Part shown: piece after piece, positions 1 through 42,199 of the stretch
Layout of the letters: each line of letters begins with the position of its first letter
Numbering within the stretch: position 1 is the first letter of the stretch
Source of the DNA: Verrucomicrobiota bacterium
GTDB lineage: Bacteria > Verrucomicrobiota > Verrucomicrobiia > Limisphaerales > UBA8199
Direction: 5' to 3'
Length of the DNA: 42,199 nt
Assembly (NCBI GenBank): GCA_029974925.1
Contig: JARKQH010000131.1
Location: 1 to 42,199 of the forward strand
Translations under genes and position numbers: made by a program
Notes under the pieces: model-generated
What the model was told of the DNA's origin: nothing
The model's database searches: none
What the model saw: the letters and a program-made list of their open reading frames with translations, nothing else

Positions 1-1
1 C

Positions 2-184
2 ATGTTTGTCATCAATAGCGACGGCGTGCTGGCTTACGCGGGAGCGATTGATGACCGGGCGGCCGCCAATGGCGACCCCCGCACGGCGCGGAATTACGTT
101 CGCGAGGCGGTGGAAAAGCTTAAGGCTGGCGCCGCCGTGGCTGTGGCTGAGACCAAGCCCTACGGTTGCGGGGTGAAATACTAG
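2..184 (+). CDS. Thioredoxin-family (AhpC/TSA-Redoxin) protein, C-terminal fragment
   Basis: Only the last 60 codons lie in the window, and the gene begins upstream, so the first Met here is internal. The fragment reads FVINSDG, then AGAIDD, NYVREAVEKL and the final YGCGVKY. This is the usual end of the redoxin/TlpA-like family found in Verrucomicrobiota and Planctomycetota, where a strand of the form FVID..G..Y.G.IDD precedes a helix and the tail T..YGC.VKY. The family has a thioredoxin fold and usually acts outside the cytoplasm in thiol or peroxide chemistry. The resolving-type cysteine in the YGC tail is present, but the CxxC or peroxidatic site would lie outside the window. The exact reaction cannot be read from this fragment. 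Confidence 0.75.
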   Translation: MFVINSDGVLAYAGAIDDRAAANGDPRTARNYVREAVEKLKAGAAVAVAETKPYGCGVKY

Positions 185-696
185 CCCGGCGACATCAGTG
201 GGCAGGTGTCCTCGCTGCCAATTCGCCGATGGTTCTCCGGGGACAGGGATAATTCCTTGAGTCACGGGATGGGCTGGTGGCGGACGCGCTCATGCGTGAT
301 ACCCGCCGCCGCCTGAGCTCGCATGGGCCGTATGGCGGCGGCTTCGAGCAGGCTGACGGGTACCGTATGGCACACTTGGCAAGGGCGATGGAGTGAACAA
401 AGGCACACTGCGGGCATTGCGAAGCCATGGTTCTGTCAGGTTCATAGCGTTAAACCTGTTGCAGGGAGTATAGGCTTCAACGACCGCCTGACATTCTCCC
501 TTGGCGTCAGCTTATTGTCGTCTGTGGAAGGTTCCGCTTCCAGCACCTTTGCCCCCTTGCGAGGCGAAACGGCACAGAAGCTCGGAATACGGTCAAATGT
601 GAGGTGGGAGCGCAAGGAGTCAGAGCGCTTGGCGGCTTGGAGGGGGGAGTGACTGGGGTTGGCATTTCTTATGCTAGCAGGACTTCAGGTCGCGCT
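185..696. other. Intergenic stretch without a convincing gene
   Basis: About 510 bases between the redoxin-like gene and the next CDS. Reading frames on both strands are short and resemble no family I know. One plus-strand frame (about 253-396) has coding-like codon use and the motif HGPYGGGFEQADGYRMAHL, and follows an in-frame TAA at 250-252. It could be the remains of a decayed gene. No tRNA, repeat or convincing terminator was seen. Confidence 0.5.
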
Positions 697-1530
697 ATGA
701 TGACGCTGCAAAATCAAGGTTGGTTGCCCACGTTGGAGACGCTGGACGAGGCGATTGCCCTGTGTGATCAACACCGGGATGACTTTTTTCTGGACGCCTA
801 CATGATCCGGAATTGGCTGGCACAGATTCAGGCCGAAACCGAGAAGGAATATACGCGCAAAGCCCGGGCGAGTTTCCGTGCCCTGCAAATGGGTCAGGCG
901 CAATGTGCTTTTCTCAAGACATTTGGCAACTGTCGGGAAACGGACTTCACCCTGCTGCTCCAGAGCCTTTACCGTTTTGCGGAGTATAGTGATGCGATGG
1001 CCCGGCACCTGGCGCATGCCGTGCGCCCGCTGGCGGTCGAGCACGAGCTCTCCGGGGATTTCGACCCAGCGCGGCTGCCTGACCCCTCGTTGCGCCCGCG
1101 TGAAGCGTTGACGGTGATGCGGACCAGTCTCGAGCGGTGGTGCGACTGGATCGAGGCTGTGGTTCATCTGCAAGTGCATGCGCGCTGGCATCTTGCGCCG
1201 GAGACGCTCGGACTGCCGGCCGGGGTGAAGCCCTGGTTGTTTCAGGAGGTGGACGAGGCCGTGATCAGTCTCTGGCCGTTGGTCAGGCGGCATCATTGGA
1301 CATACGGGGACCTGAGAAATGTTCTGTGCGACGTGCTCCGCCGTCCGGAGGTGCATCCCTGCCGGAGCGAGCAAACTTTGGCCAACTACTGCATCCACAC
1401 GCTGGGCCTGCATAAAACCGGAAAAGGCCAGACCTCGGCAAACTCGCGTCCGACAGGCTACGAAATCGCACTCCGGCTTTGCCCGCCCAACAGGAGGGCA
1501 GGGGGTCTTGGGGCGCCGCCGTGGGCCTGA
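697..1530 (+). CDS. Hypothetical helical protein
   Basis: A 277-residue soluble protein of unknown function. I place the start at the ATG at 697 (MMTLQNQGW), which has an AGGT six bases upstream. The frame extends to 604, but that part is low-complexity and unlike protein. The sequence is mainly amphipathic helices with many Trp, His and Arg residues and no signal peptide or membrane segment. Residues about 200-245 (WPLVRRHHWTYGDLRNVLCD) could be a small winged-helix-like module, but I cannot name a family. The last 25 residues are Pro/Arg/Gly-rich and probably disordered. It stands alone, convergent with the transglutaminase-like gene, whose stop is 26 bases away. Open frames on the opposite strand were judged to be shadows. 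Confidence 0.6.
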   Translation: MMTLQNQGWLPTLETLDEAIALCDQHRDDFFLDAYMIRNWLAQIQAETEKEYTRKARASFRALQMGQAQCAFLKTFGNCRETDFTLLLQSLYRFAEYSDAMARHLAHAVRPLAVEHELSGDFDPARLPDPSLRPREALTVMRTSLERWCDWIEAVVHLQVHARWHLAPETLGLPAGVKPWLFQEVDEAVISLWPLVRRHHWTYGDLRNVLCDVLRRPEVHPCRSEQTLANYCIHTLGLHKTGKGQTSANSRPTGYEIALRLCPPNRRAGGLGAPPWA

Positions 1531-1555
1531 GGCGGACGCGCGCTTTGGCCGGGCC

Positions 1556-2431
1556 TTAGCGCGAGGAGAGCGCGACCAGATAGCGCTGCAACCGCGTGAC
1601 TTCTGATTTATGGCCCAGATGGTCGTAGATTTGATGCAAATTGCCGCAGATTCGCAATAGCATCCGCCGGGGGGTGGTGGGGGCCAGGTAATCCTCGCGC
1701 AAACTGTAGTTCCCTTGGAGGAGATATTGAATGCAATCGGACTTGGATAGCAGTTTCCCCCGCCCAAATGGGTCAATATACACTTCTGCTGCACTGGTTT
1801 GGTAACGGCAGATAAAGTGGCCGGGCAGTCCTATTCCAGCCACCGGCAGCCTCAGCCGCCGGGTCACCAGGATGTAAACCAGCGATAGGTTGATGGGGTT
1901 GCCCGTCCGCCGGTCCAGAACCCGGTTGAGATAGCTGTTCTCGGGATCGTAATAGTTCTCTTCGTTGCCACAGAAACCGAGCTCCTCAAACAGGTAGCCG
2001 TTGATGGCGGGCAGGAGGTCTTCGGGCTGGGATAGATTCTGGATGCGGTTGCCCAGTTGGTCCGCGAATTGGTCCAGAAGCGCCTGATATCCGGCAACAT
2101 TGATGTCAGGGTAAACCGTCTGTGCCAGCAGCCATGCCCCCGCCTCCAGGTCGAGTTCCTCCCCTTGATTCAAACAGAAGGCCAGGAACCGGTCATCCGC
2201 CTCCTGCCGCTCGAAATGGCGTATGATCTCCTGCGTGCGCCGGCGCAGGAGGGGATCATGGCTCAGCCGGTGCCGCCGAAGCCAGGTGGTTACTTCGGGG
2301 CCCCGGGAAATCAGGGCTTCCCGAATGGGACGATAAACCCCCGGGTCTTCATCCGCCAGCAATGTGAGCAGAGCGGCCTTTTGGCTGTCGGATAACGGGC
2401 CGGACAACGGGATGGAGTCAGCCGCGTTCAT
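1556..2431 (-). CDS. SirB1 / transglutaminase-like family protein
   Basis: A 291-residue cytoplasmic protein of the SirB1 N-terminal (transglutaminase-like) family. The diagnostic core is at residues about 165-205: YYDPENSYLNRVLDRRTG, then NPINLSLVYI and GIGLPGHF. The last motif holds the conserved His of the fold. The N-terminal third is helical (LADEDPGVYRPIREALIS). The family is widespread, but its enzymatic activity is poorly established. Some members lack the catalytic Cys of true transglutaminases, and none is obvious in the usual position here (NLSLVY replaces a Cys-containing strand). I chose the ATG at 2431. A TTG at 2446 is also in frame, and neither has a strong Shine-Dalgarno. The gene is monocistronic by context, with nothing that fixes its pathway. 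Confidence 0.85.
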   Translation of the reverse strand: MNAADSIPLSGPLSDSQKAALLTLLADEDPGVYRPIREALISRGPEVTTWLRRHRLSHDPLLRRRTQEIIRHFERQEADDRFLAFCLNQGEELDLEAGAWLLAQTVYPDINVAGYQALLDQFADQLGNRIQNLSQPEDLLPAINGYLFEELGFCGNEENYYDPENSYLNRVLDRRTGNPINLSLVYILVTRRLRLPVAGIGLPGHFICRYQTSAAEVYIDPFGRGKLLSKSDCIQYLLQGNYSLREDYLAPTTPRRMLLRICGNLHQIYDHLGHKSEVTRLQRYLVALSSR

Positions 2432-2533
2432 AAACAGGTTACCCAAGTAATAGACGAAAAAGCGGGAGAAAATTCAATCAATAAACTTTTCGAAATGCAA
2501 ATTTGTTGGTTGACAAGTCGGCCCAAACCAGCA

Positions 2534-2842
2534 TCAGGGTTTTTTCGCGGCCTTTCCGCGCGTTTCAGCCCGTTTTTCGGCCTTTTCGGCCACTTCCTTG
2601 AGCGCAGCCTCGAACAAGGCGCGCTGTTCCCGGCGGGCGCGGGCGCGCAAGGCCCAGACCTCCAGAATGGCCACGGCCATGGCCAGGGCCGTCAAGGCGA
2701 TGCAGAGCAGCCAGTAGAGCAGAAAGATCACGGGCGGCAGCCGGCCGGCCAGCACCGTCTCTCCCAGGACCAGCAGGGTCAATGCAGCCAGCAACACGAC
2801 CAGTCCAAAACGACGCCTGCGGCTTGTCGCATCCACGTTCAC
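2534..2842 (-). CDS. Small two-helix membrane protein, hypothetical
   Basis: A 102-residue protein with a basic N terminus (SRRRRF), two closely spaced hydrophobic segments (about 12-32 and 36-60) and a charged Ala/Lys/Glu-rich C-terminal helix that probably forms a coiled coil (ALFEAALKEVAEKAEKRAE). Both ends are likely cytoplasmic. The start is a GTG at 2842, or a second GTG two codons later, with no clear Shine-Dalgarno, so the start is uncertain. It lies 102 bases downstream of the SirB1-type gene on the same strand and may be cotranscribed. No family is recognised. The overlapping reverse-frame alternatives lack the hydrophobic pattern and were left out. Confidence 0.55.
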   Translation of the reverse strand: MNVDATSRRRRFGLVVLLAALTLLVLGETVLAGRLPPVIFLLYWLLCIALTALAMAVAILEVWALRARARREQRALFEAALKEVAEKAEKRAETRGKAAKKP

Positions 2843-2990
2843 GCCGGCAGTCTAACACACGGCGGCCAGGCTGGCGACCCCGATCCGCGCCGCCTCACCC
2901 GCGCACCGGCGTCATTACATTTGCCGCGAGAAATTGTACTTTCCCGACCCGGGTTCCCGGTGGATTATGGGAAAAACTGAAAGGTTTACC

Positions 2991-4046
2991 ATGGGTCTGA
3001 TGGATTACTTGAAGACGCAACTGCTCGACATCATCGAGTGGCAGGACGACTCGCGGGACACGCTCTCGTATCGTTTTCCGGACGAGGACAAGGAGATCAA
3101 ACGGGGGGCGCAGTTGATCGTGCGCGAATCGCAGGTGGCGCAGTTTGTTTACCTGGGCCAGTTTGGCGACACCTTCGGCCCGGGCAAATGGACGCTGACC
3201 ACGGATAACATTCCCATCCTTTCGACCCTCAAGGGCTGGAAGTATGGCTTCGAATCGCCGTTCAAGGCCGATATCTATTTCGTCACCACCCGCTTGTTTA
3301 CCGGCAACAAATGGGGCACGGCCAACCCGGTGATGATGCGGGACCCGGATTTCGGCATCGTTCGTGTGCGGGCCTATGGCACGTTTGACTTCAAGGTGGT
3401 GGATCCGCGGCTTTTCCTGCGGGAAGTGGCCGGCACGGACCACCAGTTCCGGCTGGACGAATTCGCCGACACCATGCGGTCGCGCGTGGTGAGCGTATTC
3501 AGCGACGCCCTGGCTTCGGCCAATGTGCCCGTTTTGGATGTGGCCTCGCGGTATCAGGATTTGGGCGAGGCGCTCCTGCCCCTGATTAATCCGGCGATGA
3601 CCGCCAAATATGGCCTCGAAATTCCCAGTTTTGTCATTGAAAACGTTTCCCTGCCGCCGGAGGTCGAGCAGGCCATTGACAAGCGCTCGAGCATGGCCGC
3701 CATCGGCAATCTGAATGACTACGTGAAATTCCAGATGGCCGAAAGCATGACCCGGGGTGAGGGCGGGGGAATGGCCGCCAACGCCGCCCAGCTTGGCGCG
3801 GGCCTGGCCATGGGTCAGCAGATCATGCAGGGGTTGGCGGCAGGACAGGGTGCGCCTGCGGTTCCGGCGGGTGCCGGCGGCGCCGCGCTCCCGGAACTGC
3901 TGGGTCCCGCCGAGGCCGCGCGGATGCTGGGAGTGAGCGAGACGGACGTTCTGGCCGCGCTGGCTGACGGGTCGCTCAAAGGCAAGAAAATCGGCACCGC
4001 CTGGCGGATCACCCGCGCCGCCCTCGAGGAATTTCTCAAAAGCTGA
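2991..4046 (+). CDS. SPFH-domain (YdjI-type, virion core protein-like) protein with C-terminal HTH
   Basis: A 351-residue protein of the YdjI branch of SPFH/prohibitin-like proteins. The start at 2991 (MGLMDYLKTQLLDIIEW) has GAAAGG eight bases upstream and matches the usual family N terminus. Residues 1-80 carry the family signature (IIEWQDDSRDTLSYRFP, a REsQVAQFV strand, FGPGKWTLTTDNIPIL). Residues about 85-245 are the SPFH core. There is no transmembrane anchor. A Gly/Ala/Met-rich linker (256-300) leads to residues 304-351, which read as an excisionase/MerR-type helix-turn-helix (PAEAARMLGVSETDVLAAL, then GTAWRITRAALEEFL). Many relatives end in a zinc ribbon instead. Here the zinc ribbons are in the next gene, suggesting that the two proteins work together. 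SPFH proteins assemble scaffolds at membranes. The role of the HTH is inference, and it may bind protein rather than DNA. Confidence 0.88.
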   Translation: MGLMDYLKTQLLDIIEWQDDSRDTLSYRFPDEDKEIKRGAQLIVRESQVAQFVYLGQFGDTFGPGKWTLTTDNIPILSTLKGWKYGFESPFKADIYFVTTRLFTGNKWGTANPVMMRDPDFGIVRVRAYGTFDFKVVDPRLFLREVAGTDHQFRLDEFADTMRSRVVSVFSDALASANVPVLDVASRYQDLGEALLPLINPAMTAKYGLEIPSFVIENVSLPPEVEQAIDKRSSMAAIGNLNDYVKFQMAESMTRGEGGGMAANAAQLGAGLAMGQQIMQGLAAGQGAPAVPAGAGGAALPELLGPAEAARMLGVSETDVLAALADGSLKGKKIGTAWRITRAALEEFLKS

Positions 4047-4123
4047 ATGGCGATGCCGCCTCGCCGTGTTGGGTGCCCTCGCCGGCTGGACGGCTGGGCG
4101 GGGCGTTACGGGCGGCAATTCTC

Positions 4124-5227
4124 GTGAACGAAGCCACCGCCCAGAAGAAGTTCTCCTGTCCGGCCTGCGGCGCCGATGCCCATTGGAACCCGGCCAAGAC
4201 CGCACTGGTTTGCCCCTTTTGCGGGACCACCTCGCCGGCCCAAGTGGAGCTGACGGCGGGGGGCGAGGAGACGATCAAAGAACATGACCTGGTTGCGGCG
4301 CTGCGCGCACTGCCCGACGCCCAGCGTGGCTGGCAGGCGCGCAAAACCGCCGTTCGCTGTCAAAGCTGCCAGGCGATTTCAGTTTTTGACGCCGAGCGAG
4401 TGGGCCAGCGCTGCGATTTCTGCGGCTCCGCGGCCCTGGTGCCTTACGACGAGATCAAGGAAAGCATCCGGCCTGAAAGCCTGCTGCCCATGAAATTGGC
4501 AGAGAGCGATGTCCGTAACGCGATTCGGCGCTGGTATGGCACGCGTTGGTTCGCCCCCAACAAGTTGAAGCGGGCCGCTTTCACCGACACGGTCAAGGGC
4601 CTCTACATTCCTTATTGGACATTCGACGCCCAGGTCCATGCCCGCTGGACGGCGGAAAGCGGTTACTACTACTACGTCACGGAAACCTACCGTGATTCCA
4701 ACGGGCACACGCGGACCCGCCAGGTGCGAAGAATCCGATGGGAACCCAGCAGCGGTGAACTGGACCATTTTTTTGACGACGAGCTGGTGCCGGCTTCGCG
4801 GGGGGTGGACGCGGCCATGCTGCGCCGCATCGAGCCCTATCCCACGGCTCAACTGGTTCCCTACAACCCGGGGTTTCTGGCCGGCTGGGTGGTGGAGCGT
4901 TACCAGATTGACCTGTTGGCGGCGGCCCAGGCCGCGCGCTCGAGAATGAACTCGACGCTCGAGCGGCTTTGTGCGGCCCAGGTGCCCGGCGACACGCATC
5001 GCTTTCTCCAAGTGTATCCCACTTATTCCGCTCAGACCTTCAAGCACATCCTCGTCCCCATCTGGCTGCTGTCCTACAGTTACGGAAAACGACGGTTTCA
5101 GGTTGTCATAAACGGCTTCACCGGCGCGATCGCCGGCAAGTACCCCAAGAGCTGGATCAAGATCACCCTGGCGGTTCTGGCCCTCCTGGCTCTGGTTGGC
5201 CTCCTGGTGCTGGCGGCTCACCGGTAA
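4124..5227 (+). CDS. Double zinc-ribbon, tail-anchored membrane protein partner of the SPFH protein
   Basis: A 367-residue protein with two zinc ribbons and a C-terminal membrane anchor. Counting from the GTG at 4124, the first CxxC pair is C12/C15 and C30/C33, and the second is C79/C82 and C97/C100. Residues 115-340 form a conserved domain with LYIPYWTFDAQVHARW and an aromatic stretch (GYYYYVTETY). The last 25 residues (WIKITLAVLALLALVGLLV) are a single membrane helix with a very short tail. Such proteins are often misnamed PriA or replication factor Y because of the zinc ribbons, but there is no helicase domain here. An upstream GTG at 4073 is also in frame, but the added residues are low-complexity. 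The gene follows the SPFH gene by 77 bases on the same strand and is probably in its operon. No enzymatic motif is visible. Confidence 0.8.
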   Translation: MNEATAQKKFSCPACGADAHWNPAKTALVCPFCGTTSPAQVELTAGGEETIKEHDLVAALRALPDAQRGWQARKTAVRCQSCQAISVFDAERVGQRCDFCGSAALVPYDEIKESIRPESLLPMKLAESDVRNAIRRWYGTRWFAPNKLKRAAFTDTVKGLYIPYWTFDAQVHARWTAESGYYYYVTETYRDSNGHTRTRQVRRIRWEPSSGELDHFFDDELVPASRGVDAAMLRRIEPYPTAQLVPYNPGFLAGWVVERYQIDLLAAAQAARSRMNSTLERLCAAQVPGDTHRFLQVYPTYSAQTFKHILVPIWLLSYSYGKRRFQVVINGFTGAIAGKYPKSWIKITLAVLALLALVGLLVLAAHR

Positions 5228-5244
5228 CCTTGCCCGGGATGCGG

Positions 5245-5277
5245 AAAAGGCGATCCGGCTCAGCCGAATCGCCCTTT
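5245..5277 (+). terminator. Hairpin after the zinc-ribbon gene
   Basis: Stem GGCGAT/ATCGCC with an inner CGGC/GCCG helix, one mismatch and a TCA loop, extended by AAAA/TTT. It begins 17 bases after the stop codon at 5227. The trailing T-run is short (CTTTCC), so termination strength is doubtful. Confidence 0.4.
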
Positions 5278-5530
5278 CCTAACCAACCTAACAACCACCA
5301 CAATAACCCCATTGAAATTATACACGCAGGTGCTGATGATGCAACTGGCTCAGCCCTAAAACGCGGCCCCGCCACCCTCCGCGAATCGGGGGTGCGGCCG
5401 CCGGCCATGGCATAAATAATTGATAAAAAACCTGATATGCAGGTCGTGCAAATCGCCTCCCTTGATCAAGGAAGTTTTACTTTCGCAGAGGTATTCCTGT
5501 TGTCTGGCCGGGCATGCCGGGCACCGTCCG
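5278..5530. other. Convergent intergenic stretch without a gene
   Basis: With the hairpin above, this makes about 300 bases between two converging genes. It holds an AT-rich patch at 5411-5440 and a perfect 12-base palindrome, CCTTGATCAAGG, at 5460-5471 followed by a T-rich run. The palindrome could be a weak terminator or a protein site. No coding frame has a recognisable product. Confidence 0.45.
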
Positions 5531-5797
5531 CTAGCGCTTGAGGAAATGGCGGCCCACTCTCCACGCGGCGAGGATGGCTGGCAGCCAGCGCGCCACCCCG
5601 CCGCGGTAGCGCATGGCCAGAAAGCCCAGCACAGCCGCGGCGCCAATCAGCCATGAACGGCTGGCTTTGGCCGTCTGGCGCGCCCCGCCCAGCCAGCCCA
5701 GGCGCTCGCGCAGAGAAGTCAATTCCAACTGCAGCGTGGCCCGACGCATGTCCGCCTGGAGAACCAGCAGACGTCGCGTTTCTTCGAGATCGGTCAT
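5531..5797 (-). CDS. YqjK-like small membrane protein
   Basis: An 88-residue protein (MTDLEETRRLLVLQADMRR) with an N-terminal amphipathic helix and a hydrophobic segment (about 48-60, SWLIGAAAVLGFLAMRY), then a basic Trp-containing tail. I start it at the ATG at 5797, which overlaps the stop of the upstream gene in the classic ATGA manner. An ATG at 5815 is also possible. Its position third after yqjD- and yqjE-like genes, its size and its topology match YqjK of Proteobacteria, although sequence identity looks weak, so the assignment rests on context. It presumably sits in the inner membrane as part of the same envelope-stress-associated unit. Confidence 0.6.
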   Translation of the reverse strand: MTDLEETRRLLVLQADMRRATLQLELTSLRERLGWLGGARQTAKASRSWLIGAAAVLGFLAMRYRGGVARWLPAILAAWRVGRHFLKR

Positions 5798-6183
5798 TTC
5801 TTGGTCGTAAACCATTCCCGATCCTTTTTCAACTGGTTGAGGGTTTGCTCAAAAGGCGTGGGACTTTTGCGGAGGTGGTCGCGCAGGCGCCAAAGCAGAA
5901 AGGCTCCGGCCCCCGCGAACAGGAGGGTCATTGCCACCAAGCCGGCATACCGCGCGACCTGCCAGACATAAAGCGCCAAGGTGAAAGTCCCGAGAAGCAG
6001 GCCCACCGCCGCGAGGGAAACCGCTGCCGCAAATCTAAGCAGCGTCTCGAGCAAGCGAAGGCGCTCGAGCTGCAACTCCACTGCGAGGAGCTGCACCCGG
6101 TTTTCGATCAGGCCCAGCACCGAAAGCGCAATGCGCCGAATGGCCCCCGACAGGCCCTTCGGGCTCGTATCGCTTTCCGGCAT
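5794..6183 (-). CDS. YqjE-like (phage holin family, holin-X type) membrane protein
   Basis: A 129-residue inner-membrane protein. An N-terminal amphipathic helix (about 10-48, rich in Leu/Glu/Arg, LIENRVQLLAVELQLER) precedes two membrane helices (about 49-73 and 78-100) and a charged C terminus ending WFTTKK. The ExR..L...E pattern before two membrane spans is the hallmark of the YqjE / holin superfamily III group. These are not lysis proteins despite the name. They travel with DUF883 genes and are linked to membrane stress in E. coli. It starts two bases after the stop of the yqjD-like gene and overlaps the next gene by four bases, so the three genes form one translationally coupled operon. 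Confidence 0.8.
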   Translation of the reverse strand: MPESDTSPKGLSGAIRRIALSVLGLIENRVQLLAVELQLERLRLLETLLRFAAAVSLAAVGLLLGTFTLALYVWQVARYAGLVAMTLLFAGAGAFLLWRLRDHLRKSPTPFEQTLNQLKKDREWFTTKK

Positions 6184-6185
6184 GG

Positions 6186-6506
6186 CTAGCGGCGCGCCAC
6201 CAGCACTCCGATCAGCAACCCGACGCCGAACGCGATCCCAATGGATTCATAGGGATGATTCCGGATCACCTTGTCGGTCGCCTTGGCTGCTTCAACCGTC
6301 TTTTCCTCCAGCCGATGATAAGTGGCCTTGGCCTTTTCCAGCGCGGCGTTCAAGCGCGACCTCGCGGCTTTGGCCTTTTCGCTCATGTCGCCCGCCGTGG
6401 CCTTCAGCAGTTCCTCGGCGTCGTTGACCAGGTTCCGCAGGTCTTCCTTCACCTTCTCTTTTGAAACCGGCGCTTCCGACTGAATGCCTTCAAAATGAGT
6501 CTCCAT
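6186..6506 (-). CDS. ElaB/YqjD/DUF883-family membrane-anchored ribosome-binding protein
   Basis: A 106-residue protein. A long charged helix (about 15-75, Ala/Lys/Glu-rich) is followed by the family's C-terminal anchor (NHPYESIGIAFGVGLLIGVL, then VARR), which contains the small-xxx-small membrane motif. In E. coli, YqjD and ElaB sit in the inner membrane through this C-terminal helix and bind ribosomes in stationary phase. That role is known for the family and inferred here. The start at 6506 has AAAGG seven bases upstream (AAAGGCGAAAGT before ATG). It is the first gene of a three-gene minus-strand operon with the YqjE- and YqjK-like genes. Confidence 0.88.
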   Translation of the reverse strand: METHFEGIQSEAPVSKEKVKEDLRNLVNDAEELLKATAGDMSEKAKAARSRLNAALEKAKATYHRLEEKTVEAAKATDKVIRNHPYESIGIAFGVGLLIGVLVARR

Positions 6507-6688
6507 ACTTTCGCCTTTCTTGCTTTTGGCGTGTTCAAGTGACCGCGGCGTGTTTCCTTCAACCCGCCAACCCGCTCACCCGCACCCCGCCGTTGTTCTA
6601 CGGTCCACCCCAAAGTCATCTACTTATCAAACCCTGTCAACCCCCACGGCAAAGAAAATTACCAATGCTGATGCGGCGCCCGTCGGCC

Positions 6689-7582
6689 TCAGACATCGCA
6701 AAGCTGCACCGCTTCCCGGAGGGACGTCAAGGGATCACGCCGCGGCACGAACTCCTGCGCCACGTAACCTTTGAACCCGGTTTCCGCGATTGCCTTCATG
6801 ATCGCCGGATAATTCAGCTCCTGCGTCGAGTCAATTTCCGCCCGCCCGGGCACTCCGCCGGTGTGATAATGGCCAATCCAGCGCGCGTTTTCTTTGATCG
6901 TATCAATCACGTCCCCTTCCATGATCTGCATGTGGTAGATGTCGTAAAGCAGCTTGAAATGCTCGGAACCCACCCGGCGGCAGAGCTCCACCCCCCAGCG
7001 GGTATGGTCGCACATGTAATCCTTGTGGTCGCGTTTGCTGTTCAACAATTCCATGCAGACGATTACGCCGTGCTTTTCCGCGATGGGCACGATCCGTTTC
7101 AGACCCGCGGCGCAATTTTCCAAACCCTCCTCGTCGCTCATTCCGCCCCGATTGCCGGAAAAGCAAATGATGTTCTGATAGCCCTGGGCGGCCACCAGCG
7201 GAGCGGTCCGCTCGAAAAACTGAACAATGGCGTCGTGGTTTTCCTTCCGGTTGAGTCCTTTGACAATGCCGCCCGGGACGCCGCTGACCATGGCGCAGGC
7301 CAGGTCATGCTTCTTGAGTGTGTCGAAGTCTTTCACCTCCAGGAGGTCTATCGCCTCGATTCCCATTGCCTTTGCCGCCCGGCAGAACTCTTCCAGGGGA
7401 ATTTTGCCGTAACACCATTTGCAAACCGAATGCCGAATGCGGCCCTTAAGCGGGGCGGGGGCGGACTCCGCCGCCCTGGCCCGGGGCAGCAGGGAGGCGC
7501 TTGCCGCCACGGTGGCGGTTCCCTGGGCGACTTTCTTGAGGGCGGAACGGCGCGACATGGGTTGCGTCATGGGGGTCAGCAT
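6689..7582 (-). CDS. Tat-signal sugar isomerase/epimerase-like TIM-barrel protein (hydroxypyruvate isomerase family)
   Basis: A 297-residue protein. The N terminus has a twin-arginine signal (MSRRSALKKVAQG, then a hydrophobic stretch and ARAAES), so export in folded form is expected. The rest is a xylose-isomerase-like TIM barrel of the Hyi/IolE-like group, beginning IRHSVCKWCYGKIPLEEFC. The likely metal ligands, by family pattern, are E178 (VCMELLN), D214 (LLYDIYHMQ), H240 (GHYHTGG) and E277 (AQEFVP). The start at 7582 has GAGG five bases upstream. The gene lies 45 bases downstream of the superoxide dismutase gene on the same strand, with no terminator between them. Family members interconvert hydroxypyruvate or keto-sugars, but the substrate of exported versions is generally unknown. 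Confidence 0.85.
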   Translation of the reverse strand: MLTPMTQPMSRRSALKKVAQGTATVAASASLLPRARAAESAPAPLKGRIRHSVCKWCYGKIPLEEFCRAAKAMGIEAIDLLEVKDFDTLKKHDLACAMVSGVPGGIVKGLNRKENHDAIVQFFERTAPLVAAQGYQNIICFSGNRGGMSDEEGLENCAAGLKRIVPIAEKHGVIVCMELLNSKRDHKDYMCDHTRWGVELCRRVGSEHFKLLYDIYHMQIMEGDVIDTIKENARWIGHYHTGGVPGRAEIDSTQELNYPAIMKAIAETGFKGYVAQEFVPRRDPLTSLREAVQLCDV

Positions 7583-7627
7583 AGCAGCCTCGTTGGGAAT
7601 GACACGTTTTTTTTGCGGTTGGCGCCC

Positions 7628-8356
7628 TCAGCGTCCGGCCTCGGCAAACCGCCTGGCCACAAAGTCCCAATCCACCACGTTGAACCATGCGCCGATATAC
7701 TCGGCGCGGCGGTTCTGATACTTCAGATAGTAGGCGTGTTCCCAAACGTCCAGGCCGAGCAGCAGCGTTGTATCCGCCGCCCGCATGATCGGCGAATCTT
7801 GGTTGGCACTCGGCTCGACCGCCAGCGTGCCGTCTGCCCGCCGCACCAGCCACGCCCAGCCGCTGCCAAAAACTTTCAAGGCGGTGTCTGTGAATGTCTC
7901 CTTGAAGGTGGCAAAACTTCCAAAGCGGTCCGCAATCGCGCGGGCGAGATCGCCCTTTGGCTCCCCGCCCCCCTTGGGCTTCATCATCTGCCAGAAAAGG
8001 CTGTGGTTGTAATGCCCCCCGCCGTTGTTTCGCACGGCGGTTCGGATTTGTTCCGGCAGCGACTCGAGGTTTTTCAGCAGCCCCTCGATGGATTTGGCGG
8101 CGTGCTGGGGAAAATCCCCGAGGGCTTTGTTCAAGTTGGCGACATACGCGGCATGGTGTTTGCCATGGTGAATTTCCATGGTGCGCGCATCAATATGCGG
8201 CTCAAGAGCGTCGGGGGAATAGGGGAGTGGGGGCAGGGAGAAGGTGCTGGTCGCTGCCGCTCCCGCGGCGGGGGCGCCAAGCCCGGATAGTGGGTTGCCC
8301 GTCGCGCAGACGAGCGTCGCCAGCGCGGTGTTTTTCAAAGCTTCACGTCGTGTCAT
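7628..8356 (-). CDS. Superoxide dismutase (Fe/Mn family) with twin-arginine signal
   Basis: A 242-residue enzyme that dismutates superoxide. Metal ligands expected from the family are all present: H63 (MEIHHGKHH), H118 ([11 protein letters not shown]), and D203 and H207 (DVWEHAYYL). Y71 matches the active-site Tyr. Q186 in ANQDSPI is the position of the Mn-type outer-sphere Gln, so Mn or cambialistic use is more likely than strict Fe use. The first 38 residues are not part of the enzyme. They start [15 protein letters not shown] and end in an Ala-rich region, which looks like a Tat signal. The enzyme is therefore predicted to act outside the cytoplasm or at the membrane. It is followed by the Tat-signal isomerase gene. 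Identity is firm; export is inferred. Confidence 0.93.
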
Positions 8357-8454
8357 AGGCTTGTGTTTCGTTATATTGATTCAGGCTCCATTTGCCCACC
8401 CGTTGGTTCTCCAGCCGGCAAACATGTCGTTCTGCGGAGCGGCGCAACATAATC

Positions 8455-8480
8455 CCGGCTTGCGCCCCGCGCAAGCGGGC
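8455..8480 (-). terminator. Hairpin downstream of mutY
   Basis: A seven-base perfect stem, CTTGCGC/GCGCAAG, with a three-base loop, extended by CCCG/CGGG across one bulge. It lies about five bases beyond the mutY stop on the minus strand. The sequence beyond is GATTATGTT and not a clean T-run, so this may be a weak terminator or an mRNA-end structure. Confidence 0.35.
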
Positions 8481-8484
8481 CCGT

Positions 8485-9612
8485 TTAGCGCCCCAAGTTC
8501 CGCTTCCTGGCTTGCAGCCGCCGCACAATGCGGCTGTGTGCGGCCGTAAAAGGAAGCCGACGCATTTGTTCGGGTGTTAACCAGCGGCCCGAGGCGGCTT
8601 TTGTCCCGGCCGGGTCCCATTCGCCGACGCGGTACACCTCGAGCCTGATGCGATAACGAGTGATTGAATGGGACAGCGTTGCCAGCCGTTTCAGCCGCCT
8701 TGGTCTTGTCCCCAGCGTCGCTTGGGCAATCTCTTGTGGTTCCGCCGCCGAGCTGACATCGCAACTGGGGAACTCCCACAAGCGGGCGTTTACGCCGGTT
8801 TCGTCCCGCCGCCGCACGAGAAACCGTCCGTTTCGTTCGACCACAAATGCGAACTGGCGGCGCTTGATCGCCTGGACGGATCGCGCGCGCCTGGGCAGCC
8901 GGTCCGCCAGGCCTTTGGCGCGCGCCTGACAGAAGGTTGACACCGGACAGAGGCCGCATTTCGGATTGCGCGGAACACAAACCAGCGCACCCAGCTCCAT
9001 CAACGCCTGATTGAGGGCGGAACAAGGACCCGTCCTGCCCGGACCCGCGCTGCCGCGGGAGTCGCCGGCCCCCGGCGGCTCTCCAGCCGCCTGTCTGACC
9101 AGCGTCCCGGCCAGCGTCCACAGCCGCTCGCGCGTTCCGCGGGCTCGAGGGTCTTGGCGCACGCAAAAGAGCCTGGCCAGCACGCGCGTCACATTCCCAT
9201 CCAGGACCGGGGTGGCCTGGTTGAAGGCTATGCTGCAAATGGCACCCGCCGTGTATCGCCCCACGCCCGGCAGCGCCAGCACCTCCTCGAATCGCTCGGG
9301 GAAACGGCCTTTGTGCCTTTCCATGATCACGCGGGCGGCTTTCTGCAAGTTCCGCACTCTGCTGTAATAGCCCAGCCCCTCCCACAATTTGTGAAGCCGT
9401 TGTGACCGGGCCCGAGCCAGGGACTCAATGGTCGGCAGCGCCTTCATCCACCGTTCCCAATACGGAATCACTGTCTTGACCTGTGTCTGCTGGAGCATCA
9501 CCTCGGAAATCCAGATGGCATAAGGATCCCGGGTCCGGCGCCAGGGCAGGTCCCGGGCATCGTTCCGAAACCAAGTCAGCAGACTCCGCGTGATGGGAGC
9601 GGTCTTTTCCAT
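8485..9612 (-). CDS. mutY: A/G-specific adenine DNA glycosylase
   Basis: A 375-residue base-excision repair enzyme that removes adenine mispaired with 8-oxoguanine. Landmarks are the catalytic E37 in WISEVMLQQTQV, the helix-hairpin-helix LPGVGRYTAGAI (114-125), D138 in LDGNVTRVLAR, and the four iron-sulfur cysteines C212, C219, C222 and C228 (C-X6-C-X2-C-X5-C). The C-terminal NUDIX-like domain (about 250-365) recognises 8-oxoguanine, with LSHSITRY as the FSH-like loop. Length is normal for the family. Residues about 177-197 are a Gly/Pro/Arg-rich insert just before the cluster region. The gene is divergent from the GH172 gene and not obviously in an operon. Confidence 0.96.
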   Translation of the reverse strand: MEKTAPITRSLLTWFRNDARDLPWRRTRDPYAIWISEVMLQQTQVKTVIPYWERWMKALPTIESLARARSQRLHKLWEGLGYYSRVRNLQKAARVIMERHKGRFPERFEEVLALPGVGRYTAGAICSIAFNQATPVLDGNVTRVLARLFCVRQDPRARGTRERLWTLAGTLVRQAAGEPPGAGDSRGSAGPGRTGPCSALNQALMELGALVCVPRNPKCGLCPVSTFCQARAKGLADRLPRRARSVQAIKRRQFAFVVERNGRFLVRRRDETGVNARLWEFPSCDVSSAAEPQEIAQATLGTRPRRLKRLATLSHSITRYRIRLEVYRVGEWDPAGTKAASGRWLTPEQMRRLPFTAAHSRIVRRLQARKRNLGR

Positions 9613-9754
9613 GTCACTTTCCGGCGGAGTGTAACCAGCCCATGGCCGATGAAAAGTCGCGGCCCCACGTCCATAAACGCCCCCGAAACAGCATCACCCG
9701 GCACTTGTTGCGAGTTCGATTGCCGGCTGGGGGCTCACCAGGTAAAGTTGGCTC

Positions 9755-11350
9755 ATGCACACACGAGAGGAAACTCGAAGAAGGTTGCATCATCCGCTGC
9801 CGGCCACTCTCATCGTTACGCCCCTTGCGTTTGGGTTTTGCCTTTTCCTCGCCGGGTGTGCCGGACCCTCGGAAGGGGCCGGCCACTCCGGCGCCATGGG
9901 CAACCCGCTTGGCGGCCTGGAGCGGCTCAAGAACTTCGAAACCCGCCGCGCCTCCTCCTGCCAGCCCGACTGGCGGAATGCCAACTCGGACAACATCCCC
10001 ATCCTCGCCGGAGAAACCGCCACCTTGGCCGAACTGGAGGGGCCCGGGAAGATTGTTCATATCTGGCTCACCATCTCGCATCCCGACCCGCACTATGCCA
10101 ACCAGCTCACGCTGCGCATCTACTGGGACGGCGAATCCCATCCGAGCGTCGAGGCTCCGGTCGGCGATTTCTTTGGCGTGGGCCATGGTCTGGACCGCCC
10201 CTTCGCTTCTCTTCCCATCCGGGTGACTGCTGAAGGTCGCGCTCGGAACTGTTACTGGCCCATGCCTTTTCGCAAGTCTGCCCGCATCACCATCTCGAAC
10301 GAAAGCGCGCTGGCCTGTCGCGGCCTCTACTACTACATTGACTGGCAGAAACACCCCGCCTTGCCTGACGACGCCGCTTACTTCCACGCCATGTACCGTC
10401 AGGAGTTCCCCTGCGTTATGGGCCGCAACTACCTCCTGGCCGACATTCGCGGCCGCGGCCACTACGTCGGCACCGTCCAGAGCGTTTATCTAACCTCGGA
10501 CGGCTGGTACGGCGAGGGCGACGACTTCTTCTTTATTGACGGCGTTCCCGAGCCCATTCTGCGCGGCACCGGCACTGAAGATTATTTCTGTGATGCCTGG
10601 GGGTTTCGCGCTCACGAAGGTCCCTTCTATGGGGTGACCGTGTATGAAGGACGCTCCGCTGGCAACCGCTCCACCGCTTACCGCTTCCACCTGCCCGACC
10701 CCGTTGCCTTCCGGAAGTCCTTGCGGGTCGAAATCGAACACAAAGGCAGCCAGACCTTCGGCGGCGGCCAATCCTCGGGTTTCATTGAACGCGATGACCT
10801 GTTCTCCTCGGTGGCCTATTGGTACCAAACCGAGCCCCACCAGCCCTGGCCCGTGCTGCCGGCGGGTCCGGAGCGCATTCCTTACCGCGAACAACTGGTT
10901 TTCGTCGGCACCAATGGGCTGCAAACCGCGCGCCACTCGGGCCAACCGCTCCAGGTCCAAACCCTCCGTGGACGCACTCCGCGCCACCAGCTCTGGTTCA
11001 AACCCGAGGCCGCCGGGGCGTGGATTGAAATCCCCTTCCAAACCGATCACGCGCTGACCGGCGATTTGCTGGTTCGCGTGACGCGGGCGCCGGATTACGG
11101 CCGCTACCGCGTTTCGCTGGACGGCCGCTTCCTCGCCCAGTTCGACGGGTGCGCCCCTACGGTCCAACCTCTGGAGGTATTCCTCGGCCGCCAGAATTTG
11201 GCCGCGGGCGCGCACGTCATCCGCTTCGAGTGCGAAGGAAGGAATGAAGCCTCACGCGGCCATCTTCTGGGATTTGAAAACGTTTCGATGCGGATTCCGC
11301 GTTACCTGCGCCCGGCCGGCAAAGACCTCCGCGACCTGCAGGTCCGCTGA
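9755..11350 (+). CDS. Glycoside hydrolase family 172 (DUF2961) lipoprotein
   Basis: A 531-residue protein. The N terminus is a lipoprotein signal ending in FLAGC (C35), so it should be anchored to a membrane. Residues about 50-400 are the GH172/DUF2961 domain, with KIVHIWLTISHP, GEGDDFFFIDG and the family hallmark GTGTEDYF. GH172 enzymes act on furanosides, including alpha-D-fructofuranosidase/difructose anhydride and arabinofuranan activities. E254 (in GEGDD) and E275 (in GTGTED) are 21 residues apart. As I recall it, this is the spacing of the two catalytic glutamates in the characterised Bifidobacterium enzyme. The C-terminal part (about 405-525) looks like an added beta-sandwich. It is convergent with the GH16 gene, with 12 bases between the stops. 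The fold is firm; the substrate is unknown. Confidence 0.88.
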   Translation: MHTREETRRRLHHPLPATLIVTPLAFGFCLFLAGCAGPSEGAGHSGAMGNPLGGLERLKNFETRRASSCQPDWRNANSDNIPILAGETATLAELEGPGKIVHIWLTISHPDPHYANQLTLRIYWDGESHPSVEAPVGDFFGVGHGLDRPFASLPIRVTAEGRARNCYWPMPFRKSARITISNESALACRGLYYYIDWQKHPALPDDAAYFHAMYRQEFPCVMGRNYLLADIRGRGHYVGTVQSVYLTSDGWYGEGDDFFFIDGVPEPILRGTGTEDYFCDAWGFRAHEGPFYGVTVYEGRSAGNRSTAYRFHLPDPVAFRKSLRVEIEHKGSQTFGGGQSSGFIERDDLFSSVAYWYQTEPHQPWPVLPAGPERIPYREQLVFVGTNGLQTARHSGQPLQVQTLRGRTPRHQLWFKPEAAGAWIEIPFQTDHALTGDLLVRVTRAPDYGRYRVSLDGRFLAQFDGCAPTVQPLEVFLGRQNLAAGAHVIRFECEGRNEASRGHLLGFENVSMRIPRYLRPAGKDLRDLQVR

Positions 11351-11362
11351 ACCGCGGAGCCT

Positions 11363-12418
11363 TCAGGGAACAACCAGGCGATAAAAGGTGGCCGCCGCCG
11401 CGCGGGGGAACGTGTTCGAGCAGCGGCCCAGGGCATCGAACTGGTTTGTCGTAACGGGGCTCCATCCGCTCAGCGGAGGAAGATTGGTGGTGGCGAGCAC
11501 GTAATAGGTGCCGTTGGGTGGGCCGTTGGCGCCTGACAGGGCGACTGTGCCATCGCCCAGCGCTACGGAATCCGCGCGAAGGCGAGGCACCGGCGCCGCC
11601 GAGTAGTCATACACCCGCACGTAATCCACCTGGACTTCGCCGGGGAAAACGGTGGTGGCATCGGGATCGCCCCCAAAGCGCCCGCCGACGGCCAGGTTCA
11701 TAATCAGGTAAAAAGGCTGGTTGAACGGGGCGGGGTATGGCCCTCCGGAGCTCCACCAGGAGGATTGCGTTTGGTACAGCTTCCCATCCACGTACCAGCG
11801 GAAGGAGTTGACGTTCCACTCGAGCGCATAATGATGGAAATTGGTGACGGAATCGTTGGCCGGGAATTGGTAGGACGGTCCCGAAGAGGAGGTGTTGGCG
11901 GGCCATTCCCCGCCGAAGTGGAGGGTGCCGATGACGGTGCGCGGATCGCTCCCCCGATTTTCAAAGATGTCAATCTCACCCGAGGCGGCCCAACCGCCGT
12001 ACACCGAGTCGCGCGGCATCATCCACAGCGCCGGCCAATAGCCCTGGCCTTGGGGAAACCTGGCGCGGAACTCGAACCGGCCGTAGAGTTTGCTGAACCG
12101 GCCCAGGGTCTTCAAGCGGGCCGAGGTGTAAGCCGAGCCGGCGTAGGATTCCTTCCTGGCGATGATGTGCAGCGTGCCGCCGCCCACGTAAACATTCTGC
12201 GGCCGGCTGGTGTAGTACTGCAATTCCTGGTTGCCCCAGCCGGGATACGGTGGCCCGGTGCCGATGTCGTAGGTCCATTTGTTCGTGTCCACCGCCGTCC
12301 CGTTGAACTCATCATTCCAAACCAGTTGCCAGTCGGCCGGGGCGCCCCAGGGAAGGCTCAGCAAGGCGAGACAGCCGAGCCGCAGCACGCTCAGGCGAAC
12401 ATGGAGGACACGTTTCAT
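11363..12418 (-). CDS. Secreted glycoside hydrolase family 16 (laminarinase/beta-glucanase-like)
   Basis: A 351-residue secreted protein with a Sec signal (about 1-28). The GH16 domain spans about 29-272: LVWNDEFNG, WGNQELQYYT, and the active-site strand GEIDIFE, with catalytic E148, D150 and E153 in the ExDxxE beta-bulge form. It ends with QVDYVRVY. This form is typical of laminarinases and related endo-beta-1,3-glucanases, so beta-1,3-glucan is the likely substrate. Residues about 300-351 are a separate tail (YYVLATTNL, W, FYRLVVP) resembling the ends of three other secreted proteins in the window. The ATG at 12418 gives a good signal peptide. No terminator was found beyond the stop, which faces the GH172 gene. 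Confidence 0.92.
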   Translation of the reverse strand: MKRVLHVRLSVLRLGCLALLSLPWGAPADWQLVWNDEFNGTAVDTNKWTYDIGTGPPYPGWGNQELQYYTSRPQNVYVGGGTLHIIARKESYAGSAYTSARLKTLGRFSKLYGRFEFRARFPQGQGYWPALWMMPRDSVYGGWAASGEIDIFENRGSDPRTVIGTLHFGGEWPANTSSSGPSYQFPANDSVTNFHHYALEWNVNSFRWYVDGKLYQTQSSWWSSGGPYPAPFNQPFYLIMNLAVGGRFGGDPDATTVFPGEVQVDYVRVYDYSAAPVPRLRADSVALGDGTVALSGANGPPNGTYYVLATTNLPPLSGWSPVTTNQFDALGRCSNTFPRAAAATFYRLVVP

Positions 12419-12574
12419 CGAGAAAAAGTTAACTCAAATCCGGCCGAATCACAAAGCAACATCTGCCCCATCGGAATTTCTGGTTCGTTTTGGCCGTCTC
12501 GCTTCGGGGCGGGGTGAACCCCAAACGGTGAGCGTTCGAGGGGCTGCCGATGCGGGACCGGTCCAGCCTGTCCC

Positions 12575-12608
12575 AAAAAGAAAGGGCCACGTCGAAGTGA
12601 CGTGACCC
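12575..12608 (-). terminator. Rho-independent terminator of the PEP-CTERM gene
   Basis: On the minus strand: a ten-base stem GGGTCACGTC/GACGTGGCCC with one G-T pair, loop ACTTC, followed at once by TTTCTTTTT. It starts 32 bases after the stop codon at 12641. This is a strong, textbook structure. Confidence 0.8.
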
Positions 12609-12640
12609 CGAGGAGCTTTGCGGGAGCGATCGCGACCGGC

Positions 12641-13309
12641 TTATTTCCGTTGCCGCAACAAACCGAGCGACAACAGGAGGCCGAACCCAAGCAGAGACGC
12701 ACTGCCGGGTTCCGGGACCAAGGCAACGGAAGCGGAACCGAGGGTAGAAACGGTGGCGGGGTTCGCGTTGGGACCCACGAGCATGAAACCGTATTGGGCG
12801 ATGTTCCCGGCGCCAATGGCTCGAGTGACGTTGAAGGTGGAGCCAGCAACCAAGGGCTGGAAATCCCACCCGATCCAGCTCCAACCGGGGCCGAATTCCT
12901 TGATGAATGCCTGGGCGTAGTAACCGGGCGCCAAAGTGTAGCTCAAGGTGTAACCGGAGAAGGAGAGCGTGTTTCCGCCCAGCGACAATTCCTCGACGTA
13001 AACATTCGCTTCCATCCGCTTGTTGCCGGACCCGTCCGGATTCACCCAATAAGGATCAGCCGGGTTATAAGTACTCACGTTCGGGCTGAGAGAGATCGAA
13101 GTAGAGGAAAAGACCGCAGGCAGATCCCCCAGCGCCCAAGGGCTGCCCCACAAATAGCTTCCCCCGAGGTCATAGACGTTCATATAGCCGTACCACGTCT
13201 TGGCAGGGTCAACCCCGACGGAGATATCCGATTTGACCTGAGCCGTTCCAGCCAGCAGGACGCAAACGGTCAACGCTGTGAGGGTGAATGATTTGAGCAA
13301 AGTTTTCAT
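12641..13309 (-). CDS. PEP-CTERM sorting domain protein
   Basis: A 222-residue exported protein with a Sec signal (about 1-27) and a C-terminal PEP-CTERM signal (198-222): VPEPGSASLLGFGLLL, then a basic end LLRQRK. In this system an exosortase recognises the PEP motif, and the protein is processed for the cell surface or matrix. No exosortase gene is in the window. The middle part is a beta-rich domain with many Tyr, Trp and Gly residues and no known enzymatic motif (YYAQAFIKEFGPGWSWIGWD). A good promoter lies upstream and a strong terminator downstream, so it is transcribed alone. It sits between glycosidase and carbohydrate-binding genes, so a role in surface adhesion or matrix is plausible but unproven. 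Confidence 0.88.
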   Translation of the reverse strand: MKTLLKSFTLTALTVCVLLAGTAQVKSDISVGVDPAKTWYGYMNVYDLGGSYLWGSPWALGDLPAVFSSTSISLSPNVSTYNPADPYWVNPDGSGNKRMEANVYVEELSLGGNTLSFSGYTLSYTLAPGYYAQAFIKEFGPGWSWIGWDFQPLVAGSTFNVTRAIGAGNIAQYGFMLVGPNANPATVSTLGSASVALVPEPGSASLLGFGLLLSLGLLRQRK

Positions 13310-13348
13310 GGTTGCGATAGTCTTTCCGGATACTGAGTTTGTAAGGGC

Positions 13349-13377
13349 TTTCTATCAGGAAAGTGGTTTAGTGTCAA
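13349..13377 (-). promoter_or_regulatory. Sigma-70-type promoter for the PEP-CTERM gene
   Basis: On the minus strand, TTGACA (13377-13372) and TAGAAA (13354-13349) are separated by exactly 17 bases. This predicts a transcript start near 13342 and a leader of about 33 bases, with GGAAAG upstream of the ATG at 13309. Confidence 0.55.
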
Positions 13378-13432
13378 GGACAATGTTGACTGAATTTGAG
13401 CGGAAACGCAGCGGGGGATTGCGATAATGACG

Positions 13433-13464
13433 GCCCTCCGCCTGCGCTGTGCGCGGCGGAGGGC
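13433..13464 (-). terminator. Strong hairpin after the CBM-Ig gene
   Basis: A ten-base perfect stem GCCCTCCGCC/GGCGGAGGGC with a further small helix inside the loop, 17 bases past the stop at 13481. The minus-strand side lacks a long T-run. Function as a terminator or 3'-end stabiliser is likely. Confidence 0.55.
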
Positions 13465-13480
13465 TTTATGAAACAATGTC

Positions 13481-15475
13481 TTACAGCGTGCGAACCGCGT
13501 AAAACCGCGGGCCGGGTCCGAGCGGGTCAGTGACAGTTGCCTGGCCCGAGAGATCCCCGGTCACGGTTTGGAGCACCTGCCAGGTGGCGTCTTCGAGATG
13601 ATTCTTGTAAAGCACCTCGTAATTGACCCCGATCTGCGTGGGGAAAGACAAAAGGGCCGAGCTGCCGGTCAGCGAGAGGGAGAGCGAGACCGGCAGTTTG
13701 AGAAAGAGGCTCATGTTGTCGTACCAGACGGAGCCACCGCCGGAGATGGTGTGGTAAGTGACCTGGAAACGAACCCGGGCGGTGCCCGGCGGAGCCACCA
13801 GGTAATTGGTTTGGCCCACCACCGAGTAATCGCTCCAGAACGCGATGATGTTGGTCGCGCGGAGGTTGACCCACACGTTGGTGGGGAAGGCGGCGGTAAC
13901 GTAATCAGATTTGTAGAGGCCGATCATGTTGCCCGCCTCGTTTTGGAACTGAACTTCCAGCCACGCTTCGTTTCCGCCCGTCAATGGGTCCTGACCCGCC
14001 ATGAGGAACCAGCCCTCGCCGGTGAAGATCTGGCCGGGGGTGGCGGCGACATCCTGATAGAGGCCGTTCCAGGTGCCGGAGTTGTAGGTTTGGCTCACAT
14101 AGAGGCCGTCGTAAACCTCGACCGGATCGGCGGTCTGGTAGTAATTGACGTTGGTGGTGGCCAGGGCGCCGCCGCCAAAGCGTATCCAGGGCGCATCGGT
14201 GCCGGATTCGAATCCGCGGTTGAGCAGCACATTGGATGCCTGCGCCAGCGGCACCACGTCCAGCAGCGCCGCCGGGCTGGTAACGGACCCCGCGCTGTCA
14301 GTCACGGTCACGGTGTATTGCCCGGAATCGCCCACGACCAAATTCGCAATGGTCAACGTCGCAGTGGTTGCGCCCGAGATGTGGCCGCCGTTGCTGAGCG
14401 GCACGCCGTTCTTGTTCCAGACATACGAGAGCGCTGTGGAACCAGCGGCCACGACGCTGAAGCTCACCGACTGGCCCTCCAATTTCGTCTGGCTGGCGGG
14501 CGGAGTGATGATTCCCGGGTCGAAAACCGTTAGAAAGCCCGGGTTGCTGATCAGCATCCCACCCTGGTTGGAGACTTCGACCGAATAGAAATCCTGGTCG
14601 GCGGTGGTGACGTTGGCAATCGTCAGCGTGGCGGTGTCAGCGCCCGAGATGCGGCCGCCGTTGCTCAGGTAACCTCCGCTGTTCAACCAGCGGTAAGAAA
14701 GGGCTGACTTGCCGGTGGCCACGACAGTGAACGTGGCGGTCTGGCCATAGACCACGGTCTGACTGGCAGGCGGTTGGGTGATTTCCGGGTCCGGCGCCGA
14801 GGTCTTGATCAGGTTCACATCGTCAATATAAACCGACCCGCCGGGATACCCTCCGCCGGGCTGGAAGAAGACGATTTGACATCGCAGCAGAGCCGTGCCA
14901 TAGGGCGCGGTCAGGTCCGTGCCACCCGATTCGTTGGTGACCACGAGGTGATGCCAGACGTTGGGCACCAATCCGTTGGTGCTTAGAATTTGGGAAGTGT
15001 AGGTGACCAGGACATTGGTGAACGCATCCCGAAACGTGACTTCCAACCAGCATTCGTTGCCGCCGCTCAACAAGTCCTGCGTGTGAGTCAGCGCATAGCA
15101 ATCGGCCGACCACACCGAGTCGCCCCCGGCGGGGATGTCCTGGTAGAAGCCGTTCCAGTTGTTTACGCCGTTAAAGCTGCCAAACGTCTTGCCCACATAG
15201 GTGCCCGAGTGCGTGAGGACATTCGAGCCGCCGGGGTTGCCGCCATTGTAATAGGTGTTGTTGGTGGATTCCACATAGTGGCTTCCGTAACCGACCCAGC
15301 CCGGGGTGAAGCTGCCGGTTTCAAAGCCCGGGTTGACCAGCCAGTTGGTCGCGGCGCCGGCGGTTCCGGCCGCGACCAGCAGGGCTGCCGACACGGCCAG
15401 AGCGCGGAGGCCGCCACCGGAACCACGGCGGTTTGGGGTTGGGGCTTGGGACAGGGTTTTTAAGAAAGTATTCAT
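13481..15475 (-). CDS. Secreted carbohydrate-binding / immunoglobulin-like domain protein
   Basis: A 664-residue exported protein (signal about 15-42) with a symmetrical layout. A CBM4/9-like jelly-roll module (about 43-226, starting LVNPGFETG) is followed by two Ig-like domains (about 229-317 and 319-407, both with SYRW or SYVW, SNGG.ISG and TATLTIAN), a second jelly-roll module (about 413-597, starting LLNRGFESG) and a tail ending FYAVRTL. The two jelly-roll modules are duplicates: both contain WNG.YQD and GNE.WLEV, and both end in a VY/VW-D strand. No catalytic motif was seen. It probably binds polysaccharide at the surface or as a secreted scaffold. It is divergent from the GH16-like gene across 94 bases. 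Confidence 0.82.
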   Translation of the reverse strand: MNTFLKTLSQAPTPNRRGSGGGLRALAVSAALLVAAGTAGAATNWLVNPGFETGSFTPGWVGYGSHYVESTNNTYYNGGNPGGSNVLTHSGTYVGKTFGSFNGVNNWNGFYQDIPAGGDSVWSADCYALTHTQDLLSGGNECWLEVTFRDAFTNVLVTYTSQILSTNGLVPNVWHHLVVTNESGGTDLTAPYGTALLRCQIVFFQPGGGYPGGSVYIDDVNLIKTSAPDPEITQPPASQTVVYGQTATFTVVATGKSALSYRWLNSGGYLSNGGRISGADTATLTIANVTTADQDFYSVEVSNQGGMLISNPGFLTVFDPGIITPPASQTKLEGQSVSFSVVAAGSTALSYVWNKNGVPLSNGGHISGATTATLTIANLVVGDSGQYTVTVTDSAGSVTSPAALLDVVPLAQASNVLLNRGFESGTDAPWIRFGGGALATTNVNYYQTADPVEVYDGLYVSQTYNSGTWNGLYQDVAATPGQIFTGEGWFLMAGQDPLTGGNEAWLEVQFQNEAGNMIGLYKSDYVTAAFPTNVWVNLRATNIIAFWSDYSVVGQTNYLVAPPGTARVRFQVTYHTISGGGSVWYDNMSLFLKLPVSLSLSLTGSSALLSFPTQIGVNYEVLYKNHLEDATWQVLQTVTGDLSGQATVTDPLGPGPRFYAVRTL

Positions 15476-15533
15476 AAGGAGTAATCCGATTTGAGCAATA
15501 CGCGGTTGCGTTGGAGGTTTTGCAACATGTTCG

Positions 15534-15560
15534 TTGACAATTTGCGATCTAGGTTATCTT
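15534..15560 (+). promoter_or_regulatory. Possible promoter for the second GH16-like gene
   Basis: A perfect TTGACA (15534-15539) is followed, after a short 15-base spacer, by TATCTT (15555-15560). The predicted start site falls on or next to the TTG start codon at 15570, implying a leaderless or nearly leaderless mRNA. The spacer is shorter than ideal. Confidence 0.3.
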
Positions 15561-15569
15561 CTGTAATGA

Positions 15570-16946
15570 TTGGCATTCTGTCAAGCTAATGAACGGTTAA
15601 AAGTCACCTGCCGAGGCTTTTCCGGCGCGGCCCGCAGGGCAGGGGGATGGGGCTTGCTGGCTGCCGCATGGGCCTCGGCCGCCGCCGCGGCTGCCCCGTC
15701 GGTGCTTATCACCAACCTTCCGGCCTACGGGTCTTATGACAATCTGGGCGGAGTGGTTTTGAACGCGGAGCCGGCCAGCCAAAAACTCGCGGTCTTCATT
15801 TATGTGCCCGGAGCTGGCTGGTGGTCGAAACCGACGTGCCCCGGCCAGCCGTTGACGTCCATTCAGGCTGACGGCACGTGGACAACGGATATCACGACGG
15901 GGGGGACCGACCCACTGGCCACGCGGGTGGCGGCGCTGCTGGTGAGCTCGAGCTACAGCGAGCCTTGCGTCCTGGGCCTCGAGCATATCCCCACCAACAT
16001 CTTTGCCCGGGCGCTGGCCAGCGTCGTGGTGACGCGCCCCCACCCGGACAAGCGGTGGCTCGCTTTTTCCGGTTATGATTGGTGGGTCAAAGCCAGTGCC
16101 GGCGCAGTGGGGCCGGGCCCCAACTATTTCTCGGACAGCAGCCACAACGTGTGGGTGGATGCCGAGGGGCAGCTTCACCTGCGCATTACCAACCGGTCGA
16201 ATCAGTGGCAGTGCGCCGAAGTGGTGTCCGCGCGGACCTTCGGCTACGGGTTCTATCGTTTTGAGCTGGCCTCCCCGGTGGACACGCTGGATGCGAATGC
16301 AATCCTGGGCTTGTTCACCTGGAGCGACGACCCGGCCTATCACTACCGGGAGATGGACATCGAATGCGCGCGGTGGAGCAATCCTTCCGACCCGAACAAC
16401 ATTCAGTTTATCGTGCAACCGGACTTGAACGGGCACAAAGTCCGCTTCGCGGTGCCGGAGGGGGTGACCCACTCGACCCATTGGTTCAAATGGGAAACCA
16501 ACCGTGTGACCTTCCAGAGCCTGCGCGGTGGTTTCGTGCCGAATCCCTTGCCCAGCCAGATCCTCAACACTTGGGGCTATGTCCTGGCCGTCCCGCGCAC
16601 CGGCGACGAAAACGTCCGCCTCAACCTGTGGCTGAACAAAGGCTGGCCGCCGGCCGGCGGCCAGGAGGTCGAGATGGTGGTCCGGAGCTTTGAATTTGAC
16701 CCCCTCGGCCCTGCGCTGCCAGCCGTTATCACCAACGTCATGCGTCTGCCGGACGGACGGGTCAGCTTTAGCATCCAAACTCAACCGGACCGCCGGTACC
16801 AGGTTCAGACGTCCACCAACCTGGTCCAGTGGAATAGCTTGGCGCGATTTCTCGCGACGAACACCGTCGTCGAATTCCTCGATCCGGAGGCGGGAGAATT
16901 CGGCCAGCGCTATTATCGGGTCCTGACCAGTCCCGCCGGACCCTAG
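15570..16946 (+). CDS. Secreted GH16-like protein with novel N-terminal domain
   Basis: A 458-residue protein. Residues about 16-42 form an Arg-containing, Ala-rich signal. Residues 43-150 are a beta-rich domain I do not recognise (SVLITNLPAYGSYDNLGG, YVPGAGWWSKPTC). Residues 155-385 look like a GH16 jelly roll: the strand REMDIECARW gives E261, D263 and E265 as ExDxE, the regular (non-bulged) form seen in lichenases, xyloglucan transferases and kappa-carrageenases. The end (about 405-458) is a tail of the type YQVQTSTNLVQW...YYRV. The only in-frame start near the beginning is a TTG just after a stop codon at 15567, with no Shine-Dalgarno, so the start is uncertain. GH16 membership is likely but more divergent than in the gene at 11363. 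Confidence 0.72.
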   Translation: MAFCQANERLKVTCRGFSGAARRAGGWGLLAAAWASAAAAAAPSVLITNLPAYGSYDNLGGVVLNAEPASQKLAVFIYVPGAGWWSKPTCPGQPLTSIQADGTWTTDITTGGTDPLATRVAALLVSSSYSEPCVLGLEHIPTNIFARALASVVVTRPHPDKRWLAFSGYDWWVKASAGAVGPGPNYFSDSSHNVWVDAEGQLHLRITNRSNQWQCAEVVSARTFGYGFYRFELASPVDTLDANAILGLFTWSDDPAYHYREMDIECARWSNPSDPNNIQFIVQPDLNGHKVRFAVPEGVTHSTHWFKWETNRVTFQSLRGGFVPNPLPSQILNTWGYVLAVPRTGDENVRLNLWLNKGWPPAGGQEVEMVVRSFEFDPLGPALPAVITNVMRLPDGRVSFSIQTQPDRRYQVQTSTNLVQWNSLARFLATNTVVEFLDPEAGEFGQRYYRVLTSPAGP

Positions 16947-17009
16947 GCCCTTCCGGCGCGGATTTGGCGCGGGCTTGCCATGGCGGGCGGGGGGTAGTTA
17001 AATGCGGGC

Positions 17010-18362
17010 GTGGTGCAACAGCAGCAAACAATCAACCGCCCCGTGAGCCTGTCGGGTGTCGGTCTGCACAGCGGCAATCGCGTGAGCATGACCTTTCTCC
17101 CGGCGCCGCCGAACAGTGGCATTCGCTTCCGGCGGGTGGACCTGGAGGGCCATCCCGAGATTGAGGCGCGGGTGGAGAATGTCGTCGAAACCAATCGCTC
17201 GACCACGCTGGCGAAAGGCAATGTGCGCATTCACACCGTCGAGCACGTGCTGGCGACCTTTGCCGGTTACGGGATTGACAACGCCGTGGTGGAATTGGAC
17301 GCGAATGAGCCGCCCATTGCGGATGGAAGCGCGCGGGAATACTGCCGCCTGATCCAGGAAAGCGGCGTGGTGCCGCAGGAGGAGCGGAGAGAACCGTACC
17401 GCCTGACCGCGCCCATTGAACTCGAGATGGGGGAGACGCTGATGACCCTTTTCCCGGATGAGGGGTTCAAGATCAGTTGCACCAGTGCGGACCGCAAGGG
17501 CCGGTTTACCCAGTTCTACCAGGTGGAACTGTCGCCCAAAACGTGGGAAAAGGAACTGGCGCATGCGCGGACGTTTTGTTTCTTCGAGGAGATCGAGTAT
17601 TTGATCAAGAACGGCCTGATCAAGGGGGGCGGCTTGGAGAACGCGGTGGTGATCCGGGATGACGCGGTGCTGACGACGGAGCCGCTGCGGTATGCGGAGG
17701 AGTTCGTGCGGCACAAGATTCTTGACATAGTCGGCGACTTGTCATTACTGGGCCGGCCCCTGCAGGCCCATCTCGTGGCCGTCAAACCCAGCCATGCGGC
17801 CAATTGCGAACTGGTCCGGCGCGTGGCGGCCCAAATCCGCAAGCCGGTCGTCGCGGCGCAGACCTTCGCCCCCCCGCCGCCTCCGCCGCCGGCGCGGAGT
17901 GGTTCTCTTGAAGAAGCGGCGGCGGCCCAGGAGGGGGCGGTGGACATTTACGGTTTGATGGGACTGCTGCCGCATCGCTACCCCTTCATCATGGTGGACC
18001 GGGTGCTGAAACTGGAGGGGAATCGGATTGTGGCGGTCAAGAACGTGACCATTAACGAGCCCTATTTCCAGGGACACTTTCCCGGGCATCCCATCATGCC
18101 CGGGGTTTTGCAGTTGGAGGCGATGGCGCAGGTGGCGGGGATTGTGATGCTGCGCCGGGCGGAGAGTGGCGGCCAGATTGCCTACTTCATGGCGGCGGAG
18201 GACGTGAAGTGGCGCAAGCCTGTCGTGCAGGGGGATGTGCTGGTGATCGAGGTGGAGCTGACCAAAATGCGGGGGAAAATCGGGCGCGCCAAGGGCGTGT
18301 GCAAGGTCCAGGGCGAAGTGGTCAGCGAGGCGGAGGTGACCTTCATGATGCGGGAGGCCTGA
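17010..18362 (+). CDS. lpxC-fabZ: Bifunctional LpxC deacetylase / FabZ dehydratase
   Basis: A 450-residue fusion. Residues 1-280 are LpxC, the zinc enzyme for the committed step of lipid A synthesis. Zinc ligands are H79 (HTVEHVLA), H235 and D239 (RHKILDIVGDL), with H262 (KPSHAANCEL) and E78 in catalysis. A Pro/Ala-rich linker (283-312, seven Pro at 288-294) joins it to FabZ (313-450), the beta-hydroxyacyl-ACP dehydratase, with catalytic H356 (GHFPGHP) and E370 (QLEAMAQ). The start is one of two adjacent GTG codons (17010 or 17013). The ATG at 17002 is out of frame. The fusion is known in Bacteroidota and Verrucomicrobiota and links hydroxyacyl-ACP use in lipid A and fatty-acid synthesis. lpxA follows after 32 bases. 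Confidence 0.96.
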   Translation: MVQQQQTINRPVSLSGVGLHSGNRVSMTFLPAPPNSGIRFRRVDLEGHPEIEARVENVVETNRSTTLAKGNVRIHTVEHVLATFAGYGIDNAVVELDANEPPIADGSAREYCRLIQESGVVPQEERREPYRLTAPIELEMGETLMTLFPDEGFKISCTSADRKGRFTQFYQVELSPKTWEKELAHARTFCFFEEIEYLIKNGLIKGGGLENAVVIRDDAVLTTEPLRYAEEFVRHKILDIVGDLSLLGRPLQAHLVAVKPSHAANCELVRRVAAQIRKPVVAAQTFAPPPPPPPARSGSLEEAAAAQEGAVDIYGLMGLLPHRYPFIMVDRVLKLEGNRIVAVKNVTINEPYFQGHFPGHPIMPGVLQLEAMAQVAGIVMLRRAESGGQIAYFMAAEDVKWRKPVVQGDVLVIEVELTKMRGKIGRAKGVCKVQGEVVSEAEVTFMMREA

Positions 18363-18394
18363 CGGCGCCGCGAGGACATCAAGTTGAAAGGCGC

Positions 18395-19162
18395 ATGATA
18401 CATCCAACGGCGATTATTCATTCGGGGGCGGAAATCGGGCCGGATTGCGAAATCGGGCCTTACTGTGTGGTTGGCGAGCATGTGGTATTGGGCCCCCGTT
18501 GCCGATTGCACTCGCACGTGGTGGTTGACGGACATACCGTCCTGGGCGAGGGGAACGAGATCTTTCCATTTGCGTGCATTGGGCTGAAGACCCAGGACCT
18601 AAAATGGCAGGGCGGGGTGACCCGCACGGAGATTGGGGACTACAACACTTTCCGGGAGTCGGTCACCGTGCACAGCGCGACCGGGGACGGCGAAGTGACG
18701 CGGGTGGGGTCCCATAACCACATTCTGGCCTACTGCCATTTGGCGCACAATGTGACCGTCGGGAATTACGTCATCATGTCCAACGTGGCGACGCTGGCGG
18801 GGCACGTGGTGGTGGAGGATTACGCGGTGGTGGGGGGGCTGGCGGCGGTGCATCAGTTCTGCCGCATCGGCAAAATGTCCATCATCGGGGGCTGCTCGAA
18901 GGTGGTGCAGGATGTGCCGCCCTTCATGCTGGCGGACGGCAACCCGGCGGAGACGCGGACCATCAACAAAGTGGGCATGGAGCGCAACGGGGTTTCGGAG
19001 GAGGCGCAGGCGGCGCTGCGGCAGGCTTACAAGATTCTTTTCCGCGAAGGACTCACCATCAAGAACGCCCTGGCCCGCATCGAAGCCGAGCTGCCCCGCC
19101 TGCCCGAGGTGGTGCATCTGGTGGAATTCGTGCAAAACAGCCAGCGCGGCATCTGCAAGTGA
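18395..19162 (+). CDS. lpxA: UDP-N-acetylglucosamine acyltransferase
   Basis: A 255-residue trimeric left-handed beta-helix enzyme that adds a 3-hydroxyacyl chain to UDP-GlcNAc, the first step of lipid A synthesis. Hexapeptide repeats run from MIHPTAIIHSGAEIG to about residue 185. The catalytic His is H118 in YCHLAHNVTVG, followed by NVATLAGHVVVEDYAVVGG and AVHQFCRIG. The C-terminal helices (about 195-255) are typical. The ATG at 18395 is preceded by GAAAGG. The frame is open further upstream, but that part overlaps lpxC-fabZ and is not LpxA-like. It forms an operon with lpxC-fabZ, so one transcript carries LpxC, FabZ and LpxA activities. Confidence 0.96.
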   Translation: MIHPTAIIHSGAEIGPDCEIGPYCVVGEHVVLGPRCRLHSHVVVDGHTVLGEGNEIFPFACIGLKTQDLKWQGGVTRTEIGDYNTFRESVTVHSATGDGEVTRVGSHNHILAYCHLAHNVTVGNYVIMSNVATLAGHVVVEDYAVVGGLAAVHQFCRIGKMSIIGGCSKVVQDVPPFMLADGNPAETRTINKVGMERNGVSEEAQAALRQAYKILFREGLTIKNALARIEAELPRLPEVVHLVEFVQNSQRGICK

Positions 19163-19309
19163 GCCGCCGGACCTTATCAAGGCGTCCCCCGGTGGCGGGG
19201 GGCGGAGGTTTGCCATCCGGCTGGCGCATTCTGCGGCAGGCACGATGGTTGGGGGTGGCATCGTCGGGAACGCTCCCACTCGGGACGCCACGCGTGGCAT
19301 TCTGACCCC

Positions 19310-20062
19310 ATGAGCGAGCAACTCCCGCCTTTGACTCCCGCAACGCTTTACCTGGTGGCGACGCCCATCGGGAACCTCGAGGACATCACGCTGCGCGCCT
19401 TGCGCGTGTTGCGGGAAGCCGACGTGGTGGCGGCCGAGGACACCCGCCGAACGGGGCTGCTGTTAAAGCATTTTGGCATCGCCAGACCGATGATCAGCTT
19501 TTTCCAGTTCAACGAGGCGCGCAGGACGGAGGAAATTCTGCAACGGCTGATCCGGGGGGAGAAGGTGGCGCTGGTCAGCGATGCCGGCACCCCGGGCATC
19601 AGTGATCCGGGTGAGCGGGTTGTCCGGGCTGCGATTGCCGCGGGGTACCGTGTCGAGCCGGTGCCGGGCCCTTGCGCGTTGGTGGCGGCGTTGACCGCCA
19701 GCGGCTTGCGAACGGAGGAATTTCACTTTGTCGGTTTTCTCCCGCACAAATCCGGCCAGCGCAAACGGGTTCTGGAACGGTTAAGCCAGATGCCCGGCAC
19801 CCTGGTCCTCTACGAGTCACCCTATCGCATCGAAAAGCTGCTGGGGGAGCTGGCCGACTGCTTCCCGGACCGAAGCGTGGTCCTGGCCCGCGAGTTGACC
19901 AAGAAGTTCGAGGAGTTTCTTCGGGGCAAACCCGCGGAGCTGCAAAAACAGCTCGAACACCGTTCACTCAAGGGCGAGTTCGTGGTGCTCATCGGCAGCC
20001 TTGAGGACAGGGTGGCGGGAGGCGCGTTGACCGGGCAAAGCGCCGCGGAAAGACCGCAGTAA
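19310..20062 (+). CDS. rsmI: 16S rRNA (cytidine-1402-2'-O)-methyltransferase
   Basis: A 250-residue tetrapyrrole-methylase-fold enzyme that methylates C1402 of 16S rRNA in the decoding centre. Family motifs appear in order: YLVATPIGNLEDITLRAL, AAEDTRRTGLLLKHFGI, ALVSDAGTPGISDPG, PGPCALVAALTASGL, FHFVGFLPHKSGQR and LVLYESPYRI. The C-terminal 15 residues are variable. The ATG at 19310 gives the standard N terminus. It is separated from lpxA by 147 bases and from aroB by about 270, so it may have its own promoter, although none stands out. Confidence 0.95.
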   Translation: MSEQLPPLTPATLYLVATPIGNLEDITLRALRVLREADVVAAEDTRRTGLLLKHFGIARPMISFFQFNEARRTEEILQRLIRGEKVALVSDAGTPGISDPGERVVRAAIAAGYRVEPVPGPCALVAALTASGLRTEEFHFVGFLPHKSGQRKRVLERLSQMPGTLVLYESPYRIEKLLGELADCFPDRSVVLARELTKKFEEFLRGKPAELQKQLEHRSLKGEFVVLIGSLEDRVAGGALTGQSAAERPQ

Positions 20063-20081
20063 AGAAGACCGGCGGCTGGGG

Positions 20082-20119
20082 AGGGGGCAGTGGCGGAGGA
20101 AGTTCGCCCCCTGTTTCGT
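20082..20119 (+). terminator. Possible terminator after rsmI
   Basis: Stem AGGGGGC (20082-20088) / GCCCCCT (20106-20112) with a 17-base loop, followed by GTTTCGTTTCG. It lies 19 bases after the rsmI stop. The loop is long and the T-run is interrupted, so this is a moderate call. The rest of the gap up to aroB (to 20329) holds nothing recognisable. Confidence 0.4.
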
Positions 20120-20329
20120 TTCGTGTCGTCTGGCCGTCGGTTCAGGGTTCGAGGTCAGGCATGCGCCCTGACTCTCTGCGGGCGAGGCCTCACCCCGGGT
20201 CTCTGACTTGTTCCTTCTTTGGAGCCGGAAGGCGGGTCACTCCTTCTGGCGAGCCATGGCTTCCTCGCGGCGCAGGCGGCCGCCGCGGGTGCGCAAAACT
20301 TTGACAGCGCGGGCGGGGGACTTATTCTC

Positions 20330-21415
20330 GTGGGCGTGCGTATTGTTAAGGTTTCCCTCAACGACCGCAGTTATGCCATTCAGATTGGGGCCGGCTTGTT
20401 GCCCCGGCTGGGTCGCGAGTGCGCCCGGCTGGGACTGGGTCGTCGTTGCGCCATCATCACGGACGAAAATGTTGCGCCGCGTTTTGGCCGGCGGGCGCTT
20501 CAGATCCTCGAGGGGGCCGGGTTCGAGCCCAGGTTGATTACGGTGCCGGCCGGGGAAACGGCAAAGAGCCTCAAGACCGTCCAGCGCTGCTATGACGAGC
20601 TGGCGGCGCAACGGTTGGAGCGAAGGTCATTCGTGGTGGCGCTGGGGGGAGGCGTGGTGGGCGACCTGGCCGGATTTGTGGCGGCGACCTACCTGCGCGG
20701 CATTGCTTTCGTTCAGGTGCCGACAACCCTGCTGGCGCAGGTGGACAGCTCGGTCGGAGGCAAGGTGGGAGTCAATCTCCGAGCCGGCAAGAACCTGGTT
20801 GGGGCTTTCCACCAGCCGCGGTTGGTGCTGTGCGATTTGGATGCGCTGCGCACGCTGCCGATGCGCGAATATCGCGCCGGGCTGGCCGAGGTGATCAAGT
20901 ACGGGATTATTTACGACGCGGCCCTGTTCCGGCGGCTGGAGCGCGACTTGCCCGAGCTGCTCCGGAGGGTGGCGGGACCGCTGGCCGCGGTGATCGCGCG
21001 GTGTTGCCAGATCAAAGCCGAAGTGGTCAGCCAGGACGAGACCGAGGCCGGACTGCGGGCCATTTTGAATTTCGGGCACACGATCGGGCACGCGCTCGAG
21101 GCCATTTCAAGCTACGGCAGGTATCTTCACGGCGAAGCCATCTCCATCGGCCAGGTGGCGGCGGCCCGGCTGTCGGTCCGGCTGCTGGGCCTGCCCGAAC
21201 CGGACGAAGGGCGCATCAGACGGCTGTTCCAACGGGCGGGATTGCCTGTTGAGGTGCGACTGACCAAGGCTCAGCGCAAACGGCTGCTGGGGGCGATGCA
21301 GCTCGACAAGAAGGTTTCCGGCGGCCAGGTGCGCTTCGTGCTCGCCCGCCGCATCGGCCAAGTCGAATACGGACACCCCGTTTCCCCGGAAATGCTGAAC
21401 CAAGTCCTCACCTGA
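20330..21415 (+). CDS. aroB: 3-dehydroquinate synthase
   Basis: A 361-residue NAD- and metal-dependent enzyme of the shikimate pathway. Motifs include GGGVVGDLAGFVAATYLRG (NAD site), VPTTLLAQVDSSVGGKVGVN, GKNLVGAFHQP and the metal-binding FGHTIGHALE. The frame is open from 20219, but the first 37 codons are not AroB-like. The usual N terminus is VRIVKVSLNDRSYAIQIG. I place the start at the GTG at 20330, nine bases after GGGGGA. The GTG at 20336 is the alternative. The next gene begins four bases after the stop, so the two are probably cotranscribed. Confidence 0.94.
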   Translation: MGVRIVKVSLNDRSYAIQIGAGLLPRLGRECARLGLGRRCAIITDENVAPRFGRRALQILEGAGFEPRLITVPAGETAKSLKTVQRCYDELAAQRLERRSFVVALGGGVVGDLAGFVAATYLRGIAFVQVPTTLLAQVDSSVGGKVGVNLRAGKNLVGAFHQPRLVLCDLDALRTLPMREYRAGLAEVIKYGIIYDAALFRRLERDLPELLRRVAGPLAAVIARCCQIKAEVVSQDETEAGLRAILNFGHTIGHALEAISSYGRYLHGEAISIGQVAAARLSVRLLGLPEPDEGRIRRLFQRAGLPVEVRLTKAQRKRLLGAMQLDKKVSGGQVRFVLARRIGQVEYGHPVSPEMLNQVLT

Positions 21416-21419
21416 TCCC

Positions 21420-22055
21420 ATGGCAGCCATCAGTGAAACCATTGTTCGCGAGTATTTCGAGTTGCACGAGTTTCTGGTCCGGCAATTCCGCAAGCATACC
21501 GCGCCGGCCGGGCGGGAAGACGACGACCCCGATTTTCTGGTCATCAACCCCAACGTCCAGGCCGGGGAGGTGAAGCTGCCCTTCGTGTTGGGTTCCCCGG
21601 ACCTGGCCCGAGTCTCGCACGGCATCGTCGTCATCAAAGCCTGGCACACCGAGGTCTTTTCGCCCGCCTTCTTCGCGCACAGCCCCGGTTTCTTCCGGTT
21701 CCTCGAAAAGAAAGCGTTCTTGAACGCCTGCCGGGCTTTCCGCCAGCCGGACGGCCGGCCGCCGCTCAAGCTGCTGGTGATTTCGTCTCTGCCACAGGAT
21801 GGCGCCTCGCAGCAGGAGAGCGTCGCGATTCTGAAATCCAGGGGCATTGACGCCGTCCTTTCCTTCCGCACGATGCTCGCGGACCTGGTGGCCCGCGTTG
21901 AGCCCAGCCGGAACTATCTCAAGTCCGATTTGCTCCAGACCTTGCGGATTCTGAAGCACTACGAGTTTTTCAAAGACCCACAAATGGACTTGTTCAGACC
22001 GAGGCGGGGCCGTTCCCGAGCCGCGCGCTCCGTCGCGCCGCCAGAGGCCGAATAG
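21420..22055 (+). CDS. Hypothetical protein coupled to aroB
   Basis: A 211-residue protein with no family I can name. It starts at an ATG four bases after the aroB stop, so it is probably translated in coordination with aroB. There is no signal peptide or membrane segment. The N-terminal half has acidic residues before a strand (DDDPDFLVINPN), then GEVKLPFVLG (E50, K52) and HGIVVIKAWH. The spacing D38...E50-x-K52 resembles a PD-(D/E)xK nuclease core, but this is a weak pattern match. The second half has a Rossmann-like strand-helix pattern (LKLLVISSLP, GIDAVLSFRTML), and the last 18 residues are basic and Ala/Pro-rich. The repeated aromatic patch (AFFAHSPGFFRFLEKKAF) suggests a packed helical surface. 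Function is unknown. Confidence 0.72.
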   Translation: MAAISETIVREYFELHEFLVRQFRKHTAPAGREDDDPDFLVINPNVQAGEVKLPFVLGSPDLARVSHGIVVIKAWHTEVFSPAFFAHSPGFFRFLEKKAFLNACRAFRQPDGRPPLKLLVISSLPQDGASQQESVAILKSRGIDAVLSFRTMLADLVARVEPSRNYLKSDLLQTLRILKHYEFFKDPQMDLFRPRRGRSRAARSVAPPEAE

Positions 22056-22380
22056 AAACCGTGCGCAACCCGCCTGCCGCCCGGCCAGGAGGTGTCGCTC
22101 CGCCGGCCCCGAGCTCCCTCGAGCCTGCGGCAATGCCGCCAACCGTTCGGTGCGCGGTGCGCGCTCTGCTGAACCGCGGGACTGCCGGGTGGCCCATCGT
22201 TTCAGCATCAGAATCGCTCATACAAGGCATGCGTTGGGCACGGTGAAGTGAACCGATTCGGAGAACCGTTTCGGGGGCGGCGAGCGCCCAGCCGGGCCGA
22301 GGCCAGGCGGGCACGGCAAGGAAAATTTTTCGTCTGAATTGCTTGTTTTCTGAAACTGAACCTGTAAACAGGAACCTGCG
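22056..22380. other. Intergenic stretch before the GH2 operon
   Basis: About 325 bases with no supportable gene. The last 60 bases are markedly more AT-rich (22317-22360) and probably hold the promoter of the glycosidase operon. A short inverted repeat CCTGT-AA-ACAGG (22361-22372) overlaps the Shine-Dalgarno AGGA that precedes the ATG at 22381, so a repressor bound there could block expression. Confidence 0.45.
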
Positions 22381-24675
22381 ATGAATCAAAGTCACAAACT
22401 CAGTAGCTCGGGCGCCGTCTCAGTGAGGGGCGCGGTGTTGATTCTCATGCTGCTCGGCCTGGGGGGCGGGGTTGCCGGGGAGTGGCGGCCGGCGCAGGGA
22501 CCGCTGATGACGCGTTGGGCGCGGGAGGTGTCGCCGGACAACGCGCTGCGGGAGTACCCCCGGCCGATGATGGTGCGGGACCAGTGGCGGAATCTCAACG
22601 GGCTCTGGGACCTGGCGATTGTGGCCAAAGACGCCCCGCGGCCGTCCGCGTTCCCGATGCAGATTCTGGTGCCGTTCCCGGTGGAATCGGCATTGTCGGG
22701 GGTGATGAAGGCGGTGACGGAGAATGACCGGATTTGGTATCGGCGAACGTTCGAGGTGCCGCCCACCTGGCGCGGGCAGCGGCTGTTGCTGCATTTCGGG
22801 GCGGTGGATTTTGAGGCGACAGTGTGGGTGAATGGCAAGGAGGTGGGGCGGCATGCGGGGGGCTACGACGCCTTCAGCTTTGACATTACCGACGCCCTGG
22901 CCGCGTCCGGGCCCAACGAGCTGGTGGTCGCGGTTTGGGACCCGACCGATGCCGGGACGCAACCGCGCGGCAAGCAGATCCGGAAGCCGCATGGAATTTG
23001 GTACACCCCGACCAGCGGCATCTGGCAGACGGTCTGGCTGGAACCGGTGAGCTCGGCGTACATCCGGTCGTTGAAGATCACCCCGGACGTGGACCAGAGC
23101 GCGGTGGTTGTGGAGCCGACGACAACCGCGACGCTGGGGACCTATGTGGTCGAGGTGACGGTCAGTGACCGGTCGGGGACGGTGGCATCGGGATCGGCCC
23201 GGCCTGGCAACGCGATCCGCATCCCGATCAAGAACCCGAAGTTGTGGTCCCCTGAAAACCCGCATTTGTATGACCTGAGAATTGCCTTGAAGCTGGGAAA
23301 TCGGGCGATTGACCGGGTGGAAAGTTATTTTGGCATGCGGAAGATTTCGCTGGGCAAGGATGCCAAAGGCTTTACGCGGCTGATGTTGAACAACAAGCCG
23401 TATTTTCAACACGGGCCGCTGGACCAGGGGTTCTGGCCGGACGGTTTGTACACGGCGCCGACGGACGCGGCGCTTCGTTACGACATCGAGATGACCAAGA
23501 AGCTGGGGTATAACATGGCGCGCAAGCACGTGAAAATCGAGCCGGCGCGCTGGTACTACTGGTGTGACAAGCTGGGATTGCTGGTGTGGCAGGACATGCC
23601 CAGCGGGGACCGCTACATCCGGCCCAACGAGCCGGATATCCAGCGCACGCCCGAGTCGGCGGCCCAGTTTGAACGCGAGTATGCGGCGATGATCAAGGGG
23701 CTTGGCAACCATCCGTGCATCGTGATGTGGGTGCCGTTCAACGAAGGGTGGGGCCAATACGACACCGCGCGCATTGTCGAGTTGACGCGGAAGCTGGACC
23801 CGACGCGGCTCGTCAACAACGCCAGCGGCTGGGCTGACCGCGGCGTGGGGGATGTCAACGACATGCACAAGTATCCCGGGCCAGGTTGTCCGGAACCGGA
23901 AGAGAAGCGGGCGTCGGTTTTGGGCGAGTTCGGGGGGCTGGGTCTGCCGCTGCGGGGTCACACGTGGCAATCCGAGCGCAACTGGGGTTATCGCAGCTTC
24001 ACCAACGAGGCCGCCCTGACCTCGGCTTACATTGACCTTTTGGCGCGGCTGTTTCCCTTGATCGAAGAGAAAGGACTCTCGGCGGCGGTTTATACGCAGA
24101 CGACGGATGTCGAGGTGGAGGTCAATGGGTTGATGACCTACGACCGCGAGATTGTGAAAATGCCGCTCAAACTGGTGGCGGAGATCAACCAGGGGAAAAT
24201 CCCGCCGCGACCCAAGGTGGTGGATGTGGTGCCTTCGGCCCGAACCGAGCGCGCCACCTGGCGGTTCACCACCCAAAAGCCCGCGGCGGATTGGTTTCGG
24301 CCGGGATTCGACGCCGGTTCCTGGAAGGAAGGACCGGGTGGATTTGGCACGCGCGGCACCCCGGGCGCGGTCGTCCGCACCGAATGGAATACGGAGAGCA
24401 TCTGGCTTCGGCGCGAGTTTTCCTTGGGCAGCGTCACGGCCAGGGAAGATTTGAGGTTGCTGGTTCATCATGACGAGGACGCGGTGGTTTACATCAACGG
24501 CGTGGTGGCCACCGTCCTGCCGGGTTACACGTCGGATTACGAGGTGGTAACCATTCGGGAACCGGCCCTGGCGACGCTGAAGCCCACCGGCAATGTGCTG
24601 GCGGTTCACTGCCGTCAAACGGCTGGAGGCCAATACATAGACGTGGGCCTCGTCCGGCTGGAAATGCCCAAGTAG
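22381..24675 (+). CDS. Secreted glycoside hydrolase family 2 protein
   Basis: A 764-residue exported enzyme (signal about 12-33). The GH2 layout is a sugar-binding jelly roll (about 60-222, RNLNGLWDLAI, VWVNGKEVGRHAGGYDAF), an Ig-like sandwich (about 225-320) and a TIM barrel (about 325-620). The acid/base residue is E455 in FNEGWGQ and the nucleophile is E516 in VLGEFGG. Residues about 640-764 are an extra beta-sandwich (TEWNTESIWLRREF, VVYINGVVA), probably carbohydrate-binding. GH2 includes beta-galactosidases, beta-mannosidases and beta-glucuronidases, and the specificity cannot be read here. It is the first gene of a three-gene operon, with the next start only four bases after its stop. 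Confidence 0.93.
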   Translation: MNQSHKLSSSGAVSVRGAVLILMLLGLGGGVAGEWRPAQGPLMTRWAREVSPDNALREYPRPMMVRDQWRNLNGLWDLAIVAKDAPRPSAFPMQILVPFPVESALSGVMKAVTENDRIWYRRTFEVPPTWRGQRLLLHFGAVDFEATVWVNGKEVGRHAGGYDAFSFDITDALAASGPNELVVAVWDPTDAGTQPRGKQIRKPHGIWYTPTSGIWQTVWLEPVSSAYIRSLKITPDVDQSAVVVEPTTTATLGTYVVEVTVSDRSGTVASGSARPGNAIRIPIKNPKLWSPENPHLYDLRIALKLGNRAIDRVESYFGMRKISLGKDAKGFTRLMLNNKPYFQHGPLDQGFWPDGLYTAPTDAALRYDIEMTKKLGYNMARKHVKIEPARWYYWCDKLGLLVWQDMPSGDRYIRPNEPDIQRTPESAAQFEREYAAMIKGLGNHPCIVMWVPFNEGWGQYDTARIVELTRKLDPTRLVNNASGWADRGVGDVNDMHKYPGPGCPEPEEKRASVLGEFGGLGLPLRGHTWQSERNWGYRSFTNEAALTSAYIDLLARLFPLIEEKGLSAAVYTQTTDVEVEVNGLMTYDREIVKMPLKLVAEINQGKIPPRPKVVDVVPSARTERATWRFTTQKPAADWFRPGFDAGSWKEGPGGFGTRGTPGAVVRTEWNTESIWLRREFSLGSVTAREDLRLLVHHDEDAVVYINGVVATVLPGYTSDYEVVTIREPALATLKPTGNVLAVHCRQTAGGQYIDVGLVRLEMPK

Positions 24676-24679
24676 GGTT

Positions 24680-26023
24680 ATGAACCGGGGCGCCAGGGCC
24701 GTCATGGGCCGGTTTGTCAGTTTGACTGCGCACCTCGCGCCGCGACCGGGGCTCCTCGCGGTGACGACCCTTGTCCTGTCCGGCGTCGTCGGGTTCGCTC
24801 AAATTCCACCCGACTGCTTTTCAGTGCGGGACCACGGAGCGCGCGGGGATGGGAAGACGGACGACACCGCTGCGTTTCAGAAGGCGCTGGACGCGGCGGG
24901 CCGGGCGGGGGGCGGGGTGGTTTACGCGCCGCGCGGCAATTATTTCTTCGCCGGACACCTCACCGTGCCTGCCGGGGTGACTCTCCGCGGCGTGTGGGAG
25001 TCGGTGCCGGCTCACAATGGGATTCGGGACGCCGGCCTGCCGAAGCCGACGGACGACGGCACGACCTTCTTGGTTACTGAAGGACGCGGCAGCGAGGCTG
25101 GCGCGCCGTTTATTACACTCAATCACAACAGCACGCTCAAAGGGGTGGTGCTTTATTACCCGGACCAGAAACCGGACGAAGAGCCGCAGCCGTATCCGTG
25201 GGCGGTGGCCATGCGGGGGAAGAACCCGGCGGTCCTGGCCGTCGAGCTGCTGAACCCGTACAACGGAATTGATGCGACGCGCAATGAGCGCCACCTGATT
25301 CGCGACGTGCACGGTCAACCGCTCCGCCGGGGCATACTGGTGGACGCCATCTACGATATTGGCCGGATTGAGAATGTGCATTTCAATCCGTGGTGGAGCC
25401 TCAAACCCCGGTTGTTTCAATGGCAGCAGGCCAATGGGGAGGCATTTGTATTCGGCCGCACGGACTGGCAGTACGTGTTCAACACCTTTTGTTTCGGCTA
25501 TAACGTGGGCTACAAATTCATCAAAACCCCGGCGGGCGTCTGCAATGGAAACTTTCTGGGCATTGGGGCCGACGATTGCTTTACCGCGCTGGTCGTCGAG
25601 CAATGCGCGCCGATGGGATTGTTGATCAGCAACGGCGAGTTTGTCTCCTTTCATGGTCCCGACCCGACGATGGTGAGGGTGGGCGAGTCCAACAGCGGCA
25701 GTGTCCGGTTCGTGAATTGCGCTTTCTGGGGGCCCTGCAACCAGATTGCCAAAATCGGCGGGCCGGGCACGGTGGGTTTCAGCGATTGCACGTTCGTCCA
25801 GTGGGATCACAAGAACCAGGGCCGGCATGCCTTGCAGGTTGAAGGGGGCACCGTGCTGGTGCGCGGCTGCGAGTTCCAGTCCGGCCGCCCGCACATTGCT
25901 CTGGCGGAAAACGTCAAACGCGCCATCATCAGCGACAACGTTCTGCCCGGCGCGTTGCGGCTCGACAACCGCAGCCGCGGCAAGGTGAAAATCAGTAATA
26001 ATAGCGGCGACCCGGAACCATGA
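24680..26023 (+). CDS. Secreted pectate-lyase-superfamily (Pectate_lyase_3-type) beta-helix protein
   Basis: A 447-residue exported protein (signal about 20-41, ending VVGFAQ). The start of the mature region is the classic Pectate_lyase_3/GH28-like opening: FSVRDHGARGDGKTDDTAAF, then GGGVVYAPRGNYFFAGHLTVPAGVTLRG. The rest is a right-handed parallel beta-helix with repeated turns (LLISNGEFVSF, VRFVNCAFWG, VGFSDCTFVQWD, VLVRGCEFQSG). Proteins of this group cleave pectin or other uronic-acid polymers, but catalytic residues vary and I cannot assign lyase or hydrolase activity. It sits between the GH2 and GH141-like genes in one operon. The start is four bases after the GH2 stop. Confidence 0.82.
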   Translation: MNRGARAVMGRFVSLTAHLAPRPGLLAVTTLVLSGVVGFAQIPPDCFSVRDHGARGDGKTDDTAAFQKALDAAGRAGGGVVYAPRGNYFFAGHLTVPAGVTLRGVWESVPAHNGIRDAGLPKPTDDGTTFLVTEGRGSEAGAPFITLNHNSTLKGVVLYYPDQKPDEEPQPYPWAVAMRGKNPAVLAVELLNPYNGIDATRNERHLIRDVHGQPLRRGILVDAIYDIGRIENVHFNPWWSLKPRLFQWQQANGEAFVFGRTDWQYVFNTFCFGYNVGYKFIKTPAGVCNGNFLGIGADDCFTALVVEQCAPMGLLISNGEFVSFHGPDPTMVRVGESNSGSVRFVNCAFWGPCNQIAKIGGPGTVGFSDCTFVQWDHKNQGRHALQVEGGTVLVRGCEFQSGRPHIALAENVKRAIISDNVLPGALRLDNRSRGKVKISNNSGDPEP

Positions 26024-26058
26024 TGGCGCTTGAGAAATCTGTCAGAGGGGCCGCGGCG

Positions 26059-28173
26059 ATGAAACCGCCCTGTCTCCGGCTGGCGGGGGCGTTGATGTCG
26101 TGGCTGTGGCTGGCCGTTTTGCTGGCCGCAGGGGAACGGGCGGCCGCAAGCGGCCTGGTGACTTTCCATGTTTCGCCGGAGGGCAATGACGCATGGTCGG
26201 GCCGTTTGGCCAGCCGGAACCTGAGGGGTAGCGATGGGCCCTTCGCCACGGTGGCGCAAGCCCTCAGCGCCGCGCGGTCCTGGCGCCAGAGCCAGCCTCC
26301 CGGCGCTCAGGTTGTTGTTTGCCTGAGGGGCGGGAACTATTTCCTTCCTGAAACCCTGGTGCTGACCCCCCAGGATTCCCACACTTGTTTCACCGCCTAT
26401 CGGCGCGAGCGCCCCGTCTTGAGCGGCGGCCGGAGCTTAAGCGGCTGGCGCCAGGTTCAAATCGGTGGCAGGCTGCTCTGGACTGCGGAGGTGCCGGAAG
26501 CTCGGGGTGGCAAGTGGGTTTTTCGCGAGCTCTGGGTCAATGGCGCGCGCGCAACCCGGGCGCGGCACCCCAACAAAGGTTACCTGGCGGTGGAATCCCT
26601 GCCCGACGCCACCAAAGAGTGGACCGATGGCCATCTGCGGTTTCGCTATCACGAGGCGGACCTCAAGCCGTTTGATTTTCTGGACGGCGCCGAGGTGGTG
26701 GTAATGACCCGCTGGGTCGAGTCACGGCTGCCCGTGGTCAGCGTGGATAAGAAGGAAAGAGTCCTGAACTTTGGGAAACGGTCGGTGTTTCAGCTTGCTG
26801 CCGGCGACCTTTATTATGTTGAAGGACCGCTCGAGTTGCTCGATCAGCCCGGAGAATGGAGCCTGGATTCGCGGCTTGGCAAGGTTTACTACTTTCCGCG
26901 TCCGGGGGACGACCTGAGCCAGTTCGAGGCCATTGCCCCCGTCCGGCCACAGGTGCTTCGACTCGAGGGTGAGCCGGCCCAGGGCCGGTTTATTGAAAAC
27001 GTCGAATTCAGGGGCATTACCTTTGCCCACGCCGAATGGTATTTCCCGGAGGAGTTTTACGCCGGCGGAGACAAACCGGTAATCTGGCCGCCGCCCAAGC
27101 CGGAAGTAGGCGGGTTTGCGCAAGCGGCAATTGGTGTGCCGGGGGCGGTTTGGGGACAGGGCGTAAAGGGCGCTGTGTTCGATCATTGCCGGTTTGTGAA
27201 CCTTGGGCCTTATGGCTTGGAACTCGGCCGCGGCTGCGCCAGCAATGTGATTCAACACTGCGAGTTCGCCCACCTCGGCGCCGGAGGTTTGAAACTTGGC
27301 GAGACCGCCATCCGCTCGAATCCTTTGGAGCAATCGGGCGGCAACGTGGTAACCGACTGCCACATTCATCATGGCGGGCGAATGTTCCACAGCGCGATTG
27401 GGATATGGATTGGCCAATCGGCGGACAACCAGCTCGCGCACAACCTCATTCATGACTTCTATTACACGGGCATCTCGATTGGCTGGACGTGGGGCTACGG
27501 TCCCACGCTGGCGCGCGGCAATCTCGTGGCCCATAACCACGTGCATCACATTGGGGTCCAATCCGACGGCGACGGCCCCATCCTCAGCGACATGGGTGGG
27601 ATTTACACCCTCGGCATGCAGCCCGGCACCCGGATTGTCAACAACCTCTGGCATGACGTCGCCGGCTTTCGTTATGGCGGATGGGGGATTTATTTCGACG
27701 AAGGCAGCAGCAGCATCCTCGCTCGCAGCAACGTGGTCTATCGCACCACTCACGGCGGGTTCCATCAGCATTACGGCGCGACCAACTTCGTTGAGAACAA
27801 CATCTTCGCGTTCGCTCGCGACCACCAGGTCCAGCGTTCCCGCCCTGAGCCGCACGTGAGCTTCAGTTTCCTCACCAACATCGTCTATTTCGACTCCGGC
27901 GTTCTGCTGGGCGGCAACTGGTCCGGTGACAACTATCGGCTCGATTACAATCTCTATTATGACGCACGGTCCATCACGAATACCGCCGTGTTGAAAACCC
28001 CTGTGGGAACTTGGGAGCAATGGCGGGAACGTGGCCACGACCGCAACTCGCGCATGGGTGACCCGTTGTTTTATAACCCGCAAAAAGGTGATTTCCGATT
28101 GCGTCGCAATTCCCCCGCGTTTGAGCTCGGTTTTCAAGCGATCAACCTGTCGAAAGTTGGGCCTCGGCGATAG
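26059..28173 (+). CDS. Secreted right-handed beta-helix glycosidase, GH141-like
   Basis: A 704-residue exported protein. The ATG at 26059 follows AGAGGGG at eight bases and gives a clean signal (MKPPCLRLAGALMSWLWLAV). An ATG at 26020, overlapping the previous stop as ATGA, is the alternative. The mature part opens FHVSPEGNDAWSGRLASRN and GPFATVAQALSAAR, then runs through a long parallel beta-helix with motifs such as IENVEFRGITFAHAEW, SNVIQHCEFAHLGAGGL, DNQLAHNLIHDFYYTGIS and GGWGIYFDEGSS. This layout fits GH141 (known members include an alpha-L-fucosidase acting on rhamnogalacturonan-II and a xylanase). The family assignment is by pattern and needs a profile search. It is the last gene of the GH2 operon, and a fucosylated or pectic substrate is plausible. 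Confidence 0.8.
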   Translation: MKPPCLRLAGALMSWLWLAVLLAAGERAAASGLVTFHVSPEGNDAWSGRLASRNLRGSDGPFATVAQALSAARSWRQSQPPGAQVVVCLRGGNYFLPETLVLTPQDSHTCFTAYRRERPVLSGGRSLSGWRQVQIGGRLLWTAEVPEARGGKWVFRELWVNGARATRARHPNKGYLAVESLPDATKEWTDGHLRFRYHEADLKPFDFLDGAEVVVMTRWVESRLPVVSVDKKERVLNFGKRSVFQLAAGDLYYVEGPLELLDQPGEWSLDSRLGKVYYFPRPGDDLSQFEAIAPVRPQVLRLEGEPAQGRFIENVEFRGITFAHAEWYFPEEFYAGGDKPVIWPPPKPEVGGFAQAAIGVPGAVWGQGVKGAVFDHCRFVNLGPYGLELGRGCASNVIQHCEFAHLGAGGLKLGETAIRSNPLEQSGGNVVTDCHIHHGGRMFHSAIGIWIGQSADNQLAHNLIHDFYYTGISIGWTWGYGPTLARGNLVAHNHVHHIGVQSDGDGPILSDMGGIYTLGMQPGTRIVNNLWHDVAGFRYGGWGIYFDEGSSSILARSNVVYRTTHGGFHQHYGATNFVENNIFAFARDHQVQRSRPEPHVSFSFLTNIVYFDSGVLLGGNWSGDNYRLDYNLYYDARSITNTAVLKTPVGTWEQWRERGHDRNSRMGDPLFYNPQKGDFRLRRNSPAFELGFQAINLSKVGPRR

Positions 28174-28187
28174 GCCGGAAGCGCGGC

Positions 28188-28237
28188 TGGGCGCTGGCGC
28201 CCACGAAAAGCATTGCAAACCTGGGCGCTGCCGCCCA
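28188..28237. repeat. Tandem 16-base palindromic repeats
   Basis: TGGGCGCTGGCGCCCA (28188-28203) and TGGGCGCTGCCGCCCA (28222-28237) differ at one base and are separated by 18 bases. Each folds into a TGGGCG/CGCCCA hairpin with a four-base loop. They lie just past the end of the glycosidase operon, where REP-type elements often sit. No T-run follows, so they are not ordinary terminators. No third copy was noticed in the window. Confidence 0.6.
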
Positions 28238-28371
28238 TCCCGAGCCCAAGGTCAGCCTAGTCGTATCTTAAGCCACTTTATTCCAATGACTTAAGAAATC
28301 CAGCGAGCTGGTACGCGCCATGCAGAAGGAATAGACAGTCGTAGAAGTCATCGAAATCTTGAGAAGCGGAT

Positions 28372-28836
28372 ATGAAGACAAGAATTTTAACCACCATGGC
28401 ACTCGGTTTGGCAATCACCTGCACCACCGCTCTGGCTCAGGGAACGGGCCCGCAGGGTGACCCAATCCAGCAACGGGATCAGGACCGGCTGCAAACCTGC
28501 AGTCCCGAGCTGGACCAGACGCGGCAGCGGGACCAGACACGGCTTCGCCTCCAGGATTGTCTCAGTGAAGACGCGAAGCGGGCGATCCAGGAGATGAAAC
28601 AGGCGCGCGAGCGTTACCAAGCCCAGCTTCAGGAGAAGAAGAAGGAATTGACCGCCTGCACCGAGCAGGAGCGGGCCCAGATTCGCGAGCAACTGCGTGA
28701 AACGGTCAAGGAGCAGCTTCGCGACCGTGAACAACTGCGCGAGCGGCTGCAACAGTTGCGTGAATGCGTGCCGACCCATGAGCAAATCATGGAGCAGGCG
28801 CGCGAGCGCGCGCGGGAGCGGGACGGCTCTCGTTGA
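28372..28836 (+). CDS. Periplasmic coiled-coil protein with four LxxC motifs
   Basis: A 154-residue exported protein with a Sec signal (about 1-22, ending TTALAQ). The mature part is nearly all charged helix, rich in Gln, Arg, Glu and Leu (REQLRETVKEQLRDREQLR), and surely a coiled coil. Four cysteines occur in LxxC contexts: C43 (LQTC), C63 (LQDC), C96 (LTAC) and C132 (LREC). This suggests disulfides between helices or metal binding. The layout recalls periplasmic chaperone-like proteins such as Spy/CpxP/ZraP in size and charge, but the LTxxQ motif of that family is absent, so I do not assign it. It is transcribed alone, with a strong terminator 20 bases downstream. Confidence 0.75.
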   Translation: MKTRILTTMALGLAITCTTALAQGTGPQGDPIQQRDQDRLQTCSPELDQTRQRDQTRLRLQDCLSEDAKRAIQEMKQARERYQAQLQEKKKELTACTEQERAQIREQLRETVKEQLRDREQLRERLQQLRECVPTHEQIMEQARERARERDGSR

Positions 28837-28855
28837 TACCCTGTGAAGGGATAAG

Positions 28856-28899
28856 CCCTCCGGGACCCATCGCTTGCCATGGCGCCTGGAGGGTTTTTT
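28856..28899 (+). terminator. Rho-independent terminator of the coiled-coil gene
   Basis: Outer stem CCCTCC/GGAGGG with an inner CCAT/ATGG helix, followed by six T residues (28894-28899). It lies about 20 bases past the stop at 28836. Confidence 0.75.
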
Positions 28900-28932
28900 G
28901 TTGCCAGGCCACCCGCCAGAGCTCAAGTCGTG

Positions 28933-31248
28933 ATGAACGTTCCCATGATCAGGTTTGAGACGAGCCGCTTTGTGGTCCGCCTCCGGGCCGGCTCCGTGAG
29001 GCAGTTCGGAACGGTCCCCGCCAGGCGGAGCGCGTCGCCCCGCGGCCGGACAGGCAGCTTTGTCCCGCGGCATCCCGATTGGCGGTGGCCACGGCGTTGG
29101 CTGACCTTTTTGCGGCCGGTGGCCATGGCGGTGCTCTTCGGTTGTTTTCTCTCCGGATTGGCCCGGGCAGGAGAGGTCCGTCCCGAGCGTTGGCGCTGGT
29201 CAAACCCGCGCCCTCACGGCAACAACATTCTCGACCTGGTCGTCACCCCCACGGTGGCCGTGCAGGTGGGCGACGCGGGCACGATTTACGTTCAGCGCGA
29301 AGACGAGCGCTGGGCCCCGGCGGTCACCGGCGTTACCAACTACCTCCGCGGCGTGGCACTCATGGGCGAGCGCTTTATCGCGGTTGGGGAGAACGGCTGC
29401 ATTTTGTGGTCGGATGACGGGGCTGTGTTTCAACCCGCCCAGGTGTCGCCGCCAACCACGGACTGGTTCGAGGGTGTGGCGGCTTCGGCGCAACGGGCCG
29501 TCGCGGTCGGTGACAACGGTTCCATCTACACCAGCACCAATGGCACTTTGTGGACGAAGGCAACTTCCGGCACGACCGAGTGGCTGCGCAGCGTCGCCTT
29601 TGGCGCCGCCGGCTTCGTGGCCGTGGGCGAGAACGGCACGGTGCTGCGCGCCGGCAGCAATGGCAGTTCCTGGACCCGCGCGACGATTTCCACCGCTCAC
29701 CTCAACCGCGTGCGTTACCTCGGCGTTGGCGGCAGCGCCCAGTTCTACATCGTGGGAACCGGTGGCGGCGTCTGGTCCAGTTCCAGCTCGAGCGGCCCCT
29801 GGACCTCCCTCGCCAGCGGCACCACCAACACCCTTTACGACGTGGCCTTGAACGACACCGGTTTGCTCGTGGTTGGCGACCAGGAGGTTCGTTTCCGGGC
29901 CGCAGGCACGACCGCCTGGACCAACCAGATTACTGACCTGCCGACCAATGCGCCGCCGGCCTGGGTTTATCTCACCGCTCACGGGCAGACCAACTACTGG
30001 CTGGCGGCTGGCCGCACGGGCCTGATGGTCTCGGGCAGTCGCAGCAACAGCGCCGCCGTATATACCTGGCAGGTGCTGCCGGATTCCTCCCACGCCTGGC
30101 TCTGGGACCTCACGGTCCAGCGAGGCATCTACGTCGCCGCAGGCGACCTGGCCACCATACAAACCAGCCTCGACGGGATTCTATGGGCCAGAGAAGTGGT
30201 GCCCTTGCCGCACACCAACACCGTGCTGCTGGGCGTGGGAGGCACTTCCAATCTTCTGCTGGCCGCCGGAAACGCGGGCAACCTGCTCATCAGCCGTTCC
30301 GGCCTGACCAACCTCATTATAACCAATTATGTCGGAACCAACCTCGTGGTCACCAATACCACCTTTGACACGTTGGGGCTCCTCTGGACCAACCTGCCTC
30401 CCTTTACCACCAACACCCTCCAGGGCGTGGCCTGCGACGGCTCCACCTTTGTGGTGTGTGGCGACCGCGGCCAAATCTTCACCAGCGCTGACGGGTCCAA
30501 CTTCACCGCCCGGGCCACCGCCACCACCAATTTCTTGTCCAGTGTGGCCCCCGGTCCCAACGGCTGGGTGGCCGTCGGCAGCCGTGGAACACTCCTGCGT
30601 GCGGGCCTTGACGCGGTGAGCTGGTCGCCGGTTTCGTTGGGCACCACCAACTGGCTCTATCGCGTTCGGTATCTCGGGGGGCAGTATGTGGTCGTGGGGC
30701 AGAACGGTTCGATTTACACCAGCGCGAACACTCTGAACTGGACCCTGCGGTCCAGCGGCACGACTCGCTGGCTGAATGATGCCGCCTGGCTTGACGGGCA
30801 ATGGTTTGTCGTCGGCACCCAGGGCCTGCTGCTTTCCAGCAGCAACCTGGTGCATTGGCAGGCGCTGCCCGTGCCCACCGGTAAATCGCTCTACGCGGCC
30901 ACTGCCTTTAATGGCCAGTTGGTGCTGGCCGGCATTGAGGGCGTCATCCTTCGCAACCAGGTTGTTCCGGCAACCTCACCGGTGGACTTTCTGGGTTATC
31001 ACCGCAGTGTCGCCACCAACGTCGTGGGTCAAACCAATACCAGCTACACCGCGACCGAGCTGTTCCTTTTCGGGGGGCTGCCGGACCAGTTCTTCCAGTT
31101 CCAATCCGCGACCAACGTCACCGGGCCGTGGATCACCAACGCCACCTTCGAGCTGTTCGATCCCTCCGGAACCATCTATCTGCTTCGCACTCGCAACCTC
31201 ACGAACACTCCCCCGCGAGAATTCTACCGGACCCGGCTGGTGCCCTGA
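28933..31248 (+). CDS. Secreted beta-propeller (BNR/YCF48-like) protein with fourteen repeats
   Basis: A 771-residue exported protein. The start at 28933 (MNVPMIRFETSRF) leaves a long basic N-region before the hydrophobic signal (VAMAVLFGCFLSGLARA), so the true start may be later. The body is built from repeats of the form F.AVGENG.I..S: I count fourteen, for example VAVGDNGSIYTS, VAVGENGTVLRA, YVAAGDLATIQTS, FVVCGDRGQIFTS and YVVVGQNGSIYTS. Fourteen would fit two seven-bladed propellers. Such proteins resemble sialidase-type or Ycf48-like propellers, but sialidase Asp-boxes and a catalytic Arg triad were not identified, so a binding role is more likely. The C terminus (FFQFQSATNVTGPW...REFYRTRLVP) resembles the tail of other secreted proteins in the window. 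Confidence 0.78.
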   Translation: MNVPMIRFETSRFVVRLRAGSVRQFGTVPARRSASPRGRTGSFVPRHPDWRWPRRWLTFLRPVAMAVLFGCFLSGLARAGEVRPERWRWSNPRPHGNNILDLVVTPTVAVQVGDAGTIYVQREDERWAPAVTGVTNYLRGVALMGERFIAVGENGCILWSDDGAVFQPAQVSPPTTDWFEGVAASAQRAVAVGDNGSIYTSTNGTLWTKATSGTTEWLRSVAFGAAGFVAVGENGTVLRAGSNGSSWTRATISTAHLNRVRYLGVGGSAQFYIVGTGGGVWSSSSSSGPWTSLASGTTNTLYDVALNDTGLLVVGDQEVRFRAAGTTAWTNQITDLPTNAPPAWVYLTAHGQTNYWLAAGRTGLMVSGSRSNSAAVYTWQVLPDSSHAWLWDLTVQRGIYVAAGDLATIQTSLDGILWAREVVPLPHTNTVLLGVGGTSNLLLAAGNAGNLLISRSGLTNLIITNYVGTNLVVTNTTFDTLGLLWTNLPPFTTNTLQGVACDGSTFVVCGDRGQIFTSADGSNFTARATATTNFLSSVAPGPNGWVAVGSRGTLLRAGLDAVSWSPVSLGTTNWLYRVRYLGGQYVVVGQNGSIYTSANTLNWTLRSSGTTRWLNDAAWLDGQWFVVGTQGLLLSSSNLVHWQALPVPTGKSLYAATAFNGQLVLAGIEGVILRNQVVPATSPVDFLGYHRSVATNVVGQTNTSYTATELFLFGGLPDQFFQFQSATNVTGPWITNATFELFDPSGTIYLLRTRNLTNTPPREFYRTRLVP

Positions 31249-31383
31249 GCCTCCTGCCTGGTATTGACCGCTTCGGATGCCGGCACCCCCTCCAGCAGGC
31301 TCTTCGCGGCCAGGGCGGGGCGGGACGGCCCCAGCGAACCTTTGACGCCGGGCTGCGGCTGCGCTATGCAACCGGGGAGCATG

Positions 31384-31815
31384 ATGGTTGAAAGCGCATT
31401 TCTTGGTGGCCGGGTGACTCGGAAGACTTTGCCGGTGATGTCGCCGCAACCCGGCGCGCCGCCGCTGAAACGGCTGGCCTTGCCGCAGGGGGAGCTGGCG
31501 CAGTTTCATGACGGAGTCGAGGCGATCCGGTATATGGCCTATATCGAGCTTCGCCCCGGGGCCCTCCGAGGCAACCACTATCACAAGATCAAGCGCGAGT
31601 ATGTTTATGTGATTGGCGGGAAAACCGAATTGCTGGTCCAGGATGTGAACAGCGCAGACCGCGCGGTGGTTCTCCTCCAGGCCGGCGACCTGGCCTTTAT
31701 CGAAACCGGCATTGCCCACACGCTCCGGCCCCGGAGCCCCGGCCAGGCCATCGAATTTTCCGCCGCACCGTTTGACCCGGCGGACATTTACCGCTTTCCA
31801 CTGGAGTTTGCCTGA
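31384..31815 (+). CDS. Cupin-domain protein
   Basis: A single-domain cupin of about 143 residues. The metal-binding motif is GNHYHKIKREYVYVIGG (two His and one Glu in H.H....E spacing), and a second motif supplies GIAHTLRP. The sequence between (LLQAGDLAFIE) is a typical cupin strand turn. The spacing resembles WxcM-like or sugar-ketoisomerase cupins, but no nucleotide-sugar genes are nearby and the function is not assigned. The start is uncertain: adjacent ATG codons at 31381 and 31384 lie very close to GGGGAG, an ATG lies at 31366, and another lies further downstream at 31438. The open frame extends further upstream without cupin-like sequence. Confidence 0.75.
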   Translation: MVESAFLGGRVTRKTLPVMSPQPGAPPLKRLALPQGELAQFHDGVEAIRYMAYIELRPGALRGNHYHKIKREYVYVIGGKTELLVQDVNSADRAVVLLQAGDLAFIETGIAHTLRPRSPGQAIEFSAAPFDPADIYRFPLEFA

Positions 31816-31880
31816 ACTGGACCCGTCACGGCAGCGGGCAACCGTAACAGCATCCGGGGGCGCCGGGCGACAGCGGCTAT

Positions 31881-31907
31881 GGGGTAAAACCCTACCCCCG
31901 GCTTTTT
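31881..31907 (+). terminator. Terminator after the cupin gene
   Basis: Perfect stem GGGGTA/TACCCC with a six-base loop, then CGGC and five T residues. It lies about 66 bases downstream of the cupin stop. The rest of the gap to the RRM gene (31908-32085) is more AT-rich and presumably holds that gene's promoter and leader. Confidence 0.5.
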
Positions 31908-32085
31908 CCGACGATTGGGCTTGCTATTTTCCGAAAAGCGGTCAATGTCAACTCGTCAATAGATAACTTGCGCATCCATGGCATGGTGGATCCTCAGGTG
32001 AACTCGGTTCAGTGATGATTTGAAACCCGGCAGTCGGGAACAGTCTGGAGAAAGCAAAAGTTCGTCTAGGACAGAATAGAGATAG

Positions 32086-32394
32086 ATGAGTGCAAAACTG
32101 TTTGTAGGAAATCTTTCCTTCAACATCACTGAAAACGACCTGCAGGACGCTTTCGCGGCGCACGGCACGGTCTTGGAAGCCAACCTCATGATGGACCGCG
32201 CCACCGGCCGGCCCCGCGGGTTTGGTTTTGTCACCATGAGCACGCCGGAGGAGGCGCAAAAGGCGATTGACGCAATGCACGGCAAGGAACTGGCCGGCCG
32301 TCCGCTGACGGTCAATGTTGCGCGTCCCCGCGAAGAACGTCCTTCGGGCGGCGGCTACCGCGAGTCACGCGGCGGCCGGCGGGAGCGCTACTAA
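32086..32394 (+). CDS. RRM-type RNA-binding protein
   Basis: A 102-residue glycine-rich RNA-binding protein of the kind found in cyanobacteria and Verrucomicrobiota. A single RNA recognition motif spans about 3-80, with RNP2 LFVGNLSF and RNP1 RGFGFVTM, each with the aromatic residues that stack on RNA bases. A short Arg/Gly/Ser-rich tail (GGGYRESRGGRRERY) follows. It probably binds mRNA and may act in cold or stress adaptation, as its cyanobacterial relatives do. It has a leader of possibly over 100 bases, including small hairpins (ATCCA/TGGAT near 31974-31991), and its own strong terminator. Confidence 0.93.
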   Translation: MSAKLFVGNLSFNITENDLQDAFAAHGTVLEANLMMDRATGRPRGFGFVTMSTPEEAQKAIDAMHGKELAGRPLTVNVARPREERPSGGGYRESRGGRRERY

Positions 32395-32423
32395 CCCAAC
32401 AGCTTTCTTCGGAAAGACAGACA

Positions 32424-32451
32424 GAGGCCCGGCATCCGGGCCTCTTTTTTT
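32424..32451 (+). terminator. Rho-independent terminator of the RRM gene
   Basis: Perfect nine-base stem GAGGCCCGG/CCGGGCCTC with a three-base loop, followed by an eight-base T-run (32444-32451). It starts 29 bases after the stop codon. This is the strongest terminator in the window. Confidence 0.9.
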
Positions 32452-32554
32452 GTGTGCGCCCGGCAGGGCGCAGAAAACCGAATGGGGACGGGGTCAAACG
32501 CGGTCCAACCGTCGGGGGCTTTTCCATCAGGTCCCGGAGGTCCGGTCGCCCGCT

Positions 32555-33328
32555 TCAGCGGAGAAATTCCTTGTAAAAGGTGATGGCCGCCAGCAGGAAA
32601 CCGATGGCGGTGATGATTTGCCGGACGCGGGTCTGGGGGATGCGCTGGGAATAATGCGCGCCAAGGAAGTAGCCGCACAGCGCCCCCGCAGTCATCACGG
32701 CCGCCTGGGGCCAGGCGATGAGGCCGGAAATGACAAACCAAATCGCGGCCACCAGGTTGATCATTGAGCCCAGCATCGTTTTGAGGCTGTTCATCTCGTG
32801 GATGTTGTGCAGACCGATGAAGCCCAGCGAAGCCAGCATCAGGATGCCGATGCCGGCGCCAAAGTAGCCGCCATAAACGGCCACGGCGAGCTGGAACAGA
32901 ATGGCCGCCCAAACGGCATGAGGTTGGGCGGGGTTGGACGCCGGCTCGAGTTTGACTTGACGGCGGAGCAGGCCCTGCGCCAGGAAGATCACCGTTGCGA
33001 ACAGGATGAGGAACGGCACGAGGCGGGAAAAGGTCTGGTTGCTGGTGCAGGTGAGCAGCAGGGCGCCGAGGACGCCTCCCAGCAGGCTTACGGGCAGGAA
33101 GCGCCAGAGCCAGGTCTTGACCGCGGCCAGGTGGCGGCGGTAGCCGTAGATGCTGCCAGAGGTGCCGATGACCAGGGCCAGGGTGCTGGTGGCGTTGGCC
33201 GTGACCGGCGCGGTCCCGAAAAAGAGCAGGGCAGGGAAGGTGATCAGCGTGCCCCCGCCCGCCACCGCATTGATCGCGCCCCCGACAGCGGCCGATAACG
33301 CCAGCCCGATGATCTCCAACCAGGACAT
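32555..33328 (-). CDS. TauE/SafE-family sulfite exporter-like permease
   Basis: A 257-residue inner-membrane protein with about eight hydrophobic segments. The first repeat of the family is visible at residues 5-55 (IIGLALSAAVGGAINAVAGGG, then TLITFPALLFFG and ANATSTLALVIGT), and the second at about 140-190 (GGYFGAGIGILMLASLGFIG). Members export sulfite, sulfoacetate or other organosulfur anions, or are uncharacterised. No sulfur genes are adjacent. It lies nine bases beyond the stop of the GH106-like gene on the same strand, so the two could share a transcript. Confidence 0.9.
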   Translation of the reverse strand: MSWLEIIGLALSAAVGGAINAVAGGGTLITFPALLFFGTAPVTANATSTLALVIGTSGSIYGYRRHLAAVKTWLWRFLPVSLLGGVLGALLLTCTSNQTFSRLVPFLILFATVIFLAQGLLRRQVKLEPASNPAQPHAVWAAILFQLAVAVYGGYFGAGIGILMLASLGFIGLHNIHEMNSLKTMLGSMINLVAAIWFVISGLIAWPQAAVMTAGALCGYFLGAHYSQRIPQTRVRQIITAIGFLLAAITFYKEFLR

Positions 33329-33337
33329 GAGCCGGGT

Positions 33338-36300
33338 TCAGCGCTCCCGGCGGATTTCGCGGAGCACAAAGGGTTCGAACATCCCGTAGGCCACGGTGTG
33401 GTATTGCGCGCCCGGCGGCGGTCCATTATCGGGCCCTTTGTGAAACGCGTTCGGCCAGGCGGCGCCCAAGGCGGGGCTGCCGTGATGCGGCCCGAGCAAA
33501 TTCTTGAGGGTGCCAATGACGGTCACTTCGATTTCATTCGAGCCGCGCTTGATAAACCGCGTGGCGTCGCAAGTCCAGGGCGGCGCATCCACGTACCCCG
33601 CCAGTCTGCCGTTGACGGTGACCCGCGCCACCGCGCCGTGCCAATCGGGAAGGGCCACTTCGTAGCGGTCCGAACGCCGGGTGACGTTGAACCGCTGGGA
33701 ATAGGCAATGCCTCCGCTGTAGAACGGGTGGCCCTGAGCATTCCAGCCATCCCGCGAAAAGCCCATCCCGCTGCCGTCGGTGAGCCTCCGCGCGCTCCGA
33801 TGGCGGGAAGCCAGCTCGCTGGATGCCCCCGCCACGCTGACCGGCTCGACTCGCTCGCCGTCCCGGGCCAAGAACCGCACCTCGGCCAGCCCAACAAAGC
33901 CGTTGTCCGGCGGTTCGCCTTCCGCGGGGAAGACAGTGCCGTTGTGGTTTTCGAGAATGTCGAACCGAACGAAGCGAACCTTGGCATCAGGCAGTTCCAG
34001 GACCGTACCCCCTTCCTCGCCTCCGCCGGCCTTGGGGAGATTGAAAACGCCCAGGTCGAGGTTGAAGGCGCCGGCGGGGCCGTGGGTCCCCCCCGAGATG
34101 CGCAGTCGTTTGACGCCCCGGGAGGTGAGATTTTTGATATGACTTTCGTTGTAGTTATACACCTCGATTTTACCCAGCGCGATTTCACGGCCCAGGTCGA
34201 AGACCAGGAAAGGCGAGCGGTCGTCCGGGCGGTTGTCGCCGGCCGATTTTTCGAAGTTGATTCCGGCGCTGAGCCACATGGTGCCATCCGGATTGTTGGT
34301 GTGGGTGGGACGTTTGTCCCGCCGGCCCAGCTTGAGGGGCTGATCGGGGGCGACGACAAAGCCGCGGTCCGTGGGGCGGAGGGTGAAACTGCCCAGGAGG
34401 TAGGCGGGTTCCAGTTCATGGAACAAGCTGAACGGGCGGGCTTGCAACGTGACGCGGTTGATGCCGGTCCGGGCCAGGGAAGCTATCGGGAGGCGATGAA
34501 AAGCCTTGTCCAGCCACCAGTCCTTGGGATTGGGGGTCACGAGTTGGCCGTTGCAGGTGACGCGGTAAAGGTCCGCCCGCTCAATGACGATGGCCAGGTC
34601 ATTCGGCACGGGGCCTTCGACGGTGAACGTGTAGGTTGCCTCGAAACCACTGTCCGCGGGAAACTGCCGGCGAATCAATTCGTCTTTGAACTGCACCGCG
34701 CTGTCCCAGGGGTTTCGTTCCCAGCCGTTTTTCTTCCAGACGAACTGACCGGCCTGGTAACAATAGGTGTTGGTTTTGGTCTCACCACCCGCGGTGACAT
34801 CCACGTAGTCAATCGTCAGCATATTGGGGCCCAGGCGCCGGATTTTGGGAGGGCCATCAGCCGTGAGCACAGCCGGGGTTTCTCGAGCGAATTGGGCCGG
34901 ACCCGCTTTGGGGCTCAGCAACAGCAGCAGGCTGCCTGACGGGGGCAACTCGAACGCAGCCGTCAGGCCGGCTGCGTGGCGGGTGGCGGGATAGGGCAGA
35001 GTCTTTCCGGTGTAAAGGTCCCATTTTTCCGCGCGGCAAAGATGCGACTCGATCGTGCCACGGGAGGGATGCTCGAGGCTGGTATTGACGAGGAACAACA
35101 GCTCGCCATCGGGCAATTGACGGCGGTGATGGAAGAGGATCCCGCGGTCATTCGCGGCGCGGTGAATGCTGAAGCCTTCGGCTTGCTGGCGCTGCCGGAG
35201 GTCGGCGATGAGCTTGTCGCGCCAGGCGGAGAGCTGGGCCGGGTCCGGCGCCGCCGCCGGTCTTTGGGCGTCTGAAAGCAGGGCGCCATCCACGCGCGAA
35301 GGTTCCGGGCCCGCCGTGTACCGTTTGGTTGCGGTTCGCTCGAACAGCTCGCGGGTCTTCCGGTTGAGGTTTTCAGTATGGGGCGGCAGCACCACGGTAT
35401 GATATTCGCGCCGGCCCACCTTCAGGTGCGTGGCGACGGTCTTGCCATTCACCTGGATGGTCTGGCCGCCGGGCGCCCCGTGCGATGCGAGGATGTCCTC
35501 GCATCCGAGGTCGTATTCGATTTGAGCGGCTTCCAGGGCCATGAGGAGGTCGAAGAAAGCGCTGCCCAGCGCGTTCAACTGTTGGCTGTCCCCCTGGTAC
35601 ATCCAGGCGGTGGTGGTGGGCTCCAGCACCAGCACGCGGTTGATTTGCTGTCCCTGAGACAGCGCCGCGGACAGGCGGGCGAAATAGCGGGCGGAAACGT
35701 GATACGCCTCCCACCACGGATCGTGATAGGAAAAGGACTGGGGATGATCGCGCTTGCGGGCGCCGCGGAGCGTCAGGAAGGTCAGGTGCTGATTGAGGGT
35801 GTTGACGCCCAGAACCTCGAGCCAGTCGCCGATGCGTTTCATGTCCTCGAACCGCAGGTCCCACCCGGCGGCGCCGTAGATTTCGCAGAGCGTTCGGGGC
35901 CAGCCAACCTGGTTGGCCACGCTCGAGAGCTCCTTGACCATGCGGACGTTGCCGAATTGCGCGTGGGTGTGCTCGGCGTATTGGTTCATCAAGCAATCAA
36001 TTGCCGGGCGCTGGTGCCACGCGTACATCGCCATGTTGTCCGGCACGCCCCGGCAGTCCGGCCAGTCATGGTCCCAGTAGTGCCCGGTCCACTCGAGGCG
36101 GTTGGTCCGGCAGTACTCATAATTGGGCCGCGCCCAGCGTTCGACAAACAGCTCATGGAGAAGCTGGTAATAGTTGTGCCGGACCTTGCGCCAATCCCCC
36201 ACCGGGTGGGACAGACTGGGCAGGTGCGCCAGCAGGCTGTAGCCCCAGCGTCGCTCAAATGCCCGGGGCAAATCCTCCGTCCAAGGAAGCCCTTTGGCGG

Positions 36301-37045
36301 GGCGGATGTTGGGTTCGTCGGTGAAGACGCCGGGAACCCGCCGGCCGAACTCCTTCCCGAGCTGCCGCCGGTAGGGCTCCATCGTCACTTCGAGAAATTT
36401 CTCCGTGACGCCCGGTGTCAGCAGGTTCACGTAGCAACGATTCCCGTGCCAGGGCGAGTTTTCCGAGCGCACTTCGGCGGCCACCAGGTACTGCCCTTCC
36501 TCGAATGCGGCTCCAGAGCGGGCCTGCGCGGTCACGTTTTCATATTCCGCGCCGCTCAGACGAAACACGGCCACGAGGTCCGAGGACCACGCCGGCGGAG
36601 TTTTGACCTCGCGCAGGGCCAGGCCACGGCCCCGCGACTCGGGCATGGCGTCCGGCACCAACCCGCCCGCGAAGCCGGAGGGATAGGAGTTCTCGTCGTA
36701 GATCCACACCTTCATATCCAGCCGGGCAGCCTCCTGGAGCGCTACCTTCCAGAGCCGGAACCAATCCTCGCCCAGATAGGGGGTCATGAGTCCGGGCCGG
36801 GGGTGAACCCAAACCTGTTTGACGCCTTGGCGGGCCAGGTCGCGCAGGCTGTCCCGAAGCTGCTCCTCCGTCAGCCAGTCGTTCCACACCCAAAGCGGTC
36901 CGGTGCTGTATTCCGTCGGCGGGTCCCGAAACAAACGGCGGACCTTGGCCGAATCCGGCGGGCCGCCGGCCGCCATCCATGCCGCGGGAAAAAGCCAGAG
37001 AGACAGGGCCAGGAGCGCGATGCCGTTGCAGCCATGACGTTTCAT
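33338..37045 (-). CDS. Very large secreted GH106-like (alpha-L-rhamnosidase family) glycosidase
   Basis: A 1235-residue exported protein. I start it at the ATG at 37045 (MKRHGCNGIALLALSLWLFP), which gives a proper signal peptide. The open frame continues to 37267, but that part is Arg/Pro-rich and overlaps the divergent MarR gene. After the signal comes the GH106-type opening: GPLWVWNDWLTEEQLRDSL, WVHPRPGLMTPYLGEDWF and MKVWIYDENSYPSGFAGG, which form a TIM barrel (to about 600). Beta-sandwich domains follow, including a discoidin-like segment and a C-terminal galactose-binding-like domain (VNGRLAGYVDAPPW, NEIEVTVIGTLKNLLGPHHG). GH106 enzymes remove alpha-L-rhamnose from pectic and other polymers. 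I recognise the family by pattern and did not identify the catalytic Glu pair. Confidence 0.85.
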   Translation of the reverse strand: MKRHGCNGIALLALSLWLFPAAWMAAGGPPDSAKVRRLFRDPPTEYSTGPLWVWNDWLTEEQLRDSLRDLARQGVKQVWVHPRPGLMTPYLGEDWFRLWKVALQEAARLDMKVWIYDENSYPSGFAGGLVPDAMPESRGRGLALREVKTPPAWSSDLVAVFRLSGAEYENVTAQARSGAAFEEGQYLVAAEVRSENSPWHGNRCYVNLLTPGVTEKFLEVTMEPYRRQLGKEFGRRVPGVFTDEPNIRPAKGLPWTEDLPRAFERRWGYSLLAHLPSLSHPVGDWRKVRHNYYQLLHELFVERWARPNYEYCRTNRLEWTGHYWDHDWPDCRGVPDNMAMYAWHQRPAIDCLMNQYAEHTHAQFGNVRMVKELSSVANQVGWPRTLCEIYGAAGWDLRFEDMKRIGDWLEVLGVNTLNQHLTFLTLRGARKRDHPQSFSYHDPWWEAYHVSARYFARLSAALSQGQQINRVLVLEPTTTAWMYQGDSQQLNALGSAFFDLLMALEAAQIEYDLGCEDILASHGAPGGQTIQVNGKTVATHLKVGRREYHTVVLPPHTENLNRKTRELFERTATKRYTAGPEPSRVDGALLSDAQRPAAAPDPAQLSAWRDKLIADLRQRQQAEGFSIHRAANDRGILFHHRRQLPDGELLFLVNTSLEHPSRGTIESHLCRAEKWDLYTGKTLPYPATRHAAGLTAAFELPPSGSLLLLLSPKAGPAQFARETPAVLTADGPPKIRRLGPNMLTIDYVDVTAGGETKTNTYCYQAGQFVWKKNGWERNPWDSAVQFKDELIRRQFPADSGFEATYTFTVEGPVPNDLAIVIERADLYRVTCNGQLVTPNPKDWWLDKAFHRLPIASLARTGINRVTLQARPFSLFHELEPAYLLGSFTLRPTDRGFVVAPDQPLKLGRRDKRPTHTNNPDGTMWLSAGINFEKSAGDNRPDDRSPFLVFDLGREIALGKIEVYNYNESHIKNLTSRGVKRLRISGGTHGPAGAFNLDLGVFNLPKAGGGEEGGTVLELPDAKVRFVRFDILENHNGTVFPAEGEPPDNGFVGLAEVRFLARDGERVEPVSVAGASSELASRHRSARRLTDGSGMGFSRDGWNAQGHPFYSGGIAYSQRFNVTRRSDRYEVALPDWHGAVARVTVNGRLAGYVDAPPWTCDATRFIKRGSNEIEVTVIGTLKNLLGPHHGSPALGAAWPNAFHKGPDNGPPPGAQYHTVAYGMFEPFVLREIRRER

Positions 37046-37230
37046 AATGTGCCAGGTGCGCGCCATTCTGCGGCAGCCGGGAACCAAAGCAAGCACGGAC
37101 CTCGGCCAACGACCCCGGGCAGGCGTGGACACACCAAGAGGGGGGCGGCCGGTCCGGGCCGCCGAGGGGAACCCGGGGAGGGGGGACGGGGCCGGAACCC
37201 GGAGGGTTCGAAAATAACGCATTACAACAG

Positions 37231-37259
37231 TTGACACATAAACAATAATATAGTAAACA
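37231..37259 (+). promoter_or_regulatory. Promoter/operator region of the MarR gene
   Basis: A perfect TTGACA (37231-37236) and a weak -10 (TAAACA, 37254-37259) at 17 bases place the transcript start on the MarR ATG at 37266, which implies a leaderless mRNA. The region is AT-rich in a GC-rich neighbourhood. It contains a direct repeat TAAACA (37239-37244 and 37254-37259) and outer inverted arms GTTGACA (37230-37236) / TGACAAC (37267-37273) with one mismatch. These are candidate sites for autoregulation by MarR and for control of the divergent GH106-like gene. Confidence 0.35.
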
Positions 37260-37265
37260 GTATGC

Positions 37266-37733
37266 ATGACAACAGAGCCTGAGGCCGGGCGGCCGCGCTA
37301 TCGGACGCTGCTGGAGTTGCTCCGAACCGCGGATACCATTTGGGACGCCAGCCGTGTTTTCTTCGCGCGGTGGGACCTCAGCCCCAGCCAGTTCAACGTG
37401 TTGAACCTTCTGCATCTGAATCCCGAAGGGTTATCCCAGGCGGACTTGAGCCGTTTCCTGATCATGCACCGTTCGAATGTGACGGGCCTGGTGGACCGTT
37501 TGGAGCAGCGCGGTCTGGTGGCACGGCGGGATGTCGTTGGCGACCGGCGCGCCTACCGGGTCCGGCTGACCGCGGCGGGCGAGCGCCTGGTGCGGGAGAT
37601 TCTGCCGCGGTATTATCAAGGGGCGGAGCGGCTTTGGGGCCGGGTACCGGACCGGCGGCTGGCGGAGTTGCGGGAGTTGCTGCTGCTGGCCGCGGAAAAC
37701 GCTCGGCGGATTGCGTCGGAACTGCGACATTAA
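37266..37733 (+). CDS. MarR-family transcriptional regulator
   Basis: A 155-residue winged helix-turn-helix repressor. The DNA-binding domain spans about 38-105: LSPSQFNVLNLL, the recognition helix region LSRFLIMHRSNVTGLVDRL and the wing DVVGDRRAYRVRLTAAG with D93/R94. N- and C-terminal helices form the dimer. MarR proteins usually repress their own operon and release DNA on binding a small phenolic or lipophilic ligand. It is the first gene of a plus-strand run that continues with the MFS, Aas-like and hydrolase genes. It is divergent from the GH106-like gene across about 220 bases. No Shine-Dalgarno is seen before the ATG at 37266, fitting a leaderless transcript. Confidence 0.9.
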   Translation: MTTEPEAGRPRYRTLLELLRTADTIWDASRVFFARWDLSPSQFNVLNLLHLNPEGLSQADLSRFLIMHRSNVTGLVDRLEQRGLVARRDVVGDRRAYRVRLTAAGERLVREILPRYYQGAERLWGRVPDRRLAELRELLLLAAENARRIASELRH

Positions 37734-37752
37734 ACTTCAATTCACAACCATC

Positions 37753-39183
37753 ATGAACCCGGCCTCTTCCTCCCCCGGCGCGACCCCTGACGCCCCCCGT
37801 TCGTTTCCCGGGGCGCGGCCCGCGCTGGCACTGCTGCTGTTGATCAACCTCTTCAACTACATTGACCGGCAGGTCCTGGCGGCCGTGGTGGACCCGATCA
37901 AACAGTCGTTGTTCGGCGCCGGCGAAACGGCCGCCGGCACGCTTGGGGTGTTGCAGGAATGGTGCCGGTCCCATTTGGGCTTCAAGCCGGAGCTGGCCTT
38001 CATTGGCGTGCTGTCCATGGCGTTCATGGTGACCTACATGCTGGGCGCTCCCCTGTTTGGGCGGCTGGCCGAGCGACGGTCGCGCTGGGTGATCATCAGC
38101 ATCGGCGTGATGCTGTGGAGCCTGGCGAGCGGCGCCTCGGGCCTGGCCGCCACGTTCTTCGTGCTCCTGCTGACGCGATGCATGGTGGGAATTGGCGAGG
38201 CCGCCTACGGCCCGGTCGCGCCGGCGTTGATCTCCGATTACTATCCGGTCAAGGTGCGGGGACGGGTGCTGGCCTTGTTTTACATGGCCATCCCCGTCGG
38301 CAGCGCCCTGGGCTATGTTCTGGGCGGGGCGGTGTCCCGCTCGGGAATCGGCCATTGGGGGGCGCAGTGGCTGGGAATTCAGGCGGAGAGCTGGCGCTGG
38401 GCCTTCTACCTGGTGGTGGTGCCGGGCCTGATCCTGGGACTGTGGAGCTTGTTTATGCGCGAGCCGCCCCGGGGCCAGGCCGACCTCGCGCAACCGGGCG
38501 CCCCCCGCAAAGTGCATTGGCGGGATTACCGGATTCTGCTCCGCACCCCCTCCTATGTGTTGTGTACTCTGGGCATGACCGCCATGACTTTTGCCATCGG
38601 CGGGATTGCCTTCTGGATGCCGTATTATTTGAAGCATCGGCCGGGCGCCGAGGGGCCGGTCGAGGTGATTTTTGGAGCGATTACTTGTGTGGCGGGCCTG
38701 GTTGGAACTCTGGCGGGCGGCTGGCTGGGGGACAGGCTTCGCGCGCGGATTCCGGGTTCGTATTTTCTGGTTTCGGGGCTGGCGATGTTGGTGGGGTTTC
38801 CCTTCATGCTGGCCACGCTGCGGGCTCCGTTCCCTGCGATCTGGATCTTGATTTTCGTCACGTGCTTTTGCCTGTTCTTCAACACGGGTCCCGCCAACAC
38901 CATTCTGGCCAACGTGACGCATCCTTCGATGCGCAGCGCGGCGTTTGCCCTCAACATCTTCGTCATTCATGCGCTGGGCGACGTGATTTCGCCCGTGATT
39001 ATTGGCATCGTGAGCGACCGAACCTCCATGAACCATGCGTTTACCCTGGTCGGGGCGATGTTCGTGCTGGCGGGCATTCTCTGGCTCTGCGGCATGCGAT
39101 TTCTCCGGCGGGACACCGAACTGGCGACGACCCGGTTTGGCGTCCCGCAGCCGGCGCCGCCGGCCGCCGTTGAAAACCGATGA
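37753..39183 (+). CDS. Spinster-type MFS transporter, likely lysophospholipid transporter partner of Aas
   Basis: A 476-residue twelve-helix major-facilitator protein. I start it at the ATG at 37753 (MNPASSSPGATPDAP), 19 bases after the MarR stop. The open frame reaches 37711, overlapping marR. The sequence carries Spinster (SPNS) signatures: LINLFNYIDRQVLAAV in helix 1, GAPLFGRLAERRSRW in loop 2-3 and, in helices 4-5, MVGIGEAAYGPVAPALI, RVLALFYMAIPVGSALGY. Eukaryotic SPNS proteins move sphingosine-1-phosphate or lysophospholipids. The next gene, an Aas-type enzyme, starts inside its stop codon (ATGA). In E. coli, the MFS protein LplT flips lysophospholipids inward for Aas, so an analogous role is inferred here. 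Confidence 0.88.
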   Translation: MNPASSSPGATPDAPRSFPGARPALALLLLINLFNYIDRQVLAAVVDPIKQSLFGAGETAAGTLGVLQEWCRSHLGFKPELAFIGVLSMAFMVTYMLGAPLFGRLAERRSRWVIISIGVMLWSLASGASGLAATFFVLLLTRCMVGIGEAAYGPVAPALISDYYPVKVRGRVLALFYMAIPVGSALGYVLGGAVSRSGIGHWGAQWLGIQAESWRWAFYLVVVPGLILGLWSLFMREPPRGQADLAQPGAPRKVHWRDYRILLRTPSYVLCTLGMTAMTFAIGGIAFWMPYYLKHRPGAEGPVEVIFGAITCVAGLVGTLAGGWLGDRLRARIPGSYFLVSGLAMLVGFPFMLATLRAPFPAIWILIFVTCFCLFFNTGPANTILANVTHPSMRSAAFALNIFVIHALGDVISPVIIGIVSDRTSMNHAFTLVGAMFVLAGILWLCGMRFLRRDTELATTRFGVPQPAPPAAVENR

Positions 39184-41309
39184 AGACCCTTCTCCGATTC
39201 CTGTTGCGGCTCCTTTACGGATTTCGGGCCTACAATGAGCAGGTGGTCCGGACGCCCGGCCCGGTTCTGCTCCTGCCCAACCACGTTTCGTGGTGGGACT
39301 GGCTGTTGGTGGGGGTTTGCCTCGAGGACGACTGGCGATTCGTCACCTCCCGAACCACCGCGCAACTAAGCTGGTTTCACAAGCGAATCATGATCAACCG
39401 GCGGACGTTTCCGGTGGACGTCAATTCTCCCTACGCGGTGAAACACATCGCGGAGTATCTCCAACAGGGCGGCCGGCTGGTGTTGTTTCCCGAGGGGCGC
39501 ATCTCCCACACCGGCGCCTTGATGAAGTTGTTTGAGGGGACGGGCTTTCTGGTGGCCAAAACGCGGGCAAAAATCGTCACGGCCTACTTGCGCGGCGCGG
39601 CGCGGCTGCCATACTCGCGCAACCCGAACCGCAAGCAATGGTTCCCGCGAATCAGCGTCCATTTCAGTCCCATCCAAACCCCGCCGCAGTTGGATCACTT
39701 AAGCGCGGCGGCCGCGCGCTTGCGGCTCACCAACTGGCTCCGCGACCGCCTCATCCGCCAGCAGTTCGAGGTGGAAATGGAGTTTGGCCGGGCAACCGTT
39801 CCGGATGCGCTGCTCGACGCCGCACGGCGCCACGCGGGGAAGGTCATTCTCCAGGACGCCACCTATCAAAAGCTGACTTACCGTCGTTGGTTTGCGGCGG
39901 CGACGGTGCTGGCGGGGAAATGGAACCGTCTTGAAACCGGCGGCGCGCAGCGGGTGGGGGTGCTTTTGCCCAACGTCAACGCCCTGCCCGTCACTCTGGT
40001 GAGCCTTTGGGCTGCGGGCAAAGTGCCGGCGGTCCTGAACTACACAACCGGGATTGCCAGCCTGCTGGCGTGCGCGCGCGTCGCCGCCCTGACCCACGTG
40101 GTCACGTCCCGGACTTTCCTCACGCGCGCGAAGCTGGACTTGTCGGCGTTTGAGCAGGCTGGCATCGAACTGCTTTTCCTGGAGGATCTCCGGGCCGGCG
40201 TGGGGGCCTGGCAGAGGGTGGGCGCCCTGCTGCGGCAGTTTCCCCGCCTTCGCCTGCCGCGCGCCCCGCGTCCACCATCAGGTTCCGACCCGGCAATCAT
40301 CCTCTTTACCAGCGGGTCCGAAGGCGAGCCCAAGGCCGTTGAACTGACCCACCGGAATTTGCTGGCCAACATCCGGCAAATGGATTCGATCATTGACGTG
40401 ATGGAGACCGACCGGTTCTTCAACGCCCTGCCGCTGTTTCACAGTTTCGGGCTGACGGTGGGTCTGCTGCTGCCGCTCGTTCGCGGCGTGTTTGTTTTTG
40501 TTTACCTCTCGCCGCTGCATTACCGCCTGGTGCCGGCTGCTTTCTACGACCTGAACTGCACAGTGTTCTTCGGCACCAACACCTTCCTCAACGGTTATGC
40601 GCGGCGGGCCAGTCCCTACGATTTCCGCACCGCGCGATACCTTTTTGCCGGCGCCGAAAAGCTTCAGGACGCGACCGTGACGACCTGGATGCAGAAATTC
40701 GGCGTGCGCATTCTCGAGGGATATGGCGCGACCGAATGCAGTCCGTGCATCAGTGCCAACACGCCGATGCGGCCGCGGCCGGGCTCCGCGGGCGAACTTT
40801 TGCCGGGCATCGAATACCGCCTCGAACCCGTCGAGGGAGTGCCCGAGGGCGGCCGGCTTTTTGTCCGGGGCCCGAATGTCATGCGCGGGTATCTCAACCC
40901 GGAAGCGAACGCCAAATTCCAGTCACTGGGGGGGTGGTACGACACGGGGGACATGGTCAAGGTGGATGAGGACGGCTATTTATACATCCTCGGCCGCTTG
41001 AAGCGGTTTGCCAAGGTCAGCGGCGAGATGGTCAGCCTTACGGCGGTGGAGGAGGCGCTCGCCGGGGCCTTTCCCCAGTACGGCCTGAAGTGCGCGGTTG
41101 CCGTGGTCGCCAAACCGGACGAGGCCAAGGGCGAAAAGCTGATTGCTGTGACCAACGAACCCCGGCTCACGCTTGACGCGTTGCGGGAGGTGATTCGCGC
41201 CCGGGGATTCAGCAACCTGGCCGTGCCGCGTGAACTGAAGGTGATTCGCGAGATTCCCCGCCTCGGCACCGGCAAGATCAACCACCGCGAGTTGCAGCGA
41301 CTCGTGTGA
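39180..41309 (+). CDS. Aas-type acyltransferase / acyl-ACP synthetase fusion
   Basis: A 709-residue protein with the same layout and nearly the same length as E. coli Aas (719). Residues 20-195 are a PlsC-type acyltransferase with the NHxxxxD motif (N34-H35...D40, PNHVSWWDWL) and LFPEGRIS (102-109). Residues about 205-709 are an AMP-binding acyl synthetase: P-loop LFTSGSEGEPKAVELTH, GYGATECSP (514-522), WYDTGD and the C-terminal catalytic Lys (K699 in GTGKINHREL). In E. coli, Aas activates fatty acids on ACP and re-acylates lysophosphatidylethanolamine at the inner membrane. The gene overlaps the MFS stop by four bases and is followed by an overlapping hydrolase, so the three genes are translationally coupled. 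Domains are firm; substrate use is inferred. Confidence 0.93.
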   Translation: MKTLLRFLLRLLYGFRAYNEQVVRTPGPVLLLPNHVSWWDWLLVGVCLEDDWRFVTSRTTAQLSWFHKRIMINRRTFPVDVNSPYAVKHIAEYLQQGGRLVLFPEGRISHTGALMKLFEGTGFLVAKTRAKIVTAYLRGAARLPYSRNPNRKQWFPRISVHFSPIQTPPQLDHLSAAAARLRLTNWLRDRLIRQQFEVEMEFGRATVPDALLDAARRHAGKVILQDATYQKLTYRRWFAAATVLAGKWNRLETGGAQRVGVLLPNVNALPVTLVSLWAAGKVPAVLNYTTGIASLLACARVAALTHVVTSRTFLTRAKLDLSAFEQAGIELLFLEDLRAGVGAWQRVGALLRQFPRLRLPRAPRPPSGSDPAIILFTSGSEGEPKAVELTHRNLLANIRQMDSIIDVMETDRFFNALPLFHSFGLTVGLLLPLVRGVFVFVYLSPLHYRLVPAAFYDLNCTVFFGTNTFLNGYARRASPYDFRTARYLFAGAEKLQDATVTTWMQKFGVRILEGYGATECSPCISANTPMRPRPGSAGELLPGIEYRLEPVEGVPEGGRLFVRGPNVMRGYLNPEANAKFQSLGGWYDTGDMVKVDEDGYLYILGRLKRFAKVSGEMVSLTAVEEALAGAFPQYGLKCAVAVVAKPDEAKGEKLIAVTNEPRLTLDALREVIRARGFSNLAVPRELKVIREIPRLGTGKINHRELQRLV

Positions 41310-42106
41310 AAGGGAGGACGCATCCGGAGAACATGGCGGCGGATTCCGAGCCCGAGCAGGTGCGGTTGCGAGTGCATGGCGCCCCGGATCAGGCGACCGT
41401 GGTTTACCTGCCCGGGTTGCATGGGGACTGGACCCTGGTCGGAGCCTTTCGTCTGGCCTTGGGCGGGCAGGTGCGGTTTGTCGAAATGACCTATCCGCGC
41501 ACCGTGACCTGGACTTTGGAGGATTACGCCGCGGGAATCGAACGAGCGCTGGCTGAGGCGGGAATTGCGAGCGGCTGGGTTCTTGCCGAATCGTTCGGAT
41601 GCCAGGTTGCCTGGCCGTTGGTCGCCCGGCAACGATTCCATGCCGCCGGTCTGATTCTCGCGGGTGGATTTGGACGTTATCCGCTCCGCTGGGCCGTCCG
41701 TCTGAGTGAGCGGCTTTGTGGACGTGTCTCGCTTGCGCTGCTGACGCGGGTTTTGTTCGGATACGCTCGAATGCTCCGTTGGCGCTATGGAAATTCGCCC
41801 GACCTTGCGGCCAGCCTGCGCGAATTCCTCGAACGCCGCACCGAGGCGGACCGGCAGGCTGCTGTCCACCGCTTAAGGCTCATCGCCGGGAATCACCCGG
41901 AGGACCTCGTCCGACGAATTCAGGTTCCGGTTCATGCCCTGACCGGGTTCGTGGACCCCGTCGTGCCCTGGCCGTTCGTCCGGTGTTGGCTGCGGCGAAA
42001 CTGTCCCAACCTGCGTTCGTATCGGATCATCTGGGGATCGGACCACAACGTCCTCGGCACCGCGCCTCGCCGCGCGGCCCAACAGGTGCTCGCCTGGATG
42101 CAGTAA
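41306..42106 (+). CDS. Alpha/beta hydrolase coupled to the Aas-like gene
   Basis: A 266-residue cytoplasmic alpha/beta hydrolase. The strand-turn after beta-3 is VVYLPGLHGDW (oxyanion region). The nucleophile elbow is LAESFGCQ with S96 (Ala replaces the first Gly of GxSxG), the acid is probably D217 (GFVDPVVPW), and the His is H247 (GSDHNVLG). The start is a GTG at 41306 that overlaps the upstream stop as GTGA. An ATG at 41333 with GGAG just before it is the alternative. Operon position suggests a lysophospholipase, thioesterase or esterase acting on the lipids handled by the two genes before it, but the substrate is not shown by the sequence. Confidence 0.82.
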   Translation: MKGRTHPENMAADSEPEQVRLRVHGAPDQATVVYLPGLHGDWTLVGAFRLALGGQVRFVEMTYPRTVTWTLEDYAAGIERALAEAGIASGWVLAESFGCQVAWPLVARQRFHAAGLILAGGFGRYPLRWAVRLSERLCGRVSLALLTRVLFGYARMLRWRYGNSPDLAASLREFLERRTEADRQAAVHRLRLIAGNHPEDLVRRIQVPVHALTGFVDPVVPWPFVRCWLRRNCPNLRSYRIIWGSDHNVLGTAPRRAAQQVLAWMQ

Positions 42107-42199
42107 CGATTGACTTGCCATGAGCCGGCTCCTGCTGGTCGCCGGCAGTGTCCGGGTCTCGGAGTCCCGCAACTGCCGTTCGAGTTCTTCAACCCGCGC
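42107..42199. other. Window end, possible start of another gene
   Basis: An ATG at 42120 opens a plus-strand frame (MSRLLLVAGS...) that runs off the window after 26 codons, with no clear Shine-Dalgarno. A minus-strand frame entering from the edge reads RVEELERQLRDSETR, which looks like a coiled coil, but it would continue antisense into the hydrolase gene. Too little sequence is present to decide. Confidence 0.25.

Follow-up and report, generated by a model that had tools for sequence, protein, structure and literature searches.

A conserved bacterial gene pair encoding an SPFH protein with an excisionase-like winged-helix tail and a tail-anchored double zinc-ribbon protein

The window analyzed here, the whole 42,199-nucleotide stretch of contig JARKQH010000131.1 from a Verrucomicrobiota bacterium (GCA_029974925.1, an assembly of 5.73 Mb in 487 contigs), carries a real and conserved pair of genes, the first encoding an SPFH protein that ends in an excisionase-like helix-turn-helix (HTH) domain (ORF A) and the second a double zinc-ribbon membrane protein (ORF B; Table 1). 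SPFH proteins organize membranes throughout life, and in Bacillus subtilis the SPFH protein YdjI links PspA to the membrane. We favor, as a fairly probable explanation, that ORF A and ORF B make up a YdjI/YdjG-like two-gene membrane scaffold that functions without PspA, and that the HTH domain was exapted in it as a protein-docking tail.

Table 1. Coordinates of the two genes and their domains in the window.
Feature	Positions	Strand	Basis or remark
ORF A, SPFH protein with C-terminal HTH_17-like domain	2991..4046	+	351 aa
SPFH / Band_7_1 domain, ORF A residues 27-236	3069..3698	+	Pfam PF13421 and VIA-align fold matches
Ala/Gly-rich flexible linker, ORF A residues 255-301	3753..3893	+	pLDDT mostly <50; composition
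Winged-HTH tail, ORF A residues 303-351	3897..4043	+	Pfam HTH_17 above cut-off; model; fold matches
Recognition-helix equivalent, ORF A residues 316-326 (SETDVLAALAD), acidic	3936..3968	+	Charge and position counts
ORF B, double zinc-ribbon, tail-anchored membrane protein	4124..5227	+	367 aa from likely GTG start
Zinc ribbon 1 of ORF B (C12, C15, C30, C33)	4157..4222	+	Each Cys in 50/50 rows
Zinc ribbon 2 of ORF B (C79, C82, C97, C100)	4358..4423	+	Each Cys in 50/50 rows
Long-stranded beta domain, ORF B residues 156-338	4589..5137	+	AlphaFold2 strands 156-190, 196-223, 291-320
C-terminal membrane helix, ORF B residues 344-366	5153..5221	+	Kyte-Doolittle 2.9 over 19 residues; helix in model

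ORF A is a PF13421 (Band_7_1) protein of the YdjI type, matching the Pfam model with E=1.4e-87 and 293.2 bits against a curated cut-off of 24, and a PF13421 protein above cut-off was also found in the B. subtilis control. Its C terminus matches HTH_17 (PF12728, residues 303-350) with E=3.3e-10 and 40.5 bits against a cut-off of 27, as well as the NCBIfam excisionase model TIGR01764 (excise) with E=1.1e-8. PDB sequence searches returned only weak HflC matches for the whole of ORF A (best E 0.0084) and nothing at E≤1 for the HTH tail by itself. The AlphaFold2 model, obtained from 45 aligned sequences (mean pLDDT 75.6), consists of an SPFH fold, a disordered linker, and a confidently predicted winged HTH with helices at residues 306-313 and 317-326, strands at 332-334 and 337-341, and a last helix at 342-350 (pLDDT of the block 85-90). 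As judged by VIA-align, the SPFH part of the model resembles prohibitin (8rrh_B, Z 11.4), HflC (7vhq_G, Z 11.3), and flotillin (9l3g_a, Z 10.6), and the tail resembles BldC in its complexes with DNA (6ama, Z 9.2, rmsd 2.0 over 54; 6amk, Z 9.0, rmsd 1.2 over 50 residues), Xis (4j2n, Z 8.5), RdfS (8dgl, Z 8.2), and CbpM (3ucs, Z 6.6). By fold and by family profile (Pfam, NCBIfam, the model, and the fold matches) the tail is an excisionase/HTH_17 domain. A preliminary description of this DNA had read the C terminus in this way, as an excisionase-type HTH behind a flexible linker, and the contrary outcome, a predicted structure that is not HTH-like, did not arise. Nor was a membrane segment detected in the SPFH-HTH proteins, none of 45 rows having a Kyte-Doolittle window ≥1.6, which together with the wide co-occurrence described below agrees with the earlier picture of a soluble SPFH protein whose neighbor is a tail-anchored protein with zinc ribbons.

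The joining of SPFH and HTH domains is not a product of chance, as it recurs in proteins at about 59-86% identity. Nine of the 13 genomes in the window's family match ORF A; six of them encode a complete SPFH-HTH protein in a single frame, and the others have it in two contig-edge pieces (G012), as a remote GYF-type relative (G011), or as an HTH protein only (G001). At the level of the phylum, ORF A has a match in 94 of 387 genomes. A scan of the GTDB species genomes gave at least 589 relatives, and the best 80 of these, which were analyzed here, include Verrucomicrobiota, Acidobacteriota, Burkholderiales (for example Comamonas testosteroni), and Lysobacter, Stenotrophomonas and their kin (Xanthomonadales), several of the relatives being metagenome bins with doubtful names. 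The same two domains already carry a label at NCBI, where PGAP describes WP_224153175.1, from a plasmid of Comamonas odontotermitis, as an ‘SPFH and helix-turn-helix domain-containing protein’ and the downstream gene product as a ‘TFIIB-type zinc ribbon-containing protein’; Pfam finds Band_7_1 and HTH_17 in the former. Our literature searches for the SPFH-HTH combination found no paper describing or testing that architecture, and one on SPFH together with TelA brought nothing of use. The SPFH-HTH protein is, in short, already present in automatic annotation, and the gene pair is widespread in bacteria and little studied.

A relative of ORF B lies near the SPFH-HTH gene in 63 of the 80 GTDB loci, and the outcome that would have refuted the preliminary description, homologues with no conserved neighbor, did not arise. 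Eight of the 17 loci with no nearby partner break off no more than 130 bases from the SPFH gene, and a whole-genome search of the nine real misses located a full partner elsewhere in six, a fragment in one, and none in two. ORF A and ORF B are co-inherited even where adjacency has been lost. The flanks of the 80 loci contain no third conserved neighbor of comparable frequency, the best family reaching 11 of 80 loci when overlapping frames of the two genes are set aside. That the two genes are neighbors sharing no function is an alternative for which one can cite the gap of 77 bases in the window (counted from GTG 4124), the range of -39 to 1376 bases across loci, with the genes standing apart in one branch, and a promoter/terminator scan of the locus that stayed at chance level and was uninformative. 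We consider it very improbable, given that adjacency is kept across phyla, that the two co-occur in six of the nine genomes where they are apart, and that a similar linkage is seen in the B. subtilis operon as published (PMC11237479). Rfam gave no match in positions 2400-5600.

The longest frame of ORF B opens at GTG 4073 and stops at 5227, and because homologues begin near residue 18 of this frame, GTG 4124 is the likely start. No Pfam zinc-ribbon model reaches its cut-off with ORF B (the best, Zn_Ribbon_TF, scores 19.2 of 29 bits), so that the ribbon call rests on the invariant CxxC pairs: all eight ribbon cysteines, and likewise a ninth, C283, are present in 50 of 50 rows, and each of these rows also has a hydrophobic stretch inside its last 60 residues. 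ORF B has the paired zinc ribbons at the N terminus and the membrane segment that are features of YdjG-type proteins. The AlphaFold2 model (pLDDT 83) shows short hairpins in the zinc-ribbon region, where confidence is low, then beta strands of 35, 28, and 30 residues, and the C-terminal helix. With this model Foldseek gave no match at E≤0.001 and VIA-align nothing above Z 4.7 (the best being 4exr, over 64 residues), and a PDB sequence search with ORF B brought no hit at E≤1. The Foldseek and VIA-align results speak neither for nor against a counterpart in ORF B of the YpeB-related NTF2-like domain that is described for YdjG (PMC11237479). The top Foldseek matches were to pore-forming toxins, and we rejected this kinship as an artefact of the very long strands, the best E being 4.2e-3 with TM-scores ≤0.16.

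The fold of the ORF A tail is that of a DNA-binding domain; the residues with which such domains read DNA are not there. A tail HMM, built from tails picked by a regular expression requiring ‘DV’, matched 123 of 144 SPFH frames (115 distinct), the 21 frames with no HTH match being 13 GYF types, six contig-end cuts, and two apparently disrupted frames (L156, L157). In the 115 distinct sequences the recognition-helix equivalent has a mean net charge of -2.97 (range -4 to -1), versus +1.11 (range -1 to +4) in 28 other HTH_17 domains, taken from these genomes or from related ones, and +1.0 in an earlier reference set of 13 such domains; the p values for this difference (2.3e-11, and 3.2e-19 with the larger set) overstate the case, since the HTH tails all belong to one branch and the 115 sequences therefore do not count as independent. 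In the BldC-DNA structure, as it is described in PMC5859096, Lys26, Thr27, Thr29, Arg30, Trp31, and Lys33 touch DNA, and the R30A exchange essentially abolishes DNA binding. These contacts map to T318, D319, L321, A322, A323, and A325 of ORF A, a mapping that rests on the structural match, the HMMER alignment being weak (E 0.31 and 0.64). Lysine occupies the Lys26 position in one of the 115 tails, and aspartate occupies the Thr27 position in every one of them (and in 3 of the 28 other HTH_17 domains). At the Arg30 position Arg or Lys is found in 0/115 tails versus 22/28 other domains, and at the Lys33 position in 0/115 versus 15/28. The tail thus lacks the basic DNA-contact residues in the recognition helix that would be expected of an excisionase/HTH_17 domain.

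We therefore regard DNA binding by the tail as unlikely on the basis of its residues, because the recognition helix is acidic and the DNA-reading Arg of BldC is absent from all 115 tails, and the link to DNA that the preliminary description had put forward is weakened to that extent. The wing has stayed basic (a charge of +3.33 in the tails and +3.67 in other HTH_17 domains in the first comparison), and weak or non-specific contact with nucleic acid through it is possible. An explanation built on a tail that still binds DNA would have the SPFH ring tether the chromosome to the membrane, or free a regulator when the ring changes state. It draws on the basic wing, on a fold close to DNA-bound BldC (6amk, 6ama) and Xis, and on the fact that the matching Pfam and NCBIfam models are those of DNA-binding families, but in addition to the altered recognition helix it has to contend with relatives in which GYF_2 or SHOCT fills the same slot, and we think it unlikely.

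This slot was surveyed in 89 PF13421 proteins of the phylum (the window protein, L011-L039, and L202-L260), the range of C-terminal domain types being a point raised in the preliminary description. The tails are GYF_2 in 36, DZR/Zn_Ribbon_1 in 28, HTH_17 in 18, and SHOCT in 6, counts that we treated as non-overlapping in view of the tail read-out and that sum to 88, the remaining protein (L243) ending early. A C-terminal zinc ribbon of the B. subtilis kind is absent from ORF A, which has HTH_17 instead, and is seen in only those 28 of the 89 relatives. The tail slot of these SPFH proteins is modular, and an association of SHOCT with PF13421 is already on record (PMC3581485). In a tree of the SPFH part, drawn with a root that serves as a drawing aid and with a bootstrap that is not fully settled, 106 HTH rows and 15 GYF rows are split by one branch with a support of 100/100, present in 100% of 200 bootstrap trees. 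The preliminary description had further suggested that the zinc ribbons appear in the next protein instead of at the end of the SPFH protein. This does not hold, since in B. subtilis the two ribbons of YdjG exist alongside an SPFH protein that retains its own (PMC11237479), and GYF-tailed relatives likewise adjoin a two-ribbon protein; we have dropped the idea of a move of the ribbons from the SPFH protein to its neighbor.

The acidic helix and the modular slot also bear on what the tail does in place of reading DNA, and from its residues it most likely binds protein. A precedent is CbpM, which PMC4063869 describes as a MerR-like domain without DNA residues whose acidic residues bind a basic J-domain. 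We put forward tentatively, as a serious possibility, the more elaborate form of this reading, in which a winged HTH of the Xis/BldC type was exapted, in at least three phyla, as a many-copy acidic tail that docks other proteins, or packs head-to-tail on itself, on an SPFH ring belonging to a scaffold that is anchored by the zinc-ribbon protein and has no need of PspA. A narrower form of the favored explanation would have the tail dock specifically on ORF B, through its zinc ribbons or beta domain, as the recruitment contact. The strong co-inheritance of the pair, the basic partner surface suggested by the acidic helix, and the CbpM precedent (PMC4063869) speak for it, and yet the kind of partner does not follow the kind of tail, because GYF-tailed relatives also adjoin a two-ribbon protein, so that we hold this version to be somewhat doubtful. 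The tail could also be inert, or have a structural part only (in solubility or packing, for instance), with its fold as the sole constraint: several of the invariant positions are likely core residues (L313, V315, V320, I334, L349), and D319 and R339 could form an internal salt bridge. The acidity of the helix is nevertheless kept across at least three phyla, and relatives with an intact end have some small domain in the slot, and this makes an inert tail quite unlikely in our view.

The host genome (97.6% complete) gave no match to PspA_IM30 and none to TPM (PF04536). In a draw of 146 genomes of the order, with many genomes in the PspA and TPM comparison being incomplete, relatives of ORF B occur in 60 and PspA above cut-off in eight, and the two are found together in one of the 60 partner-positive genomes (G410); TPM occurs in 21 of the 60 and never on the contig bearing the ORF B relative. 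Of 15 genomes outside the window's order that carry the SPFH-HTH gene, six have PspA. On these counts the SPFH-HTH/zinc-ribbon pair does not require PspA but can coexist with it. The pair in the host genome is not a member of a PspA-YdjGHI system.

The essence of the scaffold explanation that we favor is as follows. ORF A, judging from its family, would be a soluble SPFH protein that forms a ring or cage. The C-terminal helix of ORF B would hold this protein in the inner membrane, its two zinc ribbons and beta domain would lie in the cytoplasm, and ORF B would bring the SPFH oligomer to the membrane. In B. subtilis, according to the account in PMC8581546, the membrane recruitment of soluble YdjI, like that of PspA, needs YdjG and YdjH, and by this analogy the earlier proposal of a membrane partner that recruits a soluble SPFH protein is a reasonable one. 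The winged-HTH tail would be a former DNA-binding domain that now serves, tethered flexibly and in many copies, as a protein-docking module in the slot held by GYF_2, zinc-ribbon, or SHOCT domains in related SPFH proteins. The simplest candidate for the protein bound by the tail would be ORF B, and the module as a whole may have a role in envelope maintenance. If this explanation is correct, different adaptors can be exchanged at the tail of SPFH proteins, and the SPFH and zinc-ribbon proteins together make up a unit that stands on its own, in which the scaffold and its likely anchor are kept while PspA is missing from the host genome. Automatic ‘helix-turn-helix’ labels on such SPFH proteins should not be taken to indicate transcription factors.

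Several known systems share parts of this arrangement. The tail has a fold like that of the winged-HTH proteins BldC, Xis, and RdfS (Z 8.2-9.2, rmsd 1.2-2.0), but in comparison with BldC its DNA-contact residues are replaced and its recognition helix is acidic. CbpM, which binds the J-domain of CbpA, has a MerR-like fold, matched by the tail at Z 6.6, that lacks DNA-binding residues and offers an acidic contact surface (PMC4063869); it differs in being a separate coiled-coil dimer protein that is not joined to SPFH, and the likeness considered here is one of fold. Proteins of the SPFH-GYF_2 type, found on plasmids of Vibrio, Paracoccus, and Tsukamurella and in many Verrucomicrobiota, share the SPFH domain with ORF A, and many adjoin a two-ribbon membrane protein as ORF A does, but they have a GYF_2 tail and stand on the other side of the 100/100 branch. 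WP_224153175.1 has the same two-domain architecture as ORF A with no substantive difference, in an automatic annotation that gives no function. In the PspA-YdjGHI system of B. subtilis, a soluble SPFH protein is likewise the neighbor of a membrane protein that starts with two zinc ribbons (YdjG, which has in addition the YpeB-related NTF2-like domain), whereas its SPFH protein ends in a zinc ribbon where ORF A has an HTH, and its operon includes PspA and the TPM protein YdjH, families with no match in the host genome (B. subtilis features as given in PMC11237479 and PMC8581546). It is through this published architecture and through shared families that ORF A and ORF B can be related to YdjI and YdjG, and by analogy the pair probably acts in the way that YdjI and YdjG do in B. 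subtilis.

Further HTH_17 domains were found outside the SPFH proteins. One of the loci of relatives from other genomes (L172) encodes a 248-aa protein (1486-2232 of that locus) with HTH_17 at its N-terminus and a recognition helix of the ADV/AEV type, and similar proteins with similar HTH_17 domains are encoded at loci L076, L174, L187, and L190. The C-terminal part of the 248-aa protein may resemble PTS-EIIA, and these N-terminal HTH_17 proteins are perhaps a further branch of the family in drift away from DNA binding.

Among relatives of the pair, the SPFH-GYF_2/zinc-ribbon genes of Paracoccus ferrooxidans (L161, 2719-4919), where the tail is GYF_2 and not HTH, are preceded by a gene for toxic anion resistance and by one of the DUF2927 type, and the deposited SPFH-HTH gene sequence of Polaromonas (L148, 4001-5071) has an in-frame stop.

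LpxC/FabA-FabZ-like fusions are known from some Gram-negative phyla, and in the one encoded in the window LpxC spans residues 5-273 and FabA residues 320-441. A Pfam search with the 789-aa repeat protein gave no family over its cut-off.

Other features of the window
Feature	Position	Strand	Basis
Small-protein cluster	5531-6506	-	
ORF, 94 aa	within 5531-6506	-	Pfam: no match
Phage_holin_3_6 family protein	within 5531-6506	-	Pfam, 3.8e-16
DUF883 protein, C-terminal glycine zipper	within 5531-6506	-	Pfam
LpxC deacetylase and FabA/FabZ-like dehydratase, single protein	17010-18362	+	Domain matches
789-aa protein, repeated 'AVGxxGxIYTS'-kind units	28879-31248	+	Sequence
1309-aa protein	33338-37267	-	Match to GH106 alpha-L-rhamnosidase

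The small-protein cluster lies near the pair, and in Comamonas odontotermitis the pair is likewise followed by a glycine-zipper gene.

Follow-up and report, generated by a model that had tools for sequence, protein, structure and literature searches.

The closest described system is that of Escherichia coli, where lplT and aas constitute a bicistronic operon whose products form a complex (PMC11416262). The same three activities, those of an MFS transporter, a PlsC-type acyltransferase and an AMP-ligase, are also found fused in single proteins (PRK06814, PRK08633), the MFS part of which is LplT-like. In eukaryotes, lysophospholipids are transported in the lysosome by SPNS1, an MFS protein of the Spinster family, for which R76, E164 and H427 have been proposed to contact LPC, R76 and E164 being required for LPC transport according to mutation (PMC10115416). 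Spinster proteins from bacteria are used as structural models of SPNS1 and SPNS2, and the best known of them, HnSpns, has been termed an orphan transporter, without an agreed natural substrate.

The operon described here lies in a 42,199-nucleotide stretch of a Verrucomicrobiota contig, JARKQH010000131.1 (the window), and resembles the LplT-Aas system of E. coli in that an MFS transporter adjoins a bifunctional Aas, which is collinear with the E. coli protein and 40% identical to it, and in that LplT itself is found in sister operons. It differs in that the transporter is a Spinster protein placed 5' of Aas, and in the addition of a dedicated MarR regulator with its operator and of a hydrolase, to which relatives often add an Lnt-like nitrilase. 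A search of mostly open-access literature rendered no paper linking a bacterial Spinster protein with LplT or Aas. We regard the operon as an undescribed form of the LplT-Aas system, for which the genomic context gives good support, with transport as a predicted activity.

The genes of the window

As originally predicted, four genes are present on the plus strand between positions 37266 and 42106. The first (37266..37733) encodes a putative repressor of the MarR family, of 155 aa (Pfam MarR_2, 2.6e-16, which exceeds the cut-off), and it is followed by the Spinster-family MFS transporter in the LplT slot (476 aa, 37753..39183), by Aas (2-acylglycerophosphoethanolamine acyltransferase / acyl-ACP synthetase; 709 aa, 39180..41309) and by an alpha/beta hydrolase ORF (41306..42106), the contig ending 93 nt past the latter. 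The transporter ORF had been listed from a TTG at 37711, inside the MarR gene; the aligned N-terminus and the spacing point to the ATG at 37753, which leaves a gap of 19 nt after the MarR stop codon. Four-base overlaps had been ascribed to the last three genes, of which the ATGA between the transporter and Aas (39180-39183) is firm, but the GTGA between Aas and the hydrolase, although present in the sequence, where the hydrolase ORF opens with a GTG at 41306, is doubtful as an overlap because the orthologues begin near the in-frame ATG at 41333, which is probably the true start. Divergent from the MarR gene, a long ORF of the minus strand (33338-37267) bears a weak match to Glyco_hydro_106 (alpha-L-rhamnosidase), and its true start is probably well within the listed ORF.

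The MFS protein belongs to the Spinster family and is not LplT. Besides carrying the signature motifs noticed at first, it matched human SPNS1 and SPNS2 in sequence similarity searches at 1.3e-51 to 2e-42 (best scores 1.3e-51 for SPNS1 and 1.1e-48 for SPNS2, over residues 72-447, so that both halves are covered), ahead of HnSpns at 5e-29. In a Foldseek search with its AF2 model (pLDDT 82.7), the top 16 matches were Spns1, Spns2 and HnSpns, the best solved structure being human Spns1 with LPC (32% identity), then Spns2, then HnSpns, which at 22-23% identity is more distant than the human proteins. Both sequence and fold therefore group the protein with Spinster transporters rather than with drug or sugar exporters. 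E. coli LplT was ruled out as its counterpart, the BLASTP match being restricted to 111 residues of MFS motif (4e-6), and PRK11195, the LplT model, was not among the 25 matches listed for the protein. No second LplT was found elsewhere in the window's genome at 1e-40, nor any PDB relative of LplT for fold comparison at 0.001.

The residues of the Spinster proton switch, whose roles are described in PMC9440201, are all present (the D and R of TM1, the R and E of TM4, and a D in the TM4 charge relay), and D38/R39 (TM1), R142/E149 (TM4), D162, H406 and D410 are invariant among seven close orthologues. The TM1 D/R and TM4 R/E are likewise shared with HnSpns and mycobacterial MsSpns, and R39, E149 and H406 align with R76, E164 and H427 of SPNS1, which are thus conserved. 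For the acid-arginine pair of the outer gate (SPNS1 D94), E80 lies roughly in the corresponding position, the alignment being uncertain there owing to the long TM1-TM2 loop, and the R partner varies; this loop is ca. 20 residues longer in the clade of the window protein than in other bacterial Spinster proteins. Unlike SPNS1, the window protein is found in a bacterial inner-membrane context and is genetically tied to Aas. The LPC-contact residues were considered as a test of substrate and dropped, since Spinster paralogues far from any Aas gene keep the key residues, these included, equally well; they mark the family and not the substrate.

The full Aas layout that had been recognized in the 709-residue protein was borne out. 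Within one chain, PlsC (PF01553) precedes the AMP-ligase (PF00501), both above the Pfam cut-off; identity with E. coli Aas is 40% end to end (722 columns), and both the ligase core and the motifs of the acyltransferase, HX4D (NHVSWWD) and FPEGR, are intact. Its nearest NCBIfam model is PRK06814 (4.9e-224; 746.7 bits against a cut-off of 1349), a model built for a 1140-aa fusion, of which it corresponds to the C-terminal part, whereas its score against PRK08043, 582 bits against a cut-off of 886, refers to a model apparently tuned to close relatives of E. coli. In contrast to the fusions, the transporter here is a separate Spinster protein. This is the only full-length Aas in the window's genome.

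The transporter slot beside Aas

The close matches that bear names are Verrucomicrobiota MAGs, and Aas was found in 47 of 58 relatives (1e-100). The gene order is conserved among them, and across the order the operon follows the plan MarR - [Spinster, LplT or none] - [Lnt-like nitrilase or none] - Aas - hydrolase. The four-gene unit MarR-Spinster-Aas-hydrolase postulated at the outset is real, but it is one of several states of a modular operon that often has the nitrilase as a fifth gene. Where more than 4 kb of upstream sequence was available (40 loci), the transporter slot was occupied by Spinster in 10 and by LplT in 12 and was empty in 18, and a MarR orthologue was the first gene at 21 of these 40 informative loci. 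With the window included, as well as loci that have less flanking sequence, Spinster adjoins Aas in 11 cases, LplT in 14 and both in none, counts that are uncorrected for shared descent.

The LplT-type proteins of the sister operons gave matches of 2e-60 to 2e-65 to PRK11195, the equivalog model for LplT, although short of its cut-off. In a set of 320 genomes from the order, 22 had a Spinster orthologue (1e-120) and 90 had LplT (1e-90), with only two genomes, G101 and G102, having both; in these, LplT adjoins Aas and the Spinster gene is on another contig. None of the 12 genomes in which Spinster is beside Aas has LplT, 3.4 being expected (P 0.017, without correction for descent). In an Aas tree computed with a simpler model after leaving out long branches, the Spinster-type operons (families f1, f11, f42 and f58) were united as one clade in none of 200 bootstrap trees, and the topology forces at least five transporter changes, for which gain and loss are indistinguishable. 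Since the Spinster-type operons are not one clade of this tree, the exchange of LplT for Spinster in the Aas operon has recurred. That a Spinster protein fills the slot held in sister operons by a true LplT orthologue supports, on stronger grounds than were then available, the proposal, made in the original prediction, that a lysophospholipid pathway has been rebuilt here with a Spinster transporter.

Not all Spinster genes are linked to Aas. Eight of 20 informative orthologues do not adjoin it, and most genomes with an unlinked Spinster gene have Aas elsewhere, Aas not being found in G158 and G265, both with unlinked Spinster. It could be the case that the protein moves a different acyl substrate, by export or by flipping (free fatty acid, sphingoid or glycolipid), and that Aas activates the acyl chain of this substrate, lysophospholipid not being the main cargo. 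The separate location of some orthologues agrees with this, as do the transport of sphingosine-1-phosphate by SPNS2 and the sharing of the key residues by family members of differing context. However, the protein changes places, within a conserved operon, with LplT, a transporter known to carry lysophospholipid, and Aas has both the PlsC and the ligase domain with intact catalytic motifs, which renders this alternative improbable.

Other arrangements of the same genes were observed. In G036, a Spinster gene of a distant clade lies directly 5' of a PRK08633-type Aas gene (L133:5821-9342), a second kind of Spinster-Aas pair, and in G115 a Spinster gene of the main clade directly precedes an Aas gene of this type, which is normally fused to an LplT-like MFS domain; these pairs lend the exchange further support. 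In G485 (L139) a Spinster gene and an Aas-like gene lie on opposite strands in divergent orientation. ORFs of 1130-1300 aa whose N-terminus resembles LplT, and which probably encode LplT-PlsC-ligase fusions, were noted in G007, G008, G011, G013, G034, G039, G047, G053 and G054, the first four of which have a separate Aas as well.

The predicted operator and the variable genes

A putative MarR operator, a degenerate form of the palindrome ATTGTTGACATATCAACAATC, spans the operon promoter at 37229..37259 of the plus strand. The promoter consists of a -35 box, TTGACA (37231-37236), a 17-nt spacer and a -10 box, TAAACA (37254-37259), and the ATG of the MarR gene is 6 nt past the latter, so that the operon message is probably leaderless. 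The same layout is seen in 26 operons, where the TTGACA within ATTGTTGACATATCAACAATC is the -35 box and is followed by a TAAACA-type -10 box and, a few bases on, by the MarR start. The consensus was found in all 26 aligned MarR upstream regions, with matches at 14-21 of 21 positions, compared with a modal 10 in random 150-mers; 16 or more matches were present in 25 of the 26 regions and in ca. 0.1% of random 150-mers. From the position of this operator, MarR would act as a repressor of the operon.

A search of ten genomes with the core pattern, allowing up to one mismatch, located the operator solely at the Aas operon in six, including that of the window; three had one extra one-mismatch site, and in G032, with a more degenerate operator, none was found. 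The arrangement recurs in many genomes and the upstream operator is found once in this one, which argues against a chance association. MarR-MFS pairs are common efflux modules, and it might be thought that MarR and Spinster form a pair for the efflux of drugs or toxic compounds with Aas downstream by chance. Indeed, versatile drug transport has been reported for a mycobacterial Spns (PMC13192786). Nevertheless, this MarR and its operator stand at the start of the operon whether the transporter is Spinster, LplT or absent, from which it follows that the regulator goes with Aas recycling rather than with an efflux pump; each genome has a single copy of the operator or close to it, and in fold the transporter is nearest to SPNS1 with LPC, above drug pumps. 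We therefore consider efflux an unlikely explanation.

The fifth gene of many relatives, located between the transporter and Aas (L096:4460-5791, L084:4643-5971 and L066:4622-5953, among others), encodes a 440-aa membrane nitrilase with LNT_N and CN_hydrolase domains and is absent from the window's genome. PFGEY is a motif of E. coli Lnt; the in-operon protein has PIQFF in its place, with a conserved E-K-C triad, and scored 98 and 94 bits against TIGR00546 (cut-off 132.9). On these grounds, and with a separate true Lnt located elsewhere in 56 of 58 genomes, it was ruled out as the true Lnt and is considered an in-operon paralogue of it. In G005 (L057:7913-8605) the gene lacks its middle part (model positions 106-314), including the catalytic E and K, and is likely a decaying copy. 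Since Lnt releases lyso-PE (PMC11416262), the Lnt-like gene may by analogy be a source of lyso-PE.

The hydrolase matched no Pfam or NCBIfam family above cut-off. The alpha/beta hydrolase assignment made from the sequence holds, the AF2 model (pLDDT 90.9) having this fold by Foldseek, with a Ser87-Asp208-His238 triad (numbered from the ATG at 41333) in which S and H are invariant and D nearly so among orthologues. In structure the protein is nearest to a variety of esterases and receptors, and orthologues were found in 35 of 58 relatives, some outside the operon. The role as lysophospholipase or thioesterase that had been suggested is, on the other hand, a guess, to which we assign slightly less than an even chance.

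Predicted pathway and significance

With good confidence, we propose that the Spinster protein would flip lysophospholipid, which Aas would then re-acylate, in a recycling operon of the LplT-Aas type in which Spinster replaces LplT; against this speak the unlinked Spinster genes, with two genomes among these in which Aas was not found, the operons of the order that have no transporter, and the drug transport reported for related bacterial Spns proteins. Lysophospholipids, mainly lyso-PE, would arise from lipoprotein N-acylation, phospholipases or membrane damage. The proton-coupled Spinster protein would flip them from the periplasmic leaflet of the inner membrane to the cytoplasmic one, a direction assumed by analogy, and Aas would make acyl-ACP from fatty acid and re-acylate the lysophospholipid to diacyl phospholipid. 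MarR would repress the operon at the palindrome over its own promoter, presumably being released by a lipid or fatty-acid ligand, and the hydrolase would probably clear surplus lysophospholipid or acyl thioester. The gene identities, the modular operon with its conservation, the exchange of transporters and the common operator are established, whereas we infer lysophospholipid as the Spinster substrate, and likewise the MarR ligand, repression by MarR and the hydrolase substrate. More tentatively, and with a rather low expectation of being right, the five-gene form may be a self-contained acyl-recycling circuit, in which the Lnt-like nitrilase would move phospholipid acyl chains to a new acceptor other than a lipoprotein. 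Spinster or LplT would flip the lysophospholipids so formed, Aas would re-acylate them, the hydrolase would remove the excess and MarR would sense lysolipid or fatty acid; the two transporters would then be interchangeable, and lysophospholipid flipping would be an old function of bacterial Spinster proteins.

Whereas HnSpns is an orphan, the operon of the window points to a substrate and gives bacterial Spinster proteins a testable job in a bacterial system. The repeated exchange with LplT beside Aas represents the evidence of a natural experiment that bacterial Spinster proteins move lysophospholipids, and it bears on whether the flipping of lysolipids is older than the lysosomal role of SPNS1.
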